This document shows positions 1 to 64,000 of a stretch of 64,000 bases of DNA, one piece after another. A program made the position numbers and the translations under genes. The first letter of the stretch is position 1; every line of letters begins with the position of its first letter. The DNA comes from Alloalcanivorax dieselolei B5 (GTDB taxonomy: Bacteria > Pseudomonadota > Gammaproteobacteria > Pseudomonadales > Alcanivoracaceae): positions 1,674,001 to 1,738,000 of the forward strand of contig NC_018691.1 in assembly GCF_000300005.1 (NCBI RefSeq), given 5' to 3'. The notes below the pieces were generated by a model, which had not been told where the DNA came from, made no database searches, and saw only the letters and a list, made by a program, of their open reading frames with translations.

Positions 1-977
1 AGGCGCAACTGCACAACCTGGCCACCGATGCCAATTTCAGCGACGGTCTGCTGTATCTGATCTATACCGTCGGCCTCACCACCGGCGTGTTCCCGTTGCT
101 GATCTTCATGGGCGTCGGCGCCATGACCGACTTCGGCCCGCTGCTGGCCAATCCGCGCACTTTGTTGCTCGGCGCCGCCGCCCAGTTCGGCATATTCGCC
201 GCGCTGCTTGGTGCCTTGGCGCTGAACGCGGTGGGCATGGACTTCTCTCTCGCCGATGCCGCCAGTATCGGCATCATCGGTGGCGCCGACGGCCCCACCA
301 GTATCTACGTCACCGCCCGCCTGGCGCCGGATCTGCTTGGCGCCATCGCCGTGGCCGCCTATTCCTATATGGCATTGGTGCCGCTGATCCAGCCGCCGGT
401 GATCCGCCTGCTCACTACCCGCAAGGAGCGGGAAATCCGCATGGAGCAGTTGCGTCCGGTGGGGCGCCTGGAAAAAATTCTGTTCCCGGTGTTGCTACTG
501 ATCCTGGTGGCCTTGTTGTTGCCGGACGCGGCGCCGCTGTTGGGCATGTTCTGCTTCGGCAACCTGATGCGCGAGGCCGGGGTGGTCAGCCGGCTGGTGG
601 ACACCACCAGCAACGCCCTGATCAACACGGTGACCATCCTGCTGGGGCTGGCGGTGGGCGCCAAGCTCAGCGCCGAAAGCTTTCTGGTGCTGGAGACCCT
701 GGGCATTTTGCTGCTGGGGTTGGCGGCTTTCGTGATCGGCACCGCCTCCGGTGTGCTGATGGCCCGTTTGATGAACGCCGTCGGTAAAGTGCCGGTGAAT
801 CCGATCATCGGCGCCGCCGGGGTCTCCGCGGTACCCATGGCGGCGCGGGTGGCCAATCGGGTGGGGCTGGAATCCAATCCGCACAACCACCTGCTGATGC
901 ACGCCATGGGGCCCAATGTGGCCGGCGTCATCGGTTCGGCGGTGGCCGCCGGTGTGCTGTTGAACATGGTGGGCTGA
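1..977 (+). CDS. Na+-translocating decarboxylase beta subunit (OadB/GcdB/MadB family), 5' partial
   Basis: Integral inner-membrane subunit that couples decarboxylation of a carboxyl-biotin carrier to Na+ export. The frame is open from base 3 and gives 324 visible residues, so the N-terminus of a usual 380-430 aa protein lies outside the window. Family signatures are visible: [13 protein letters not shown] near the left edge, [13 protein letters not shown] about 70 residues later, and the C-terminal stretch [20 protein letters not shown] followed by [19 protein letters not shown]. The whole protein is a series of hydrophobic helices. The alpha and gamma subunits, expected upstream, would be off the window, so the substrate (oxaloacetate, malonate or glutaconyl-CoA) cannot be decided. 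The family is clear; the substrate is open. Confidence 0.93.
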
Positions 978-1018
978 CATCGCTATCGGTATCCTGGGGC
1001 CCCCTATAACCACTCCGG

Positions 1019-2026
1019 GTGATGATGAACTCCACGTGGCTTGATGCCCTGATGCTCCGTTTCCACCGCCTGCGCTACCTGTGGGCGGTGGGCAGCTTTC
1101 TGCTCGGCCTGAGCAGCTATTTCCTGGTGGAACGCAAACCCTGGCTGGCCACCGTGCTGACGGTGATTCTGGTGACCACCTGGCTGGCGCTGCTCACCGA
1201 GGGCCTGTGGTCGCGGTTTTTGCGCGGCCCGGCCATGCAGAAGCTGTCCCAGGGGGCGTTGAAACTGATGCTCCAGGGGGTGCACCAGGAAGCCTTCTTC
1301 TTCACACTGCCGTTCATCCTGCTGCAATGGTCCGGCGGCGCCGCCTATGTGCTGTTCACGGGCCTGGTGATGGTCAGCGCCCTGGTCAGTATTGTCGATC
1401 CGCTGTATTTCCGTCTGGCGGCGCAGCGGGCCCTGTACTTTGGTTACCACGCCTGGGCGCTGTTCGTGGCGTTGCTGGTGTTGTTACCGCTGACCGTCAA
1501 GGTGCCCACCAACCTGGCCCTGGATGGCGCCGCCATTCTCACCGCCCTGGTCGCGCTGCCCAGCTTCTGGCGCGTGGGTGGGCCCAGGCGGCTGTATCGC
1601 TGGGTGGTACTGGTGCTGCTTTCCCTGGCCATTGCCAGTGTGCCGCTGTGGGGCGCCCGGCTGGTGCCGCCGCTGACCCTGTCATTGGAACACCGGGCCA
1701 TGGCGCTGACGCTCAATCGAGAGCGGCGTGAGCCGCTGGTGACCGGTACCCGCTTCGAGGTCGCCGAGCTGAGTGGCGGGCTGTACGCGTATACCGCGAT
1801 CCGCGCTCCGTTGGGGCTGGGTCAGCCGGTCAGCCATTACTGGTACCACGATGGCCAACTGGTGGACCGGATCGGCCTGGCGCTCACCGGTGGCCGGCAG
1901 GAGGGCTACCGCACCTGGTCCCATAAACGGCATTTCCCGGAACATGCCGAAGGCCGCTGGCGGGTGGAAGTGCGAACCGGCCGTGGGCAGGTGATCGGTG
2001 TATTGCGTTTCGATGTGACGCGCTGA
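1019..2026 (+). CDS. DUF5924/DUF2914 membrane protein
   Basis: 335 aa protein of unknown biochemical role. The first ~230 residues contain about seven hydrophobic helices, beginning after a basic segment with LRYLWAVGSFLLGLSSYFLV. The last ~90 residues form a soluble DUF2914-type domain rich in Trp, Tyr and His (HYWYHDGQLVDR, YRTWSHKRHFPE, GRWRVEVRTGRGQVIG). This two-part layout is typical of uncharacterised gammaproteobacterial proteins annotated DUF5924. The start is GTG at 1019, with ATG codons at 1022 and 1025 as alternatives; no strong ribosome-binding site separates them. It follows the decarboxylase gene by 41 bases and may be cotranscribed, but nothing in the sequence links their functions. 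Confidence 0.8.
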   Translation: MMMNSTWLDALMLRFHRLRYLWAVGSFLLGLSSYFLVERKPWLATVLTVILVTTWLALLTEGLWSRFLRGPAMQKLSQGALKLMLQGVHQEAFFFTLPFILLQWSGGAAYVLFTGLVMVSALVSIVDPLYFRLAAQRALYFGYHAWALFVALLVLLPLTVKVPTNLALDGAAILTALVALPSFWRVGGPRRLYRWVVLVLLSLAIASVPLWGARLVPPLTLSLEHRAMALTLNRERREPLVTGTRFEVAELSGGLYAYTAIRAPLGLGQPVSHYWYHDGQLVDRIGLALTGGRQEGYRTWSHKRHFPEHAEGRWRVEVRTGRGQVIGVLRFDVTR

Positions 2027-2051
2027 TGCCCTGAATCGGTACGCCGAATCG

Positions 2052-2066
2052 GCGCCGAATTGGTGC
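2052..2066. promoter_or_regulatory. NtrC-like enhancer site
   Basis: GCGCC-GAATT-GGTGC matches the dyad of NtrC sites (GCACC-N5-GGTGC) at 9 of 10 arm positions. It lies about 85 bp upstream of the -24/-12 promoter for the nitrate operon, a usual distance for a sigma-54 enhancer. Binding is inferred. Confidence 0.55.
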
Positions 2067-2151
2067 GCCTTCCCTGTTTTGGTCACGCCCGTGTCCTCCG
2101 TTTTTCTCTCCTTGCGACGCTAACTTTCTGAGCTGAAAGAACTTTTTCTAT

Positions 2152-2167
2152 TGGCACAGGGTTTGCT
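2152..2167 (+). promoter_or_regulatory. sigma-54 (-24/-12) promoter of the nitrate operon
   Basis: TGGCAC-N5-TTGCT is an exact match to the sigma-54 consensus, with GG and GC ten bases apart. Transcription should start about 12 bases downstream, near 2178, giving a leader of roughly 140 bases before nrtA. With the upstream NtrC-like dyad this predicts control by nitrogen limitation. Confidence 0.85.
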
Positions 2168-2199
2168 CTCTTCTTCCCACGAATGACAAACCGGTGAGG

Positions 2200-2241
2200 G
2201 TGCCGCCAATGGCGGTGGCGCGATCACGAGCAAAGGCGCTC
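2200..2241 (+). ncRNA. ANTAR two-hexaloop RNA (NasT target)
   Basis: Two consecutive stem-loops with six-base loops fit the ANTAR-protein target described for NasR/NasT/EutV leaders, in which loop positions 1 and 4 are A and G. P1: stem GCCGCC (2202-2207) with GGTGGC (2214-2219), one G-U pair, extendable by two outer pairs, loop AATGGC. P2: stem GAGC (2228-2231) with GCTC (2238-2241), loop AAAGGC. Nine unpaired bases or fewer separate them. The P2 loop end and 3' arm (2236-2241) are also the first bases of the terminator stem, so P2 and the terminator exclude each other. P1 can also pair in a triloop register (CCGCC/GGCGG), so folding should be tested. Confidence 0.8.
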
Positions 2242-2289
2242 AAGAACGTTCGGCGATATCCGCTGATCGTTCTTGGGCGCTTTTTTTTT
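2236..2289 (+). terminator. Intrinsic terminator (attenuator) in the nrt leader
   Basis: A 13-pair stem, GCGCTCAAGAACG (2236-2248) with CGTTCTTGGGCGC (2268-2280) and one G-U pair, is followed at once by nine T residues (2281-2289). It lies 29 bases before the nrtA start, so read-through is required for expression of the operon. Its 5' arm overlaps the second ANTAR hexaloop. Confidence 0.92.
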
Positions 2290-2317
2290 GTTCCGAAACA
2301 CAGAAGGGGTATGACGC

Positions 2318-3682
2318 ATGATGGGAATTCAACGGTGGTGCCGCCGGCTGGCGATGCTGGCGGGGTTGGTGGCGATACCGGCCCTGGCCGAGACCGTGGG
2401 CTGGCCGGAGAAGGCGGAACTGAAATTCGGCTTCATCAAGCTGACCGACATGGCGCCGCTGGCGGTGGCCTACGAAAAGGGCTACTTCGAGGAGGAAGGG
2501 CTGTTCGTGACGCTGGAAGCCCAGGCCAACTGGAAAGTGCTGCTGGACCGGGTCATCGACGGGCAACTGGACGGCGCCCACATGCTGGCCGGGCAGCCGC
2601 TGGGCGCCACCATAGGCTATGGCACCCAGGCGCACATCATCACCGCCTTCAGTATGGATCTGAACGGTAACGGCATCACTGTTTCCAATGACGTCTGGCA
2701 AGCGATGAAAGCGTCCCTTCCCGAGCAGGACGGCAAGCCGCTGCATCCGATCAAGGCGGACGCCCTGAAGCCGGTGGTGGAAGCCTACCGCAAGGAAGGC
2801 AAAACGTTCCGCATGGGCATGGTGTTTCCGGTTTCCACCCACAACTACGAGCTGCGTTACTGGCTCGCCGCGGGCGGCTTGAATCCGGGTTTCTATGCGC
2901 CGCACAAAGGCGATACCAGCGGCCAGTTGCAGGCGGACGTGTTGCTGTCGGTAACGCCGCCGCCGCAAATGCCGGCGACCCTGGAGGCGGGCACCATTCA
3001 CGGTTATTGCGTCGGTGAGCCGTGGAACCAGCAGGCGGTGTTCAAGGGCATCGGCGTGCCGGTGATCACCGACTACGAAATCTGGAAAAACAATCCGGAG
3101 AAGGTGTTCGGTGTCAGCAAGGCGTGGGCGGACAAATACCCCAACACCCATATCCGCGTGGTCAAGGCGCTGATTCGCGCCGCCAAGTGGCTGGACGAGA
3201 ACGACAACGCCAATCGCGCCGAGGCGGTGAAAATCCTGGCCCGCCCCAACTATGTCGGCGCCGACGAGGAAGTGATCGCCAATTCCATGACCGGCACCTT
3301 CGAGTATGAAAAGGGCGATATCAGACCGGTGCCGGACTTCAATGTGTTCTTCCGCCACAACGCCACCTACCCGTACTACTCCGATGCCATCTGGTATCTG
3401 ACGCAAATGCGCCGTTGGGGGCAGATCAGCGAAAGCAAACCGGACAGTTGGTATCTGCAAACGGCGCAAAAAGTGTATCGGCCCGATGTCTATGCCGCTG
3501 CCGCCAAGGCCTTGATTGATGAAGGCAAGATGAGCGCCGCCGATTTCCCCGACTTCGAAAACGAAGACGGCTTCAAGCCGCCGCAAAGCGAGTTCATCGA
3601 CGGCATCACCTATGACGGCCGTCACCCGAACACCTATCTGAATCAATTTCCCATTGGTTTGAAGGACGGCGACCGCCTCTGA
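2318..3682 (+). CDS. nrtA: Nitrate ABC transporter periplasmic binding protein
   Basis: 454 aa NrtA/CmpA-family protein that captures nitrate (or nitrite) in the periplasm for the NrtBC importer. The N-terminus is a Sec signal peptide with a basic start, a hydrophobic core and probable cleavage after IPALA. There is no lipobox cysteine, unlike cyanobacterial NrtA. The family core is visible: [20 protein letters not shown] near the mature N-terminus, [14 protein letters not shown], and [20 protein letters not shown] in the ligand-binding half. ATG 2318 is preceded by AGAAGGGG at good spacing; an adjacent ATG at 2321 is an alternative. It is the first gene of nrtABC-nasTS, controlled by the sigma-54 promoter and NasT-type attenuator. 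Confidence 0.93.
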
Positions 3683-3698
3683 GCGGCGAGGAGGATCC

Positions 3699-4700
3699 AT
3701 GGTGACGATGACGCTACCGGACTGGCTGGCGCCCTATCGCGATCTGATGCGCGGCAAGGCCGGGCCGGCGCAGCAACAAGCGGTGTTGCGGCAACTGGTA
3801 TGGCCGCTTCTGGGTATCGCGCTGTTCCTGCTGCTATGGCATTGGGCGGCGCAGAATATTCAGACGTCGCTGGGGCAGTTTCCCGGCCCCGCCACTGTAT
3901 GGGAGCAAACCCAGGCGCTCTATCAGGAGCACCGTGAAGGGCGGCAGCGGGAAGCGGCCTTCCATGAGCGTCAGGAGAAATACATCGAGACGCGCCTGGC
4001 GCAGCAACCGGACTGGCAACCGGTACGCCGGGACTATACCGGCGCGCCCACCTTTTTCGATCAGGTCGGCACCAGTCTGATCACCGTGATGAGCGGCTTT
4101 CTGCTGGCTTCGGCGCTGGCCATACCGCTGGGCATTGTGGTCGGCCTGAGCGCCGGCGTGCACGCGGCGGTGAATCCGCTGATTCAGATTTTCAAACCGG
4201 TATCGCCGCTGGCCTGGCTGCCGCTGGTGACTATGGTGGTCAGCGCCGTTTACACCAGCAGTGATCCCTGGCTGGCCAAGTCGTTTCTCACTTCCATGTT
4301 CACCGTCACGCTGTGTTGTTTATGGCCCACCTTGCTGAACACCGCGGTGGGCGTGACCTCGGTGAGCAGCGATCTGACCAACGTGTCGCGGGTGTTGCGT
4401 CTTAATGCTTTCGAGCATGTGCGCCGTATTGTGTTGCCCTCGGCACTGCCGATGATGTTCACCGGTCTGCGATTGAGTCTGGGGATCGCCTGGATGGTGC
4501 TGATTGCCGCGGAAATGCTGGCGCAGAATCCGGGTCTCGGAAAATTCGTCTGGGATGAATTCCAGAACGGCAGCTCCCAGTCACTGGGACGCATCATGGT
4601 GGCGGTGCAGGTGATCGGGTTGATCGGTTTTCTGCTGGACCGGCTGATGCTGGCGCTGCAACGGTTTCTGGTATGGGACAAGAGCGCCGCGCAGCGCTAG
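3699..4700 (+). CDS. nrtB: Nitrate ABC transporter permease
   Basis: 333 aa inner-membrane permease of the NrtB/SsuC/TauC class, the membrane channel for nitrate import. A first helix (PLLGIALFLLLWHWAA) is followed by a charged, largely hydrophilic insert of about 70 residues (REAAFHERQEKYIETRLAQQ region) before the five-helix BPD_transp_1 domain. The coupling motif is visible as EMLAQNPGLGKFVWDEFQNG near residue 270. The length exceeds the usual 280-300 aa because of the insert. AGGAGG sits just before ATG 3699. The gene is 16 bases behind nrtA and 8 bases ahead of nrtC, consistent with one transcript. Confidence 0.93.
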   Translation: MVTMTLPDWLAPYRDLMRGKAGPAQQQAVLRQLVWPLLGIALFLLLWHWAAQNIQTSLGQFPGPATVWEQTQALYQEHREGRQREAAFHERQEKYIETRLAQQPDWQPVRRDYTGAPTFFDQVGTSLITVMSGFLLASALAIPLGIVVGLSAGVHAAVNPLIQIFKPVSPLAWLPLVTMVVSAVYTSSDPWLAKSFLTSMFTVTLCCLWPTLLNTAVGVTSVSSDLTNVSRVLRLNAFEHVRRIVLPSALPMMFTGLRLSLGIAWMVLIAAEMLAQNPGLGKFVWDEFQNGSSQSLGRIMVAVQVIGLIGFLLDRLMLALQRFLVWDKSAAQR

Positions 4701-4708
4701 GAGAAGGT

Positions 4709-5545
4709 ATGACAGCATTATTGGAACTGTCCAACGTAGGCATGGCCTTTGATACACCGACCGGGCGTTTCGAAGCCTTGAAGGGGGTGAACCTGAAAAT
4801 CGCCGCCGGTGAATTCGTGTCGCTGATCGGTCACTCCGGCTGCGGCAAATCCACCGTGTTGAATATTGTCGCCGGCTTGCTGCACGCCACCGATGGCGGT
4901 GTGATTCTGGATCGCCGGGAGGTCACCGAACCCGGCCCGGAACGGGCGGTGGTGTTCCAGAACCACTCGCTGCTGCCCTGGCTCACCGCCTTTGAGAACG
5001 TGGAACTGGCGGTGCGGCAGGTGTTCCGCAAACAGAAAAGCAAAAAGGAAATGCGGGACTGGGTGGCCTATAACCTGGAGCTGGTGCACATGGCGCACGC
5101 CATGGACAAGACCCCTCAAGAGATCTCCGGCGGCATGAAGCAGCGGGTGGGCATTGCCCGGGCGCTGGCCATGCAACCGCGCGTGCTGCTCATGGATGAG
5201 CCTTTCGGCGCGCTGGACGCGCTTACCCGTGCTCATCTGCAGGATTCACTGATGGCGATTCACGCGCAACTGGGCACCACCGTGATCATGATCACCCACG
5301 ATGTGGACGAGGCGGTGCTGTTGTCCGACCGCATCGTGATGATGAGCAACGGCCCGTCCGCCACCATTGGCGAAGTGCTGCCGGTGGCGCTGCCGCGCCC
5401 CAGGGACCGGTTGGCGTTGGCGGACGATCCTGTTTACCACCGCTGCCGGCAAAAGGTGCTGCGGTTTCTCTATGAGAAGCAAAACAAGGTCACCGCCTTG
5501 CCCAGCCGTCCGGACCCGGCGGCGCCGCAGCGGCAGCAGGCCTGA
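4709..5545 (+). CDS. nrtC: Nitrate ABC transporter ATP-binding protein
   Basis: 278 aa ATPase that powers the NrtAB importer. Walker A is GHSGCGKST, the signature region is [14 protein letters not shown], Walker B is [11 protein letters not shown], and the H-loop is [10 protein letters not shown]; all key residues are intact. It is a single-domain ATPase resembling NrtD/NasD and lacks the C-terminal binding-protein fusion of cyanobacterial NrtC, so nrtD would also be a fair name. An in-frame ATG exists at 4673, inside nrtB, but ATG 4709 has AGGAGAAGG directly upstream and gives the conserved N-terminus ([11 protein letters not shown]). Confidence 0.93.
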
Positions 5546-5686
5546 TCGGCGTCACGACGGTGCGGAAGAGGGCGCGGTTTTGCACTGGATTGGTGCGCTT
5601 TCCGCGCCCCGGTCCGTGCGCGGCATGAAAACCGGGCCATGACCGCTTGGCACAGCGGTTGCTACAACGGGGGGAAGCCAACCAAC

Positions 5687-6292
5687 ATGGATGCCGACAA
5701 GCCCATGCCATTGAAGATCATGCTGGTGGACGATCAGCCGCCGCGGGCAGCGATGCTTGAGCGGGCCCTGGAAGATGAAGGGCACGTCATTCTGTGCCGC
5801 CTCACCAGCGCCGCCGGTTTGTCACAGAAAGTGATGGCGTGCAATCCGGACATGGTGATCGTCGACATGAACGCGCCGGACCGGGATACGCTGGAGAGTA
5901 TGGCGCTGGTGCAGCGCGACATGCCCCGTCCCATCGTCATGTTCTGTGGCCAGGACGACGAGGACCTGATCGTCGCCGCGCTGCGCGCCGGCGTCAGTGC
6001 CTATGTGGCCGGCGAAACAGACCTGTCCCGGGTGCGCGGCGTGATGCGTGTGGCCACCGCCCGCTTCCGTGAATACCAGGCGCTGCGAGAGGAACTGGAG
6101 CAGACCCGGGAGGCGCTGGAGGAACGCAAGCTGATCGAGCGCGCCAAGGGCTTGTTGATGCAACGGCGTCGCCTCAATGAGCAGGACGCCTACGCCATGC
6201 TGCGCCGGCAGGCCATGAACACCGGGCAACCTCTGATCCAGGTGGCCCGTTCGGTGTTGGATTACGCCGATCTGTTGAAAGCCCAGGGGTGA
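5687..6292 (+). CDS. nasT: ANTAR-domain antiterminator NasT
   Basis: 201 aa positive regulator that binds two-hexaloop leader RNAs and prevents formation of the terminator. Residues ~9-125 form a receiver-like domain: acidic pair DD at 15-16 and an Asp at about 60 (MVIVDM). The conserved Lys after the fifth strand is missing (AYVAGETD), as in the pseudo-receivers of NasT. Residues ~130-193 are the ANTAR helices (ERKLIERAKGLLMQ, EQDAYAMLRRQAM, VARSVL). ATG 5687 is chosen because it gives the usual length; upstream in-frame ATG 5639 and downstream ATG 5705 are possible. It is followed without a gap by nasS. Its expected target lies in the nrtA leader at 2200-2289. Confidence 0.92.
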   Translation: MDADKPMPLKIMLVDDQPPRAAMLERALEDEGHVILCRLTSAAGLSQKVMACNPDMVIVDMNAPDRDTLESMALVQRDMPRPIVMFCGQDDEDLIVAALRAGVSAYVAGETDLSRVRGVMRVATARFREYQALREELEQTREALEERKLIERAKGLLMQRRRLNEQDAYAMLRRQAMNTGQPLIQVARSVLDYADLLKAQG

Positions 6293-6294
6293 CG

Positions 6295-7455
6295 ATGAAG
6301 CAAACACAGCGTGTCCGTATCGGTTACATGCCGCTCACCGACAGCCTGCCGCTGGTGGTGGCTCAGCAAGCCGGTTATTTCGCCGATGAAGGGCTGGAGG
6401 TGGAACTGCAACCGGAGTGGAGTTGGGCCAGCTTGCGTGATCGCTTGCTGGTGGGGCAGGTGAATGCGGCGCCGATGCTGGCGCCCATGCTGTTGAGCAC
6501 ATCCCTCGGCCTGGGTTGCATCAAGAAGCCGCTGGCCACGGCCTTTTCCATGGGCGTCAACGGTAATGGCGTGACTGTGTCGCCGATGCTGTATCACGGT
6601 CTGTGCGCGCTGGCGTCGGGGCCCTCGCCCCAGGACATGGCGGTGGCGCTGAACAAGCTGGTGGCGGCCCGTGCCAGCGCGGGTGACGCGCCGCTGGTAC
6701 TGGCGGTGGTGTTCCCGTTTTCCTGTCACGCCTATCAATTACGCCACTGGCTGGCGGTGGCCGGTCTCGACCCGGACCACGACGTCAAGCTGGTGGTGCT
6801 GCCGCCCTCGCAAATGGTGGATCACCTGCGGTTGGGGCATATCGACGGCTTCTGCGTGGGCGAACCCTGGAACAGTCTGGCGGCGCTCACCGGCGCCGGA
6901 CATTGCATTCTGTCCGGCTACCAGATCTGGGAAAACGCGCCGGAAAAAGTGCTGGCGGTGACCCGTGAATGGGCGGCGGCCCACCCGGATACCCACCGGG
7001 CTCTGCTGCGCGCGCTGTATCGGGCGGCGGCCCATGCCGATGAGCACCTGCAGGCGTGTCTTGAGTGGCTGGCTCACCCGGCCTGGCTGGGCGTGCCGGC
7101 GGAAGTGATCGGTGCGCCGTTTTCCCAGCGCCTGCCCGGCGGGCTCACCGGTCAGCCGTTCCCACGTCATCATTTTCATGTGTTTTCCGCTTACCAGGCC
7201 AATTTCCCCTGGCGTTCGGACGCGGAGTTTCTGCTCGGGGAGATGCAGCGATGGCGGCAGGGCCGTATCGAAGAGAAAAGCACTTTCGCCGCGCAATGCT
7301 ACCGCACGGATCTGTATCGGGACGCGGTGGGGGATCTGACCAATCTGCCGGAGGTGGATCACAAGCCGGCGGAAAGGCACGCCGGCCAGTGGCGGCTACC
7401 CGGCGATCCAGCGTCGGTGGAACTGGGGCCGGACCGGTTGTTGCAGGTGGAGTAA
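6295..7455 (+). CDS. nasS: Nitrate sensor NasS
   Basis: 386 aa cytoplasmic relative of NrtA. It has no signal peptide: the mature-type fold begins directly (VRIGYMPLTDSLPLVVAQQA). It shares with NrtA the ligand half around GFCVGEPWNSLAALTG and WENAPEKVLAV. In characterised NasST systems NasS holds NasT in the absence of nitrate or nitrite and releases it when the anion binds. ATG 6295 is preceded by AGGGG; an in-frame GTG at 6289 overlaps the nasT stop and is the alternative. The order nasT-nasS after the transporter is reversed from the more usual nasS-nasT. No nitrate or nitrite reductase gene follows in the window. Confidence 0.9.
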   Translation: MKQTQRVRIGYMPLTDSLPLVVAQQAGYFADEGLEVELQPEWSWASLRDRLLVGQVNAAPMLAPMLLSTSLGLGCIKKPLATAFSMGVNGNGVTVSPMLYHGLCALASGPSPQDMAVALNKLVAARASAGDAPLVLAVVFPFSCHAYQLRHWLAVAGLDPDHDVKLVVLPPSQMVDHLRLGHIDGFCVGEPWNSLAALTGAGHCILSGYQIWENAPEKVLAVTREWAAAHPDTHRALLRALYRAAAHADEHLQACLEWLAHPAWLGVPAEVIGAPFSQRLPGGLTGQPFPRHHFHVFSAYQANFPWRSDAEFLLGEMQRWRQGRIEEKSTFAAQCYRTDLYRDAVGDLTNLPEVDHKPAERHAGQWRLPGDPASVELGPDRLLQVE

Positions 7456-7492
7456 GGGGGGAACGGGACCAGGTTGCCCTCCATCTTGGGCA

Positions 7493-7600
7493 GCGGAGCC
7501 GTGTTATGCCTTTACGGGAACGCCGTGAATACGTCCTTGTAGGCTTCCGGTCGAACGTCCCTGTTCGACAGGATCCCGCAAAGGCATAACGCGGCTCCGC
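7493..7600. repeat. Large inverted-repeat element, copy 1
   Basis: Arms of 27 bases (7493-7519 and 7574-7600) pair with two mismatches and enclose a ~54 base core. The core resembles, in reverse orientation, the core of a second element at 7728-7833. No open reading frame with family resemblance lies inside. The interval 7456-7883 between nasS and metE contains essentially only these two elements. Confidence 0.75.
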
Positions 7601-7727
7601 TTCGAGGTAAGCGAAGCGCAGGAGTCCTTCCGGCCGTCGCCGAGACACCACGACAGAATGGAGTGGTTTTCCCTTTCCTGAAAGGTTCGTCATTGTTGGG
7701 GCCCGGAACGCGGCGGCTCACTCGAAG

Positions 7728-7833
7728 CGGGTCTGTACGGAGGCCTTCCGGGACCCTGTTTGACAGGGACGTCAAACCGGGAGCTTACAGGGATGTATTT
7801 ACAGCGATCCCGGAAGGCCTCCGTGCAGACCCG
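7728..7833. repeat. Large inverted-repeat element, copy 2 (opposite orientation)
   Basis: Arms of 26 bases (7728-7753 and 7808-7833) pair with one mismatch. The arm sequences differ from copy 1, but the core (about 7754-7807) is a diverged reverse complement of the copy-1 core, sharing segments such as GTCCCTGT and CTTGTAGG/CCTGTAAG. The layout of conserved core and private compensating arms suggests a selected stem. Confidence 0.7.
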
Positions 7834-7883
7834 TGCCCCCGATGGAGGCACTAACTAAGTCCCGTTAATCCACGATGGACCTT

Positions 7884-10172
7884 TTACCCCGCCCGTAATT
7901 GCTTGGCGGCGGCCACCATGTTGGCCAGGGCGCCCTGAGTCTCTTCCCACTTGCGGGTTTTCAGGCCGCAATCCGGGTTGACCCACAGCCGTTCCTTCGG
8001 CAGCCGCTCGGCGGCTTTTTCCATCAAACCCACCATCCAGGCCACGTCCGGTTCGTTGGGGGAGTGGATGTCATACACCCCCGGGCCGATGTCGTTGGGG
8101 TACTGGAAGTCGCGGAACGCATCCAGCAGCTCCATATTAGAGCGGGAGGTCTCGATGGTGATGACGTCCGCGTCCAGCGCGGCGATCGCCTCGATGATGT
8201 CGTTGAACTCGGAATAGCACATATGAGTGTGGATCTGAGTGTCATCATCGACCCCCACGGTGGCCAGGCGGAAGCAGTCCACCGCCCAGTCCAGGTAGGC
8301 TTGCCAGTCCCCCTGGCGCAGCGGCAGGCCTTCGCGCAGGGCCGGCTCGTCGATCTGAATCACCTTGATGCCGGCGCTTTCCAGATCCTGTACTTCGTCA
8401 CGCAGGGCCAGGGCGATCTGCTTGCAGGTTTCCGAGCGCGGCTGATCGTCGCGCACGAAGGACCATTGCAGAATCGTCACCGGACCGGTGAGCATGCCCT
8501 TCACTGGCTTGTCGGTGAGGGACTGGGCGTAGCGGGCCCATTCCACCGTCATCGGATCAGGACGCTGCACGTCGCCGAAAATGATCGGCGGTTTCACGCA
8601 ACGGGAACCGTAGCTCTGCACCCAGCCGAAGCGGGTGAAGGCGAAGCCCTCCAGCAGCTCACCAAAATACTCCACCATGTCATTGCGTTCGGCTTCGCCG
8701 TGCACCAGCACGTCCAGTTCCACTTCTTCCTGATAGCGGATGCAGCGGGCGATTTCCTGCTTCATCTGTTCGGTGTAAGCGGTGTCATCGAGCTTGCCGG
8801 CTTTCCAGTCCCGGCGTGCCTCGCGGATTTCCCGGGTCTGCGGGAAGGAGCCGATGGTGGTGGTGGGGAACGCCGGCAGCTTCAGCGCGCCCTGTTGTTT
8901 GGCGATACGTTCAGCGAACGGGCTCAGACGATCACGGGAAACATCACCGCTGGCGGCGATCCGCTCGCCCACGGCCGGGTTATGAATGCGGATTGATTCA
9001 GCGCGTGCCCGCAGGGCCTGGCGTTGTGCCCGCAGGCCCGCCTCGGCGGTGGCGTCGTCGTCCAGCGCGCCGCCCAGCAGGGCCAGTTCGTCCAGCTTTT
9101 GTTTGGCGAAGCTGAGCCAGCTTTTCAGTTCGGTATCGAGCTTGTCTTCCTGGTCCAGGTCCACCGGGCTGTGCAGCAGGGAGCAGGAGGGCGCCAGCCA
9201 CAAGCGGTCGCCAAGTGCCTCCTTGAGCGGTTTCAGCCTCGCCAGAGCGGCATCCAGGTCGGTACGCCAGATATTGCGACCGTTGATGTAACCGAGGGAG
9301 AGCACCTTGTCGCCGAGCCGGCTGATCACTTGTTCCAGATCGTCATCGCCGCGTACCCGGTCCAGGTGCAGGCCGGCCACCGGCAGTTCCAGGGCGGTGA
9401 ACAGGTTGTTCTTCAGCGCGCCGAAATACGTGGCCAGCAGCAGCCGGGCGGCGCTGGCGGCGGCCAGTTGGTCATAGACCCGCAGGTAGGCGCGCTGCCA
9501 GGCGTCGGGCAGATCCAGCACCAGGATCGGCTCGTCGATCTGCACCCATTGCACGCCTTGGTCCGCCAGCCGCTGCAGAATCCGGCGGTAAACCGGAATC
9601 AGATTATCCAGCAAAGCCAGCTTGGCGCTGTCGTCGGCGCCGTCGAAGTCCTCGCCCTTGCTCAGGTAGAGGTAGGTCAGCGGGCCGGGGATCACCGGTT
9701 TCGGATTGTGGCCGAGGGCCTTGGCTTCCTCGACCTGCTCGAACAGACTTTCGCGGGCGATGCGGAAGTTCTGATCGGTGGCCAGTTCCGGCACGATGTA
9801 ATGGTAGTTGGTGTCGAACCACTTGGTCATTTCGCAGGCCGCCGCCGGGGTGCCGGTGGGCGCTCGGCCACGGGCCATGCGAAACAGGGTGTCCAGATCC
9901 ACGTCGGCATCGGCGTCGTGGCCGAAGCGCGCCGGCACCACGCCGAGCAGGCAGGAGAATTCCAGAATCTGGTCGTACCAGGCGAAGTCACCCACTGGCA
10001 GCAGATCGATGCCGGCCTGCGCCTGCAGGGCCCAGTGCCGTTCGCGCAGACTGCGGCCAACGTGTTCCAGTTCGCTTTGCTGCAAGGTGCCGGCCCAGTA
10101 GGCTTCCTGTGCCTGTTTCAATTCCCGGCGGGCGCCGATGCGCGGGAAGCCCAGATTGTGCAAGGTGGTCAT
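7884..10172 (-). CDS. metE: Cobalamin-independent methionine synthase
   Basis: 762 aa cytoplasmic zinc enzyme that transfers a methyl group from 5-methyltetrahydropteroyltri-glutamate to homocysteine, the last step of methionine synthesis without B12. Full length for the family. The N-terminal half starts [20 protein letters not shown]. The C-terminal catalytic half contains [26 protein letters not shown] (His and Cys zinc ligands) and NPDCGLKTR with the third zinc Cys at 735. ATG 10172 follows AAAGGAACC; an upstream in-frame start at 10208 would add 12 residues without family similarity. It is transcribed divergently from metR, with a MetR-like dyad in the 228 bp between them. Confidence 0.97.
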
Positions 10173-10192
10173 GATGGTTCCTTTAAAAAATT

Positions 10193-10227
10193 CGCTGACA
10201 CGCAACACGCCCGCACGCTGACACGCC
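10193..10227. repeat. Dispersed ~34 bp CACGC-rich motif, copy 1
   Basis: A stretch built from CACGC/CACGCTG units just upstream of metE. It matches 59302-59335, upstream of the enoyl-CoA hydratase gene, at about 28 of 34 positions in the same orientation relative to the gene. Shorter reverse-orientation relatives (GCGTGCCAGCGTGC) occur at about 10372 and 27388. Confidence 0.5.
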
Positions 10228-10310
10228 AGGGGCGTCCGGCGTCAGGCAGGAGTGAGAAGCATTGTGCGACCCTTGAGATGTGAGGCAAAATCAAATATTT
10301 AAAGTTGAAC

Positions 10311-10325
10311 ATGAGGAATCCTCAT
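10311..10325. promoter_or_regulatory. MetR-type operator
   Basis: ATGAGGAATCCTCAT is a perfect 15 bp palindrome in the metE/metR divergent region. Its core TGA-N7-TCA has the length and end bases of the MetR consensus TGAA-N5-TTCA, with the inner A/T pair replaced by G/C. LysR-type regulators usually bind such a dyad to activate the divergent target and repress themselves. Confidence 0.6.
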
Positions 10326-10400
10326 GATTGAGATGATTGAAGCAAGACGCTTATTGTTAGCGTCCAGGCGTGCCAGCGTGCTGCGTGGGAGCGTCTGATC

Positions 10401-11327
10401 ATGTTGGAGCTGCGCCATCTGCGCACCCTGCAGGCCATCGACGACGCCGGTTCCCTGGTGGAAGCCTCGGAGCGGCTGCATGTCACTCAGTCCGCCCTGT
10501 CCCATCAGTTGAAAGATCTGGAGCACCGGCTCGGGTTGGAACTGATCGTGCGGCGCACGCGGCCGGTACGGTTCACCACCGCCGGCAGCCGCCTGTTGGC
10601 GCTGGCCCGGCAGATCCTGCCGCTGGTGAAGAAAACCGAGACCGAACTGAAGCGGCTCTCCGCCGGCGATAGCGGTCGCCTGCACATCGCCATCGAATGC
10701 CATTCCTGCTTCCAGTGGCTGATGCCGGCGCTGGACCGGTTCCGCGAGGACTGGCCGGAAGTGGAGCTGGATCTGTCCGCCGCCTTCGGCTTCGAGCCGC
10801 TGACCGCGCTGACCCGGGGCGATCTGGACATGGTGGTGACCTCGGATCCGGTGGGCGACCCGGCGGTGTGCTACCTGCCGCTGTTCCGCTACGAACTGGT
10901 GCTGGCGGTGGCGCGTGACAGTGAATGGGCGGCGCGGCGCTTTATTGAACCCGGGGCGTTGGCGGAGCAGACCTTGATCACCTATCCGGTGGAGCGTGAA
11001 CGGCTGGACGTGTTCACCGCCTTCCTCGACCCGGCCGGGGTGGCGCCGGGCTCGGTGCGCACCGCCGAGCTGACGCCGATGATGGTGCAGTTGGTGGCCG
11101 CCGGTCGTGGCGTGGCGGCGCTGCCGAACTGGGCGCTGACCGAGTATCTCGATCTGGGGTTGGTGAAAAGTGCGAGGCTGGGCGAGGAAGGGGTCTGGCG
11201 TACCCTGTATGCCGCGGTACGCCAGGGGGATCAGACGGTGCCCTTTATTCAGGATTTCATGGAGACCGCCGAGGCGCTGTGCTTCAAAAACCTGTCCGGC
11301 ATCCGGCGGGTCAACCTATCAGCTTGA
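10401..11327 (+). CDS. metR: LysR-type regulator of methionine synthesis
   Basis: 308 aa transcriptional regulator that with homocysteine as coinducer activates metE and related genes. Residues 1-60 form the winged helix-turn-helix ([32 protein letters not shown]); residues ~90-300 are the periplasmic-binding-like effector domain. The N-terminal [19 protein letters not shown] is characteristic of MetR within the LysR family. Divergent position next to metE supports the name. The last 17 bases overlap the 3' end of gdx on the other strand. Confidence 0.92.
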
Positions 11328-11625
11328 GTCCGATGATGCCGCCGACGATGGCGGCCACGCACAGCAACCGGGCCGGTGTCGCCGGTTCCTGGAACAGCAC
11401 GATACCGAGAATCACCGCGCCGGTGGCGCCGATGCCGGTCCACACCGCGTAGGCGGTGCCTACTGGCAGGGTTTTCATCGCCGTGGACAACAGCCAGAAG
11501 CTGATGGCCATGGCGGTGACGGTGAGCAAGGTCGGGAGCGGGCGGGTGAAACCTTCGGTGTATTTGAGCCCGATGGCCCAGCCGGTTTCCAGCAGACCGG
11601 CGAGGAACAGCAGATACCACGCCAT
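11311..11625 (-). CDS. gdx: Guanidinium/H+ antiporter of the SMR family (Gdx/SugE)
   Basis: 104 aa four-helix small multidrug resistance protein. Gdx-subtype members export guanidinium in exchange for protons. The subtype shows in [20 protein letters not shown], with the essential membrane Glu in the first helix, then [29 protein letters not shown] and the last helix [12 protein letters not shown]. Assignment to Gdx rather than to the EmrE-type exporters is strongly supported by the guanidine-II riboswitch directly upstream. ATG 11625 lies 7 bases after AAGGA; the longer in-frame extension to 11712 runs through the riboswitch and is not protein-coding. It converges with metR, with a 17 base overlap. 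Confidence 0.93.
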
Positions 11626-11644
11626 GACGAGGTCCTTTTCGTGG

Positions 11645-11702
11645 CGGGGTCGTCCCCGGAGCAGGCGGCGCTCAACGCCGCGCCCCGAGGTCGTCCTTGG
11701 GG
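11645..11702 (-). ncRNA. Guanidine-II (mini-ykkC) riboswitch
   Basis: On the minus strand two hairpins each present an ACGA tetraloop closed by G-C pairs, the hallmark of the class: upstream CCCCAAGG-ACGA-CCTCGGGG (11702-11683, one A-C mismatch) and downstream CGGGG-ACGA-CCCCG (11658-11645). The linker holds a GCGGCG/CGCCGC hairpin. The second hairpin ends about 8 bases before the ribosome-binding site of gdx, consistent with translational control by guanidinium. Confidence 0.93.
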
Positions 11703-11710
11703 TGTGCACC

Positions 11711-11716
11711 ATAATA
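11711..11716 (-). promoter_or_regulatory. Probable -10 element of gdx
   Basis: TATTAT on the minus strand places a start near the first base of the riboswitch. No good -35 hexamer is visible at 16-18 bases; the region upstream merges into the repeat element at 11747. Confidence 0.35.
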
Positions 11717-11746
11717 GAGCAAGGGAAAGGCAGTTGATAGGTGGAT

Positions 11747-11979
11747 CAGTTGATAGTTGACAGTGGACAGTTGACAGCGAAAAACAAAAACAGGTGATCT
11801 TTAGCCGCTGTGGGAAGCTTGCTTGCAAGCGAATGGGGTTCGTTCAGGCGCTTGGCGACATTCGCTTGCAAGCAAGCTTCCCACAGAAAAGGCATGAATC
11901 GACTTTGTTGATACGCAAATGGCTTTTGCACTTCCACATTTCTTTTCGCTGTCAACTGTCCACTGTCAACTATCAACTG
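11747..11979. mobile_element. MITE-like element A with REP core
   Basis: A 233 bp non-coding unit. Near-perfect terminal inverted repeats of ~35 bases occupy 11747-11781 and 11945-11979; each is made of internal TTGACAGT/TTGATAGT-type units. The centre (11809-11885) is a pair of inverted REP palindromes of the form GTGGGAAGC-stem-GCGAA, like those of Pseudomonas. A second copy lies at 31765-31950. No transposase gene is present, so movement would depend on one elsewhere. Its right terminal repeat forms the last codons and stop of the CYTH gene. Confidence 0.75.
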
Positions 11980-12436
11980 TTTTATACGGTGTTTTGCTCA
12001 GAGCGCTGTTGTAGTAGCGCGGGTCGCCGGTGACCTCGTTGCCGATCCACGGGGGCAGGGGGAAGGTCTGGTCTTCGTGGTCCAGTTCCAGTTCGGCGAC
12101 GATCAGGCCCTGGTTTTCGCCGTGGAAGACATCCACTTCCCAGGTGTGGCCCTGGTGGGGAACCAGGTAGCGGGTTTTGTCGATGACGCCTTCGCCGCAC
12201 AGTTCGTCGAGCATGGCGCGGGCGTCCCGCGGCGGGATCGGATATTCGAATTCGCTGCGGCTGGCGCCGTGGGTTTCCCCCTTGATGGTGAGCCAGGCGC
12301 TGTCGCCCTTGAGCCGCACCCGCACCGTGGCCCGCTTGTCGTGGCTGAGATAGCCCTGGGTCAGACGCTCGCCGTCGAGGGTATCGAGAAAGGCACTGTC
12401 GCGGACCAGGAATTTGCGTTCGATTTCGATGCCCAT
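11966..12436 (-). CDS. CYTH-domain inorganic triphosphatase, C-terminus altered by repeat element
   Basis: 156 aa triphosphate tunnel protein. The N-terminal signature EIERKFLV (EXEXK) chelates the metal, and alternating charged strands follow (ATVRVRLKGDSAWLTIKG, EWEVD-like WEVDVFHGENQGLIVAELEL, GNEVTGDPRYYNSALS). Characterised short bacterial members hydrolyse inorganic tripolyphosphate; that activity is inferred here. ATG 12436 gives the conserved MGIEIERKFL start. The last residues TVDS and the TGA stop come from the terminal inverted repeat of element A, so the native C-terminus, usually a few residues longer and ending in aromatic or basic residues, has been replaced. The catalytic core is complete. 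It is divergent from ccmA. Confidence 0.88.
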   Translation of the reverse strand: MGIEIERKFLVRDSAFLDTLDGERLTQGYLSHDKRATVRVRLKGDSAWLTIKGETHGASRSEFEYPIPPRDARAMLDELCGEGVIDKTRYLVPHQGHTWEVDVFHGENQGLIVAELELDHEDQTFPLPPWIGNEVTGDPRYYNSALSKTPYKTVDS

Positions 12437-12485
12437 GGGCTCTCCCCGTATGCCGTTTTGTCCCACCAATAATAGCGTAAATACA

Positions 12486-12494
12486 TGCTATACT
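12486..12494 (+). promoter_or_regulatory. Extended -10 promoter candidate for ccmABCDE
   Basis: TGCTATACT carries an extended -10 (TG-N-TATACT) about 50 bases before the ccmA start in the CYTH/ccmA divergent gap. No convincing -35 hexamer is present, as is common for extended -10 promoters. Confidence 0.4.
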
Positions 12495-12543
12495 GCGCCG
12501 CCGAACCCAGCCCAACGCCTGTTATTTCCTGATCAGGAGCCCC

Positions 12544-13149
12544 ATGAGCAGTGACTCCCTTCGTCTGACCGTCCGGCAGCTCCAGTGCGAACGGGATGAG
12601 CGCGTGCTGTTCCGTGATCTGGCGTTCCAGGCCCGCGCCGGCGAGATCTGGCAGATTACCGGCGCCAACGGGGCGGGCAAGACTACTCTGCTGCGGATTC
12701 TGGTGGGGCTGCACGGCTTTTATGAAGGTCAGGTACGCTGGCATTCGCCGCTGGCGCCGGATCTGCTCTATCTGGGGCATCAGCCCGGCGTGCGTGAAGA
12801 GTTGACCGCCCGTGAGAATCTGCGTTTCAGTGCCGCGCTGAACAACCAGCCGGGGGACGTGGACGCGGCCCTGGACGCGGTGGACCTGTACGGCTTCGAA
12901 GACGTGCCGGCGGCGCATCTCTCCGCCGGGCAGAAGCGTCGGGTGGCGCTGGCGCGGTTGTGGCTGGCGCCGAAAAAAGTGTGGGTGCTGGACGAGCCCT
13001 ACACCGCCATCGACCAGAACGGCGTGGCGCGCCTGGACCAGCGCATACGCGATGCCGCCGGCAACGGCACTTTAGTGCTGTATACCTCCCACCACCGGGT
13101 CGGCGATGATGTGCGGCGGCTGCATCTGGGCACGGAGGCGCCGGCATGA
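12544..13149 (+). CDS. ccmA: Cytochrome c maturation heme-export ATPase
   Basis: 201 aa ATP-binding subunit of the CcmABCD complex, which releases holo-CcmE and so supplies heme for c-type cytochrome assembly. Walker A is GANGAGKTT near residue 40, the signature is LSAGQKRRVALARL near 125, Walker B is VWVLDEPYTAID. The length is normal for CcmA, shorter than most ABC ATPases. ATG 12544 follows AGGAGC. It overlaps ccmB by four bases, indicating translational coupling. Confidence 0.95.
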   Translation: MSSDSLRLTVRQLQCERDERVLFRDLAFQARAGEIWQITGANGAGKTTLLRILVGLHGFYEGQVRWHSPLAPDLLYLGHQPGVREELTARENLRFSAALNNQPGDVDAALDAVDLYGFEDVPAAHLSAGQKRRVALARLWLAPKKVWVLDEPYTAIDQNGVARLDQRIRDAAGNGTLVLYTSHHRVGDDVRRLHLGTEAPA

Positions 13150-13817
13150 GCGGACCCTGGTGGGCGACCCTGCGCCGGGAACTGACCCTGATCTGGCGTT
13201 CCCCGGCGGATATGGTGCAGCCGCTGTTCTTTTTCATGGTGGTGGTCAGTCTGTTCCCGCTGGGGTTGTCGCCGAAGCCGGAATTACTGGCGCTGGTGGC
13301 ACCGGGCGTGGTCTGGGTGGCGGCGCTGCTGGCGGTGATGCTGTCGCTGGACGGGCTGTTCCGCCGTGACCAGGAAAGCGGTGCCCTGGATCAGATGCTG
13401 ACGGCGCCGGTGGTGTCGGTGCTGCCGGTGTCGGCCAAGCTGCTGGCGCACTGGCTGCTGACCGGTCTGCCGCTGGCGCTGATGGCGCCGTTGCTGGGTT
13501 ACATGATGCAGCTGCCGGTGTCGGCACTGGCGACGCTGACTTACAGCGTGCTGCTGGGAACGCCGACGCTGACGGTGATCGGCGCCATCGGCGCGGCATT
13601 GACCGTGGGTCTGAATCGCGGCGGCATTCTGCTGGCGCTGCTGATTCTGCCGCTTTATGTTCCGGTGCTGGTGTTCGGCGCCGGTGTGGTGCGCGCCGCC
13701 GTGGACGGCTCTCCCACTCAGGGGTTGCTGGCAGTATTGGGCGCGCTGCTGGCGTTGGCGCTGAGTCTGGGGCCACTGGCGGTGGCGATGGGACTGCGTA
13801 TCAGCGCCGGAGACTGA
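13146..13817 (+). CDS. ccmB: Heme exporter membrane subunit
   Basis: 223 aa inner-membrane protein with six predicted helices and the CcmB landmarks RELTLIWRSPADMVQPLFFF at the N-terminus, LFRRDQESGALDQML in the middle and GSPTQGLLAVLGALLALALS at the end. It pairs with CcmA as the membrane half of the ABC unit. The start overlaps the ccmA stop (ATGA). Length and order agree with other gammaproteobacterial ccm operons. Confidence 0.94.
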   Translation: MSGPWWATLRRELTLIWRSPADMVQPLFFFMVVVSLFPLGLSPKPELLALVAPGVVWVAALLAVMLSLDGLFRRDQESGALDQMLTAPVVSVLPVSAKLLAHWLLTGLPLALMAPLLGYMMQLPVSALATLTYSVLLGTPTLTVIGAIGAALTVGLNRGGILLALLILPLYVPVLVFGAGVVRAAVDGSPTQGLLAVLGALLALALSLGPLAVAMGLRISAGD

Positions 13818-13872
13818 CCGCCGGGGTCGATGACGACAACCGCTGGGGCCGATGACAACAAGAGTCGACGTT

Positions 13873-14622
13873 ATGTGGAACACTCTGAAACGCTGGTATC
13901 ACCAACTGGGCTCGCCCCGCTATTTTTACCGGTTCGCCGACGTGGTGCTGCCGTGGCTGTGGCCGCTGGCGCTGATCATTCTGGCCATCGGCCTGGTATG
14001 GGGGCTGGCCTACGCGCCGGTGGAGCGTTACCAGGGTGACAGCTATCGCATCATCTATCTGCATGTTCCCGCTTCCAGCGGTGCCCTGATGGGCTACATC
14101 GCCATGGGCGTGGCCGGGCTGGTGTGCCTGGTCTGGCGGATGAAAATGGCCGAGGTCATGCTCAAGGCGCTGGCGCCGTTCGGCGCCGTGCTGGCGGCGG
14201 TGTCCCTGATCAGCGGCGCGATCTGGGGCAAGCCCACCTGGGGCACCTACTGGCAGTGGGACGCGCGGCTGACCTCGATGCTGATCCTGTTGTTCATGTA
14301 TCTCGGCGTGATGGTGTTGCAGTCCGCCATTCGCGATCCCCGCCAGGCCGCCCGTGCCGCCTCGTTGCTGGCACTGGTCGGGGTGATCAACGTGGTGATC
14401 GTGAAGTATTCGGTGGAGTGGCTGAACACCCTGCACCAGGGGGCGACGTTGAATCTGTTCAGCGAATCCTCCATCAACCCGGCAATGAAATACCCGCTGC
14501 TGATCAGCATGCTGGGCATGTGGCTGCTGTACGCCGCCAACGTACTGATGCGGGCCCGGGCCGAGGTATTGAGCCGGGAGCGCCGCAGCGGCTGGGTACG
14601 CAAACTGGTGGAGGGGCACTGA
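13873..14622 (+). CDS. ccmC: Heme handling protein of cytochrome c maturation
   Basis: 249 aa inner-membrane protein that binds heme on the periplasmic side and loads it onto CcmE. Six helices; the tryptophan-rich WWD region is visible as WGKPTWGTYWQWDARLTSML, and the two flanking heme-ligating His residues fit IYLHVPA and NTLHQGA. ATG 13873 (WNTLKRWYHQ) matches the start of CcmC homologues; an in-frame ATG at 13852 would add seven residues. It is separated from ccmB by 55 bases and its stop overlaps the ccmD start by one base. Confidence 0.95.
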   Translation: MWNTLKRWYHQLGSPRYFYRFADVVLPWLWPLALIILAIGLVWGLAYAPVERYQGDSYRIIYLHVPASSGALMGYIAMGVAGLVCLVWRMKMAEVMLKALAPFGAVLAAVSLISGAIWGKPTWGTYWQWDARLTSMLILLFMYLGVMVLQSAIRDPRQAARAASLLALVGVINVVIVKYSVEWLNTLHQGATLNLFSESSINPAMKYPLLISMLGMWLLYAANVLMRARAEVLSRERRSGWVRKLVEGH

Positions 14623-14819
14623 TGTATTTCGACAGCTTCGCGGAGTTTCTGGCCATGGGCAAACATGGTCCCTATGTCTGGAGCGCTTACGGTATCTGTG
14701 CACTGCTGATCGTGATCAATATGGTGTTGGCGGCGCGCAAGCATGCTCAGGTGCGACAGGAAGTGGCTCGTCAATGGCGACGCGAATCCCGAGAGGTAAA
14801 ACATGAATCCGGTTCGTAA
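14622..14819 (+). CDS. ccmD: Small membrane protein of cytochrome c maturation
   Basis: 65 aa single-helix protein that stabilises the CcmABC-CcmE complex. It has the typical N-terminus [19 protein letters not shown], one membrane helix ([14 protein letters not shown]) and a basic cytoplasmic tail. It is easily missed because a longer shadow frame covers it. It overlaps ccmC by one base and ccmE by 17 bases. Confidence 0.93.
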
Positions 14820-15261
14820 ACAGCGCCTGATCGTGGTGCTGGCGGTGTTTCTGGGGCTGGCCCTGGCCACCGCCCTGGCGGTGTACGCCCTGCGTCAGAA
14901 CATCAATCTGTTTTTTACCCCGCAGCAGGTGGTCAGCGGCGAAGCGCCGGTGGGCACTAAAATGCGTGTGGGGGGTCTGGTTATGGAGGGATCGGTGGTT
15001 CGCGACCCCGACACTTTGGACGTGACTTTCGACGTCACCGACGGCAAGGGCACCTTCACCGTCCATTACCAGGGCATCCTGCCGGATCTGTTCCGCGAAG
15101 GGCAGGGTATCGTCGCCAACGGCACGCTGGTGAGCCGGGAACGGTTCGAGGCGGAAGAAGTGCTCGCCAAACACGATGAGACCTACATGCCTCCGGAGGT
15201 TCAAGATGCCTTGGAAAAAGCAGGACACCCCGGCGCGCGGAAGGAAGCCGCGGGCTCATAG
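14803..15261 (+). CDS. ccmE: Periplasmic heme chaperone
   Basis: 152 aa membrane-anchored heme chaperone. An N-terminal anchor ([20 protein letters not shown]) precedes the OB-fold periplasmic domain; the covalent heme site is the His of [13 protein letters not shown] near residue 128. ATG 14803 lies inside the end of ccmD, with GAGAGG upstream. The expected next genes, ccmF, ccmG and ccmH, are not present: a PQQ-type dehydrogenase begins inside the last 56 bases of this gene. Confidence 0.95.
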
Positions 15262-16381
15262 CGATCTTCCCGCCATTCACGGCCGGCGCTGGCTGGCCGG
15301 CCTGTTGCTCGGTTTCGCCGCCCCGGGCCTGGCCGAGTCCCTGCCGGTGGACAGCCTGACCCTGCCCGAAGGCTTTAAACTGACGGTGTTCACCGCTGAC
15401 GTCCCCAACGCCCGGCAACTGGCCCAGGCCGAGGACGGCACCGTGTTCGCCGGCTCCCGTGACGAGGGCAAGGTCTACGCGATCCGCGACGCCGATGGCG
15501 ATGGCCGCGCCGAGCGCACCTGGGTGCTGGCGGAAGGGCTGAACATGCCCTCCGGGATCGCCTATCGCGACGGCACCCTCTACGTGGCGGCGGTGAACCG
15601 GATTTTGGCGCTGCCGGACATTCTCGATCATCTGGACGATCCGCCGGCATTGGAGCTGGTGACGGACCAATTTCCCTCCGATTCCCATCACGGCTGGAAG
15701 TATCTGGCGTTCGACCGAGAAGGGAAACTGATCGTGCCGGTGGGGGCACCGTGCAACATCTGCAACCGGGAAGAACCCTACGCCACCATCCAACGCTATG
15801 ACCCGGACTCGGGGGAAATGACCACGGTGGCCCGCGGGGTGCGCAATTCGGTGGGGTTTGATTTCCATCCGCGCAGTGGGCAGCTGTGGTTCACCGACAA
15901 TGGCCGCGACATGCTCGGCGACGAGATCCCGCCGGAAGAACTCAACCGGGTGCGCGAGGACGGTGAACACTTCGGCTATCCGTTTATCCACGGTGGCACG
16001 GTGCCGGATCCGGAGTTTGGCAAGGATCATGATCCCGGCGAATTCGCCATGCCGATGCAGACCATGCCGGCGCATCACGCGCCGCTGGGTATGACGTTCT
16101 ATACCGGGGAGCAATTTCCCGAGGACTACCGGGGTGACATCTTCATCGCCGAGCACGGTTCCTGGAACCGCAGCACGCCGGCCGGGTACCGGGTCACCCG
16201 GGTCGGCGTGGAAGGCATCGACAAGGTTACCGGGTACCAGCCATTCATCAGCGGCTGGCTGCGTGAGGACGGCACCCGCTGGGGACGTCCGGCGGACGTC
16301 ATGCAGGCCGCCGACGGCAGTTTGCTGATCGCCGACGATCACGCCGGCGCCATCTACCGCGTGGTCTACCAGGGCAACTGA
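15206..16381 (+). CDS. PQQ-type sorbosone/glucose dehydrogenase-like protein
   Basis: 391 aa predicted periplasmic beta-propeller of the GSDH/L-sorbosone dehydrogenase family. Family features: [20 protein letters not shown] at the first blade, [50 protein letters not shown] and [19 protein letters not shown]. The N-terminus is unusually long before the hydrophobic stretch and carries RR ([12 protein letters not shown]), so Sec or Tat export is possible; probable cleavage follows GLA. Homologues use PQQ to oxidise aldoses or aldehydes, but many have no proven substrate. ATG 15206 has GGAGG upstream; this start lies 56 bases inside ccmE, an unusually long overlap. No later start keeps the export signal. 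Confidence 0.85.
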
Positions 16382-16408
16382 CCGGCTCGGACCGGGCATG
16401 GCGGTTTC

Positions 16409-16432
16409 TGTAGGAGCGGCCCACGAGCCGCG
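16409..16432. repeat. REP-type palindrome
   Basis: TGTAGGAGCGGCCCACGAGC and the next four bases follow the Pseudomonas-like REP pattern, with GCGGC/GCCGC arms, between the dehydrogenase stop and the next gene. Confidence 0.5.
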
Positions 16433-16437
16433 ATATT

Positions 16438-16467
16438 CTAAGGACGCCGGACATCCGGCGTCCTTAG
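16438..16467. terminator. Perfect 14-bp inverted repeat, probable transcription end
   Basis: CTAAGGACGCCGGA (16438-16451) pairs perfectly with TCCGGCGTCCTTAG (16454-16467) around two bases. It lies between the end of the ccm-dehydrogenase unit and the RimK-like gene, 20 bases before the latter's start. There is no T-run, so factor-independent termination is uncertain. Confidence 0.45.
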
Positions 16468-16486
16468 CCTTCTCAATGGAACCCCG

Positions 16487-17974
16487 ATGAGCCAAGTCAT
16501 TATCCTGGTGGACGACCCGGCGGATTGGGCGGCGTACTATCCCGCCCGCAATCTGCTGTCCGCCCGTGATTACCTGCAGGCTTCCGAGCCGGTCTGCACT
16601 GACAAGAAAGTGCAGGTGATCAATCTGTGCCGCAGCTACAAATATCTGTCCCCCGGCTACTACTGTTCGCTGCTGGCGGAGGCCCGTGGCCAGCGCGTCA
16701 TGCCCTCGGTACGCACGGTCAACGACCTTAGCTACAAGGCGCTGTACGGCCTGCACTTCGAGCATTTCGAGTCGGCGCTGGACAAGGCGATGAAGAAGCA
16801 GGGCGGCGACGCCACCAAGGTGACGTTCAATATCTACTTCGGACAAACCGAGCAGGAAGGGCTGGCGGAACTGGCGCGGCAGATCTTTGATCAGTTGCCG
16901 TGTCCGATTCTGCGGGTGTCGTTCCGGCGCCGGGAGCGATGGACCCTGGAAGCGATCAAGACGCCGAGTCTGAAACAGGTCAAGGGCGCCCAGGAAGACG
17001 CTTTCGCCCGTGCCCTGGAGCAGTTCAATGCCCGTGTCTGGCGCAGCCCGCGCCGGCGCCGCGGTGAACGTTATGACCTGGCCATGCTGGTGAACGACGA
17101 GGAAGCCATGCCGCCGAGCAACCGCGCCGCTTTGAAGCGGTTCATGCAGGCCGGCCGGCAACTGGGCATCAAGGTGGAAATCGTCGGCCGCGACGCCTAC
17201 GCCCGTCTGGGCGAATACGATGGCCTGTTCATTCGCGAAACCACCGCTATCGACCACCATACCTATCAGTTCGCCCGCAAGGCGGAGCAGGAAGGCATGG
17301 TGGTGATCGACGATCCGCGCTCGATTCTGCGCTGTACCAACAAGATTTATTTGGCGGAACTGATGCAGGCCCATGGCGTGCCGGTGCCGCCCACCGCGTT
17401 TGTGTTCAGCGACACCGCCGAACAGGTGGACAGCCTGATCGGGGAACTGGGACTGCCGATGGTGCTGAAGATCCCGGACGGCAGTTTCTCCTGCGGCATT
17501 AGCAAGGTGGAGGACCGAGAGGCGCTGGGCAACGCGCTGCATGGCTATCTGAAACAGTCCGCCGTGGTGCTGGCCCAGGCGTTTATGTACACCGATTACG
17601 ACTGGCGCATCGGCGTGCTCAACAATCGGCCGTTGTTCGCCTGCCAGTATTTCATGAGCAAGGGGCATTGGCAGATTTATCATCACAAGGACGGCGGCAA
17701 AACCGCCTCCGGCAACGCGCGCACGGTACCGATCCGCGAAGTGCCGCCGAAGGTGCTGAGAGTGGCGCTCAAGGCCGCCCGGCTGATGGGCAACGGCCTG
17801 TACGGCGTGGACCTGAAGCAGTCCGGCGATCAGGTGGTGGTGATGGAGGTGAACGACAATCCCAACATTGATGCCAGCGTCGAGGACCTGTGGCTGGGCG
17901 AGGACCTGTACCGGCAGGTGATGCTCGAATTCCTGCGCCGCATGGAGGCGCGGCGGCTGGGGTTGCCGCTTTGA
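16487..17974 (+). CDS. RimK-family ATP-grasp ligase with N-terminal extension
   Basis: 495 aa protein with a C-terminal RimK-type ATP-grasp domain (about residues 260-490) and an N-terminal domain of ~200 residues found in the 'RimK family protein' subgroup (IILVDDPADWAAYYPARNLL, VINLCRSYKYLSPGYYCSLL). ATP-grasp marks include PMVLKIPDGSFSCGISKVED, DYDWRIGVLNNRPLFACQYF, GLYGVDLKQSGDQVVVMEVN and the metal-binding NDNPNID. The ligase should join an amino acid, often glutamate, to a carboxyl group on a protein or small molecule. Ribosomal S6, the target of classic ~300 aa RimK, is not implied. It appears monocistronic. Confidence 0.85.
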   Translation: MSQVIILVDDPADWAAYYPARNLLSARDYLQASEPVCTDKKVQVINLCRSYKYLSPGYYCSLLAEARGQRVMPSVRTVNDLSYKALYGLHFEHFESALDKAMKKQGGDATKVTFNIYFGQTEQEGLAELARQIFDQLPCPILRVSFRRRERWTLEAIKTPSLKQVKGAQEDAFARALEQFNARVWRSPRRRRGERYDLAMLVNDEEAMPPSNRAALKRFMQAGRQLGIKVEIVGRDAYARLGEYDGLFIRETTAIDHHTYQFARKAEQEGMVVIDDPRSILRCTNKIYLAELMQAHGVPVPPTAFVFSDTAEQVDSLIGELGLPMVLKIPDGSFSCGISKVEDREALGNALHGYLKQSAVVLAQAFMYTDYDWRIGVLNNRPLFACQYFMSKGHWQIYHHKDGGKTASGNARTVPIREVPPKVLRVALKAARLMGNGLYGVDLKQSGDQVVVMEVNDNPNIDASVEDLWLGEDLYRQVMLEFLRRMEARRLGLPL

Positions 17975-18012
17975 GCACCTGTTTGCACATTTTAGTGCCA
18001 CTTGCCCGGTGA

Positions 18013-18082
18013 GGAGAGGCGGCGATGGGGGTTCCAGGACACTCGAAAAGCAGGGTCCTGGAACCCCCATCGCCGCCTCTCC
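18013..18082. repeat. Perfect 28-bp inverted repeat
   Basis: Arms 18013-18040 and 18055-18082 are perfect reverse complements around a 14 base loop. It lies 38 bases after the RimK-like gene. It could end transcription or act as an RNA stabiliser, but there is no T-run; arm length and perfection are well beyond a normal terminator. Confidence 0.7.
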
Positions 18083-18132
18083 ACGAACTCTGAAACTGCT
18101 CGCTTCGAATCAACATTCAGGCTACGAGGCCG

Positions 18133-18160
18133 CTGTGGGAAGCTGCCTGGGCAGCGAATT
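18133..18160. repeat. REP-type palindrome
   Basis: CTGTGGGAAGCTGCCTGGGC followed by AGCGAA has the same GTGGGAAGC-stem-GCGAA plan as the REP units in the MITE-like elements and at 58362-58430, with its own stem sequence. Confidence 0.6.
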
Positions 18161-18248
18161 GGCGCGGGGATTGAACGATCACGGTAAGGCTGAGCACCCA
18201 GCGTGCTAGCATGCTCTGGAAGCCCGCACCAAAAGGATTGGGAACAAC

Positions 18249-19493
18249 GTGATACGTAAAGACGCGCTGCGCCGGGAGATGCAACAGTGGCTGGCCGAGG
18301 GGCTGATCGAGGAGGATCAGGCCCGGCGCATTCTGGCCCGTTATGGCACGGGGCTGGAAGCCAGTGGCGACTCCCTGGGGGCGCGAGTGCTGACCGCCTG
18401 TGCTCTGTTATTCATCGGTCTGGCGCTGCTGCTGGTGGTGTCCGCCCATTGGGACGGCCTGCCCAGGGGCGTGCGCTTCGCCGGTCTGCTGGCCCTCACC
18501 GTGGCCACCAACGGGGTAGGGTTGTGGCGCTGGGGGCGTCATGGCGAGGGGGGCGGCTGGCTGTTTCTCGGTGCGGTCTGCTATGGCGCTTCGATCATGC
18601 TGGTGGGGCAGATGTACCACCTCGGCGAGCATTTCCCCAACGGCGTGCTGTTGTGGATGATCGGCACGTTGCCGGTGGCCTTTTTCTCCCGGCGCCTGCT
18701 GGTGACACTGCTGCTGGTGGCGCTCACCGCCCTGTGGATGGTGATGGAAACTCCGTTCTCGCCACCCTGGGCTGGCATCGTGTTTCTCGGTGTGGCCGGC
18801 TGGCTGGCCTGGCGCCGCCATTCCAATGTGGTGATGCTGCCGGTGCTGGCGGCCCTGGTGTTGTGGCTCAACCTGATGTTGTCCTGGGTGTTCCACACCG
18901 ATTTCGGGCCCCATTGGCGGGCCGGTCACCTGACCTTCAATCTCGCCCTGCTGGTTCTCGCCCAGGTGCTCTGCCAGCGGCTGGAACGGCGTGAGGACTC
19001 GCGCTGGGCGCCCTTGCCGTGGCTTGGGCGGTTGTCGTTGCTGGTGCTGTTGCCGCTGACGTTCGAGGGCCTCTGGAAAAACTATCTGCACAGCCACTGG
19101 GGCTGGCTGGATCCGGGGTTGTGGGCGGCGCTGCCGTTGCTGCTGGCGGCGATCGCCCTCAAGCCCCGTGGCATCCTGCCCTGGCTGGCGCTGGCCGGGG
19201 TGCTGCTGGTGCATGGCCTGGGCCGGCCGGAACAGAGCCTGTACTGGACCGTGGCGGCCAATCTGGTGGTCCTGCTGGTGGCCATGGCCTGGATACGCCA
19301 GGGATTGTTGCGCACCGACCAGCGCCGTTTCTTCGCCGGTCTGGGCACGGTGGCGGTATTGGCGATGTTGCGTTACCTCGATCTGATTGGAGACTACCTG
19401 GGCGCGGCTTTGTTGTTCCTGGTCATGGCCGGCATTCTCTACGGTGGCGCCCGCTATTGGCGCCAGCGCGATCCGGAGGTGGCCCATGACTAG
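18249..19493 (+). CDS. DUF2157 membrane protein
   Basis: 414 aa polytopic inner-membrane protein. The N-terminal DUF2157 domain begins RREMQQWLAEGLIEEDQARR and leads into GARVLTACALLFIGLALLLV; about twelve hydrophobic helices fill the rest. The function is unknown. It is followed, with an 8 base overlap, by a GDYXXLXY protein, a pairing seen repeatedly in bacteria, so the two probably form one unit. The start is GTG 18249 with AAGGA about ten bases upstream. Confidence 0.85.
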   Translation: MIRKDALRREMQQWLAEGLIEEDQARRILARYGTGLEASGDSLGARVLTACALLFIGLALLLVVSAHWDGLPRGVRFAGLLALTVATNGVGLWRWGRHGEGGGWLFLGAVCYGASIMLVGQMYHLGEHFPNGVLLWMIGTLPVAFFSRRLLVTLLLVALTALWMVMETPFSPPWAGIVFLGVAGWLAWRRHSNVVMLPVLAALVLWLNLMLSWVFHTDFGPHWRAGHLTFNLALLVLAQVLCQRLERREDSRWAPLPWLGRLSLLVLLPLTFEGLWKNYLHSHWGWLDPGLWAALPLLLAAIALKPRGILPWLALAGVLLVHGLGRPEQSLYWTVAANLVVLLVAMAWIRQGLLRTDQRRFFAGLGTVAVLAMLRYLDLIGDYLGAALLFLVMAGILYGGARYWRQRDPEVAHD

Positions 19494-20016
19494 ACGTTGG
19501 CGGTTGCGCGCCCTGGTGGCGGCGCTGGTGTTGCAGGTTCTGGTGCTGCTCGGCTTGCTGGGCTATGCGCAGTACCCGCTTTGGTTCGGCAACGAAGTGG
19601 TGCTGCGCACGGTGCCGGTGGATCCGCGCGATTTGTTGCGCGGCAACTATGCCCGGTTGCGCTACGACATCAGTGAGGCACCGATGCCGGAGGTAGGGGT
19701 GCCGCGGGTAGGGCGCGAGGTGTATGTGCAGTTGCGTCGGCAAGGTCGGGTATGGAAAGCGGTGGAGACCCGTTACTCGCCGCCGCCGGGTGATTTCATT
19801 CGCGGGCATATTCGTGCGGTACGGGTGGGGTCGGTAACCGTGGAATACGGCATCGAAGCCTATTTCGCGCCCAAGGAAAAGGCGCTGGAACTGGAGCGGC
19901 GGCTGCGCCAGGGTGGTCTGGCCCGGGTGCGTATCGCCGCCGATGGCCGCGCCGCCCTGGTGTCCGTGGAGGACACCGGGGAGGGCACGGGCGAAGGAGC
20001 TGGAGAGCAGCCCTGA
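19486..20016 (+). CDS. GDYXXLXY-domain membrane-anchored protein
   Basis: 176 aa protein with one N-terminal helix (LVAALVLQVLVLLGLLGYA) and an extracytoplasmic domain carrying the family motif as RGNYARLRYDI (a variant of GDYXXLXY), then two similar strand-rich segments. No enzymatic residues are recognised. ATG 19486 overlaps the end of the DUF2157 gene; the open frame continues 99 bases upstream inside that gene, but the conserved N-terminus fits ATG 19486. The stop codon abuts the stop codon of the convergent GST gene with no bases between. Confidence 0.87.
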   Translation: MTRRWRLRALVAALVLQVLVLLGLLGYAQYPLWFGNEVVLRTVPVDPRDLLRGNYARLRYDISEAPMPEVGVPRVGREVYVQLRRQGRVWKAVETRYSPPPGDFIRGHIRAVRVGSVTVEYGIEAYFAPKEKALELERRLRQGGLARVRIAADGRAALVSVEDTGEGTGEGAGEQP

Positions 20017-20667
20017 TCAGCCGCCGAGGACCTTGGTGAGGAAGCCGCTTTCCTTGGCGATGGTCTGGGTGAACGGCTCCAGAGCGTGCAGGCGTTCCTT
20101 GTGGGCGGCCAGGTTGGGATACCGATCGACCCCTTCACCGGCATGCTGGAAGTTCACCAACTGGCTGGCCACGGCGATGTCGGCGACGGTGAGCCGTTCG
20201 CCAGCGAAGTAGGTCTTGCCTTCCAGTTCCCGATCCAGGTACTCGAGCAGCGGCGGTACCGCGCCCTGCAGCGCTTTCTGCGCCGCCGCTTCATCCGCTT
20301 CCTTGCCCATCAGACGCCGTACCACCCGGTTAAAGAACACACCGAAGGTACAGTTGACGCCCAGTTCGTAGTCGCCGAATTTCTCGAACCACAGGGTGCG
20401 AGCGTACTCGTAGGGATCCTCCGGGTAGAGGGACGGCTCGGGGTGTTTTTTCTCCAGGAAGGCGCAGATTACCCCGGAATCGGCGAGAATCTGGCCGTCG
20501 TAATCCAGAGCGGGAATGCGCCCGAGTGGGTTGAGATCCCGATACCAGTCCGGTGCGTTGCGCGGGTCCACGTTGACAGCCTCATGTTCCAAGCCTTTGA
20601 GGGCCAGTACCACACGGGTCTTGCGCACGAACGGCGACAGCATGGCGCCATACAATTTGATGGTCAT
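20017..20667 (-). CDS. Glutathione S-transferase family protein
   Basis: 216 aa soluble protein with an N-terminal thioredoxin-fold domain (TIKLYGAMLSPFVRKTRVVL; Ser at the usual catalytic position; PALDYDGQILADSGVICAFL includes the glutathione-binding cis-Pro and D-S pair) and an all-helical C-terminal domain (AGERLTVADIAVASQLVNFQ). It resembles uncharacterised GSTs involved in detoxification or stress; the substrate is unknown. ATG 20667 gives the canonical start; the open frame extends upstream to 20808 without similarity. Confidence 0.9.
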   Translation of the reverse strand: MTIKLYGAMLSPFVRKTRVVLALKGLEHEAVNVDPRNAPDWYRDLNPLGRIPALDYDGQILADSGVICAFLEKKHPEPSLYPEDPYEYARTLWFEKFGDYELGVNCTFGVFFNRVVRRLMGKEADEAAAQKALQGAVPPLLEYLDRELEGKTYFAGERLTVADIAVASQLVNFQHAGEGVDRYPNLAAHKERLHALEPFTQTIAKESGFLTKVLGG

Positions 20668-20709
20668 TGGGGTCTCCCGGTCTCTATATTGTGATGTTGA
20701 GCCTGGTGC

Positions 20710-20729
20710 GGCCCGCTCGAAAGCGGGCC
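20710..20729. repeat. Short GC-rich hairpin upstream of GST
   Basis: GGCCCGCT-CGAA-AGCGGGCC, a perfect eight-pair stem with a stable tetraloop. The rest of 20668-20897 shows no gene. Confidence 0.4.
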
Positions 20730-20897
20730 GGCCGCAGGCGGATCTCAACCCGTGAATCCGACGGGCGGCTGGGGTAACAGGCATATAGCAGTGTCGCGGA
20801 AGGGTCAACAGGGGACCGCCCGGTCAGGCGAAAACCGTCGGAATCGCCGAGATTGGACGGATTATGAACGAACAGTGTCGGCCAGGGGAATTTCCCC

Positions 20898-20926
20898 TTG
20901 ACGCTACCGGCCCGGATTCCTAGACT
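20898..20926 (+). promoter_or_regulatory. Promoter of the tRNA-Glu/tRNA-Gly operon
   Basis: TTGACG and TAGACT are separated by 17 bases, followed by a GC-rich discriminator (ACGCGCCGC), the composition expected for growth-rate-controlled stable-RNA promoters. It lies about 50 bases before tRNA-Glu. Confidence 0.7.
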
Positions 20927-20977
20927 ACGCGCCGCTTGACAGGGCAGTCCCGCAACGGGATTGGCCGACAAGTCCGG

Positions 20978-21053
20978 GTCCCCTTCGTCTAGTGGCCTAG
21001 GACACCGCCCTTTCACGGCGGTAACAGGGGTTCGACTCCCCTAGGGGACGCCA
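20978..21053 (+). tRNA. tRNA-Glu (TTC)
   Basis: 76 bases with encoded CCA. Acceptor arms GTCCCCT and AGGGGAC pair fully; the anticodon arm CCGCC-CTTTCAC-GGCGG shows TTC; the T arm is AGGGG-TTCGACT-CCCCT. It is cotranscribed with tRNA-Gly 29 bases downstream. Confidence 0.97.
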
Positions 21054-21082
21054 CTATTTTCGTTCAGGCGAAGCAGTGACAA

Positions 21083-21158
21083 GCGGGAATAGCTCAGCTG
21101 GTAGAGCACAACCTTGCCAAGGTTGGGGTCGCGAGTTCGAATCTCGTTTCCCGCTCCA
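21083..21158 (+). tRNA. tRNA-Gly (GCC)
   Basis: 76 bases with encoded CCA. Acceptor GCGGGAA/TTCCCGC, D arm AGCTCAGCTGGTAGAGC, anticodon arm AACCT-TGCCAAG-GTT with GCC, T arm with GTTCGAATC. Its 3' end is partly duplicated about 90 bases downstream. Confidence 0.97.
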
Positions 21159-21247
21159 ATTCTACTTTAGGGATTCGTAAAGCATTGTTGCGCTTAGCAG
21201 GGCGACCCCGCCTTTTATTGGTTGGGGCCGCGACCGGGGCGCCGGCC

Positions 21248-21270
21248 GGTTCGAATCCCGTTTCCCGCTA
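21248..21270 (+). repeat. Degenerate copy of the tRNA-Gly 3' end (possible att scar)
   Basis: TCGAATCCCGTTTCCCGCT (21251-21269) matches the T-arm and acceptor end of tRNA-Gly at 18 of 19 bases; 21220-21233 (GTTGGGGCCGCGA) also resembles the variable region. Such 3' duplicates mark integration of islands at tRNA genes. No integrase is near. Confidence 0.6.
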
Positions 21271-21279
21271 CAATTTCCT

Positions 21280-21849
21280 TTAGATGACAAGTCTGAGCTT
21301 GCGATCGACCGCGAAATGGCCGCTACCGCGCACCGCAATATAGAGCGCAAGAAACCCCATCAATACCGGAAACTCTATACCGCGATCGATCCAGGGCCAG
21401 GTGGGACCGAGCGCGTAGCTGATACCCGCCATTTGCAACGTGATGATGAACGCGACTGGGCGAGCCCATAGTCCAATAGCCAGCATGAGGGCGCCAACGG
21501 TTTCAAGTAGCATGACCAAAAAGGCCAGCTGTGGTGCGAATGGCAAACCCATGACGTTCTGGATCAGGTTGACGGAGCCTGCCATCGGGTCAGCCATGGA
21601 GCCGTGAGATGTCCCCAGGGCTTTGGGAAGGCCGTGGGTGAACAGGACGGCGCCGAAGGCAAAACGCAGCATTGCGTACAGGACCGGTTCCGCACGCTCA
21701 TAAAGCACGCCTAGCCGTGGAAACAACAGGCGCCCATAAGTTTTAGTCGTTTCTTCGAAAGCAGTCTCGGATTGGGTTGGTGATGCGTAAAGTCCGGTGT
21801 TTGGACGTTGATCCGGCTCGGCACAACAAATGATTGGGATTCGTTTCAT
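21280..21849 (-). CDS. DoxX-family membrane protein
   Basis: 189 aa protein. After ~50 mainly polar residues comes a four-helix DoxX domain (VLYAMLRFAFGAVLFTHGLP, LAFLVMLLETVGALMLAIGL, RPVAFIITLQMAGISYA, FPVLMGFLALYIAVRGSGHF). DoxX-like proteins are linked to quinone-dependent or redox-stress functions but most are uncharacterised. ATG 21849 has AAGGAG six bases upstream; the open frame beyond it runs antiphase through the next gene and is not coding. It is the last gene of a minus-strand unit with DUF1097 and SDR genes. The block is visibly less GC-rich than the flanking chromosome. Confidence 0.88.
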   Translation of the reverse strand: MKRIPIICCAEPDQRPNTGLYASPTQSETAFEETTKTYGRLLFPRLGVLYERAEPVLYAMLRFAFGAVLFTHGLPKALGTSHGSMADPMAGSVNLIQNVMGLPFAPQLAFLVMLLETVGALMLAIGLWARPVAFIITLQMAGISYALGPTWPWIDRGIEFPVLMGFLALYIAVRGSGHFAVDRKLRLVI

Positions 21850-21866
21850 GTGAATCTCCTTCGCGG

Positions 21867-22358
21867 TCAATGCGCTGCGTTTCGCTGGATTTTCTTTTGT
21901 AGCGAAAACGCAGCAAAGGCGGCTGCCGCACCCAGCGTCGCGGCCAGAGCCAACATTCCGAACGTCATGACTGATGGGGGCTGGTGCGAGGCGAAGTACG
22001 CCACCAGGCCCAGGAAGAAACCAAGCAGATTGTTGAATACGGGCGCCTTGGCCAGGGACAGCGCAATTACGGTGACGGCGAACACCACCGCGCTGATGGC
22101 GTAGCTTCCCAGAACCGGTGTCAGAACCGCCATGACCTGGGCTGCGCCGATGCCCAAGGCGACGCCGATCAGCACGCAGGCCAGGTTGATGACTCCCTGT
22201 TTCAGGTTCAGTCCACGGGTGAAGAACGAAATCCAGCCGACAAACATGGCCCACACCGGGACTTCGAAAGCCATCACGCTCAGTGTGGCGGCCGATGATG
22301 CGATGACCGACTCGCCAATCACTATTTTCAGATGGTCAGACAGTGCGTTGTTGGCCAT
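21867..22358 (-). CDS. DUF1097 membrane protein
   Basis: 163 aa protein with five or six hydrophobic helices and the DUF1097 (YcdZ-like) layout: MAFEVPVWAMFVGWISFFTR, NLKQGVINLACVLIGVALGI, PVFNNLLGFFLGLVAYFASH. The function is unknown. ATG 22358 is preceded by GGGAGG. It lies 17 bases upstream of the DoxX gene and shares one base with the stop of a 39-codon reading frame before it. Confidence 0.85.
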   Translation of the reverse strand: MANNALSDHLKIVIGESVIASSAATLSVMAFEVPVWAMFVGWISFFTRGLNLKQGVINLACVLIGVALGIGAAQVMAVLTPVLGSYAISAVVFAVTVIALSLAKAPVFNNLLGFFLGLVAYFASHQPPSVMTFGMLALAATLGAAAAFAAFSLQKKIQRNAAH

Positions 22359-22477
22359 TACGCACCTCCCGGGGTGCATAAACGTGGCACGGCGATATAG
22401 GTGACAGGGCGGCCACTGTGCGCAAAATCATGGAGCCCTTTGGTGGAGGCACCGGTGATCAAAATGGTGAGGTTCAT
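22358..22477 (-). CDS. Short ORF with SDR-like N-terminus, possible remnant
   Basis: 39 codons, ATG at 22477 with AGGAGT upstream, TAA overlapping the DUF1097 start. The first residues (NLTILITGASTKGLHDF) look like the beginning of a Rossmann-fold NAD-binding protein, after which no fold could form (HSGRPVTYIAVPRLCTPGGA). It is either the stump of a deleted dehydrogenase kept for translational coupling, or a real small protein. I favour a remnant. Confidence 0.35.
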   Translation of the reverse strand: MNLTILITGASTKGLHDFAHSGRPVTYIAVPRLCTPGGA

Positions 22478-22512
22478 AAGCTTGACTCCTGGCGGGTTGA
22501 AGCAGCGTACGC

Positions 22513-23274
22513 TCAGGCGAACCCGCCGTTGACGCGCACGATTTGAGAATTGACCCAGCCCCCATCGGCGCCGACCAGGAACGACACCACACGGGCAATG
22601 TCTTCGGGTTGTCCCAGACGCTCCAGGGGAGATGCCTTGCTGAGCTGGGCAATCTGTTCGTCGGTCTTGCCTTTGAGAAACAGTTCGGTGGCGACGGGAC
22701 CGGGGGCGATCGCATTGACCGTAATGTCGCGGCCACGCAATTCATTGGCCAGCACATGAACCAAACCTTCGACACCGGCCTTAGCTGCTATGTAGGGGCC
22801 GTATTCAGGGAAGGCCCTGGCGATCACGCTGGTCGACAGCGCGAGAATTCGGCCACCGGCTTGCAATTTCTGAGCTGCCTGCCCCAGCACCAGGAAGGCA
22901 CCGCGAAGATTGGTTTCAACAACGCGATCGAAAGTCTCGACACTCTCGGGACTGATGGGGGCCAGAGTCATCACACCAGCGCTATGGACGACGACACCGA
23001 TGGCACCGAAGGCACCCTGCGTCGTGGCAAAGAGTCGTTGTACGTCCGCCGCTTGGGATACATCCGCCCGCACGGCGACCGCTTCCCCACCCACCGCTTC
23101 GATGGCCGAGACGACTTCCTGAGCCCTGGCTGCATTGCCTGAGTAATTGACGGCGATTTTGAAGCCATCGGCGGCCAGGCGCAGTGCGATGGCGCGGCCG
23201 ATGCCTCGGGAGGCGCCGGTAATAATGGCTGTCCGGACCGGCGGTGGTACGGTGGATGACTTGCTGGTACTCAT
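22513..23274 (-). CDS. SDR-family oxidoreductase
   Basis: 253 aa classical short-chain dehydrogenase/reductase. Cofactor motif TGASRGIG near residue 20, Asn of the NNAG position replaced by HSAG, catalytic Ser in LSTSVIA, Tyr/Lys in YIAAKAG, and the closing GADGGWVNSQIVRVNGGFA. It resembles 3-oxoacyl-ACP reductase-like enzymes; the substrate is unknown. ATG 23274 has AAGGAAACC upstream; an in-frame ATG seven codons earlier is possible. It is divergent from a LysR regulator, the arrangement of a regulator-target pair, and heads the SDR-DUF1097-DoxX unit. Confidence 0.9.
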   Translation of the reverse strand: MSTSKSSTVPPPVRTAIITGASRGIGRAIALRLAADGFKIAVNYSGNAARAQEVVSAIEAVGGEAVAVRADVSQAADVQRLFATTQGAFGAIGVVVHSAGVMTLAPISPESVETFDRVVETNLRGAFLVLGQAAQKLQAGGRILALSTSVIARAFPEYGPYIAAKAGVEGLVHVLANELRGRDITVNAIAPGPVATELFLKGKTDEQIAQLSKASPLERLGQPEDIARVVSFLVGADGGWVNSQIVRVNGGFA

Positions 23275-23428
23275 GATGGTTTCCTTGATGTGCATGGTGG
23301 TAGACACTCGCCGATCCCGCGTGACGATATAGCAGGCGCTATGGAGTCGATGGTGCGGATTGAGCATTAATGAATAAATGAGGTTAAATTGGTTTCTTAA
23401 TTCAAGAAGTATCAACAATTGGATTGGT

Positions 23429-24355
23429 ATGGACCGCTTCGATGCTTTGCAGCTGTTCACTCGCATTGTGGAACTCGGCAGCTTCACCGAAGCCGCCAAT
23501 GTGCTGAATATCCCGCGTGCTACGGCAACACATACGATCAAGGCGCTCGAGAAGCGGTTGGGGGCTCGCCTGCTGGATCGCACCACACGTCAGGTGAAAC
23601 CGACCCTGGATGGACAGGCCTTCTACGAACGCAGCAGGCGCGTCCTGGCTGAACTGGAGGAGGCGGAAACGTGCCTGAGCACCCAGATAGCCAATCCCCA
23701 CGGGACGTTACGGCTGGATCTCCATGGGGCGCATGCGACGATGATCATCCTGCCGCGTATCGGCGAGTTCAGGGCGCGCTATCCTCGAATTGATGTCGTT
23801 ATCAGCAGTGGCGACCGCCTGGTAAGTCTGGTCAAAGAAGGTATTGACTGCGTGGTACGAGCTGGCCGGCCACGCGATTCGTCGCTGGTGGTCAGAAAGT
23901 TGGCGGACATGCCGGAGATCATCTGCGCCAGTCCGGAGTATCTGGCTCGATACGGTACCCCCGAACATCCGCGTGAATTGGTGCAGCACCAGGGGATTGG
24001 CTTTTTTTCCCGGGGCAATGACAGCCGTTATCCCTTCACCGTCATAGTGGACGGTAAGGTGGCTGAATTCGAAGCGAGTGGCTGGATTTCGGTGAGTGAT
24101 GCAGAGTGTTACACGAGCGCTGCACTCGCCGGCTGCGGGCTGATTCAGGTGCCTCGTTTCCGGCTGGAAGAGCACCTGCAGGCTGGACGTCTAGTCCAAG
24201 TGCTGCCTGAATGGACCTGTCCCGCACTGCCGGTCAGTGCGCTCTACCCATTTCATCGGCAGCTTTCTCCCAGAGTGCGCGTATTCATCGATTGGGCTCG
24301 AGATATATATCGCGAAAAATTCGGTGAGACAGGGCATCCGGATAATAGTGAATAA
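23429..24355 (+). CDS. LysR-family regulator
   Basis: 308 aa regulator with an N-terminal helix-turn-helix (DRFDALQLFTRIVELGSFTE, RATATHTIKALEKRLGARLL) and a CrgA/AaeR-like effector domain (NPHGTLRLDLHGAHATMIIL, CVVRAGRPRDSSLVVRKLAD). ATG 23429 gives the canonical MDRFDAL start; the in-frame upstream extension from 23378 is not conserved. It is divergent from the SDR gene with 154 bases between, so it probably controls the SDR-DUF1097-DoxX unit and itself. Confidence 0.9.
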   Translation: MDRFDALQLFTRIVELGSFTEAANVLNIPRATATHTIKALEKRLGARLLDRTTRQVKPTLDGQAFYERSRRVLAELEEAETCLSTQIANPHGTLRLDLHGAHATMIILPRIGEFRARYPRIDVVISSGDRLVSLVKEGIDCVVRAGRPRDSSLVVRKLADMPEIICASPEYLARYGTPEHPRELVQHQGIGFFSRGNDSRYPFTVIVDGKVAEFEASGWISVSDAECYTSAALAGCGLIQVPRFRLEEHLQAGRLVQVLPEWTCPALPVSALYPFHRQLSPRVRVFIDWARDIYREKFGETGHPDNSE

Positions 24356-24439
24356 GAATGTGATCCTGTCCATCGTGCTGTCCATACAGTAAAGAGAGGT
24401 AGTCGCCGTGCCAGTATCCCCTTGAATGAGGAGCCCTCA

Positions 24440-25501
24440 ATGACAAGCCCCGAATTTTCGGGCGTTTTTCGCAAGCTGCGCGAACTTTTCGGAGTGCGTG
24501 AAGAGAGGCCGCCGATTGTAGACCGTCCGACTGACCTCGAGTTGCCCTGGGCCCCGGGTGCGGAAAACACCATTCAGGATATGCTGGACAGCCTCGGCTT
24601 CCCTTGGAGGGCAAGCTGCCAGGAACTCATTGATCGCTTCGGCCTGGTTCGTCACCCCGCCTACGACTGGGAGCAAAGCCCGATCATGCCTTGTCCATTG
24701 GCTCTCGACGGTTTGCTCTATCCCGTGTCTCCGCAAATATTCAGGACACCGTCCCGTAACCAGGTTCCTCTGTGGTTCAGCGGGAATGTCTGGATCAAGA
24801 CGGACCCTCTTGCCAACCTTCGTCATGCGCACCGTCGGATCACTGAATTGCTGGGGCCGGCTCCAATCGGAGTCCGCAACAATACGGTCTCCTCGATCTG
24901 GCGTGCCGGTCCGGCTCGTATTTCGCTGACCGTCTGGCCGCCAAAGCTTCAACCTCCGGGATGGAACGGGAGCATTCCGGCCCATGAGCGGGACCGGCGG
25001 CTGAAAACCGCCTGCTCAATTTATATCGAGCCTGGCTATCGCCGCCCGATGAGTGTGCAGGAAAGAGAATGGCTCAGGCGGTTTACGCCTCTTGATGAGG
25101 TACGCGGTGTGGTCCCGGCGTCAACGCTGGACGCATTGTGGGCCAGTGCCCCTGACGATTACAGCCAGGATTTTGTCTGCCTGCCGCCGCTTGATCAGGA
25201 CAATTTCCTGGGCCGGATCGGTTTGTCGTCGGAGCACGAAGCCTTGATTGTTTGTGCCAGGCAACTGCACATCATACCGGTCGAACGCATTGTTGCGCTC
25301 CGCCTGCAAAAGCTCCGACCCGCCAAGGGTGGAGGTGGAGCCTCCCTGAGCCTCATCTTTCAAACCTCCGCCGGCGCTGAGCGAGAGTCCGGCATCTCCG
25401 GTTGCTTCGGTGACATGGACGCACTGGATGATCTCGCTTCTCATCTCAGTAAAACCCTGAACCGTCCGCTGCAGGTGCCAGAACCGCAATACGATTGCTA
25501 A
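24440..25501 (+). CDS. Unrecognised 353 aa protein
   Basis: I do not recognise the family. The protein has no signal peptide or membrane helix and is rich in Pro, Arg and Trp (LPWAPGAENTIQDMLDSLGF, HPAYDWEQSPIMPCPLALDG). The final ~90 residues (EHEALIVCARQLHIIPVERI, ASLSLIFQTSAGAERES) look like a strand-rich PH-type domain. Residues 30-75 have the look of a SMI1/KNR4-like or immunity-type fold, but this is weak. ATG 24440 is six bases after GAGGAG; the frame opens 18 bases earlier. It stands alone in the accessory block after tRNA-Gly. Confidence 0.7.
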   Translation: MTSPEFSGVFRKLRELFGVREERPPIVDRPTDLELPWAPGAENTIQDMLDSLGFPWRASCQELIDRFGLVRHPAYDWEQSPIMPCPLALDGLLYPVSPQIFRTPSRNQVPLWFSGNVWIKTDPLANLRHAHRRITELLGPAPIGVRNNTVSSIWRAGPARISLTVWPPKLQPPGWNGSIPAHERDRRLKTACSIYIEPGYRRPMSVQEREWLRRFTPLDEVRGVVPASTLDALWASAPDDYSQDFVCLPPLDQDNFLGRIGLSSEHEALIVCARQLHIIPVERIVALRLQKLRPAKGGGGASLSLIFQTSAGAERESGISGCFGDMDALDDLASHLSKTLNRPLQVPEPQYDC

Positions 25502-25560
25502 GCGGTTCGGGGTCAGTTCCGGCCGCCACCGCTGTCCCCCCGGCGTCGTCGTTGCAGGGC

Positions 25561-25939
25561 TCACAGCGATAACGCAGCAAGGCAGGCGGGGCAACTGAAG
25601 CCCCTTTTCGCTTCTTCCTTCGGCAAACGCTTGCCCGAGCTCGTGCTGCAGGTCTGACCGGTTTTCAGGCTCCCGGTCGGTTCGACAAGCGATATTTTGG
25701 GGTAGTTGCGCAAGAACGATGGTCAGGCCGGAGGGCCTGATTGAAAGAGACTCGATTTCCCGGTCCTCGGACATGAACCTCAAGTGATAGGATCGGCGGT
25801 TGTATTTGCTGAGGCTGGAGGTGATCAGCGCGCCATCGACGCTGGCAAAGGGCAAGGATCGGCTGGATTGCCAGGACACGATATCAAGTCGATCGGGGTG
25901 AACGCGATAATGCGGCCGTAACGACCAGGCATACAGCAC
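25561..25939 (-). pseudogene. Possible decayed ORF with PH-like segment
   Basis: From GTG 25939 the minus frame encodes ~110 coherent residues (HPDRLDIVSWQSSRSLPFAS, SLSKYNRRSYHLRFMSEDRE, SIRPSGLTIVLAQLPQNIAC). It then becomes low-complexity and runs antisense into the 353 aa gene. A shift near 25640 would end in FSCPACLAALSL and a stop at 25561-25563. Without a frameshift the ORF would overlap its neighbour by ~380 bases. I read it as a frameshifted or truncated gene of unknown function. The remaining sequence, 25502-25560 and 25940-26061, holds nothing recognisable. Confidence 0.35.
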
Positions 25940-26061
25940 CCTCTATCCATGCCAGCAAGGAAGGTGTTTGCGATATTACGGCTGCCTGAATGGAGAGAAA
26001 AGGTTCATCGCGGTCCGTGAGCGTAGGACAGCGATACCAGACTCAGAGCCAAGGCTGTCGG

Positions 26062-26922
26062 TTATGGGTTATCCCGCACGGGCGCCACTAACACCGGGCA
26101 CCGCGCCGCTTCGCAGACTTCAGTGGCGGTCGTGCCGATGAGCTTGCTTTCCAGCCAGCCCTGACCGTGCTTGCCGATAATGATCAAGGTGCAGTCTCGC
26201 TCGGCGGCGATGCGCACTATGGTTTCAGCCGGGGTTCCGCTCTCTGTCAGCACGCTGACCTGTCCTGCTTCATCGGGCAGATAATCGCGCATGTGATTCA
26301 GTGCCGCTAGGGCCATCACCGGCAAGGCCGGGGTATTATTCAGGCCATCTGGGGTAAGCACGGTTAGCAGATCGATGCGGGTGGCCTCGGTGGACAACTC
26401 CCGGATGAGGTTTTCCGCGCCGCTGGCGTATTTGGACAGGTCCGTGGCCAACAGCACGTGGCCCAGCGCCGACTTGCTGGGGGGCATGTCCTGGGCTCCG
26501 GTGTCGTCCGCTTCGGGAGCAATCCATTCCAGAAACAGCGGGAGGGTGGTCTTGCGGATCAGGTCACGGGCGACGCTACCCAGAAACAGGTTGCTGACGC
26601 GACTGTGCGCCCGGGACCCGATGAGCAGCAAATCCGCTCTGAACTCTGCGGCGATGGCCAGTAACTCATCGGCCACCAGACCGGAGATCCGCACGCAGAC
26701 TGTAACCTCGAGGCCCGCTTCCTTGAGCGGCTCGGCGCAGCGTTCCAGCCATTCGCGGTAATTCTCACCGTGGTCGTAGGCGGCGAACTGGTTGTACCCG
26801 ACTCGCACCACATGGGCGAGAATCACTTTTTTGATACCCCAGCGGCTCAGATCCGCGACACGGGCCAGCGTGGGCGGCGTGGCGGGTGACTGGTCCAGGG
26901 CGACAAGTGCGGTGGTGAACAT
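26062..26922 (-). CDS. Two-domain universal stress protein
   Basis: 286 aa tandem Usp. Each half is an alpha/beta domain of ~140 residues (starts FTTALVALDQSPATPPTL and GHVLLATDLSKYASGAENLI). The second half has an intact nucleotide motif, IGKHGQGWLESKLIGTTA (G-2X-G-9X-G-T); in the first half the second Gly is replaced by Ala (IGSRAHSRVSNLFLGS), so ATP binding there is less certain. Tandem Usps of this kind support anaerobic or stationary-phase survival in pseudomonads. An FNR/Anr-like dyad about 100 bases upstream fits that role. Confidence 0.9.
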   Translation of the reverse strand: MFTTALVALDQSPATPPTLARVADLSRWGIKKVILAHVVRVGYNQFAAYDHGENYREWLERCAEPLKEAGLEVTVCVRISGLVADELLAIAAEFRADLLLIGSRAHSRVSNLFLGSVARDLIRKTTLPLFLEWIAPEADDTGAQDMPPSKSALGHVLLATDLSKYASGAENLIRELSTEATRIDLLTVLTPDGLNNTPALPVMALAALNHMRDYLPDEAGQVSVLTESGTPAETIVRIAAERDCTLIIIGKHGQGWLESKLIGTTATEVCEAARCPVLVAPVRDNP

Positions 26923-27021
26923 GGAGCCTCCTCCCGAATGGCGTGGCGGGACTGATGACAGCGCCGCCGTGAAAATTCACGGGGCCACACTCCGACAGTA
27001 CGCCAGCGGATGGCGGGAGAG

Positions 27022-27035
27022 TTGATCCTGGTCAA
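27022..27035. promoter_or_regulatory. Anr/FNR-like box upstream of usp
   Basis: TTGATCCTGGTCAA matches TTGAT-N4-ATCAA with one mismatch. It lies 100 bases before the usp start on the divergent side. The function is inferred from the consensus alone. Confidence 0.5.
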
Positions 27036-27454
27036 GGAGCCGGTCGACATACTCTGCCCTGAAAGGGGTTCTCAAGACCGTCCTTCCCTGGCGATCGACA
27101 ATCTTGGTGCGCGCGACAACATCCGTTTAAAATTCGCCAGGCGCCGTTGCGCGCCAACCCCGTTGTTACCCATCTGCATTTCATAAACAAGGCAGAGGTT
27201 GAATGAAAGCCACCTGGATCAGGTGGCTGGCAGGGTGACTTTTCGATCTTGTCATCGGATGGATCAGTTTCGGTATCGTCGCGCCCTTCCTTTCTCCGGT
27301 TGCCGGTGCCGAGCCGCATTGGCTGGCAGACGATCCCATCGCCCGGACCAAGCTCCTACAGCGGCTTTGTAGTCTGGTCTGCGCTGTGTTGCGTGTAAGC
27401 GTGCCAGCCGCGATGGTATAAAAACGCCGTTGATGAAACCGATGGGAGAGGAAA
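27036..27454. other. Intergenic stretch without a gene
   Basis: No reading frame with coding character. It contains a seven-pair hairpin GCCACCT-GGATC-AGGTGGC (27209-27227) and a relative of the dispersed CACGC motif near 27382-27405. The last 30 bases hold the ribosome-binding site (GAGAGGAAA) of the next gene. Confidence 0.5.
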
Positions 27455-28327
27455 ATGGCAAAGGACTGGCCCGAGCGTATACCCGAAGGGGAAGAGTTGC
27501 CGCTGTTGATGCGCTGTTGCGGCTACCGTTTCAACCGTGCCGGTAACGTGGCCGTCGACCCGGTTCCGCCGGAGCCTGAGGAATTGGCCGAGGCGGAACG
27601 GCTGGGTTGGGCGCCTGCGCAGACCATCTCGCTGTCCGCCGCCGATCTGATCGCACGAGCTATCGCCGCCGCGGCCCGATTGGATCCCGATCAGGTGGCC
27701 GCCGCGTTCGTGGCCGGCGTCGGCGGCAGCCACCCACGCGGGCGGCAGATATTGATCTCCTATGCCTGGGCCCGGCATTTGTCCGGTGCACCCAGGACCG
27801 ATTCGGGCCTGCCGGACTGCGGTTTGGCTGAAAGGTCCGAAGTTAACTTCAGCGACCAGGCACTGCGACTGGCATTGGGTTATGTCTGGAATGAGCTGCC
27901 GGCGAATTTTCTGCCTGATCTGGAGGCAGCCGCCGCGCAAGGGTTACCGTCGCCCAGCGCTGATGACGAGGCGGTGTTCCGGCGGCTGATCCAGGTGATT
28001 GGCTCGCAGGCGCCGGACACCACGCCGGGGGAATTGGAAAAGAATCTGGCGCGGCTCAAGTTGATCCCCAAAAGCGACAAGTACGCCCGTTACGGCATGC
28101 TGCAGGCGCTGGCGGAGGTCGGAGTGATCCCCAACCCGATCCTCGATCCGTCCTGGGATCGCCATATTCCCTACAGCGAGCGGATCGCGGCCCATCAGCA
28201 GGTGAAGGGCAGCCCGCGCTCGGATATCGTGCTGCCGTTGGCCGGTTGGCGTGGAGCACAGGGTATCGACGGTGCTCGTCTTCAGCAGGTGTTCGGCATC
28301 GAGCCGGCCTCGCCGTGCTCGCGGTAG
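27455..28327 (+). CDS. Unrecognised 290 aa protein
   Basis: No family recognised. Soluble, acidic, Ala/Pro-rich, with no export signal. The N-terminus has a paired Cys (LMRCCGYRFNRAGNVAV) and a poly-Pro/Glu linker. The middle contains ADLIARAIAAAARLDPDQVA and ISYAWARHLSGAPR; the C-terminal third (KYARYGMLQALAEVGVIPNP, SDIVLPLAGWRGAQGIDGAR) is the most folded-looking part. Base composition matches the chromosome and the start has GAGAGGAAA. The intact 870-base frame and codon use argue that it is a real gene. Confidence 0.65.
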   Translation: MAKDWPERIPEGEELPLLMRCCGYRFNRAGNVAVDPVPPEPEELAEAERLGWAPAQTISLSAADLIARAIAAAARLDPDQVAAAFVAGVGGSHPRGRQILISYAWARHLSGAPRTDSGLPDCGLAERSEVNFSDQALRLALGYVWNELPANFLPDLEAAAAQGLPSPSADDEAVFRRLIQVIGSQAPDTTPGELEKNLARLKLIPKSDKYARYGMLQALAEVGVIPNPILDPSWDRHIPYSERIAAHQQVKGSPRSDIVLPLAGWRGAQGIDGARLQQVFGIEPASPCSR

Positions 28328-28431
28328 TCCGTTGGCGGTCGAGGTGTTAATCGTTGCAATAACTCCGGTTCAGAAGGGTGCAGAAAATCTCCCCAGGCTC
28401 TAAGATGTGCTGGACAGCGAGATGATCTGCC

Positions 28432-29109
28432 ATGGCCCGATTACACCCTCGATTACTGCATGCCCTCAATTTATTGCCGACGGACCGGCCGGTACACTTG
28501 TTGACCCGTCACTCGGTTCGGGAACTGGCCAAGAACGGCTTCGCGGATTACCGGCTGCCGTTGACGCCCGAAGGCATCGAACTGGCACGGGATTGGGGCG
28601 GGCAGTTGACGCGCCCGGTGTCGGCGTTTTATTCCAGCCCGGTGGGGCGTTGCGTGGACACCGCCAAGGCCATGGCCGAGGGTGCGCTTCGCGCTGGCTT
28701 GATCGATCGTCCCATGGATGTGCTTACTGATACCACTCTGGTGGAACCGGGGTGCTATGTGCAGGACATGAATCGGGTGGGGCCCACCTTTCTCAAGATG
28801 GGTGCCATGCGATTCCTCAATCGCCATTTGCAGAATCCGTTCGAGGGCATGCTGTCGCCGGCGGATGGCTGCGCCAAGCTGGCCGGCTACCTGCGTGACC
28901 GGGAACCTGGCGGCGGTGAGCTGGCGGTCCACGTGACCCACGACACCATTCTCGCGGTGCTGGTGGCGGAACTGGAAGGGCGGCGCTCCATCAATCAGGA
29001 CGATTGGCCATGGATGATGGAAGGCCTCTGGGTCTGGTTCCAGGACGGTGGCATGCACTGGGTGTGGCGCGGCGAGCGCGGCCGCCGCGCGCTGCGTGCC
29101 TCCGCTTGA
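28432..29109 (+). CDS. Histidine phosphatase superfamily protein
   Basis: 225 aa protein of the phosphoglycerate-mutase-like superfamily. The catalytic N-terminal motif is LLTRHSVRE (RHS instead of the usual RHG), followed by LTPEGIELARDWG and AFYSSPVGRCVDTAKAMAEG. The second catalytic His is in VHVTHDTILAVLVAEL. Substrates in this superfamily range from sugar phosphates to phosphoproteins and cannot be predicted. It has 104 bases before it and 105 after, so it is likely a single-gene unit. ATG 28432 has only a weak ribosome-binding site. Confidence 0.85.
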   Translation: MARLHPRLLHALNLLPTDRPVHLLTRHSVRELAKNGFADYRLPLTPEGIELARDWGGQLTRPVSAFYSSPVGRCVDTAKAMAEGALRAGLIDRPMDVLTDTTLVEPGCYVQDMNRVGPTFLKMGAMRFLNRHLQNPFEGMLSPADGCAKLAGYLRDREPGGGELAVHVTHDTILAVLVAELEGRRSINQDDWPWMMEGLWVWFQDGGMHWVWRGERGRRALRASA

Positions 29110-29214
29110 TTTTGTCTTCGGTTACCCCCATTAACAACCGTTCGCTACGCACCGATTGGTAAAGCACTCGGATTAAAACCGTTTTCCGCCCCGGACCGGA
29201 AAGAGAGGTGATTT

Positions 29215-30156
29215 TTGTCGGCCTTGACCATTCGCAATCTGACCAAAACCTACGGCAACGGTGTCCAGGCGCTCAAGGGCATCGATCTGACCGTTGAAAA
29301 AGGCGAATTCTTCGCCTTGCTGGGCCCCAATGGCGCCGGCAAATCCACCACCATCGGCATCGTCAGTTCTCTGGTGAACAAGAGCGGCGGAGAGGTCGAG
29401 ATCTTCGGCCACTCGCTGGACCGGGAGCGGTCGCTGGCAAAAAAGAAGATCGGTGTGGTGCCGCAGGAATTCAATTTCAATCAATTCGAGAAAGTGTACG
29501 ACATCGTCGTCACCCAGGCCGGGTTCTACGGCATCCCCATCGCCGAGGCCAGACGACAGGCGGAGAAATATCTGCGACAGCTTGGCTTGTGGGAGAAACG
29601 CCAGTCCGCCGCGCGCATGCTCTCCGGGGGTATGAAGCGCCGCTTGATGATCGCCCGCGCGCTGGTGCATGAACCGGAGCTGCTGATCCTGGATGAACCC
29701 ACCGCCGGCGTCGACATCGAGTTGCGCCGCTCCATGTGGGATTTTCTCACCGGTCTGAATGAGCGAGGGCGCACCATCATCCTCACCACCCATTATCTGG
29801 AAGAGGCGGAGTCGCTGTGCCGGCGCATCGCCATCATCGATCACGGGGTGATCGTCGAAAATACCGACATGAGATCCCTGCTGGAGAAGCTGCAGATGGA
29901 GACCTTCGTGCTCGATCTGCAACGGCCGCTGCAAAGCGCGCCGGAATTGTGCGGCTTCCACGTGCGCCTGCGCGATGCCGCCACCCTGGAAGTGGATGTG
30001 CCGAAAACCGAGAGTCTCAATCGCCTGTTCGGTGCCCTGGCGGAACAGGACATTCAGGTACTGAGCATGCGTAACAAAGCCAACCGGCTGGAGGAATTGT
30101 TCGTGCGACTGGTGGAACGCAACGCGGATCTTGCCGGCAAGGAGGCCGCCTCGTGA
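29215..30156 (+). CDS. ABC-2 type exporter ATP-binding protein (YadG-like)
   Basis: 313 aa ATPase. Walker A GPNGAGKST near residue 42, Q-loop VVPQEFNFNQFE, signature LSGGMKRRLMIARAL, Walker B LLILDEPTAGVD, H-loop TTHYLEEAE; the ~90 residue tail is typical of DrrA/YadG exporters. The NFNQFE variant around the Q-loop is characteristic of YadG. The start is TTG 29215 after GAGAGGTG, an uncommon start chosen because no ATG or GTG gives the conserved N-terminus. It overlaps the permease gene by four bases. Confidence 0.92.
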   Translation: MSALTIRNLTKTYGNGVQALKGIDLTVEKGEFFALLGPNGAGKSTTIGIVSSLVNKSGGEVEIFGHSLDRERSLAKKKIGVVPQEFNFNQFEKVYDIVVTQAGFYGIPIAEARRQAEKYLRQLGLWEKRQSAARMLSGGMKRRLMIARALVHEPELLILDEPTAGVDIELRRSMWDFLTGLNERGRTIILTTHYLEEAESLCRRIAIIDHGVIVENTDMRSLLEKLQMETFVLDLQRPLQSAPELCGFHVRLRDAATLEVDVPKTESLNRLFGALAEQDIQVLSMRNKANRLEELFVRLVERNADLAGKEAAS

Positions 30157-30926
30157 GTTTTACTGAACAGTGGGTGGCGTTTCTCACCCTGGTGACCAAG
30201 GAAATTCGTCGTTTCGTGCGCATCTGGCCGCAGACGTTACTGCCGCCGGCAATCACTATGTCCCTGTATTTCGTCATCTTCGGCAACCTGGTGGGCAGCC
30301 GCATCGGCGACATGGGCGGCTTTGATTACATGCAGTACATCGTGCCCGGTCTGATCATGATGAGCGTGATCCAGAACAGCTACGGCAATGTGGTCAGTTC
30401 GTTCTTCTCCACCAAGTTCCAGCATTCCATCGAAGAGATGATGGTGTCGCCGATGCCGGCCCACGTCATTCTCACGGGTTACATGGTGGGCGGTATCGCG
30501 CGCGGCCTGATGGTCGGTGGCATCGTTACCGTGCTGAGTCTGTTCTTCACCCATCTGACACTGCAGCATGCCTGGATCACGCTGTCGGTGGTGGTGATGA
30601 CGGCGGCCTTGTTCTCTCTCGGCGGTTTCATCAACGCGGTGTTCGCCCGTAATTTCGATGACATCAGTATTATTCCCAATTTCGTGCTGACGCCACTGAC
30701 CTATCTGGGCGGGGTGTTTTACTCATTGGAGCTGCTGCCGGATTTCTGGCGTACGGTGACTCTGGCCAACCCCATCGTCTACATGGTCAACGCCTTCCGT
30801 TACGGTATTCTGGGGGTCAGCGACGTCAATGTGTACACGTCCCTGGGGACGATCGCGCTGTTCGTGCTGGGGTTCTATATCCTGGCCCTGTGGCTGCTGC
30901 ACCGTGGCACCGGTATCCGCGCCTGA
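30153..30926 (+). CDS. ABC-2 type exporter permease (YadH-like)
   Basis: 257 aa inner-membrane protein with six helices of the ABC2_membrane family. Landmarks: EIRRFVRIWPQTLLPPAITM, YMQYIVPGLIMMSVIQNSYG, TKFQHSIEEMMVSPMPAHVI, LTPLTYLGGVFYSLELLPDF. It partners the ATPase encoded just upstream (ATGA overlap). The substrate of YadGH transporters is not established. Nine bases separate it from queF, so the three genes are probably cotranscribed. Confidence 0.92.
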   Translation: MSFTEQWVAFLTLVTKEIRRFVRIWPQTLLPPAITMSLYFVIFGNLVGSRIGDMGGFDYMQYIVPGLIMMSVIQNSYGNVVSSFFSTKFQHSIEEMMVSPMPAHVILTGYMVGGIARGLMVGGIVTVLSLFFTHLTLQHAWITLSVVVMTAALFSLGGFINAVFARNFDDISIIPNFVLTPLTYLGGVFYSLELLPDFWRTVTLANPIVYMVNAFRYGILGVSDVNVYTSLGTIALFVLGFYILALWLLHRGTGIRA

Positions 30927-30935
30927 GACAAGACA

Positions 30936-31757
30936 ATGAGCTATTTGCAAGACGCCCCACTGGGGCAAACCAGTGAGTACGTGGATCAATACGCACCGGA
31001 GCTGTTGTATCCGGTACCCCGGGCACTGGCGCGGGAAAGCCTGGCACTGACCGGCACCCTGCCGTTCCGGGGCGAGGACCTGTGGACCGGCTATGAGCTG
31101 TCCTGGCTGGAACAGGGCGGCAAACCCCGGGTGGCGCTGGTGGAAGTCCGGGTGCCGTGCACCTCGGACAACATCATTGAGTCCAAATCGCTGAAGCTCT
31201 ACCTGAACTCGTTCGCCAACAGCCGTTACGCCGACGCCGACTCCGTGCGGGAGATCATCACCGCCGACCTGGGCGAGGTGGCCGGAGAAGCGGTGACGGT
31301 GCGGATTTGGTCCCTCGAGGAAGCGGCGGCGCAATCGGTTTGGCATAGCGACGGCGTCTGTGTGGATGAGCTGGACTTGACCATCGACACCTTCGAGTAC
31401 AACCCGGCTCTGCTGACCACCACGACGGGGGAGGTACACCAAGGCGAACTCTATTCGCACCTGCTGCGCAGCCACTGCCCGGTGACCAATCAGCCGGACT
31501 GGGGCACGGTGGTGGTGCGCTATGAAGGCGCGCCCATCGACCCCGGGGGTTTTCTGCGCTATGTGGTCTCCCTGCGTAACCACCAGGGCTTCCATGAGCA
31601 GATCGTCGAGCAGATGTTCGTCGACCTGCAACGCCAATGCGCCCCCGCCAAACTCTCCGTCCTCGGCCGCTTCACCCGCCGCGGCGGTCTCGACATCAAC
31701 CCGTTCCGCAGCAACTTCGAACCGGCGCCGGCGAACCGACGCACGATAAGGCAGTGA
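30936..31757 (+). CDS. queF: NADPH-dependent 7-cyano-7-deazaguanine reductase
   Basis: 273 aa type-II (two-domain, E. coli-like) QueF, which reduces preQ0 to preQ1 in queuosine synthesis, the only known biological nitrile reduction. The QueF motif is [12 protein letters not shown]; the catalytic Cys is in [16 protein letters not shown], with the adjacent Asp; the C-terminal [13 protein letters not shown] supplies a substrate Glu. It starts at ATG 30936 with typical [15 protein letters not shown]. No preQ1 riboswitch is seen; the gene follows the ABC exporter directly. Element B begins eight bases after its stop. Confidence 0.96.
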
Positions 31758-31764
31758 AGAAAGG

Positions 31765-31950
31765 CAGTTGACAGTTGATAGTGGACAGTTGACAGCGAAA
31801 GAAAAAATTCGGTCTATGAATTCTCTGTGGGAAGCTTGCTTGCAAGCGAATGGAACTCACCTCGGCGTTTGTAATATTCGCTTGCAAGCAAGCTCCCACA
31901 GCGGCTAAAAATTACCTGTTTTTGTTTTTCGTCTTTCGCTGTCAACTCTG
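31765..31950. mobile_element. MITE-like element B with REP core
   Basis: Second copy of the element at 11747-11979. The left terminal repeat (31765-31800) is complete; the right one (31934-31950) is cut down to TTTCGCTGTCAACT plus CTG, missing ~19 bases relative to copy A. The REP pair occupies 31825-31901 with the same AGCTTGCTTGCAAGC stem. It sits between the 3' ends of queF and abgT. Confidence 0.72.
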
Positions 31951-31952
31951 TT

Positions 31953-33437
31953 TTATGTTCCCAGCGGCCACCCCACCGCGATCCAGACGCCCAGTAGAAT
32001 GGACCAGCCCAGCAGCAGGGTCAGGCTGTAGGGCAGCATCAAGGCGATCAGGGTGCCGACCCCGGTGTCCGCCTGGTAGCGGCGGGCGAAGCCCAGCACC
32101 AGGGCGAAGTAGGGCATCAGCGGGGTGATGATGTTGGTGCTGGAGTCGCCCACGCGGTAGGCGGCCTGGGTGGCTTCCGGATCAATGCCGAGCAGCATCA
32201 GCATGGGAATGAACACCGGTGCCAGCACCGACCATTTGGCCGAGGCGCTGCCGATCAGCAGATTGATGGCGGTGCTCATCAACACGAACAGCAATAGCAG
32301 CAGCACGGTGGGCAAGGACAGCGTGCCCAGCCAGGCGGCGCCGCGAATGGCGAGTACCAGACCCAACTGGCTGTAGTTGAACCAGGCCACGAACTGGGCG
32401 GCGAAGAACATCAGCACCAGATAACCGGCCATGGACGCCATGCTGGTTTCCATCGCGGTAATGACGTCACCGGCGGAGCGGAACGCCCCGCTGACGCGGC
32501 CGTAGACCACGCCGCAGGCGGCGGCCACCAGGGCGATCAACACCACGATGCTGGACATGAACGGCGATTGCAGCAGAGCACCGGTGTCCGCGTTACGCAG
32601 CGGCGCGTCCGCCGGCAGCCCCAGCCAGGCCAGAAACGCCAGCCCCGCGATCAGGGTGACCAGCGTCCAGATCGCCGCGCGCCGGTGCAGGTGCGGTTGT
32701 TCGTCCCGGGCGCTTCCGTCCGCTTCGCCAGCGGCCAGCCGGGGTTCGACGAAGCGCACCGTGACCAGGGTCACCAGCGCGGTCACCAGCACGGTGGACA
32801 CGATAATGAACCAGTAGTTGCCAGCGGCGCTGACGGTGCGCTGAGGGTCGATGATGTGTGCCGCTTCGGTGGAAATCCCGGCCAGCACCGCGTCCACCGG
32901 ACCGAGCAGCAGGTTGGCGCTGTAACCGCCGGACACCGCCGCGAACGCGGTGGCGATGCCGGCCAGTGGAGAACGGCCGGCCAGTTGGAACAGCAGCCCG
33001 GCCAGTGGGATCAGCACCACGTAGCCGGCGTCGAAGGCGATACTGGACATGACGCCGGCGAACGCCACGGTGGCCACCAGAGTGCGGTGGGATGCCCGGC
33101 GTACCAGTGCCGCCAGACTGCCCCCCAGCAGACCGGAATGCTCGGCGATACCCAGGCCGAGCATCGCCACCAGCACAACGCCGAGCGGCGCGAAACCGGT
33201 GAAGTTGCCGACCATGTGACTGAACAGATATCGCAGGCCATCGCTGTCCAGCAGCGAGCGCACCACGATCTCCTTTTGTTCCTGAGGATGAAAGGCGTTG
33301 GCGCCGAGAGCGGACAGAATCGCGCTCAGAGGCAGCATCAACACGCATAACCAAACGAACAGCAGAGTAGGGTGGGGCAGCCGGTTACCCAGCCGTTCCA
33401 GGCGGCTCAACCAACCCGCCGATGCAGAAATCGCCAT
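31953..33437 (-). CDS. AbgT-family transporter
   Basis: 494 aa inner-membrane protein of the AbgT family, whose members import p-aminobenzoyl-glutamate or export sulfonamides with the proton gradient. Start NRLPHPTLLFVWLCVLMLPL; family segments include FTGFAPLGVVLVAMLGLGIA, SIAFDAGYVVLIPLAGLLF, GGYSANLLLGPVDAVLAGIS, SAKWSVLAPVFIPMLMLLGI and YRVGDSSTNIITPLMPYFAL. About eleven to thirteen helices with two re-entrant loops are expected. No abgA/abgB hydrolase genes lie nearby, so a folate-recycling role is not supported by context. Its stop codon begins two bases after element B. Confidence 0.92.
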   Translation of the reverse strand: MAISASAGWLSRLERLGNRLPHPTLLFVWLCVLMLPLSAILSALGANAFHPQEQKEIVVRSLLDSDGLRYLFSHMVGNFTGFAPLGVVLVAMLGLGIAEHSGLLGGSLAALVRRASHRTLVATVAFAGVMSSIAFDAGYVVLIPLAGLLFQLAGRSPLAGIATAFAAVSGGYSANLLLGPVDAVLAGISTEAAHIIDPQRTVSAAGNYWFIIVSTVLVTALVTLVTVRFVEPRLAAGEADGSARDEQPHLHRRAAIWTLVTLIAGLAFLAWLGLPADAPLRNADTGALLQSPFMSSIVVLIALVAAACGVVYGRVSGAFRSAGDVITAMETSMASMAGYLVLMFFAAQFVAWFNYSQLGLVLAIRGAAWLGTLSLPTVLLLLLFVLMSTAINLLIGSASAKWSVLAPVFIPMLMLLGIDPEATQAAYRVGDSSTNIITPLMPYFALVLGFARRYQADTGVGTLIALMLPYSLTLLLGWSILLGVWIAVGWPLGT

Positions 33438-33473
33438 AGTCGCTCCCGGTGGTGCCCCTGTTCGCCGAAGCGC

Positions 33474-35021
33474 TCAGAGACGAAGCTGCTCCTGTACCCG
33501 ACGTGCCGCCCGCCCCATGAATTCCAGTACCCGGGGGCGTTCCCGATGATGCAGACGGTCGGAATCCAGATGCAGCACGAAGCCTTCCGCTTCGAAGTCC
33601 AGGGACACCGGTTTGTTGTCTTTCAAGTCCGTGGCCGAACGAGCCAATGTCCCGAGTATGCGTTTTTTATCGAAATTGTGAATACGCTCGAGGTCCATAT
33701 GCAAGGCGAACCCCCTGGTTTCGGCGCTGACATAACGGCTGCGGGACCCGGCATGGCGCTTCAGATCACGGGTTTCATAGACCGGAATCGGGCGGTTGAA
33801 ACCCTTGGCGCTGATGTCACCGACGCTGCGGCATTGAATGCGGTCCTGCACCAGCTCATGGGTGGACTCGGAAATCAGCACCTGACCCGGACGGCAGGCG
33901 GATTCCAGCCGGCTGGCCAGATTCACATCGGTGCCGAGAATGGTGTAGTCCATGCGGCTGTCGGTGCCGAAGTTGCCGACCGTGACATAGCCGGTATTGA
34001 TGCCGATACGGATCTCCAGCGGCTGCTCGATGCCCTCGTGCCTCCAGCGCTGACGCAGCAGGCGCATATGGCGTTGCATCTCGATGGCCATGGCCACGCA
34101 GCGGAAGGCGTCCTCCTGGGCGCCCTCGCTTTTGGGGTCGCCGAAGAACACCATCACCGCGTCGCCGATGAACTTGTCGATGGTGCCGCCGTGACGCAGG
34201 GCAATACGCGTCATTTCGCTCAGATAGGTATTGAGCATGGCGGTCAGGGTGTCCAGCGGCAGCTCTTCGGAAATCGCGCTGAAACCCTTGATGTCCGAGA
34301 AGAACACGGTGAGGCGCTTGCGCCGGGTTTCCAGCTTGGCGTCCCGTTTGCCGGTGAACAGCGACCCCCAGATTTGCGGAGGCAGATATTTGGCCAGCTT
34401 GCGCGACATATTCAGGGCTTGCCGCTGCTGCTCGCGCAGCTGCTGTTGAGCCAGACGCAGATAACGGGTCTGCCGTTGCGCGAAAAATGCGCTGGCGCCC
34501 ATGTACACCGCCAGTCCCAGCAGGGCGAGGACGATCAGGGACAACGGAGCCTGTGGGACCGGCTCAAAGGTGGGATCAAGCAGATAGAACAGGGCGCCAC
34601 CGGCGCTCGCTCCCAGCGCGGTCATCGCCACGCTGCCCAGCCACGGGCGCCAGCCGCCGTGGCTCATGGCGTTGGCATGAACAATGGCCAGCAGCGCCAG
34701 ACTGGGCACCACCGCGAACCACAGGCAGGCACAGGCGAAGCCGATGCACAGAGCATCCGCCTGCAGCAGCGTCTGTGACAGCGTGGCCGCCGCCACACCA
34801 CGCTTTTCCGCCACCATCACCAGTAACTGGATCAGCAACGGGTAGGCCAGCAGCGGTGCCACCGCCCAGAGCAGCGAGAACGGATAAACCTGTAATCCGA
34901 TCCCGGCCCCGAGCATGCCACTGGCCACCAGAAACGCCAGTATCCGGGTCAGGTGGGTTTGCCGGCGGGTCTGTTCCTTCAGATCCAGGAACTGGCGCGA
35001 GGACAGGGCAGTGTCAGCCAT
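33474..35021 (-). CDS. Class III adenylate cyclase with MASE2-type membrane domain
   Basis: 515 aa protein. Residues ~15-190 contain about six helices in the MASE2 arrangement (FLVASGMLGAGIGLQVYPFS, HANAMSHGGWRPW). A coiled linker leads to the class III cyclase domain (~240-425): VFFSDIKGFSAISEE and GDAVMVFFGDP provide metal-binding Asp residues, and NFGTDSRMDYTILGTDVNLA the substrate region. The Lys/Asp pattern suggests cAMP rather than cGMP (inference). The last ~80 residues contain two similar units (GFALHMDLERIHNFDKKR and GFVLHLDSDRLHHRERPR), which I do not recognise. ATG 35021 is preferred to the upstream open frame (35078), which lacks similarity. Confidence 0.9.
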   Translation of the reverse strand: MADTALSSRQFLDLKEQTRRQTHLTRILAFLVASGMLGAGIGLQVYPFSLLWAVAPLLAYPLLIQLLVMVAEKRGVAAATLSQTLLQADALCIGFACACLWFAVVPSLALLAIVHANAMSHGGWRPWLGSVAMTALGASAGGALFYLLDPTFEPVPQAPLSLIVLALLGLAVYMGASAFFAQRQTRYLRLAQQQLREQQRQALNMSRKLAKYLPPQIWGSLFTGKRDAKLETRRKRLTVFFSDIKGFSAISEELPLDTLTAMLNTYLSEMTRIALRHGGTIDKFIGDAVMVFFGDPKSEGAQEDAFRCVAMAIEMQRHMRLLRQRWRHEGIEQPLEIRIGINTGYVTVGNFGTDSRMDYTILGTDVNLASRLESACRPGQVLISESTHELVQDRIQCRSVGDISAKGFNRPIPVYETRDLKRHAGSRSRYVSAETRGFALHMDLERIHNFDKKRILGTLARSATDLKDNKPVSLDFEAEGFVLHLDSDRLHHRERPRVLEFMGRAARRVQEQLRL

Positions 35022-35262
35022 GGACGGTGTCGGCCCCGATGGGAAGGAAAGACAACGCCGCGAGGGCGTCGATGGCACGGCGCATGATCGACTCCTTGTC
35101 CTGAGGGTAACAGACGAGCTTATTAGAAAGGTTTATAAGAAAAAAGGATGATCTTCGTCAACGGGCAGTCTGGCGCTGTTGCCGTATCGCAAGTGGTGCT
35201 CCGCTGGTGGCGTCTTCGCCCCACGTGGCTACAATAGCGCTCTCATATCGAAAGGAGATTGC

Positions 35263-35826
35263 ATGGATACCCTCACCGCCTTGACCACGCGGGTGTCAGT
35301 GCCGCGGCTCACCGATCCCGGGCCCAGCGATGAGCAGATCGATTTGCTGCTGCGGGCGGCGATCCGGGCGCCGGATCACGGTATGTTGCGGCCCTGGCGC
35401 TTCATCGTGCTGCGCGGTGACCAGCGGGAGCGGCTGGCGGACATCATGGAACAGCACGCCGCCGAATCCTTTGCCGAAGCGGACTCGTGCACCCTTTCCA
35501 ATGCCCGCAACAAAGCATTGCGGGCGCCGGCGGTGATCGTGGTGGCGGCGGAGGTCAGCGAAGGCCACAAGGTGCCGGTATGGGAGCAGGTGCTGGCGGC
35601 CGGCGCCGCCGCTCAGAACATCATGCTCGCCGCCCATGCGCTGGGTATTGGCGCCATGTGGCGTACCGGCGCCATCGCCGAGGACGCGGCGGTGAAACGG
35701 CGCCTGGGCTTCGCCGACAAGGACCAGGTGGTGGCGTTCATTTATCTGGGCACGCCGGCCGGTACGCTCAAGACCCTGCCGGACGAAACGCCGGATCGGT
35801 ATGTGCGGGAGTTGCCCGATGACTGA
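35263..35826 (+). CDS. Nitroreductase family protein (YdjA-like)
   Basis: 187 aa flavoprotein of the small YdjA/RutE-like nitroreductase group. FMN-binding features: IRAPDHGMLRPWRFIVLRGD at the N-terminus, QNIMLAAHALGIGAMWRTG in the middle and IYLGTPAG near the end. It probably reduces quinones or nitro compounds with NAD(P)H; the substrate is unknown. ATG 35263 has AAAGGAG. The stop overlaps the start of the YiiD-like gene by 8 bases, the first link in a three-gene unit ending in MAPEG. Confidence 0.9.
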   Translation: MDTLTALTTRVSVPRLTDPGPSDEQIDLLLRAAIRAPDHGMLRPWRFIVLRGDQRERLADIMEQHAAESFAEADSCTLSNARNKALRAPAVIVVAAEVSEGHKVPVWEQVLAAGAAAQNIMLAAHALGIGAMWRTGAIAEDAAVKRRLGFADKDQVVAFIYLGTPAGTLKTLPDETPDRYVRELPDD

Positions 35827-36277
35827 TCTCACGGCCCTCGCCGGAAAGGTTCGCGAAGCGATTCCGTTGACCCGCCATCTGGCCTTCGAGTACCTGGACT
35901 TCGATGGCGAGCGGCTGCGGTTGCGGGCACCACTGGAGCCCAATCATAACGACAAGGGCACCTTCTTCGCCGGCAGCCAGGCGGCGCTGGTGACCCTGGC
36001 CGGCTGGTCATTGACCTCGGTGTTGGCCGAGCAGATCCTGCCGGACCAGGCCGTGGACGTGGTGGCGGTCACCTCTTCCCTGGACTATCTGCTGCCGCTC
36101 GACATCGATATGGTGATCACCGCTGAATCCGAAGCCGCTGACCGGGAACGTTTCCGCGAACGGCTGCAACGGCGCGGCAAGGCCTCGCTGCGCATTATGG
36201 CGCGGGCGGACAATGAACAGGGGCAGCCGGTCTGCCAGTATCAGGGCACCTTTCTGGCCCGGATACTGAACCCATGA
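35819..36277 (+). CDS. YiiD C-terminal-type hotdog thioesterase
   Basis: 152 aa single-domain protein like the C-terminal half of E. coli YiiD (putative thioesterase). The hotdog signature is EPNHNDKGTFFAGSQAALVT with LAGWSLTSVL, then AVTSSLDYLLPLD and CQYQGTFLARI. It likely hydrolyses acyl-CoA or a related thioester; the substrate is unknown. ATG 35819 overlaps the nitroreductase gene and the stop overlaps the MAPEG start (ATGA), indicating tight coupling. Confidence 0.87.
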   Translation: MTDLTALAGKVREAIPLTRHLAFEYLDFDGERLRLRAPLEPNHNDKGTFFAGSQAALVTLAGWSLTSVLAEQILPDQAVDVVAVTSSLDYLLPLDIDMVITAESEAADRERFRERLQRRGKASLRIMARADNEQGQPVCQYQGTFLARILNP

Positions 36278-36708
36278 CCCTGGATACTTCCGCGTTGCTC
36301 TATCTGCTCGGCTTCGGTAGCTGGGCTTTATTCCTGCTCTTTGCTCTGGTTGCCGGCCGCGGGTTACAAGTGGTGTCCGGCCGCCGACGTGCCGATGCCT
36401 TCCCGCCGTATCACTATGAGCCGGCGGAATTCCTCAGCCGTCTCTCGCGCGCCTATCAGAACACGCTGGAACTGCTCGGCGTGGTGATCGTCATCGCCGG
36501 TGCGGCGATGGCGGTTGGCAACGATCTGGCCGGCCGGCTCTTGCCCTGGATTCTCGCCGCCCGTATCGGCCAGAGCCTGATCCACCTGATTGGCGTGAAT
36601 CACTGGCTGGTGCAGATCCGCTTCGCCTTTTTACTGGTACAGATGGTGCTGCTGGCCTGGCTGGCGCTGGACACCTTCCCGGCCCTGTGTGACTTGCTCA
36701 AACCCTGA
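36274..36708 (+). CDS. MAPEG-family membrane protein
   Basis: 144 aa four-helix protein of the MAPEG superfamily (glutathione- or eicosanoid-linked membrane enzymes in eukaryotes; bacterial members largely uncharacterised). Helices: LLYLLGFGSWALFLLFALVA, NTLELLGVVIVIAGAAMAV, IGQSLIHLIGVNHWLVQIRF and LLVQMVLLAWLALD. The RAYQNTLE segment corresponds to the conserved Arg/Asn/Glu cluster. It closes the nitroreductase-YiiD-MAPEG unit. Confidence 0.85.
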   Translation: MTLDTSALLYLLGFGSWALFLLFALVAGRGLQVVSGRRRADAFPPYHYEPAEFLSRLSRAYQNTLELLGVVIVIAGAAMAVGNDLAGRLLPWILAARIGQSLIHLIGVNHWLVQIRFAFLLVQMVLLAWLALDTFPALCDLLKP

Positions 36709-36800
36709 CCAGTCGCGCGCCCACCTCTTGCCTAAGCCCGGCCCCTCCGGTACTCTACGCGCCCTCAGCCTCTAGGGCTGGGACGACAATGAGTTTCCCC

Positions 36801-36888
36801 GGTGAGGTGTCCGAGTGGCCGAAGGAGCACGCCTGGAAAGTGTGTATACGGAAACGTATCGAGGGTTCGAATCCCTCCCTCACCGCCA
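36801..36888 (+). tRNA. tRNA-Ser (GGA)
   Basis: 88 bases including encoded CCA. Acceptor GGTGAGG/CCTCACC, anticodon loop CTGGAAA giving GGA, a long variable arm TGTATACGGAAACGTATC typical of class II tRNAs, T arm GAGGG-TTCGAAT-CCCTC. Confidence 0.97.
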
Positions 36889-36937
36889 AATAAAAAGCCC
36901 CGCATAAGCGGGGCTTTTTATTTGGCGGTGAGGGAGG
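36874..36937. repeat. 30-bp perfect palindrome including the tRNA-Ser 3' end
   Basis: 36874-36903 and 36908-36937 are perfect reverse complements around ATAA. The left arm starts inside tRNA-Ser and includes its T-arm 3' side, acceptor 3' strand and CCA; the right arm is therefore an inverted copy of the tRNA end. A further direct fragment, AATCCCTCCCTCA, recurs at 37033-37045. Confidence 0.85.
36892..36919. terminator. Intrinsic terminator after tRNA-Ser
   Basis: AAAAAGCCCCGC-ATAA-GCGGGGCTTTTT forms a strong GC stem ending in a T-run, usable from either strand. It is the centre of the larger palindrome. Confidence 0.9.
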
Positions 36938-37085
36938 CTGTGATGAGAACCCTCAGGTTCGACAAGCCAGCCCACGGCCGGCGCAGGACGTCGCCCTTGG
37001 GCGACGGGGCGAAGCCCCGAGCGAGGCGAGCCAATCCCTCCCTCATGGCGCGCGTAGCGTGCCCAGGCCCGCCCATGGCGGTTAC

Positions 37086-37769
37086 TCATTCTTTTCGGCT
37101 GGCATCGTCAGACTTCTTTCTTCTTGCCGTGCCCTTGCGGGCGACAGGCTCACTGCTGTCGGGCTGAGGCAGGCCGTCCCCCTGCAGGGTATCCAGAAAC
37201 ACCCGGACTTCCTCCGGCGTAATGTGCTGCCACTCCCGGGCGGCCAGCACCTTGTCGACTTCCTCGGCCCATTCCAGCCAGGTTTCCGCCAGCCGGATCC
37301 CTCGTTTGAGGGTCAGGAACACCCCCATGAATTTGCTCAGCACGGTGGCCGGCAGCGATTCGAATACGGCCCGTTTGCGGTACAGGTGCTCCAGTGTCCG
37401 CCGGTAATGCTCCCGCAGTTGGTTCAGTTCCGTGGCCAGGGTGTCCGGGTCCTGCAGATGCATGGCGGCGACCTTCACCATGAAGCCGTCATTGAGCCGG
37501 GGTACCGCAATCGGCTTGGCGAGCCATTCCTGCATGGCCTGCCAGCCGGCCTGATTCAGATGGTAAACCTTGCGCGGCGGTCGCGGGGCGTTGTCCACCG
37601 TCTCGCAATCCAGCAGCCCATCCTTATGCAGCTTGGCAAGATCCCGGTAAATCTGCTGAAAGCTGGCATTCCACAGATAGCCATAGGTGTGCTGAAAGCC
37701 TTTGACGATGTCGTAACCGGCAGCGCCGCCGCTACCCAGGTAGACCAGCAAAACGTGGCGTAGGGACAT
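37086..37769 (-). CDS. PadR-family transcriptional regulator
   Basis: 227 aa regulator. The N-terminal winged helix (SLRHVLLVYLGSGGAAGYDI, NASFQQIYRDLAKLHKDGLL, RKVYHLNQAGWQAMQEWL) is PadR; the C-terminal helical half with ELNQLREHYRRTLEHLYRKR is the Vir-type dimerisation domain of subfamily 1. The last 25 residues are highly charged. ATG 37769 follows GGAGGAAAAAG. It is divergent from the MpaB/Lcp oxygenase gene with 114 bases between, containing a perfect 12-bp palindrome. PadR proteins are usually ligand-released repressors of a neighbouring gene. Confidence 0.9.
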   Translation of the reverse strand: MSLRHVLLVYLGSGGAAGYDIVKGFQHTYGYLWNASFQQIYRDLAKLHKDGLLDCETVDNAPRPPRKVYHLNQAGWQAMQEWLAKPIAVPRLNDGFMVKVAAMHLQDPDTLATELNQLREHYRRTLEHLYRKRAVFESLPATVLSKFMGVFLTLKRGIRLAETWLEWAEEVDKVLAAREWQHITPEEVRVFLDTLQGDGLPQPDSSEPVARKGTARRKKSDDASRKE

Positions 37770-37817
37770 CTTTTTCCTCCTCCGCTGATGGTACACATCG
37801 CTAAACTTGATTAATAC

Positions 37818-37829
37818 TCAACATGTTGA
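37818..37829. promoter_or_regulatory. Candidate PadR operator
   Basis: TCAACATGTTGA, a perfect 12-bp palindrome flanked by AT-rich sequence in the padR/oxygenase divergent gap. Its position between both genes fits autoregulation plus repression of the oxygenase operon. Confidence 0.5.
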
Positions 37830-37883
37830 ATGGATGGGCAAGATGGCGTAGGGTTGCTTAAAAAACACCCAAAGGAGGGCGTC

Positions 37884-39041
37884 ATGGATGTGACATCGGG
37901 GTCGACCCCGGCTACCTCGGAGCACGGTCGCGGCCCAGCCGATACAGCGGCGGTCAGGCCAGACCGGCTGGGAAGTAGCGCGGCTTGGGAGGAAAGGATG
38001 ATGCCCTGGCATTACCGGGGCGATCCATTGGCGGAAGCGGTAACCGGTCGGCTTCGGGAGCGGCGTGCTTCCCTGGGGGGCGCCGCGGCAACGGTTCGTC
38101 GGCTGGCGGACGAAGGGGATGTGGACTGCCAGCGGCTGTGGGCGGATATGGACGCGGTGCCGGATTGGGTGGATTTTGGCCTGATGCGCCGGGGTGGCGC
38201 CATGGCGCAACGTCATTTCCCGCATCTGATTCTGGGGCTGACCTACGGTTGTCTGCCCCTGACTTTCGCTCATCCGGACGCGGCGGCGATCTTCGTCGGT
38301 ACCGGTCGTATGCAAGCCAATATCAGCCGTCGTCTGAATGAATCGGCCTCGCTGTTTTTCGGTGTATGTGACAGTGATGCTCTGGCACCGGGAAAGGCCA
38401 TGTGGGAAGCCTGCTTACACGTTCGCCTGGTCCACGCGCTGGTCAGAACGAAATGTCTGTCGGACGGATGGGATCAACTCAATCACGGCATGCCGGTAAG
38501 TCAGTTGGCCACCGCCGCCGGTCCGGCCTTTTTTGGCGCTCACTTACTGGATTGCATGCGCCGTCTGGGAGCCCGCATCAGAGATGAAGAAGCGGCCGGC
38601 TATTGCCTGATCTGGCGATATACCACGCGGCTGCTGGGTGTGCCGTTGGAATTACTGGGGGAGACGCAACAGCAGCAGGATGGCTTTGACAGCTGGCTGA
38701 TGAGCCGGTTTTTCGCCCCGGACGACACCGCCAAGACGATCATGGCCTCACTGCTGGACGGGCTGTGTTCGCTGCCGCCCACATCACGATTGCCCCGATC
38801 CCTGCAGGTTGCGTTGTTCCGTCGCATGTTGGGCGATGAAATGGCGGACGGTTTCGGGATTCCGGTCAGTCACGGAGGCGAAAGAGCACTGTCGATGATG
38901 CGGCCGATGCTGGCCGGCATCTCCCGCCTGCAAAAGGTTCCGGGCGCGTCCAAGGGGTTGGGGCACTTGGGGCAACGCATCCTCAGCCGGCTTGCCACCG
39001 AAGGACTGGTCAGCCCGGCATCCGCCGGCACCGCCAATTAG
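37884..39041 (+). CDS. MpaB/Lcp-family (DUF2236) oxygenase-like protein
   Basis: 385 aa protein with the catalytic domain shared by fungal MpaB and latex-clearing protein Lcp, a b-type heme dioxygenase. The family core is GRMQANISRRLNESASLFFG followed by MWEACLHVRLVHALVRTKCL, with the R-x-x-H heme-ligand pattern, and YTTRLLGVPLELLGE. There is no export signal, unlike extracellular Lcp, so the substrate should be intracellular. Characterised members cleave isoprenoid double bonds; this one has no known substrate. AAAGGAGG precedes ATG 37884; the open frame upstream crosses the operator. Two exported-protein genes follow within 12 bases or with overlap, forming an operon. Confidence 0.85.
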   Translation: MDVTSGSTPATSEHGRGPADTAAVRPDRLGSSAAWEERMMPWHYRGDPLAEAVTGRLRERRASLGGAAATVRRLADEGDVDCQRLWADMDAVPDWVDFGLMRRGGAMAQRHFPHLILGLTYGCLPLTFAHPDAAAIFVGTGRMQANISRRLNESASLFFGVCDSDALAPGKAMWEACLHVRLVHALVRTKCLSDGWDQLNHGMPVSQLATAAGPAFFGAHLLDCMRRLGARIRDEEAAGYCLIWRYTTRLLGVPLELLGETQQQQDGFDSWLMSRFFAPDDTAKTIMASLLDGLCSLPPTSRLPRSLQVALFRRMLGDEMADGFGIPVSHGGERALSMMRPMLAGISRLQKVPGASKGLGHLGQRILSRLATEGLVSPASAGTAN

Positions 39042-39052
39042 GGAAGGGAAAA

Positions 39053-40054
39053 ATGAGAATAACGACCTGGAAGACAATGCGGAATCTGGCGGTTTTGTTG
39101 CTGTTGGTGCTGCCGCCATCGCTGTCGGCGCGAACGCTCTGTGTGTTCAGTCTGGTCGGTGCTCAGGGGGAACTCTGGGAGCAGATGGAAGATTACCGGG
39201 TGGCGGCCCTGCAGTGGGGCGAGCCGCTGTCATTACGGGTCTTCACCGATGAGCGGATCGCGGCGGAAGACCTCAAGGCGGGGTTATGCGATGGCCTGAT
39301 GATGACCGGCATGCGGGCACGCCAGTTCGTGCCGTTCACGGGCAGTATCGACGCCATTGGCGGTCTGCATAACTACCAAAGCCTGCAGGTTCTGATCGAA
39401 TTGCTGGCGGATCCGAGGCTGGCGGCCTCCATGCGCCATGGCGCCTATGAGACCGCGGGCATTTTGCCGTTGGGAGCGGCTTATCTGCATATCAATGACC
39501 GCGCCATCAACAGCGTGGAAAAAATGGCGGGTCATACCATGGCGGTGTTCGATAACGACCGGGCTCAGATTCTGATGGCGGAGCATATTGGTGTGCGCCC
39601 GGTATTGTCCGACGTGAGTAATTTCTCATCGAAATTCAACAATGGTGTCGTCGATGTCATTGCCGCGCCGGCGGTGGCCTATAGGCCGCTGGAGCTCTAT
39701 CGGGGCGTGGGCCTGCAAGGTGTGGTGCTGAAGCTGACCACGGTTCAACTGACGCTACAGCTGGTATTGCGTCATGAACGCTTTTCGCCGGAATTCATGG
39801 CTCGCTCCCGGCACTATTTTTCCGGCCAGTTTGATCGGACCCTGAAAGTGATCCGGACCGCGGAAGACGACCTCCTGTTTTTCTATCCGCCTCCCGACAA
39901 GGACCGCGAGCGGTATGCGGAGATGATGAACGAATCGCGCCGCTTCCTGATTGAGGCCGGTGTGTACGACAAGGACATGATGCGTTGGCTGAAGAAAGTG
40001 CGCTGCAAGGTGTCTCCCGCCCGGGCGGAGTGCGTGAACGGAGGGGAATGGTGA
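39053..40054 (+). CDS. Exported putative solute-binding protein
   Basis: 333 aa periplasmic protein with a Sec signal peptide (NLAVLLLLVLPPSLSA, cleavage before RTLCV). The mature part resembles AdeT/TRAP-type putative solute-binding proteins: LCVFSLVGAQGELWEQMEDY, GLCDGLMMTGMRARQF, VDVIAAPAVAYRPLELYRG and a conserved Cys near the end. No TRAP membrane subunits or ABC partners accompany it, so it may deliver a ligand to another transporter or act as a lipid or hydrocarbon carrier; this is speculation. It lies 11 bases after the oxygenase gene and its stop overlaps the next start by one base. Confidence 0.75.
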   Translation: MRITTWKTMRNLAVLLLLVLPPSLSARTLCVFSLVGAQGELWEQMEDYRVAALQWGEPLSLRVFTDERIAAEDLKAGLCDGLMMTGMRARQFVPFTGSIDAIGGLHNYQSLQVLIELLADPRLAASMRHGAYETAGILPLGAAYLHINDRAINSVEKMAGHTMAVFDNDRAQILMAEHIGVRPVLSDVSNFSSKFNNGVVDVIAAPAVAYRPLELYRGVGLQGVVLKLTTVQLTLQLVLRHERFSPEFMARSRHYFSGQFDRTLKVIRTAEDDLLFFYPPPDKDRERYAEMMNESRRFLIEAGVYDKDMMRWLKKVRCKVSPARAECVNGGEW

Positions 40055-40506
40055 TGCGCCGGATATATCGTTTATGTCTGCTGGGACTGCTGGCGTCGTC
40101 CACTCTGGTCCATGCCGATGTCGCTTCCCGATTGATGGAGCGCTATGTGCAGGCCTTGCAACAAAAGGACGGTGCGGCACTGGCCACGTTGCTGGCTGCG
40201 GATGCCAGGATCAAGGTGACGCTGCTGATGGGGCGGGAACCGCCTATGGTCATCTCCCTGACCCGCGCGGAGTATCTTCAGCAGCAGCGCGCATTATGGA
40301 ACTTTGCCAACGACTACGCGGTTACGGTGAGCGACCGGAGTGTTCTGGAAAAAGGGGAAGGCGCGGCGGTGACGTTTGAGCAAAAGGAACGTTATCAGCT
40401 GTTGCAGGGGACGCTGAACCGGAATAGCCAGATGACCTTACGAACGGAGAGCCGGGATGGGAAAAGCGCCATCACGGAGATACAGGCGCGTATCAAGCAA
40501 TGGTGA
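40054..40506 (+). CDS. Exported NTF2/SnoaL-like small protein
   Basis: 150 aa protein with a signal peptide (RLCLLGLLASSTLVHA, cleavage before DVAS) and a ~120 residue domain with the helix-then-strand pattern of NTF2-like cone folds (LMERYVQALQQKDGAALATL, DARIKVTLLMGREPPMVISL, AVTFEQKERYQLLQG). Such domains bind small hydrophobic ligands or act as isomerases or hydratases; no catalytic residues can be named. The start is ATG 40054 inside the TGA of the binding-protein gene, with GAGGGGA upstream. Confidence 0.75.
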   Translation: MRRIYRLCLLGLLASSTLVHADVASRLMERYVQALQQKDGAALATLLAADARIKVTLLMGREPPMVISLTRAEYLQQQRALWNFANDYAVTVSDRSVLEKGEGAAVTFEQKERYQLLQGTLNRNSQMTLRTESRDGKSAITEIQARIKQW

Positions 40507-40513
40507 ACCTGTG

Positions 40514-40537
40514 GCGGGAGCTCTCGACGGCTCCCGC
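40514..40537. terminator. Hairpin between convergent genes
   Basis: GCGGGAGC and GCTCCCGC pair perfectly around eight bases, just after the NTF2-like gene and before the stop of the convergent small membrane protein. There is no T-run, so its terminator role is tentative. Confidence 0.4.
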
Positions 40538-40545
40538 GAACCGGC

Positions 40546-40728
40546 TTATTGCTTGCCCGAACCGTCCTCTCGTTTGGACGCGGCGGTTTTCAGCGCCGCA
40601 TAGGCGAAGCCGATCAGCAGGCCGGTGGGGATCAGGCGCCACATTTCATCGAAGCCGAAGAAGAACCAGGCGGCAAGAATAACGGCGGTGAGGCCAAGGA
40701 GCAGGGCGACAAGTCGGGAAGCGGACAC
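40546..40728 (-). CDS. Small two-helix membrane protein
   Basis: 60 aa. Two hydrophobic helices (LVALLLGLTAVILAAWFFFG and LIPTGLLIGFAYAALKTA) joined by a short FDEMWR loop, with a charged C-terminal tail. The clean hydrophobic pattern and a start well separated from neighbours make it a likely real gene. No family is recognised. Confidence 0.6.
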   Translation of the reverse strand: MSASRLVALLLGLTAVILAAWFFFGFDEMWRLIPTGLLIGFAYAALKTAASKREDGSGKQ

Positions 40729-40833
40729 GGTGCTCTCGTGAATCGGTAGTGGACGGAGCCGCAGAGGCTAGCCGAGAGGCGGGGGCAAAGCAAACCGGAA
40801 GCTGGCGGCTTCCGATTTGTCGCCAATGAAGCC

Positions 40834-41226
40834 TCAGCAGCGGTAGCTGTACGCCTCCTGGGAGATGCCGCCATAGCCATAGGCGGCGGCGCGGCAGTCG
40901 ACGATGTGGATATTCGAGTGGGGATGCACATCGCCGAGCAGGCGGCTCAGTTCCTGGAACGCCTGGTCCTGGTAGTCCGCTTTCTGTTGTTTGGTGTTGG
41001 TCTCATCGGTGATGGTCACCACCAGCCGGAAAGAGTCCCTGTTCAACTCGGCCAGTGAGCGACCGGCGATGAACCACTGTTCCCTGGGCAGATAACGGAT
41101 CTGCACCATGGTGCGTTGCTCTTCCTTGTCCAGCACACGGCAGGTCAGGGTGGTGAGAGCTTGGGCGATACGTCGGGCCTGTTCAGGGGCGGGGGCGCCG
41201 GACAGGGTCAGATCAATCCCGGGCAT
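40834..41226 (-). CDS. Tautomerase-superfamily protein
   Basis: 130 aa. It begins PGIDLTLSGAPAPEQARRIA after Met, providing the N-terminal catalytic Pro of the 4-oxalocrotonate tautomerase/MIF superfamily. The sequence is about twice the length of single-unit 4-OT, so a fused beta-alpha-beta pair is expected; the second half includes REQWFIAGRSLAELNRDSFR. It ends in a cluster of Tyr, Gly and Cys (AAAYGYGGISQEAYSYRC). ATG 41226 is chosen for the Pro-2; the open frame reaches 41292. It is divergent from a LysR regulator, its probable controller. Confidence 0.8.
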   Translation of the reverse strand: MPGIDLTLSGAPAPEQARRIAQALTTLTCRVLDKEEQRTMVQIRYLPREQWFIAGRSLAELNRDSFRLVVTITDETNTKQQKADYQDQAFQELSRLLGDVHPHSNIHIVDCRAAAYGYGGISQEAYSYRC

Positions 41227-41365
41227 GATGCAACTCTCCATTGAGTGGTTTTTCGGGGTAAGCGAGAGGCAGGTTAGAACAGATTTTGTCATCCGAATAA
41301 CGGGAATATAAGATGGATTCCATCGGCTAACCCGATGGTTGGCGCAAGCTCGGAATTAATGTGCG

Positions 41366-42238
41366 GTGAAACGCTTCGATCTGGAATTGTTGAACACCCT
41401 GGTCACGGCGGTGGAGCAGGGAAGCCTGTCGGCGGCGGTGCCGATTCTGTGCCGCTCCCAGTCCACCCTCAGCGAGCAGGTGAGGAAGCTGGAGGAGCAG
41501 TGCGGTGTGCCGCTGCTGGTGCGTGGCAAGCAGGGCGTGGTGCCGACCCCGGCGGGGCAAAGGCTGGTGGACCACGCGCGGAAACTATTGGCTTTGAACG
41601 ACGTCGCTTATCAGGATATGCAGGGACTGTTGCTGGCCGGGGATGTGCGGCTGGCGATCACCGATTATTTTCGCCCGGACTGGGTGCCCACCCTGCTACG
41701 CCGTATCCGGGGCCGCTATCCGCGCTTGCGTTTGCATGTGGCGATCCTGAAAAGCGCCTTCGTCGAAGAGGAAGTGACGGCGCGGGAATACGATCTGGGC
41801 ATTTCCATGATGCTGCCGGACGCGACGCCGGAGCCGCCCACCGACGCGGAGCAACGGCGGCTGCTACGCCGTGAGCCGTTGTTCTGGGTGGCCCATTCCT
41901 CCCTGGAATTGACGCCTTCCGAGCCGGTGCCGATAGTGGCGCTGCCGGCCAGTTGCGCCTTGCACCGTTATACCATGAGCATGCTGGAATCCCACCGGCG
42001 ACCCTATTACATCGCCCATTCGGCGTCCGGGGTGGCGGGTATGCATCTGGCGTTGTCGGCGGGGCTTGGCGTCGCTTGCCTGAACGCCTCGGCGGTACCC
42101 GAAGGGCTGACACGGATCGGTGGGGCACTCAATCTGCCCCGGTTGCCGCCGGTCCGTTTTCACATGTCCTCCGCCACGCCGGCGGTGTCGGCGCTGGTGG
42201 CGGAGGTGCGAGGCATGTTGGCGCAGTCCGCATGTTGA
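41366..42238 (+). CDS. LysR-family regulator
   Basis: 290 aa. Helix-turn-helix at the N-terminus (FDLELLNTLVTAVEQGSLSA, SQSTLSEQVRKLEEQCGVPL) and an effector domain from ~90. The start is GTG 41366. The 139-base gap to the tautomerase gene is the probable control region. It resembles regulators of aromatic or thioester pathways only at family level; the inducer is unknown. It ends 48 bases before the convergent alpha/beta hydrolase gene, with a GCCGCC/GGCGGC palindrome between them. Confidence 0.9.
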   Translation: MKRFDLELLNTLVTAVEQGSLSAAVPILCRSQSTLSEQVRKLEEQCGVPLLVRGKQGVVPTPAGQRLVDHARKLLALNDVAYQDMQGLLLAGDVRLAITDYFRPDWVPTLLRRIRGRYPRLRLHVAILKSAFVEEEVTAREYDLGISMMLPDATPEPPTDAEQRRLLRREPLFWVAHSSLELTPSEPVPIVALPASCALHRYTMSMLESHRRPYYIAHSASGVAGMHLALSAGLGVACLNASAVPEGLTRIGGALNLPRLPPVRFHMSSATPAVSALVAEVRGMLAQSAC

Positions 42239-42286
42239 GGGCCGCCATGGCGGCAATGAGGTCGCACCGACACCGTTAACCCGCCA

Positions 42287-43255
42287 TTAATTCCCCAGTC
42301 CGTCCAGGAACGTCTTGAGGTGCTGATTGACCTGATCCGGCGCTTCCATCTGAATCCAATGGCCGATGCCGTCGAGGATGATGACCTCAGTGAGGTCGTC
42401 CATCTGTGACGGCATGCGCTCCAGTGCCTTGGCGGCGAACTGGATCACCGGATCTTCCTCGCCACCAATGAACAGGGCGGTGGGCTGGATACGCTGGCGG
42501 CCGTCGGCATGCTGTTCTTCCCAGGATGCGTCCATGGCCCGGTACCAGTTGATCGGTCCGGTCAGGCCGCTGTTTTCGAAGCGTTCCACATAGACATCCA
42601 GATCCGACTCGGTCATCCAGGACGGTTGCGGCCCTTGCGGGGGCTGCAGAATGTCCAGGAAGCCGGTGACTGGCTTGGCGGCGCGGTGTTTTTCCCGCAT
42701 ACCGGGGCCGGATAACGCATGATACATACGGCGCAGGAAATCGCGCACATCCGCTTCCAGTTCCTGTTCCGGGATTTGTGGTTGCTGGAAATACAGTTGG
42801 TAGAAGAAACGCTCGCCGAAGGCCTGGCGCATTTGCTCGGTAGGCCGGCGCGGACCGATGCCGGGATAAGGAACGGAAAGTCCGACCACGGCACGGACCC
42901 GTTGCGGATACTCACGGGCCACCTGCCAGGCCAGGGCACAGCCCCAGTCGTGGCCGATCACCACTGCTTGCCCGGCGCCGAAAGCATCGAGAATGCCGAT
43001 CACGTCCTTGACCAGTTCGCTTTGCCGGTAGGCCATCGGCTCCTTGGGCGCGTCGCTGTAGCCGTAGCCGCGCAGATCCGGTACCAGCACGTGATAGCCT
43101 TGCCCGGCGAGAAAGGGCGCCTGATAACGCCAGGAGTACCCGCACTCGGGGAAACCGTGCAACAGAATAATGGCGGGACGGCCCCGTTCACCGTATTCAC
43201 TGACGTGGAACGTGAGACCGTTTGCTTCCACGCGCTGCTCTGTAGCGTTTGCCAT
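42287..43255 (-). CDS. Alpha/beta hydrolase, epoxide-hydrolase type
   Basis: 322 aa. The oxyanion motif HGFPECGYSWRYQ, nucleophile elbow GHDWGCALAW (Asp), catalytic acid in GGEEDPVIQ and His in DGIGHWIQMEAPDQV match soluble epoxide hydrolases; cap-domain Tyr residues are plausible in FFYQLYFQQPQIP and MYHAL. It would hydrate an epoxide to a diol, for example after monooxygenase attack on an alkene; haloalkane or fluoroacetate dehalogenase activity is a less likely alternative. ATG 43255 starts the conserved region; the frame is open upstream to 43324 without similarity. Confidence 0.88.
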   Translation of the reverse strand: MANATEQRVEANGLTFHVSEYGERGRPAIILLHGFPECGYSWRYQAPFLAGQGYHVLVPDLRGYGYSDAPKEPMAYRQSELVKDVIGILDAFGAGQAVVIGHDWGCALAWQVAREYPQRVRAVVGLSVPYPGIGPRRPTEQMRQAFGERFFYQLYFQQPQIPEQELEADVRDFLRRMYHALSGPGMREKHRAAKPVTGFLDILQPPQGPQPSWMTESDLDVYVERFENSGLTGPINWYRAMDASWEEQHADGRQRIQPTALFIGGEEDPVIQFAAKALERMPSQMDDLTEVIILDGIGHWIQMEAPDQVNQHLKTFLDGLGN

Positions 43256-43383
43256 GTCGAAATGCTGCCTGCTGTTATTGGAATGGGGGCGCGGCTTGTC
43301 CCGGCCCGACAGGAACAACAGCATACCGTGGGGAATGGGCGGAACAAAACAAAAACGCCGGATGCTCCGCCCGGGGCCTGGGT

Positions 43384-44004
43384 CTATTGGCGGTGAAACA
43401 AGCCCGCCTCGACCAGGCCGTTGGCGATGGTGTTGGCGAATTTATCCGCGCCGGCTTCCAGGCCGCGTTGATTCGCCGTTACCGTGGTGCCCTGCCAGAC
43501 AATCGCCTGTTGCGCCACGTCCCAGAAATCGGTGCGGGTCACATACAGGGTTTCGGTAATGAAGAAATCCGGGCCAAAGGTTTCCGGTTGCATGGTGAGG
43601 CCGGCGGTGACCGGTGCCTGGGAGGACGCCTCGCCACCCACGTGCACATCTTCGACATTTTTGTCGAGTAAATGAATCGCCACGGCACTGTCGAAACCCT
43701 CGTCACGCATGCGCTGCGCAAGATAGTCACGGCTTTTACCTTCAATGCCTTTGTGGCCGTAAACATCCAGGGCCGCGCGGGCGTCGATGCCCCGGGCGCG
43801 CAGCCGCTCAACGATGGCGTGTTCCAGCAATGGCCGTATTTCATGATCCACCAGCAGGCCCACCACCACCGATTGGTAAGGAGGCCGGGCCGTCTTTTCG
43901 GTGTTGGGTTTCACCTCCACCAGCCTGGTGTTGCTGTACACCGAAAGACAGCCGCTCAGTAACGTCAACAACAGAGCGGGGAGGGCGTATTTCCATGCTT
44001 TCAT
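43384..44004 (-). CDS. Lipoprotein of unknown function
   Basis: 206 aa. Lipobox LLSGC at residues ~15-19 after a hydrophobic core gives a mature Cys; the following Leu-Ser favours outer-membrane sorting. The mature part has alternating strands and helices (YQSVVVGLLVDHEIRPLLEH, YLAQRMRDEGFDSAVAIHL) reminiscent of DUF4136/CsgG-like lipoproteins, but I cannot assign a family. It lies 55 bases after the DUF1302 gene on the same strand and may be cotranscribed, which suggests an envelope role. Confidence 0.75.
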   Translation of the reverse strand: MKAWKYALPALLLTLLSGCLSVYSNTRLVEVKPNTEKTARPPYQSVVVGLLVDHEIRPLLEHAIVERLRARGIDARAALDVYGHKGIEGKSRDYLAQRMRDEGFDSAVAIHLLDKNVEDVHVGGEASSQAPVTAGLTMQPETFGPDFFITETLYVTRTDFWDVAQQAIVWQGTTVTANQRGLEAGADKFANTIANGLVEAGLFHRQ

Positions 44005-44059
44005 CGGTTTTCCTCTTGCCTGCCGGCGACCCTGGCCGCCGGTTTCCTTGTGAAAAAAG

Positions 44060-45805
44060 TCAGAAGGTCACGCTGGTGCTCAGGGCCACGTAATCACGAT
44101 CGGATACGGTGCTGTAGGCCTGATCATTATAAGTGGTGTAGGACAGCGTGGTGGTGGTGTTGCGGTAATCGAAGCCCAGCGACAGGCCCAGCGAGCGCTG
44201 GTCTTCCTGCAGGGCGTCATCGCTGGCGTAACCGTCCACGCCATGACGGAACGACAGTCCCGGGGTTACGGTGACCGGACCAATCAGGTTGGCGTAGGTG
44301 GATTTCACCGAGACCTGATAGCCCCAGCTGAAATCGGCTACGTAGCCTTTGTCGCCCGGGTCGCCGACGCCGTACTGGGTGTGACGGCGGAAACGCATCT
44401 CGCTGGTGCTGGGCAAGTCCGGAATCCATTCAAACGCGGTTTGCAGGGACAGCACTGTTTTTTGCGCCTTGAGAAACTCAGGAATTACCGTGGTGAAGGT
44501 GAACTCGGCTCGCTGGATGTCGAACTCCCGGTAGCCGTGAACCACATCGCCCGATGCAACGCCGTTGATGTAGTCCTGAGTGCCGGAGGGTACTTTGGCG
44601 TTGTTACCGCCGAGAGTGCTGCTGGCGGTTTGCGAGGTCAGGTCCGAGGTGTTGATCTGGATCGGCATGTCCTTCAGGTAGCTCAGGTTCATGGACAGGT
44701 TGCCGATGCCGGCGAAGGTCTTGTCGGCGGTCAGACCAAACACCTTGATGTCTTCCGGATATTCGTAGAAATAGTGTACCTGGTTGAACGGTGCCGGCTG
44801 TGCACTGGGCGTATCCAGTTTACGGGTGGAGTAGATCGGCAAACGCATGTGGTAGTTGAAATAATAGGCGCCGACCTTGGCCCTGGCTTTGGCGAACTGG
44901 TAGTCGAACTTGAAGCCGTACTGGCCGTTGCCGCGAGCGTCGTCGTCTCCTTCCCGCACGAAATACAGGTCCTGTTCCTTGGCGTCCTGGCTCGGTAGCG
45001 GTGTGCTGCCGGAGAAGGTGCCGTTACAGCCAATGGCGGTGTTGTCCAGGGAGGAATAGAAAGTCCCGCAGCCGTCCAGCACGGCTTTCTCCCAGTCATA
45101 TTGGTAGAAAGCCTTGGCGGAAAGGTGCTCGAACGGACTGAATTCCAGGCTCACCATGCCGGAGGGAATCAGATATTCCTGATAACCGGAGCCCGGCCGG
45201 TGCAATGCGGCCAGATCCACCGCGTTCAATGACGACAGTGAACCACGGGAATACAGGCTGCGGCCCCACATCAGGAACTGATCCCCGACCTTCACCGACA
45301 ACGGCCGGCCGTTCACCTCGAAGTTACCGTAAACGTAAGCTTCCTGAAGGTTGCCGCCGGAAAATCGGGCGCGCCGGTCGAAGTCGTCATCGTTGAGCGG
45401 CGTATCCGGCTGATAGTCGTTGGGGAAATGGCCATGGGGAACGTCCTGTTCCTTGAGGACATAGTCATACCAGGCCTTGGCGCTGATCACCGCGCCATAA
45501 TTTCGGTATTTGAAGTCGAAGCGACCGAACAATTGCGCCACGCCATTGACCAGATCGCCGGCGTCGTAGTTCATATTGCCGTCGTCGGCCACCGCCGAAT
45601 TGGTTTGGCCGCCACTGGGCACGTCCGGCGCGAACAGCAGGTCCTTGTTGGCGGACTGCACCCGCATGGCGGTACCGAGGGCGCCCTTCACCGTCCAGGC
45701 GACGCTGGCGTCCTCGCCCAGTTGGTTTTCGCCGGCCCAGGCCGGCATACACAGGGGCAGGGTGCCGAGGGTGCAGGCCACCCCGGCCAAGACTCTTATC
45801 CTCAT
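44060..45805 (-). CDS. DUF1302 outer-membrane beta-barrel protein
   Basis: 581 aa. Signal peptide cleaved after AWA; the mature sequence is rich in alternating aromatic strands and ends in F (ALSTSVTF), as expected of outer-membrane barrels. DUF1302 features include KGALGTAMRVQSANKDLLF, MNYDAGDLVNGVAQLFGRFD and DQFLMWGRSLYSRGSLSSLN. In pseudomonads and Alcanivorax such proteins are co-regulated with uptake of hydrophobic substrates; the usual DUF1329 partner is not adjacent. The ribosome-binding site region is AGTGGAGAGTG. The gene is preceded by a 1.3 kb gap with tandem repeats. Confidence 0.9.
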   Translation of the reverse strand: MRIRVLAGVACTLGTLPLCMPAWAGENQLGEDASVAWTVKGALGTAMRVQSANKDLLFAPDVPSGGQTNSAVADDGNMNYDAGDLVNGVAQLFGRFDFKYRNYGAVISAKAWYDYVLKEQDVPHGHFPNDYQPDTPLNDDDFDRRARFSGGNLQEAYVYGNFEVNGRPLSVKVGDQFLMWGRSLYSRGSLSSLNAVDLAALHRPGSGYQEYLIPSGMVSLEFSPFEHLSAKAFYQYDWEKAVLDGCGTFYSSLDNTAIGCNGTFSGSTPLPSQDAKEQDLYFVREGDDDARGNGQYGFKFDYQFAKARAKVGAYYFNYHMRLPIYSTRKLDTPSAQPAPFNQVHYFYEYPEDIKVFGLTADKTFAGIGNLSMNLSYLKDMPIQINTSDLTSQTASSTLGGNNAKVPSGTQDYINGVASGDVVHGYREFDIQRAEFTFTTVIPEFLKAQKTVLSLQTAFEWIPDLPSTSEMRFRRHTQYGVGDPGDKGYVADFSWGYQVSVKSTYANLIGPVTVTPGLSFRHGVDGYASDDALQEDQRSLGLSLGFDYRNTTTTLSYTTYNDQAYSTVSDRDYVALSTSVTF

Positions 45806-46071
45806 TGTATTTCACTCTCCACTGGGGGCCGCTCGAACGGCCCCTGATCGTTGCTGTTTTTCTCTGTGCGTCACGACAAACCGGTCTGTCCTGACCAACG
45901 GTGAAAATCGGACGACGTCACCGTCCGCACCAAGAAAACGATCCTTCGGAGTGGGGGCCGGTGCCGGGAAAGGCACCGGGGCTGGCCATATCGGCGGGGG
46001 AGTGGTCCGGCAAGACCGGCCACATCCCATGACGCCGAAAATGGAGCAGGCAGGCATTGTTCTTTTGCTTT

Positions 46072-46291
46072 GGCCGCCGTCCGTGGCGGTCACCCTTCGG
46101 GCCGTCGCAGGCGACGTCCAAAATCGTTCTCGACGATTTTGTGTGGCCACCGTCCATGGCGGCCATCCTCCGGACTATCGTTAAAGCGATGTCCAAAATC
46201 GTTCCCGACGATTTTGTGTGACCACCGTCCATGGCGGTCACCCTTCGGGCCGTCGCAGGCGACGTCCAAAATCGTTCCCGACGATTTTGTG
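46072..46291. repeat. Three tandem ~73-bp repeats
   Basis: Units 46072-46144, 46145-46219 and 46220-46291. Each holds CCACCGTCCATGGCGG-like sequence, then GTCCAAAATCGTT and a hairpin CAAAATCGT-CCG-ACGATTTTG region (seven to eight pairs). Units 1 and 3 are nearly identical, unit 2 more diverged in the middle. They lie upstream of the DUF1302 gene and contain no convincing reading frame. Confidence 0.85.
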
Positions 46292-47113
46292 AATCAGTGT
46301 TTTGAAAATCGCCGGGAGGGCGCATTCAACCTCTCACTGGGGGGAGGGTCAACAAGGACAAGTAAGTTGTTTTGATCGAAAAATGATCTATTTGGCGTAT
46401 TTTTGATTAAAAAGAAGACAATAAGAGAAGAATCCAACAGAAATGTATATCTGTTTTCCTTGGGTGCTACTTTACGTAACACTCCGGGTGTCCGGCGGAT
46501 GACGGGCAGGCAAGCGGGGAAAGCGCGGTGTGGTACGAGAGTGCTACGAAAAAACAGGACGCGAATGCGGAGGGAGGAGCGCTGTTACTGTTTGTGGGAA
46601 AAAAGGTAACACATGCTGAAAATCGGGGGCGGTCTGCTGCGTAAAGACGGTAAATTCGCCGAAACATGAAGGGTTTCGTGTGGAAAAGCCGTTGGCCTTT
46701 TGCTTTCGTTTGTTATGACCGGACAGTCATTAGTGGAAATGGGTCAGGAAGAACTAAAGGATGACGGTTTTCACCGTATTTCTATCGGTTTTGCTGGTGG
46801 ACGGGGGGCGGCACATTACTTTAGAAATAGAGGCGGAAATAGAAGAAAGATGAAGGAAAAACAGCAACTTAGTGTTCTTAAATTGGAGGCACGATGGGGC
46901 TGGACAGGTAAAAAAACTTAGGAACATACTTAACGGCATGCCCGCGTCCGCTGCCCTTGGTGGTAACGTGGAAATGACATTGAATGCCTCTTTGGCATCA
47001 TTAAAGGAATATCCCTGGCCTGTGAAACGGAAGGATGTTCCACGAAAGTGGATCGTCGCGTGCCCGCGGCGATGAAATAAAACGGCAAAACAACAACAAA
47101 GTGGAGAGCTTAA
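46292..47113. other. AT-richer intergenic stretch without a gene
   Basis: About 820 bases with clearly lower GC than either flank. Only short frames without family resemblance occur on both strands. The last bases carry the livK ribosome-binding site (GTGGAGAG), and an ATGCC/GGCAT hairpin occurs near 46984. Possibly promoter DNA for the importer operon, or relic DNA. Confidence 0.5.
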
Positions 47114-48337
47114 ATGTTGAAGCCCGTTCGTACCCTCGTCACCGCCTCCTTGCTGCTGGCAGGTAGTGCCGTCAGCGCCGCGGAGACGGTGAAACTCGCT
47201 TTGATCGACCCGCTAACCGGCCCTATGGCCGCCGCCGGCCAGCCGGCGTTCGAGCACCTCAAGCTTGAAGCTGAACGTATCAACGCCAATGGCGGCCTGA
47301 ATGGCGCCAAATTGGAAATCGTTGGCCTGGATAACAAGGTCAACCCGCAGGAGAGCCTGGTACAACTGCAGAAGGCCATCAACGATGGCGTCCAACTGGT
47401 GACCCAGGGTAACGGTTCCTCCGTTGCGTCCGCGCTGATTACTTCCGTGGAGAAACACAACCGCCGTAACCCGGGCAAGGAAGTGTTGTATCTGAACTAC
47501 GCGGCGGTGGACCCGGCTTTCACCAATGAGCGCTGTTCCTACTGGCATTTCCGTTTCGACGCCAACGCGGACATGAAGATGAACGCGCTGACCAACTACA
47601 TCGCCAACAATGAAGATATCCACAAAGTCTATCTGATCAACCAGGACTACAGCTTCGGTCATGCGGTTTCCAAGTCCGCCCAGGAAATGCTGAAGCAGAA
47701 GCGTCCGGATATCGAAATCGTTGGCAATGACTTCCACCCGCTGGCCAAGGTCAAGGACTTCACTCCGTATGTGTCCAAGATTCAGGCTTCCGGCGCCGAC
47801 GCGGTGATTTCAGGCAACTGGGGGCAGGACATCACCCTGCTGGTGAAAGCGGCCGCCGAATTCGGTCTGAAAGCGCCGTTTTACACCTACTACGGTGCGA
47901 GCTCCGGCGTGGTGACCCAGTTGGGTGACAAGGGCGTGGACCGGATCTATCAAATCAACGAGTACTACGGTGATTTCGAAGATCCGGAGATGGCCAAGCG
48001 TCAAGTGGAGATGTACGAGAAAACCAATTGGGATTTCTACTATCTGCGGTTGAGCACCATGCTCGACATGCTCAAGGCCGCCGCTGACAAAGCCGGCTCC
48101 ACCGATCCGAAGGATCTGGCCAAGGCGTTGGAAGGCCTGAGCATTGAAACTCCCACCGGTGAAGTGACCATGCGGGCCGAGGATCACCAGATCCAGTTGC
48201 CGATGTTCATTTCGGTGATGAAAGACGGCATGAAGTACGGCGCGGAAGGCACGGACTACAACTTCCACAAGGTCGCGGAGATTGCTCGTGACGACGTGAC
48301 CCTGCCCACCACTTGCCGCATGCGCCGTCCCAACTAA
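47114..48337 (+). CDS. Branched-chain amino acid-type ABC importer, binding protein
   Basis: 407 aa LivK-family periplasmic protein. The signal peptide is cleaved after AVSA. The mature type-I fold starts ETVKLALIDPLTGPMAAAGQ; ligand-loop regions are GNGSSVASALI, YLNYAAVDPAFTNERCSYWH and TYYGASSGVV. Family members bind branched-chain amino acids, but also amides, urea or aromatic acids; the adjacent beta-oxidation genes make a carboxylic acid ligand possible (inference). It is the first gene of a five-gene operon. A strong hairpin separates it from the permease genes. Confidence 0.9.
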   Translation: MLKPVRTLVTASLLLAGSAVSAAETVKLALIDPLTGPMAAAGQPAFEHLKLEAERINANGGLNGAKLEIVGLDNKVNPQESLVQLQKAINDGVQLVTQGNGSSVASALITSVEKHNRRNPGKEVLYLNYAAVDPAFTNERCSYWHFRFDANADMKMNALTNYIANNEDIHKVYLINQDYSFGHAVSKSAQEMLKQKRPDIEIVGNDFHPLAKVKDFTPYVSKIQASGADAVISGNWGQDITLLVKAAAEFGLKAPFYTYYGASSGVVTQLGDKGVDRIYQINEYYGDFEDPEMAKRQVEMYEKTNWDFYYLRLSTMLDMLKAAADKAGSTDPKDLAKALEGLSIETPTGEVTMRAEDHQIQLPMFISVMKDGMKYGAEGTDYNFHKVAEIARDDVTLPTTCRMRRPN

Positions 48338-48368
48338 AGGCGGCCATGACTCCTTGTTGATGCAGTAA

Positions 48369-48391
48369 GGGCAGCGGAGATTCCGCTGCCC
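48369..48391 (+). promoter_or_regulatory. Intercistronic hairpin after the binding-protein gene
   Basis: GGGCAGCGGA-GAT-TCCGCTGCCC, a perfect ten-pair stem with no T-run, between the binding-protein and first permease genes. Such stems commonly protect the upstream mRNA and raise binding-protein levels over membrane subunits. Confidence 0.6.
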
Positions 48392-48404
48392 CGGGAGCCT
48401 GCTC

Positions 48405-49346
48405 ATGCTCGAAATTATCCTCTTTTCCCTGCTGAACGGTATTTTGTACGGTCTTTTGCTGTTCATGCTGTCCAGTGGCCTCACCCTGATCTTCTCCATG
48501 ATGGGGGTGCTTAACTTCGCCCATGCCAGTTTCTATATGCTGGGTGCCTATTTTGCTTACACCCTGGGCATGCATACCGGGTTCTGGGCGGCTCTTATCC
48601 TGGCCCCCATCCTGGTGGGCGCGGTAGGTAGTCTGGTGGAGCGTTTCGGTCTGCGCCGGGTGCACGCCAACGGCCACGTGGCGGAGCTGCTTTTTACCTT
48701 CGGTCTGGCCTATGTCATCGACGAACTGGTGCAACTCACCTGGGGCACGGTGGCGGTGCCATACCGCGAGCCGGACTATTTGCGTGAGCCCCTGTTCACC
48801 CTGTTCGGTACCGACTACTCCATTTTCCGTGGCGTGGTCATCCTGATTTCCATTTTGATGTTCGTGGCGCTGTGGTACTTGCTGAAGAAAACCCGGGTCG
48901 GCATGATGATCCGCGCCGCCCTGACCCATGGCGCCATGGTCGGCCATCTGGGGCATAACGTACCGCGGCTGTTCATGTTGGTGTTCGGTTTCGGCTGCGC
49001 CCTGGCCGGGCTCGCCGGGGTGATCGGTGGCCCTCTGCTGGCCACGGAACCGGGCATGGCGGCCACTCTGGGACCGATTGTGTTCGTGGTGGTCGTGGTG
49101 GGCGGTATGGGCTCGTTGCCCGGTGCCTTCTATGCCTCTTTGCTGATCGGTCTGCTGCAGACCTTCTTCGTGGCTATCGATGCCTCCGTCGCCGACATCC
49201 TCGGCATTTTCGGATTGCAGATCGACCCGTACGGCGAAGTGGCGCGTATCACCCTGGCCAACCTGGCTCCGATGACACCATTCATTCTGCTGGTGCTGAT
49301 GCTGATCTTCCGGCCCCGCGGTCTGATGGGAGAGCTTGAACCATGA
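48405..49346 (+). CDS. ABC importer permease, LivH type
   Basis: 313 aa inner-membrane permease with eight or nine helices. LivH landmarks: SLLNGILYGLLLFMLSSGLT, GVLNFAHASFYMLGAYFA, VGGMGSLPGAFYASLLIGLL and the C-terminal FILLVLMLIFRPRGLMGE. It forms the membrane channel with the LivM-type protein. It overlaps the next gene by four bases. Confidence 0.93.
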   Translation: MLEIILFSLLNGILYGLLLFMLSSGLTLIFSMMGVLNFAHASFYMLGAYFAYTLGMHTGFWAALILAPILVGAVGSLVERFGLRRVHANGHVAELLFTFGLAYVIDELVQLTWGTVAVPYREPDYLREPLFTLFGTDYSIFRGVVILISILMFVALWYLLKKTRVGMMIRAALTHGAMVGHLGHNVPRLFMLVFGFGCALAGLAGVIGGPLLATEPGMAATLGPIVFVVVVVGGMGSLPGAFYASLLIGLLQTFFVAIDASVADILGIFGLQIDPYGEVARITLANLAPMTPFILLVLMLIFRPRGLMGELEP

Positions 49347-50611
49347 GTGACGACATGACTGCTACCATGACCCGCTCCAATCAACGTTTTGCCCTGCGCG
49401 GGCTGGTGCCGTGGCTGGTATTCGCCGCGGTGCTGTTGATCCTGCCTTTCATCTTTACCGATGGCTTCAGCTTCACGCTGATGAACGCCATCGGCATCAA
49501 TATCGTCTTCGCCCTGTCGTACAATATGCTGTTGGGCCAGGGCGGCATGCTGTCCTTTGGTCACGCGGTGTTTTTTGGTCTGGGCAGCTACGCCGCCATG
49601 CACGCGATGATCGCCATCGACGACGCCTCCTATGCCGGCGAAGGCTTCTGGGCGCATGTGCCGGTGGTCGCCATGCCGCTGATCGGCATGATCGGCGGCG
49701 GCCTGGTGGCGCTGGTGTTGGGCTGGCCGTTCTGCCGCCGCGCTGGTACCGCCTTCGCCATGATTACGCTCGGGCTCGGCGAGATGATCGCCGCCGCTGG
49801 TCAGATGTTCCCTTCGGTGTTCGGCGGCGAAGCGGGTATCTATGGCAATCGCATGGTCGGACCGCAATGGTTCGGTCTGGAGTTGGCGCAGGCGGCGGAC
49901 GTGTATTGGTTCATCGCATTCTGGACCTTCGCCGGCGTATTGGCCATGTGGGCATTCACCCGCACGCCTCTGGGGCGCTTGTCCAACGCCGTGCGTGATA
50001 ACGCCGATCGTTTGCAGTTCATCGGTTACCAGCCACGTAACATTCGCTTTCTGGTATTCATCGCATCCGGCTCCTTTGGCGGGCTGGCTGGCGGCATGGC
50101 GGCGGTGAACTACGAGATCATCACGCCGGAATCGCTGGGCCTGATTCCCTCTGGCCTGGCGTTGCTGATGGCCGCGGTGGGTGGTCTGGGTGTGTTTTAT
50201 GGTCCGATCGTCGGTGCGGTGCTGGTGACGCTGATGAACTCATTGCTGAGCGATTACTCGGATGCCTCCATTTTGTATGTGGGACTGATCTTCCTGTCCA
50301 TCGTGATGTTCGCCCCGCGTGGTCTGGGCGGCGGTATCGAGCATGTGCGGACCGCTTATCGTGAAGGCAGCCTGGCGCGGCGTCTGCCTGGCTGGCTCGG
50401 AGGCGCCGCGGCGGTGCTGTTGATCGCCCTGGGCCTGATTATCGTCATCGAAATGCTGTTCGCCGGCCATGGCGGCGGCGATACCGTGGACGTCTTCGGC
50501 ATCCAGTTCCAGGCCGGTGGTGCCACTGGCTGGCTGACCGGCGTGGTGGCCCTGGTGGTCGGTGTGCTGGTAATGCGAGCGACCAGGAAAAATCGGGAGG
50601 TGAACGCATGA
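49343..50611 (+). CDS. ABC importer permease, LivM type
   Basis: 422 aa inner-membrane permease. LivM landmarks: NIVFALSYNMLLGQGGMLSF with GHAVFFGLGSYAAMHAM, the coupling segment RTPLGRLSNAVRDNADRLQF and GVFYGPIVGAVLVTLMNSLL. It is about 80 residues longer than many LivM proteins: the C-terminus has two extra helices (AAAVLLIALGLIIVIEMLFA and a final LTGVVALVVGVLVM). The ends overlap both neighbouring genes by four bases. Confidence 0.92.
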   Translation: MSDDMTATMTRSNQRFALRGLVPWLVFAAVLLILPFIFTDGFSFTLMNAIGINIVFALSYNMLLGQGGMLSFGHAVFFGLGSYAAMHAMIAIDDASYAGEGFWAHVPVVAMPLIGMIGGGLVALVLGWPFCRRAGTAFAMITLGLGEMIAAAGQMFPSVFGGEAGIYGNRMVGPQWFGLELAQAADVYWFIAFWTFAGVLAMWAFTRTPLGRLSNAVRDNADRLQFIGYQPRNIRFLVFIASGSFGGLAGGMAAVNYEIITPESLGLIPSGLALLMAAVGGLGVFYGPIVGAVLVTLMNSLLSDYSDASILYVGLIFLSIVMFAPRGLGGGIEHVRTAYREGSLARRLPGWLGGAAAVLLIALGLIIVIEMLFAGHGGGDTVDVFGIQFQAGGATGWLTGVVALVVGVLVMRATRKNREVNA

Positions 50612-51354
50612 GCGCCTTGAATATCAAGGGGTTGAAGAAGCAGTTCGGCCCCGCGGAAGTCATCTGTGGCGTGGATCTGGTGGTGGAAAAGAACGAGGTT
50701 CACGCTGTGATCGGCCCCAACGGGGCCGGTAAATCCACGTTCTTCAATCTGCTTTCCGGCGCTTTTCCTCCGACCAGCGGGGAAATCCAGTTGTACGGTG
50801 AACGTATCGACGGTCTGTCGCCGGAGAAGATCCAGCAACGAGGGCTGTCCCGTTCCTTCCAGGTCAGCAACGTGTTCGGCAATCTCAGTGTGTTCGAGAA
50901 CCTGCGCTGCGCCTGCTTCAAGCAAAGCCGTGCCGGTTACGTGTTCTGGCGTTCGGCGGCGCGGGTGCGCGAAGCCAATCGGCGTGCCGAGGAAGTGCTG
51001 GAGATGATCGGCTTGCAGGCGCTGCGTGATGTACCGGCGGGTTCTTTGCCGTATGCCAGCCAGCGTGCCCTGGAAATCGGTATGACCATTGCCTGCGACG
51101 CACCGGTGGTGCTGCTGGATGAGCCCACGGCGGGCATGAGCAACACCGAGACCGCCCAGGCCATCAAGCTGATTCGCCAGGTGGCCGAAGGCCGGACCCT
51201 GATGATCGTGGAGCACGATATGGGGGTGGTGTTCGAGCTGGCCGACCGTATTTCGGTACTGGTGTACGGCAAGATCATCGCCACCGGCAAACCGGAGGAT
51301 ATTCGCAATGATCCGAAGGTGCGGGAAGCTTATCTCGGCGAGGAGGCGGCATGA
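50608..51354 (+). CDS. ABC importer ATPase, LivG type
   Basis: 248 aa ATP-binding subunit. Walker A GPNGAGKST, Q-loop region LSRSFQVSNVFGNLSV, Walker B VVLLDEPTAGMS and H-loop MIVEHDMGVVFELADRI. The signature region reads YASQRALEIGMTIACD in place of LSGGQ-type sequence, a variant also known in some LivG proteins. It dimerises with the LivF-type ATPase. Four-base overlaps at both ends. Confidence 0.92.
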   Translation: MSALNIKGLKKQFGPAEVICGVDLVVEKNEVHAVIGPNGAGKSTFFNLLSGAFPPTSGEIQLYGERIDGLSPEKIQQRGLSRSFQVSNVFGNLSVFENLRCACFKQSRAGYVFWRSAARVREANRRAEEVLEMIGLQALRDVPAGSLPYASQRALEIGMTIACDAPVVLLDEPTAGMSNTETAQAIKLIRQVAEGRTLMIVEHDMGVVFELADRISVLVYGKIIATGKPEDIRNDPKVREAYLGEEAA

Positions 51355-52049
51355 TGCTGGAAGTGAACGATTTGCACGCCTACTACGGCAAAAGTCACAT
51401 TCTCAATGGGGTGAATTTCCATCTCAACGAAGGCGAAGTGGTTTCACTGCTGGGACGTAACGGGGTGGGGCGATCCACCACGGTGAAGTCGATCATGGGT
51501 GAAGTGCCGCCGCAGGGATCGATCCGTTTCCGTGGCAAGGAAATCGCCGGATTGCCCAGCCATGCCATCGCCCGGCGTGGGTTGGGGTATGTGCCGGAAG
51601 ACCGGGATATTTTTCCCACCCTGACGGTGCGCCAGAACCTGGAATTGGGCATCAAGAATCCGAGAAAGCCCGGTAAGTGGAAAGTCCAGCAGATGCTGGA
51701 CATGTTCCCCAACCTGGCCCGCCGCGCGGAGTCTCCGGCCGGGGTGCTCTCCGGCGGCGAAAAGCAGATGCTGACCATGTGCCGGACCCTGATGGGCGAT
51801 CCGGAACTGATGATGATCGACGAACCCACCGAAGGGCTGGCGCCGTTGATCGTCAAACAGATCGGTGAACTGATCAGTGACATCGCCAACGCCGGTGTGT
51901 CCATTCTGCTGGTGGAACAGAAGCTCTCCATCGCCATGGACATTTCACACCGGGTGCTGGTAATGGGCCATGGCCAGATCGTATTCGAGGGCACGCCGGA
52001 AGAGCTGCGTGCTGACGATGCGATCCGCAAGGAGTGGCTTGAAGTGTGA
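51351..52049 (+). CDS. ABC importer ATPase, LivF type, Walker A Lys replaced by Arg
   Basis: 232 aa ATP-binding subunit. The P-loop is GRNGVGRSTT: the Lys expected at the phosphate-binding position is Arg. Other motifs are intact (signature LSGGEKQMLTMCRTLM, Walker B LMMIDEPTEGLA, H-loop LLVEQKLSIAMD). Similar GRST P-loops occur in some LivF lineages, so the change may be tolerated, with ATP hydrolysis carried mainly by the LivG site. The start is ATG 51351, with a second ATG directly after it. It is the last gene of the importer operon; a terminator follows at 52112. Confidence 0.92.
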   Translation: MMLEVNDLHAYYGKSHILNGVNFHLNEGEVVSLLGRNGVGRSTTVKSIMGEVPPQGSIRFRGKEIAGLPSHAIARRGLGYVPEDRDIFPTLTVRQNLELGIKNPRKPGKWKVQQMLDMFPNLARRAESPAGVLSGGEKQMLTMCRTLMGDPELMMIDEPTEGLAPLIVKQIGELISDIANAGVSILLVEQKLSIAMDISHRVLVMGHGQIVFEGTPEELRADDAIRKEWLEV

Positions 52050-52111
52050 ATTCCGGTGGCGGCCCTGGCCGCCATCGCTACTCTTTACGCATTCCATTGA
52101 GCAATGAGCTG

Positions 52112-52137
52112 ACCCGTCCTCTGGACGGGTTTTTTTG
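52112..52137 (+). terminator. Intrinsic terminator of the ABC importer operon
   Basis: ACCCGTCC-TCT-GGACGGGT followed by a run of T residues, 62 bases after the last importer gene. Confidence 0.93.
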
Positions 52138-52203
52138 TCACGGTTCAGAGAAAAAGGATTGCCTTCTTCTTGATCGGCTGAAACCGCCACGGACGGCGGC
52201 CAT

Positions 52204-52360
52204 AAAAAAACCGCACCAGCGGCCCTCATGATGTGGTCGTGCCCGGGGAAGGGTACCCAGGAGAGGGTAGGGGCACGGCCAACGCGGACGGCCGGTTGGG
52301 AGGCCGTCCAGGCTGGTGCGGTAAAACCGGGAATCCGGCGGACGGGGAAGACCGCCGGAT
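52204..52360 (-). ncRNA. Structured 3' region and terminator of the thiolase operon
   Basis: Read on the minus strand after the thiolase stop, this begins with a nine-pair hairpin (ATCCGGCGG/CCGCCGGAT, 52360-52333). An outer 11-pair stem follows (ACCGCACCAGC at 52322-52312 with GCTGGTGCGGT at 52220-52210) and ends in a T-run (52210-52204). The outer stem encloses two further perfect hairpins: GGACGGCC/GGCCGTCC (52309-52286) and a ten-pair GGCCGTGCCC/GGGCACGACC stem (52280-52235) with an inner TACCC/GGGTA loop displaying TCTCCT. It is thus a closed multibranch structure with terminator features. Confidence 0.6.
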
Positions 52361-52379
52361 GATTATCGCGAGGGCAGGA

Positions 52380-53582
52380 TCAGAATACTTCGAACAGACC
52401 AGCGCCACCCATGCCGCCGCCGATGCACATGCTCACCACCACGTACTTGGCGCCGCGACGCTTACCTTCGATCAGCGCGTGGCCGACCATGCGAGCCCCG
52501 GACATGCCGTAGGGGTGACCGATGGAGATAGCGCCGCCATTGACGTTGTACTTCTCCGGGTCGATGCCGAGCTCGTCACGGCAGTAGAGGCACTGGCTGG
52601 CGAAGGCTTCGTTCAGTTCCCACAGACCAATGTCATCGACTTTCAGCCCGAAGCGTTGCAGCAGTTTGGGAATGGCGAACACCGGACCAATGCCCATTTC
52701 GTCCGGGTCACAGCCGGCCACGGCCATGCCACGGTAAGCGCCCAGCGGCTGCAGGCCGAGACGCTCGGCTTCCTTGGCTTCCATCAGCACGCTGGCGCTG
52801 GCGCCGTCGGACAGCTGGGAGGCGTTACCGGCGGTGATGAAGCGGCCCTCTTTCACTTGCTGGCCGTCCTTGAACACCGGCTGCAGTTTCTGCAGGTCTT
52901 CGAGTTTGGTTTGCGGACGGTTGCCTTCGTCCTTGGACAGGGTCACTTCCTGGTCGGAAACCTCTTTGGTCTCCTTGTTCATGACCTTCATGATGGTGGT
53001 CATGGGAGCGATTTCGTCGTCGAACTTGCCGGCTTCCTGGGCGGCGGCGGTGCGCATCTGGGACTGATAAGCGTATTCGTCCTGGGCTTCACGGGAAACG
53101 TTGTAGCGGTCAGCAACCAGCTCGGCGGTTTCCAGCATGCTGATGTAGATGTCCGGACGATGTTCTCTCAGCCACGGATCGGCGGCGCGGAAAGTGTTCA
53201 TCTTGTCATTCTGCACCAGGGAGATGGACTCCAGGCCACCGGCCACGGCCACGTCCATGTTATCGACGATGATTTGCTTGGCGGCGGTGGCGATGGACAT
53301 CAGGCCGGAAGAGCACTGACGGTCCATGGTCATGGCGGAAACGGAAGTCGGCAGGCCGGCGCGCAGGGCACACTGACGAGCGGTGTTGCCGCCGCTGCTG
53401 CCTTGCTGCAGGGCGGCGCCCATGATCACGTCCTGGATGGTTTCCGGATCGATCTTGGCGCGCTCGACGGCGTGCTTGATGGCGTGTCCACCCAGGGCCT
53501 GGGCCTGGGTATCGTTGAAGGCACCCCGGTAGGCTTTGCCGATGGGGGTACGAGCGGTGGAAACAATGACAGCTTCTCTCAT
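52380..53582 (-). CDS. Acetyl-CoA C-acyltransferase (thiolase)
   Basis: 400 aa degradative-type thiolase that cleaves 3-oxoacyl-CoA with CoA. The nucleophilic Cys90 is in [11 protein letters not shown], the acid/base His356 in [11 protein letters not shown], and the second Cys386 in [17 protein letters not shown]. The length and start ([20 protein letters not shown]) are standard. It is the last gene of a minus-strand operon that supplies dehydrogenation, hydration, second oxidation and cleavage for one complete beta-oxidation turn. Confidence 0.95.
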
Positions 53583-53618
53583 GATGGGCCTCGTTGCTCA
53601 AATAAAAGGGGGTTCAGA

Positions 53619-54539
53619 TTAGCCCAGTTTAATGCCTTTGGCCTGGGCGGCTTTGGTCAGGATCTTGGAGACATGTTCGCCGCCGTTGTGCATTTCACGG
53701 GCGTTGCTCATGTCTGCGAGTTCCTCGAAATGGGCGGCGATGGCGTCCGGCGTGCGCTCGCCTTCCTGCAGATAGATACCTTCGCTCTCCATCAGACGCA
53801 CGGTGGCGTAACAGCCGGCGCCGGCCAGCAGGATGCGACGGTTGGGGGCCTGGTCGCTGGCCAGGAACAATACCGCGGGAGTGATCTCGCTGGGTTCCAG
53901 CAGGGCCAGCACTTCCTTGGGCATCAGATCCTCGGTCATGCGGGTGGCGGCGGTGGGAGCCACGCAGTTGATCTTGATGTCGTACTTCTCGCCTTCCAGA
54001 CAGAGGGTGTTCATCATTCCGGCCACGCCCATCTTGGCGGCGCCGTAGTTGGTCTGGCCGAAGTTGCCATACAGACCGGAGGTGGACGTGGTCATGATCA
54101 CCCGGCCGTAGCCTTGTTCACGCATCACCGGCCAGACAGCGCGGGTGCAGATGGCGGAGCCGGTAAGGTGCACGGCGATCACTTTGTCCCAGTCGCTCAT
54201 CTCCATCTTGGCGAAGCTTTTGTCGCGCAGGATGCCGGCGTTGTTGACCAGAATGTCGATGCGGCCCCACTGATCCAGGGTCTGCTGGACCATGGCCTGC
54301 ACCTGCTCCTGATTGGATACGTCGGCACCGTTGGCAATGGCTTCACCGCCGGCTTCGATGATTTCCGCCACGACTTTTTCCGCGGCCTCGCTGGAGCCAC
54401 CAGTGCCGTCGCGGGCGCCGCCAAAATCATTGACCACCACCTTGGCGCCCAGCCGGGCCAGTTCCAGAGCGTGGGAACGGCCCAGGCCGTTGGCGGCACC
54501 GGTGACGATCGCCACCCGGCCTTCGAAATTAATGCTCAT
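53619..54539 (-). CDS. SDR-family 3-hydroxyacyl-CoA dehydrogenase (MFE-2-like domain)
   Basis: 306 aa enzyme resembling the dehydrogenase part of peroxisomal multifunctional enzyme 2. Cofactor motif TGAANGLGRSHALEL, the characteristic insert VVVNDFGGARDGTGGSSEAA, NNAG motif VNNAGILRDKSF, catalytic Ser in STSGLYGNFGQ and YGAAK. The ~60 residue tail after the SDR core (NAREMHNGGEHVSKIL) also fits that group. It probably oxidises (3R)-hydroxyacyl-CoA, matching the R-specific MaoC hydratase next door. It lies 36 bases upstream of thiolase. Confidence 0.9.
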   Translation of the reverse strand: MSINFEGRVAIVTGAANGLGRSHALELARLGAKVVVNDFGGARDGTGGSSEAAEKVVAEIIEAGGEAIANGADVSNQEQVQAMVQQTLDQWGRIDILVNNAGILRDKSFAKMEMSDWDKVIAVHLTGSAICTRAVWPVMREQGYGRVIMTTSTSGLYGNFGQTNYGAAKMGVAGMMNTLCLEGEKYDIKINCVAPTAATRMTEDLMPKEVLALLEPSEITPAVLFLASDQAPNRRILLAGAGCYATVRLMESEGIYLQEGERTPDAIAAHFEELADMSNAREMHNGGEHVSKILTKAAQAKGIKLG

Positions 54540-54585
54540 CGATGTTCTCCTGATTTTTCTTCGCGCACCGGATTAACCGCGGTGC

Positions 54586-55053
54586 TTAACCCAATACCAC
54601 CAGGCTCAGCCATTCGCAGGCGATGGCGGGCTTGTCCACGCCGTCGATCTCCACGGAGATGGCATAGCGGATCAACAGCTGGTTGTCGCCCCGGGGTTCC
54701 ACCTGGGCCAGCTTGAAGTGACCGCGCACCTGGGAGCCGGAGCGTACCGGGTTGAGAAAACGAATCTTGTCGAACCCGTAGTTGATGCCCATCACCGTGC
54801 CTTGCACGCCGGGCACCACGTCCATGGCCATGGCGGAAAGCAGGGACAGGCTCAGAAAACCGTGGGCGATGGTGCCGCCGAAAGGCGTTTCCTTGGCGGC
54901 CCGCTCCGGATCGATGTGAATCCACTGCGGATCCTCGGTGAGGTCGGCGAATTGATCGATGCGTTCCTGGGATACCGGAAACCAACGGGAGGTGCCCAGA
55001 TCCTCACCCACCTTGGCCCGCAGTTGTTCGACGCTGAGTTTGTTGTTGAACAT
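54586..55053 (-). CDS. MaoC-family enoyl-CoA hydratase
   Basis: 155 aa hotdog hydratase. The R-specific hydratase motif is present as FADLTEDPQWIHIDPERA (catalytic Asp and His) followed by AKETPFGGTIAHGFLSLSLL. It would hydrate trans-2-enoyl-CoA to the (3R)-hydroxy form, the substrate of the adjacent MFE-2-like dehydrogenase. Single-domain length is normal. It lies 46 bases upstream of the SDR gene. Confidence 0.93.
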   Translation of the reverse strand: MFNNKLSVEQLRAKVGEDLGTSRWFPVSQERIDQFADLTEDPQWIHIDPERAAKETPFGGTIAHGFLSLSLLSAMAMDVVPGVQGTVMGINYGFDKIRFLNPVRSGSQVRGHFKLAQVEPRGDNQLLIRYAISVEIDGVDKPAIACEWLSLVVLG

Positions 55054-55108
55054 ATTATTGTCTCCTGATCGTCACTGAAGGAGCGGGCGGGCCCGCTCCG
55101 GTCCGGGC

Positions 55109-56194
55109 TCAATAACCGCCGAGTGTGGCGAAGCGGTCGGCGCAGAAGTTGGCGTCACCGAGGGTTTCGCCACCGGCGCGGGCGCGCTTGAGGAAGAAGC
55201 CGATATCGAACTCGTCGGTCATGCCGATACCACCATGCATCTGCACGCCTTCCTGACCGGCCAGCAGGGCGGTGCGGGCGGCCTTGCCCTTGGCGGCGAA
55301 CACTTGGGCGTCGGCATCGTCGGCGTTGTTATCGCAGGCATCCAGGGCCTGCAGCGCCAGCGCTTCGGTCATGGTGACATCGATCATCAACTGCGCGGCA
55401 CGATGCTGCAATGCCTGGAAAGTACCGATCAGGCGGCCAAACTGTTTGCGTTCCTTGAGGTAGCCCAGGGTGCGCTCGAACACCTCCCGGGACAAGCCCG
55501 CCAGTTCCGCGGCCAGTACCGCGCGGCCGGCGCGCAGAGCGGCCTGCAAAGCGGCGGCGCCGTCGGCCATGGGTTCCGCTTCGACGTTGTCGAACTGGAT
55601 GCGGGCGGCGTTACGATTGTCGGCCATGATGGTCCGTTCGATGGTAACGCCGGACGCTTTCGGATCCACCAGGTAGAGGGCGCTGTCGCTGCCGTCGGTG
55701 GCGGCGACCAGCAGCAGGTCGGCCACATGGCCGTCCAGGACCAGCAGTTTGTCGCCGCTGATCTTGCCGCCTTCATAGCGGGTGTTCAGGCTGTCGGGAC
55801 GGTGTTTGGCGCCTTCGTCCACGGCCAGAGCCACCAGCGCGGTGCCTTCGGCGATGGCCGGCAGCCATTTGCTTTGCTGCTCGGCGGTGGCGCCGGTGCT
55901 CAGGGCGGTGGCGCCCAGGACCGCGGTGGACAGGAACGGGGTCACCGAGAGGTTGCGGCCGATTTCCTGGGCCACCAGGCCGGCGCCGACCAGGCCAAAG
56001 GCGATGCCGCCCTGTTCCTCGGGCACCAGAATGCCGGTCAGGCCGGCTTCCACCATGGCCTGCCACAGCGGTTGGTCATAGCCTTTCTCGTCGCGGCTGT
56101 CACGCAGTTCGCGCAGGCGGGACACCGGGCCTTTGTCGGCCATCAGCCGGGCCACGGAGTCCTGGAGCATCTGTTGTTCGTCGTTCAGTCTCAT
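55109..56194 (-). CDS. Acyl-CoA dehydrogenase, smaller subunit type
   Basis: 361 aa flavoprotein of the acyl-CoA dehydrogenase fold (RLNDEQQMLQDSVARLMADK; middle domain ALVALAVDEGAKHRPDSLNT; C-terminal helices LIGTFQALQHRAAQLMIDV and GGIGMTDEFDIGFFLKRA). The middle domain is poor in the usual FAD/substrate motifs, as in the small partner of two-gene dehydrogenases such as PimD or the actinobacterial FadE pairs. The larger dehydrogenase gene directly upstream (27 bases) supports a heteromeric enzyme; this is inferred. Confidence 0.88.
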   Translation of the reverse strand: MRLNDEQQMLQDSVARLMADKGPVSRLRELRDSRDEKGYDQPLWQAMVEAGLTGILVPEEQGGIAFGLVGAGLVAQEIGRNLSVTPFLSTAVLGATALSTGATAEQQSKWLPAIAEGTALVALAVDEGAKHRPDSLNTRYEGGKISGDKLLVLDGHVADLLLVAATDGSDSALYLVDPKASGVTIERTIMADNRNAARIQFDNVEAEPMADGAAALQAALRAGRAVLAAELAGLSREVFERTLGYLKERKQFGRLIGTFQALQHRAAQLMIDVTMTEALALQALDACDNNADDADAQVFAAKGKAARTALLAGQEGVQMHGGIGMTDEFDIGFFLKRARAGGETLGDANFCADRFATLGGY

Positions 56195-56221
56195 ATTCTT
56201 TACTCCCAGAAAAGGGGCTCC

Positions 56222-57406
56222 TTAAGCGTCCGGCAGACCCAGTACCCGTTTGGAAACGATGCCCAGCATCACCTCGGAGGTACCGCCTTCGATGGAGTTA
56301 CCCTTGGAGCGCAGCCACTCACTGGCGAACATGCCGCCCTGGGTGCGCTCGCTTTCCCATTCCAGCCCTTCGGCGCCCATGGCGTCCATCATCAGCTCAT
56401 AGCGGCGCTTGTTGAGTTCGGTGCCGTAGTATTTGAGTACCGCGGACAAGGCACCGACCCCTTCGCCGGCTTCCGCTTCCGCACGCACCTTGGCGACCAG
56501 GGCGCGGAACGCCATGTGGTCGGTTTCCAGGCGGGCGATGTCGGCGCGCAGGGCGCTGTCCGCCAGCTTGCCGTTCTCGGTGCCCACGTGCTCGGCGGCC
56601 AGCGGCCCCAGGGCACGGCCTTTCAGGTAGCCCGGCGGCTCACCGCCGATGTTGTTGCGCTCGTGGGTCAGCAGGTATTTGGCCACATCCCAGCCACGAT
56701 TCAGTTCACCGACCACCGCGTCTTTTTCCACTTTGACGTCGTCAAAGAAGGTTTCGCAGAACGGTGATTCGCCGGAGATCAGCTCGATCGGGCGAGTGGT
56801 CACGCCCGGGGTTTCCATGTCGAACAGCACAAAGGAAATGCCGTTGTGTTTGGTGGCGTTGGGGTCGGTGCGCACCAGGCAGAAAATCCAATCCGCTTTG
56901 TCCGCGTAGGAGGTCCAGATCTTCTGGCCGTTGACCAGGAAATGGTCGCCTTTGTCTTCGGCGCGGGTTTGCAGGCTGGCCAGGTCGGAACCGGCATTCG
57001 GTTCGGAATAACCCTGGCACCAGCGGATTTCGCCGCGGCAGATCGGCGGCAGATGTTTGCGCTTGAGTTCGTCGCTACCGAACTTCAGCAGAGCCGGGCC
57101 AAGCATCCAGAAACCGAAGTTGCTCACCGGCGAACGCGCATTGATGCGCTTCATTTCTTCATCGAGGATCGCCGCCTGTTCCGGCGTCAGACCACCGCCG
57201 CCATACTCTTGCGGCCATTGTGGCGCGGTCCAGCCTTTCTCGGCCATCCGCTCCATCCAGACGCGCTGGGCGTCGGATTGGAATTGCCATTTGCGACCGC
57301 CCCAGCAGTGGTCCTCGGGGCCGCGTACGGGTTGGCGCATTTCTTCGGGACAGTTGGCTTGCAACCATTCCCGGGTTTCCGCACGGAACTGTTCAAGGTC
57401 CGACAC
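56222..57406 (-). CDS. Acyl-CoA dehydrogenase, larger subunit type
   Basis: 394 aa FAD enzyme that opens the beta-oxidation cycle. Features: WTAPQWPQEYGGGGLTPEQA, RWCQGYSEPNAGSDLASLQT (substrate/FAD loop), KIWTSYADKADWIFCLVRTD and GNSIEGGTSEVMLGIVSKRV (C-terminal FAD and adenine contacts). It resembles PimC-type large subunits of two-gene dehydrogenases. GTG 57406 is preferred because AGGAGGTGG lies just before it and SDLEQFRAETREWLQ is the conserved start; a GTG 14 codons earlier also opens the frame. It is the first gene of the operon, divergent from a TetR regulator. Confidence 0.9.
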   Translation of the reverse strand: MSDLEQFRAETREWLQANCPEEMRQPVRGPEDHCWGGRKWQFQSDAQRVWMERMAEKGWTAPQWPQEYGGGGLTPEQAAILDEEMKRINARSPVSNFGFWMLGPALLKFGSDELKRKHLPPICRGEIRWCQGYSEPNAGSDLASLQTRAEDKGDHFLVNGQKIWTSYADKADWIFCLVRTDPNATKHNGISFVLFDMETPGVTTRPIELISGESPFCETFFDDVKVEKDAVVGELNRGWDVAKYLLTHERNNIGGEPPGYLKGRALGPLAAEHVGTENGKLADSALRADIARLETDHMAFRALVAKVRAEAEAGEGVGALSAVLKYYGTELNKRRYELMMDAMGAEGLEWESERTQGGMFASEWLRSKGNSIEGGTSEVMLGIVSKRVLGLPDA

Positions 57407-57602
57407 CGTCCACCTCCTCTTTTGAAATAGTTTTTCATTTATGGACACGGCCGGAAGTATGTGAGGCGGGGTGTGGAGCGTCCAGTGTGAAAAACGCCAT
57501 TGGCAAAGGCAGTTGTGTCATTGGTGAAAAGCGACATGCCGCCCGATGGAGGCGGGAGGGCGTATTTAAAGGCCTCAACGCCAAGTGAGCGTAGACCTTA
57601 GG

Positions 57603-57618
57603 CCAATGCAAAGATTGG
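57603..57618. promoter_or_regulatory. Candidate TetR operator
   Basis: CCAAT-GCAAAG-ATTGG, a short dyad in the 316-base divergent gap between the dehydrogenase operon and the tetR gene. The dyad is short and could occur by chance; nothing else in the gap stands out. Confidence 0.35.
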
Positions 57619-57722
57619 AACGAATAGGCCATAATGTCCGTTTTCGCCAATAATATGTCGGTCCTCACCGGCTGTGGCAGAATGAGGCCTTTCCAACGCC
57701 CCAATAGGGAATAACCAGAACC

Positions 57723-58352
57723 ATGACGGACATCGACCTCACCGCGAGCCCCCGCGATACCATCCTGGATGCCGCCGCGCGCTGCTTCATGGATCGTGGC
57801 TTCAACGCCACCAGCATTGACGACATCGCCAGTCGCCTGGGCGCCACCAAAGGCATGGTGTATCACTACTTTTCCTCTAAAGCGGATCTGTTCTTCGAGA
57901 TCCATCAGATCGGCATGGATGCGCTGTTCAAGGCCGTGGAGCCCTTGTCCGAGGGCACGGATGACGCCGTGAGCAAACTGCGGGCCATGAGTGCGGCCCA
58001 TGTCCATTCCCTGATTCAGACCCAGCATTACCAGCGTGCGGTGGCTGAAGGTGTGCAAATGCATTTGCGTATCAGCACCACCCGCGCCCAGAGAGCCCAA
58101 CTGACCCGTCTGCAGAACCGCCGCCGCCGTTATGAACAAATGTTCCTGGAGGTGCTGGAGCAGGGCATCGGCGAAGGCAAATTACGGGCGGAGCAGCCGC
58201 GCATTGCCATCAAGCCCCTGTTCGGCGCGCTCAACTCGGTGATCAATTGGTACCAGCCACGCCGGGAAAGCGGGCCGGGGGCGCGTGACGAGGTCGTCGA
58301 GGAAGTGGTGCGGGTGGCCCTGGCCGGCGTCGTGGTGCCGGGTAAGGGATAG
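57723..58352 (+). CDS. TetR-family regulator
   Basis: 209 aa. The helix-turn-helix lies in residues 10-55 (PRDTILDAAARCFMDRGFNA, SIDDIASRLGATKGMVYHYF, SSKADLFFEI); the C-terminal ligand domain has the layout of acyl-CoA-responsive TetR proteins (KbsR/FadR-like group, TetR_C_17 type). Its position opposite the beta-oxidation operon makes it the likely repressor of that operon, released by an acyl-CoA intermediate (inference). Confidence 0.9.
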   Translation: MTDIDLTASPRDTILDAAARCFMDRGFNATSIDDIASRLGATKGMVYHYFSSKADLFFEIHQIGMDALFKAVEPLSEGTDDAVSKLRAMSAAHVHSLIQTQHYQRAVAEGVQMHLRISTTRAQRAQLTRLQNRRRRYEQMFLEVLEQGIGEGKLRAEQPRIAIKPLFGALNSVINWYQPRRESGPGARDEVVEEVVRVALAGVVVPGKG

Positions 58353-58361
58353 CCTGCTGAC

Positions 58362-58430
58362 TTCGCGGCCAAGGCCGCTTCCCACAGAGGGCACTACGGA
58401 GTCGCTGTGGGAAGCGGCCTTGGCCGCGAA
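58362..58430. repeat. Pair of inverted REP palindromes
   Basis: 58362-58387 and 58405-58430 are perfect 26-bp reverse complements of the GTGGGAAGC-GGCCTTGGCC-GCGAA type, separated by 17 bases. They lie between the 3' ends of convergent tetR and enoyl-CoA hydratase genes, where they may also end transcription. Confidence 0.75.
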
Positions 58431-58446
58431 TGGGAGGGTGCCGGCG

Positions 58447-59217
58447 TTACTTCTTCAGGAACCGGTCAAAAATGGCGCGTGTCTCGTCGCTGAACAGACG
58501 GTCGGCGAACAGCACGGTTTCCCGTTTGATTTGTTCACGGATGGCATCAGCGCCATGGCGGGTCAGTTGCTTGGTGTACTGCATTGCCTGCGGTGGCTTG
58601 GCCGCTACCTTCTTGCCCAGTTCCAGAGCGCGCTCGCGCAGTTCCTCATCACTCACCCGGTAGGCGATCAGGCCCATGCGTTCGGCTTCCTCGGCGGTCA
58701 GGGTGTCGCCGGCGATGAGCAGACGATTGGCGTTCTGGCGGCCCAACAGGCCCGGAAGAATCAGGCTGGAACCGGCCTCCGGCACCAGGCCCAGATTAAT
58801 GAAGGCAGTATAGAAACGGGCGCTGTCGGCGGCCAGTACCAGGTCGCAATGCAGCAGCAGAGTAGTGCCGATACCGGTGCAGTTGCCTTGTACGGCGGCC
58901 AGCACGGGCTTGTCCAGATCGATCAGGCGGTGCACCACTTCCATGGCGGGACTGATCTTGCCGTTCTTGCGGGATTCCGGGTCGGCGTTGAGAAAGTCAC
59001 CGATGTCGTTGCCAGCACAGAAGGAGCGGCCGTCACCGTCGATCAACAGCGCGTTGAGGTCATCACGGTCACGGAAATGGTCCACGGCGCGGGCCAGATC
59101 CCGGTACATTTCGGCGGTGAGCGCGTTCAGTTTGTCGGCGCGATCCAGGGTGACCTGCATCAGGGCGTCGTGTTCGGTAACGCGGATGTGGCCGCTTTTC
59201 AGTTCCAGTGAACTCAT
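58447..59217 (-). CDS. Enoyl-CoA hydratase/isomerase family protein
   Basis: 256 aa crotonase-fold protein. Oxyanion-hole segments are RSFCAGNDIGDFLNA and VQGNCTGIGTTLLLHCDLVL; the catalytic-Glu region reads INLGLVPEAGSSLILP, where one of the two Glu residues of classical hydratases is retained. That pattern also fits enoyl-CoA isomerases. ATG 59217 is preferred; the open frame extends 70 codons upstream without similarity. It stands alone, convergent with tetR, and carries the dispersed CACGC motif ~85 bases upstream. Confidence 0.88.
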   Translation of the reverse strand: MSSLELKSGHIRVTEHDALMQVTLDRADKLNALTAEMYRDLARAVDHFRDRDDLNALLIDGDGRSFCAGNDIGDFLNADPESRKNGKISPAMEVVHRLIDLDKPVLAAVQGNCTGIGTTLLLHCDLVLAADSARFYTAFINLGLVPEAGSSLILPGLLGRQNANRLLIAGDTLTAEEAERMGLIAYRVSDEELRERALELGKKVAAKPPQAMQYTKQLTRHGADAIREQIKRETVLFADRLFSDETRAIFDRFLKK

Positions 59218-59545
59218 TTCGGTCTCCCGGTTGGCATCATTTGTGTGGGGCAGGGCTTGGGAAAATATCGGAATTCGGTTTCGTTTTGCAACAGAAAAGA
59301 GCGCTAGCATGCAACACGCCGGCACGCTGGCACGCAAATGAGGGGATGACCTGTCTGTCGCGCTGATGTTGATCTCAGCGGGGGTTGACAGGTAGTGAGG
59401 CCTGGCAACGCTATTATTGGCGTGCAAGCGTGTTGGTGCCTTCCATGCATCAAACTAATGCGCTGGAATTCAAAATATCAATTTCACTAACTTTCCCCCC
59501 TGTTCTAGGCTGTGACCATCATTTGCTCACAGGCAGAGTTGTTAC
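59218..59545. other. Divergent intergenic region
   Basis: Control region between the enoyl-CoA hydratase gene and the histidine phosphatase operon. It contains copy 2 of the dispersed CACGC-rich motif (59302-59335) and a reverse-orientation relative near 59420. No gene is visible; TTGACA (59387) and TATTAT (59412) are too far apart for a good promoter. Confidence 0.5.
59302..59335. repeat. Dispersed ~34 bp CACGC-rich motif, copy 2
   Basis: Same motif as 10193-10227, about 28 of 34 positions shared, again upstream of a minus-strand gene. Confidence 0.5.
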
Positions 59546-60223
59546 ATGGCCCGTTTCTATCTCATCCGGCATGGTCAGGCGTCCTTCGGCGCGGCGAATT
59601 ATGACAAGCTCTCTGATCTGGGACACCAGCAATCCCGCTGGCTGGGTGAGTATTTCCGCGAGCGGGGCGTGCGCTTCGATGCCCTGATCAGTGGCGATCT
59701 GGTACGCCACGTGGAAACCGGCGCCGGTATCTGCGAAGGGCTGGGGCAGGACCTGCCCACCGACCGGCAACCCGGCCTCAATGAATTCCAGTTCCATGCC
59801 CTGGTGGATGCCTATCTCAGCGCCTACCCGGATCAAATGCCGGAGCCCGGTGCGCCGGTCGCCGCCTTTTACCGCCTGCTCAAACGGGCCATGGTGGAAT
59901 GGCGGGAACAACGTCTGAGCGGCAATTTGCCGGAGACTTGGCGTGAATTCTCCGATCGCGTGGCCGCCGCCATGACTCACCTGCAGGGCCGTTATAGCGA
60001 TCACGAGCGAGTGCTGGTGGTCAGCTCCGGCGGCGCCATCGCCATGTGGATGCATCATTTGCTCAGAACCGCTGACGAGACCGTGGTGGAGCTGAATCTG
60101 CAAATACGTAACACCAGCGTCACGGAAGGGTTCTTCAACCAGAAGGCGTTTCGCCTGTCCGCGTTCAATCAGGTTCCGCACCTGGATCGCGAAGACCGGC
60201 AGGACGCCGTCACCTATACCTGA
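59546..60223 (+). CDS. Histidine phosphatase family protein
   Basis: 225 aa phosphoglycerate-mutase-like phosphatase with an intact catalytic motif LIRHGQAS at the N-terminus, LSDLGHQQSRWLGEYF, and the second His in VLVVSSGGAIAMWMHHLL where the usual SHG is SGG. It begins an apparent operon with the ACAD, kinase and SDR genes. In that context dephosphorylation of a phospho-acyl intermediate is conceivable, but this is speculation; the superfamily is too broad for assignment. Confidence 0.87.
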   Translation: MARFYLIRHGQASFGAANYDKLSDLGHQQSRWLGEYFRERGVRFDALISGDLVRHVETGAGICEGLGQDLPTDRQPGLNEFQFHALVDAYLSAYPDQMPEPGAPVAAFYRLLKRAMVEWREQRLSGNLPETWREFSDRVAAAMTHLQGRYSDHERVLVVSSGGAIAMWMHHLLRTADETVVELNLQIRNTSVTEGFFNQKAFRLSAFNQVPHLDREDRQDAVTYT

Positions 60224-60294
60224 TCCGGCCCCGCCGGTGATGACAAACACGCCGTAATCAGTGACACGGGGTGCCAACCCCCGGGGAGAGAGAA

Positions 60295-61503
60295 ATGAAC
60301 TTCGAGTATTCCGATAAGGTTAAGGAACTGATCGTCCAGGTGCGCGACTTCATCGACAATGAAGTGGTGCCGGCGGAACCGACCTATGAAGAGCAACTGG
60401 CGAAAAATCCCTGGGAAACGCCGCCGGTGCTGGATCAACTGAAAGAGAAAGCCAAGGCGAAAGGGCTGTGGAACCTGTTCCTGCCCCGGGAGCACGGTGA
60501 TTTCACCGCCGGCCTGACCAACCTGGAATACGCGCCGCTGGCCGAACTGATGGGGCGCCACCACATCGCTTCCGAGGCGTTCAACTGCGCCGCGCCGGAC
60601 ACCGGCAATATGGAAGTGCTGGCCAAGTACGGTAACGCCCAGCAGCAGGAGCAATGGCTGAAACCGCTGCTGGAAGGCAAGATCCGTTCCGCCTTCGCCA
60701 TGACCGAGCCGGAAGTGGCCTCTTCCGACGCCACCAATATCGAGACCTCGATTACCCGCGATGGCGACGATTACCTCATCAACGGCCGCAAATTCTACAT
60801 CAGCGGCGCCATGCGCAAGTCCTGCGAAATCATGATCGTGATGGGCAAGACCGATCCGGACAACCCCAACCGCCACCAGCAGCAGTCGCAGATTCTGGTG
60901 CCCACCAACACCCCGGGTGTTACCGTTAAACGGGCGATGCAGGTGCTGGGCTCAGTGGACGCGCCGGAAGGTCACGCCGAAGTGATCTTCGAGAACGTGC
61001 GCGTGCCGAAAGAAAACATGATTCTGGGTGAAGGGCGTGGTTTCGAAATCGCCCAGGGCCGCCTCGGCCCGGGCCGGATTCACCACTGCATGCGTCTGAT
61101 CGGCGCTTCCCAGCGCGCCCTGGAGCTGATGTGCAAGCGTGCCAACGAGCGCGTGGTGTTCGGTCAGCCGATGATCAAGCATGGTTCCGTGCGTGAGGAC
61201 ATCGCCAAGAGCGCCTGCGAGATCGAACAGGCTCGTCTGCTGACGCTGAAAGCGGCGGACGCCATGGATCGCTTCGGTAACAAGGAAGCGAAGGATCTGA
61301 TCGCCATGATCAAGGTCATCGCTCCGAACATGGCGCTGCGAGTGATCGACCGGGCCATGCAGATTCACGGTGCCGTGGGTCTCAGCCAGGACACCCCGCT
61401 GGCCGGCTTCTTCGCCTACGCCCGTACCCTGCGTCTGGCCGACGGTCCGGATCAGGTGCATATGATGCAGTTGGGTCGTAACCTGGCCAAACAACTCGGC
61501 TGA
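60295..61503 (+). CDS. Acyl-CoA dehydrogenase, ACAD10/11-like
   Basis: 402 aa FAD enzyme. Features: [60 protein letters not shown] and [20 protein letters not shown]; the ADGPDQVH end is typical of the ACAD10/11 group. In mammals and in the Pseudomonas lva pathway such enzymes eliminate phosphate from a 4-phosphoacyl-CoA made by a linked kinase. The kinase-like gene 115 bases downstream fits this. ATG 60295 has GGGGAGAG; an upstream GTG (60271) is less likely. A hairpin with four T residues follows the gene. Confidence 0.92.
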
Positions 61504-61544
61504 AGCCGGATTTCCGGTTATCACTGAGTTACGCTGAATCAAAC

Positions 61545-61579
61545 GCCGGCGGCGTCGCTTAGCGACGCTGCCGGCTTTT
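61545..61579 (+). terminator. Strong hairpin between ACAD and kinase genes
   Basis: A 14-pair stem (GCCGGCGGCGTCGC with GCGACGCTGCCGGC, one G-U) around TTA, followed by TTTT. The short T-run suggests partial termination or mRNA protection inside the operon. Confidence 0.65.
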
Positions 61580-61618
61580 GCGTATCGGATTGTCGCCTTT
61601 GCTATAAGGAGGAATCGC

Positions 61619-62650
61619 ATGTCCCAGGTGGATACCCTGGATACCCAACGTCTGGCGGACTATTTGCAACAGCATGTGGACGGGTTCAAAGGCCCGGTCA
61701 CCGCGGAAAAATTCGCCGGCGGTCAATCCAATCCCACTTTTCGCATCAAGGCCGGTTCCGGCGAGTATGTACTGCGCCGGCAGCCACCGGGCAAGCTGCT
61801 CAAGTCCGCCCACGCGGTGGACCGGGAATACCGCGTGATGGAAGCGCTGAAGAACACCGAAGTGCCGGTGCCCAAGGTATTTCATCTGTGCGAGGACCGT
61901 GACGTGATCGGCTCCATGTTCTATCTGATGGAGTTCTGTGAAGGCCGGATCTTCTGGGACGCGGCGATTCCCGAAGTGGACAACGCCCAGCGTACCACTA
62001 TGTACACTGAAATGAACCGCGTGCTGGCCGCTTTGCACAGTGTGGATCCGGCGGCGGTGGGGCTGGCCGATTACGGCAAGCCCGGCAATTATTTCGAGCG
62101 CCAGCTGGGCCGCTGGGGTAAGCAGTACCGGGCTTCCGAAACCCGTCGCATCGAAGCGATGGAGGAACTGATGACCTGGCTGGAAGCGAATCAGCCCGCC
62201 GATGACGGTCAGGTCTCGCTGGTGCACGGCGACTATCGTCTGGACAACATGATGTGGGCTCCCAAGGAAAGCCGCGTCATCGCGGTACTTGACTGGGAGC
62301 TGTCCACCCTGGGACACCCGCTGGCGGATCTGGCCTATCAGTGCATGCAGCTGCGCATGCCGCCGAAGAGCGGCAACCTGTCCGGCCTGCAGGGCAAGGA
62401 TCGGGCGGCCCTGGGTATTCCCTCGGAAAAAGAGTATGTGGCGGCGTATTGCGAACGGCGCGGTATCGACGGCATCGACCATTGGGAATTCTATCTGGCG
62501 TTCAGTTTCTTCCGCCTGGCGGCGATTGCCCAGGGCGTGGCCAAGCGCGCTCTGGACGGTAACGCTTCCAGCAAAACCGCCGGGTGGGCCGCCCAAGTGG
62601 TGGAGCCGCTATCACAGATGGCCATGCAGGTGGTCCGCGAGGGCGCCTGA
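61619..62650 (+). CDS. Phosphotransferase family (ACAD10-N/LvaA-like kinase)
   Basis: 343 aa protein-kinase-like-fold phosphotransferase (APH family). ATP-binding N-lobe AGGQSNPTFRIKAGSGEYVL, catalytic loop LVHGDYRLDNMMW (Asp and Asn), metal-binding VLDWELSTLGHPLADLAY. Homologues fused to or beside ACAD10/11 phosphorylate 4-hydroxyacyl-CoAs so that the dehydrogenase-like partner can remove the hydroxyl; LvaA of Pseudomonas putida does this in levulinate breakdown. Assignment here rests on the family and the adjacent ACAD. The start is ATG 61619 after AAGGAGG. Confidence 0.9.
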   Translation: MSQVDTLDTQRLADYLQQHVDGFKGPVTAEKFAGGQSNPTFRIKAGSGEYVLRRQPPGKLLKSAHAVDREYRVMEALKNTEVPVPKVFHLCEDRDVIGSMFYLMEFCEGRIFWDAAIPEVDNAQRTTMYTEMNRVLAALHSVDPAAVGLADYGKPGNYFERQLGRWGKQYRASETRRIEAMEELMTWLEANQPADDGQVSLVHGDYRLDNMMWAPKESRVIAVLDWELSTLGHPLADLAYQCMQLRMPPKSGNLSGLQGKDRAALGIPSEKEYVAAYCERRGIDGIDHWEFYLAFSFFRLAAIAQGVAKRALDGNASSKTAGWAAQVVEPLSQMAMQVVREGA

Positions 62651-62699
62651 GATAGCAAAGGATTAAGGTCCTTCCAAGAATTTTTTACGGAGAGCATGA

Positions 62700-63464
62700 A
62701 TGAGCACCAACCTGTTTGATCTGAATGGAAAAATCGCCCTGGTCACCGGCGCCAGCCGTGGCATCGGTGAAGAAATCGCCAAGCTGCTGGCGGAGCAGGG
62801 CGCTCACGTGATCGTCTCCAGCCGCAAGATTGATGGCTGCCAGGCGGTGGCGGACGCTATCAACGGAGCTGGCGGCAGTGCCGAGGCTTTCGCTTGTCAT
62901 ATCGGTGAAATGGGACAGATCGAAGCCATCTTCGGCTTCATCAAGGAAAAGCATGGCAAGCTGGACATCCTGATCAACAATGCCGCGGCCAACCCGTACT
63001 TCGGCCACATCCTCGATACCCCGGTCACCGCGTTCGACAAGACCGTGGACGTGAACCTGCGCGGCTATTTCTACATGTCCGTGGAAGGTGCCAAACTGAT
63101 GCGTGACCATGGCGGTGGCGCTATCGTTAACACCGCCTCCATCAACGGTCTGTCGCCGGGCAACATGCAGGGTATCTATTCCATCTCCAAGGCGGCGGTG
63201 ATCAGCATGACCAAATCCTTCGCCCAGGAATGCGCGCAGTTCAATGTGCGGGTCAATGCTCTGCTGCCGGGTCTGACCAAAACCAAGTTCGCCGGCGCGC
63301 TATTCGAGCAGGAAGAAATCTACAACAGCGCCATCGCTCAAATTCCCATGCACCGTCACGCCGAGCCGCGTGAAATGGCGGGCACGGTGCTGTACCTGGT
63401 GTCCGATGCTTCCAGTTATGTCACCGGTGAATGCGTGGTGGTGGACGGTGGTTTCACCATCTGA
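62700..63464 (+). CDS. SDR-family oxidoreductase
   Basis: 254 aa classical SDR. Cofactor motif TGASRGIGEEIAKLL, NNAA motif INNAAANPYFGHIL, catalytic Ser in NTASINGLSPG, Tyr/Lys in YSISKAA, end SYVTGECVVVDGGFTI. It resembles 3-hydroxyacyl-CoA or DHRS4-type dehydrogenases that accompany ACAD10/11 modules. The start is ATG 62700 with a weak ACGGAGAG site. It lies 49 bases after the kinase gene and 49 bases before the next SDR gene. Confidence 0.9.
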   Translation: MSTNLFDLNGKIALVTGASRGIGEEIAKLLAEQGAHVIVSSRKIDGCQAVADAINGAGGSAEAFACHIGEMGQIEAIFGFIKEKHGKLDILINNAAANPYFGHILDTPVTAFDKTVDVNLRGYFYMSVEGAKLMRDHGGGAIVNTASINGLSPGNMQGIYSISKAAVISMTKSFAQECAQFNVRVNALLPGLTKTKFAGALFEQEEIYNSAIAQIPMHRHAEPREMAGTVLYLVSDASSYVTGECVVVDGGFTI

Positions 63465-63513
63465 CTCTGACCGGTGAGTTATTGAGGCTGGTGAGTAATT
63501 GAGGAGAACAACC

Positions 63514-64000
63514 ATGGATCCGATGCTGGACTTCACCGGCAAGGTAGGACTGATCACCGGCGCCGCCAGTGGCTTCGGCAAGATGCTGGCCGAGGAACTG
63601 GGGCACCGTGGCGCCTCCCTGGTGATCGGGGATATCAATGAAACCGCCTTGCGGCAGGTGGCGGAGGAACTGGCCGGGCAGGATATTCCGGTGCGCGCAC
63701 TGCGTTGTGACGTGTCACGGGAAGCGGACTGCAAGGCCATGGTGGACACCGCCGTGAAGGAGTTCGGCCGCCTGGACATGGCGGTGAATAACGCCGGCAT
63801 CGCCCATGACTTCGTCGCCATGCACGACATCGACGAAGCGCTGCTGGACCGGCAGATCAACGTCAATGTCAAAGGCGTGATCTTCGGCATGAAATACCAG
63901 CTGCCGGCGTTGATCGAAGCCGGTGGCGGCGCCGTGGTCAACACCGCCTCCATGGCTGGTATCGGCGGCGCGCCCAAGCTGGCGCCCTATGCCGCCGCCA
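63514..64000 (+). CDS. SDR-family oxidoreductase, 3' partial
   Basis: At least 162 residues are visible before the window ends. Rossmann motif TGAASGFGKMLAEELGHRG, NNAG motif AVNNAGIAHDFVAMHD, catalytic Ser in NTASMAGIGGAP and probably the catalytic Tyr in LAPYAAA at the very edge. ATG 63514 follows GAGGAGA. It continues the phosphatase-ACAD-kinase-SDR operon; the rest of the gene lies outside. Confidence 0.88.
   Translation, partial: MDPMLDFTGKVGLITGAASGFGKMLAEELGHRGASLVIGDINETALRQVAEELAGQDIPVRALRCDVSREADCKAMVDTAVKEFGRLDMAVNNAGIAHDFVAMHDIDEALLDRQINVNVKGVIFGMKYQLPALIEAGGGAVVNTASMAGIGGAPKLAPYAAA

Follow-up and report, generated by a model that had tools for sequence, protein, structure and literature searches.

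The nrtABC-nasTS Locus

The window, i.e., the whole stretch of 64,000 nucleotides that was analysed, corresponds to positions 1674001–1738000 of the Alloalcanivorax dieselolei genome, which consists of one 4.93 Mb contig. It carries the genes of a nitrate ABC transporter, followed on the same strand by genes for an ANTAR regulator and a nitrate sensor:

2318–3682, plus strand: nrtA, nitrate-binding protein of the transporter
3699–4700, plus strand: nrtB, permease
4709–5545, plus strand: nrtC, ATPase (the open frame starts at 4673)
5687–6292, plus strand: nasT, receiver and ANTAR domain
6289–7455, plus strand: nasS, NrtA-like nitrate sensor, signal peptide not evident by eye

The ANTAR domain of NasT was matched with 73 bits, and over its length the protein could be aligned with 1s8n, a putative antiterminator, as well as with EutV (6wsh/6ww6), for which a complex with RNA has been solved according to the available part of PMC8934654. 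As read from the alignment, with a chain numbering offset of two, EutV residues Tyr164, Arg168, Met172 and Asn173 are kept in NasT; Arg175 and Arg177, which make RNA-backbone contacts in EutV (residue numbers from the available part of PMC8934654), are not conserved. NasS matches NrtA and the C-terminal part of nitrate-transport ATP-binding proteins. The accessible text of PMC3795266 describes NasS as lacking a signal peptide, like the NasS found here. The genome also encodes NtrC (749 bits).

Two further structured elements were noticed in the window. Downstream of nasS, positions 7480–7840 hold two long hairpins (arms 7492–7519/7574–7601 and 7728–7753/7808–7833) and belong to a dispersed repeat: 60 pieces of the genome match it when self and inverted matches are counted, and four of them are near full length. 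On the minus strand, a guanidine-II riboswitch (11645–11702; 32.7 bits with a gathering score of 32) overlaps the beginning of a reading frame whose product looks, by eye, like a small multidrug-resistance-type exporter.

Anatomy of the nrtABC Leader

Ahead of nrtABC, positions 2152–2290 comprise a sigma-54 promoter, a two-hexaloop RNA and a terminator. These elements and two candidate sites upstream of them are:

2051–2067, plus strand: weak NtrC-like dyad, GGCGCC-GAATT-GGTGCG, 3 mismatches in 12 positions
2121–2133, plus strand: candidate IHF-like site, TAA-N4-CTGAG
2152–2167, plus strand: sigma-54 promoter, TGGCAC-AGGGT-TTGCT, by direct reading
2200–2221, plus strand: P1 hexaloop hairpin, stem 2200–2207/2214–2221, loop AAUGGC at 2208–2213 with A1 and G4
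2228–2241, plus strand: P2 hexaloop hairpin, GAGC-AAAGGC-GCUC, loop 2232–2237 with A1 and G4
2236–2290, plus strand: intrinsic terminator, 13-pair stem 2236–2248/2268–2280 with an inner hairpin, T9 at 2281–2289, mutually exclusive with P2

The exact pattern TGGCAC-N5-TTGCT occurs twice in the window, and three matches were counted when one mismatch was allowed (1.7 expected). Genome-wide, TGGCAY-N5-TTGCW was found 22 times as compared to 10 times for the backwards pattern. A scan for sigma-70 promoters was uninformative. From the sigma-54 promoter, transcription is predicted to start near position 2178. The TAA and TGA of the element at 2121–2133, which sits between the upstream region and the promoter, are kept in 14 of 14 aligned family sequences; its label rests on a consensus that we take to be that of IHF.

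The 140-nt leader folds with −64.3 kcal/mol as compared to −43.3 kcal/mol (sd 3.9) for shuffled sequences, and none of 200 shuffles reached an energy as low. The minimum fold of the full leader consists of P1 and the terminator. In folds of growing transcripts, P1 and P2 were present together at every length tried from 2241 to 2272, and by 2280 the terminator, which has bases 2236–2241 in common with P2, had replaced the latter. The computed stabilities are −4.0 kcal/mol for P2 alone and about −37 kcal/mol for the terminator. Judging from this fold order and these stabilities, the leader should terminate unless P2 is held.

An earlier note on this DNA, made from the sequence alone, had described a perfect TGGCAC-N5-TTGCT promoter, two hexaloops with A1 and G4, a P2 stem sharing 2236–2241 with a 13-pair terminator followed by nine T residues, and NasT and NasS encoded next to the leader. 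The promoter was recovered at 2152–2167, the overlap has exactly these coordinates, the two genes lie where they were said to lie, and the hexaloops were confirmed by direct reading and by relatives. The NtrC-like dyad at 2051–2067, to which the note had also pointed, gained no support. With its three mismatches, scored by a consensus that presumably represents NtrC, it belongs to a class of equally poor matches that number 91 in the window, with 100 expected, i.e., chance level. It is identical in the aligned relatives of the same genus, but the whole region is near-identical there. Since the dyad is no better than chance, it was dropped as evidence for NtrC control.

Covariation Supports the Hexaloop Register of P1

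A set of 81 loci comprised the window and a further 80 nrtA loci. P1, P2 and an overlapping terminator were found in 23 of the 81 upstream regions, as compared to 0 of 405 dinucleotide shuffles and 0 of 400 random 840-nt chunks of window positions 12000–63000. P2 with a terminator was found in 35 loci and in 6 of 405 shuffles in a first scan, in which the hairpin chosen as P2 was really P1 in some loci (e.g., L005, L020, L060). A second scan, in which this was corrected and looser stems were used, gave P2 with a terminator in 44 of the 81 loci, one of them doubtful (L039), and none in the other 37.

When P1 was not required, an upstream hairpin with an A1/G4 hexaloop was present in 20 of these 44 loci at a stem length of at least 4 pairs, and in 22 at a stem length of at least 5 pairs with one G-T allowed. 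Each of the other 15 letter pairs at hexaloop positions 1 and 4 was seen in at most 4 of the 44 loci. Two A1/G4 hexaloops with at least 5 pairs lie upstream of P2 in three loci (L038, L042, L084), as compared to 0 of 4400 shuffles. The leader of one further locus (L049) appears to carry four A1/G4 hexaloops in all, some with shorter stems. In the available portion of PMC8934654, it is argued that a dimer contacts hexaloops one after the other. If this dimer reading holds, extra hexaloops before nrtA would represent testable additional landing sites.

Covariation was scored on an alignment (A2) of 20 rows, 19 of them distinct, which remained from 24 after removal of four sequences (L023, L038, L049, L084) in which MAFFT had misplaced the 3' strand of P1. 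Under the two-hexaloop structure, 87.1% of the cells were paired (63.2% in shuffles), 61 cells were changed on both sides (23.9 in shuffles), and the hexaloop covariation score was 0.70 (0.25 in shuffles); none of 500 shuffles was as high on any of these three measures. Two other measures were less distinct, with 25 of 500 shuffles as high for pairs with both-side changes and 182 of 500 for further pair types. Since the rows of A2 had been required to have loops AA.G and 4 or more pairs in the hexaloop stem, pairs 1–4 are biased towards pairing. This selection bias is addressed by the letter-pair control, which is unbiased in this way, and by later family leaders with compensatory changes in P1.

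Taken by itself, the window sequence would also permit P1 to form a triloop hairpin with 5 pairs, at −8.1 kcal/mol as compared to −13.9 kcal/mol for the hexaloop, and the hairpins might then be due to chance or be a plain terminator preceded by such a triloop. The probability of this reading is close to nil, since the triloop register gave 55.8% paired cells, equal to the shuffled mean, whereas the hexaloop register covaries strongly. Shifting by three columns restores the hexaloop, and the window was one of just 2 sequences, out of 24, that could form a triloop with at least 4 pairs. The triloop register was therefore rejected. The earlier note had named covariation for the triloop register only as the outcome that would speak against it; the covariation came out for the hexaloop.

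Distribution in the Genome and among Relatives

A covariance model (R1) was built from A2. In the A. dieselolei genome, the window leader was recovered at E 8e-8, and no other match had an E-value below 0.8. The next four matches, at E 0.83 to 4.3, were not accepted as real; one of them (L086) lies inside a trpE-like gene by reading. The genome has further nitrate genes, namely nirB and a nasA operon encoding a NarK-like transporter, a NirB-like NasB and a NasA-like protein, with the NarK and NasA calls below the NCBIfam cut-offs. A sigma-54-like site ends about 50 bases before the likely start codon of nirB, and another, seen by eye, ends about 34 bases before the NarK-like first gene of the nasA operon. 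Sites so near the first genes leave little room for a leader. No two-hexaloop leader was found before either nirB or the nasA operon by R1 or by a hexaloop scan, the latter returning one lone 4-pair AAAGCG hairpin before nirB and nothing else. The search for the same motif upstream of nasA and nirB, as proposed in the earlier note, thus came back empty; as far as it reached, the genome has no strong target of this leader type other than nrtABC.

The NasT encoded at 5687–6292 is an ANTAR protein whose role as the cognate partner is suggested by its position. By reading, two AmiC-AmiR-like pairs (L002 and L003; G000:C1:2849069 and 4418858) represent further ANTAR regulators of the genome. The same leader could be worked by, or shared with, one of these two proteins: each of their genes lies behind an AmiC-like gene by reading, and A1/G4 hexaloops are a generic ANTAR target according to the accessible text of PMC3369931. 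This is extremely improbable, as the leader precedes nitrate-uptake genes, nasTS belongs to that cluster in each of the four genus members in which the leader was detected (the window, G018, G028 and G029), and nasTS is close to the leader in many relatives.

Across the family, R1 gave 33 matches in 29 of 46 genomes. In the own genus, the four genomes just named carry a match, which is lacking in the other 9 of 13. The closest named relative in the search is Alloalcanivorax xenomutans, whose NrtA is 96% identical. Alloalcanivorax venustensis (L006) has nrtABC and nasTS, but neither the hairpin scan nor R1 found a leader there. Counted from the nrtA side, 33 of the 80 nrtA loci had an R1 match upstream of nrtA when E-values up to 0.1 were accepted; 19 of these loci had contributed to the model. 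Of the 33 family matches, 17 leaders were examined for a sigma-54 promoter, and TGGCAC-N5-TTGC(T/C/A), with at least 9 of 11 consensus positions, lay ahead of all 17. These 17, all with nrtA, are the window, L005 and 15 of 28 further stretches; 14 were aligned and three (L134, L135, L146) scanned only. L005 and L129 probably stem from the same genome, which leaves about 16 distinct leaders and also affects the count of nasT promoters given below.

An nrtA gene was found beside the match in 22 of the 30 R1 match loci examined, the own locus included. In several others, a sigma-54 site precedes nirB/nasB-like genes; "nasB" matches of this neighbour-gene search stand for nirB/nasB-like genes, and nirB itself was not properly covered. 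The direct position before nrtA in these 22 loci argues against the idea that the terminated leader mainly serves as a small RNA, acting in trans or sequestering NasT, with control of nrtABC being secondary. In favour of this idea, the leader, about 110 nt long when terminated, should build up under nitrogen shortage without nitrate, and the related element P11 is listed as a Pseudomonas sRNA in Rfam. We regard it as very unlikely.

A Second Sigma-54 Promoter before nasT

Two further elements lie between nrtC and nasT:

5581–5597, plus strand: NtrC-like dyad, TGCACT-GGATT-GGTGCG, 1 mismatch (the window has two matches of this quality)
5648–5663, plus strand: second sigma-54 promoter, TGGCAC-AGCGG-TTGCT, perfect, 5' end 39 bases ahead of the likely start of nasT

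The nasT start at 5687 appears likelier because the open frame at 5639 begins before this promoter. A sigma-54 site (at least 9 of 11 positions, at most 250 bases upstream) was found for 33 of 51 related nasT genes as compared to 47 of 2550 shuffles (1.8%); the 51 were taken from 55 matches, four without a start or 200 bases upstream having been left out. As nasTS has this perfect promoter, its transcription need not run through the leader.

This bears on the view of the earlier note that the operon controls its own transporter. The part that stood is that nasTS adjoins nrtABC; self-control via one operon was not supported as stated, as nasT has its own promoter at 5648–5663. In the full form of that view, most nasTS transcription would be read-through initiated at the nrt promoter, and the leader would close a positive feedback loop. 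It is true that nrtC and the likely nasT start are on the same strand and 141 bases apart. A simple terminator scan listed no terminator between nrtC and nasT, a silence that weighs little because the scan overlooked even the long terminator of the leader. Against full autoregulation stand the perfect promoter just upstream of nasT, the similar sites before other nasT genes and the many relatives in which nasTS lies upstream of nrtA and its leader. Full autoregulation is thus considered unlikely, while read-through from nrtABC may add to the nasTS level. For Paracoccus, the available part of PMC5424462 reports an NtrC site upstream of nasT, mutation of which abolishes the up-regulation of nasT. 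This fits a separate nasTS promoter here. With such a promoter, the supply of the regulator would not hinge on its own read-through, which suggests a way for the switch to start.

Probable Relation to the Rfam Families narK RNA and P11

At the gathering threshold, Rfam gave zero matches in the leader and in the leaders of ten related loci. In a permissive scan, the leader matched narK RNA (RF03032) with 18.2 bits (E 0.21) and P11 (RF00625) with 18.2 bits (E 0.042), below the gathering scores of 43.2 and 70 bits, respectively. MicroRNA and streptococcal sRNA models with better E-values were taken as chance matches on the strong terminator stem. Since the weak scores of the window are bettered by such chance matches, the Rfam link does not rest on them.

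The narK consensus runs GGCAC...UUGCU, then CC-AACGGC-GG as the only stem, and then CGACAAAGACGUCG unpaired; these parts may correspond to a sigma-54 promoter, P1 and P2, respectively. The P11 consensus has UUGGCAC...CUGC, a hairpin with the hexaloop AuaGAA, and then GGACAAAGGCGUCC and a terminator. Like the leader, both models appear to combine a sigma-54 promoter with a hexaloop hairpin carrying A1 and G4 and with a P2-like sequence; the difference is that the window scores under both gathering thresholds.

Both models were searched in 369 genomes of the class. The narK model gave 16 matches in 15 genomes (L159–L174), with 2 genomes over the cut-off. R1, which had been built without narK matches, matched 13 of the 16 loci, and P1, P2 and terminator were present in 14 of them as compared to 0 of 400 random window chunks. 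By eye, the genes downstream are partly narK-, nrtA-, nasA- and nirB-like. ANTAR genes were found in 114 of the 369 genomes and in 13 of the 15 genomes with narK matches (hypergeometric probability 8e-6), each within about 10 kb of the match on the same contig. The two narK matches without hexaloops (L169, L173) belong to the two genomes without ANTAR.

The P11 model gave 12 matches in 12 genomes (L175–L186), one of them over the cut-off, and R1 matched 11 of these loci. ANTAR genes were present in 11 of the 12 genomes (1.5e-5), all within about 5 kb, and the only P11 locus without R1 (L186, genome G336) is in the only P11 genome without ANTAR. The descriptor of P1, P2 and terminator, weaker here than R1, fitted only 6 of the 12 loci, and the P1 that it assigned to L175 and to L178 seems doubtful. 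Three P11 matches (G071, G172, G382) coincide with narK matches, so that both tests overlap; because of this overlap and of the relatedness of the genomes, the hypergeometric probabilities are guides only.

Taken together, RF03032 and RF00625 quite probably represent NasT-type ANTAR leaders rather than RNA classes of their own, in which the first model bases would be sigma-54 promoter DNA, followed by P1 and P2. They would form one superfamily with the nrtA leaders, gated by nitrogen and nitrate and lying before narK-, nrtA-, nasA- and nirB-like genes of the class, some with at least three hexaloops. We know of no account of a mechanism for RF03032 or RF00625. Among the papers listed in literature searches, none dealt with narK RNA, but the Rfam link may already have been published; a search for papers that treat P11 and NalA as one element found none. 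Were the link true, both catalogue families would gain a function and a protein partner, and their structure models would be corrected.

Proposed Mechanism

The RNA anatomy of the leader, its conservation and covariation, and the promoter sequences are observed. On this basis, we consider it very probable that nrtABC is controlled by two signals in series, i.e., initiation by sigma-54/NtrC and antitermination by NasT, with nasTS transcribed from its own promoter. NtrC as the activator, binding of NasT and the response to nitrate are the proposed parts of this scheme. Against it count the 37 nrtA loci and the 9 genomes of the genus in which such a leader did not turn up, A. venustensis with its nrtABC and nasTS, and the lack of conservation of Arg175 and Arg177 in NasT. 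First, when nitrogen is scarce, phosphorylated NtrC, the presumed activator, most likely drives the promoter at 2152–2167, with transcription starting near 2178, and RNA polymerase would by default halt at the terminator (2236–2290). Second, as suggested by homologous systems, nitrate or nitrite would bind NasS and release NasT, which would then bind the P1 and P2 hexaloops of the nascent RNA. Third, by holding P2, NasT would keep 2236–2241 out of the terminator, as proposed by the same analogy, and the polymerase could proceed into nrtABC. The nasTS genes would be transcribed from the sigma-54 promoter at 5648–5663, so that regulator and sensor would be present under nitrogen shortage before nitrate arrives. 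Most likely, the switch lets nrtABC be read only under nitrogen shortage in the presence of nitrate.

The leader thus represents a cleanly readable and covariation-supported case, from a marine, oil-degrading lineage, in which both low nitrogen and nitrate should be needed before a transporter is made.

Comparison with Known Systems

The assignment of the leader to a known kind, the NasT/ANTAR antitermination leaders such as NalA of Pseudomonas, is well supported. As in ANTAR dual-hexaloop leaders, two hairpins with A1/G4 hexaloops and stems of at least 3 pairs are followed by an intrinsic terminator that overlaps P2, and an ANTAR protein is encoded in the genome. As in NalA-type leaders, a sigma-54 promoter lies directly upstream, a nitrate-assimilation gene lies downstream, and the genome has nasTS. 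According to the available part of PMC12830290, which names Romeo 2012 and Nie 2024 as the primary NalA papers, the NalA leader mediates control of nirBD in Pseudomonas by sigma-54/NtrC and NasT. The shared features are the sigma-54 promoter, the leader terminator, the antiterminator NasT and the nitrate sensor NasS. The target differs, being nirBD there and the ABC transporter genes nrtABC here, where the leader was not found before nirB or the nasA operon. A nasT deletion strain of Pseudomonas putida was unable to use nitrate (PMC7261876, in its available part).

In Paracoccus denitrificans, NasT binds the nasA leader and nitrate splits the NasS-NasT complex (PMC3795266), and a chromosomal hairpin I mutant cannot grow on nitrate (PMC3795266, PMC5424462), as stated in the accessible portions of these papers. 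Leader hairpins and a NasT system are common to both organisms. In P. denitrificans, however, the leader precedes nasABGHC and lies between nasTS and nasA, whereas nasTS is downstream of nrtABC here. Nitrate and nitrite transporters are already named among the targets in the available text of an ANTAR survey (PMC3369931). With the antiterminators EutV, NasR and AmiR, the system shares A1 and G4 in two hexaloops and the overlap of P2 with an intrinsic terminator, as far as the accessible text of PMC3369931 and PMC8934654 describes them. It differs from EutV in its expected mode of activation: EutV is controlled by phosphorylation, whereas NasT would be controlled by sequestration by NasS.
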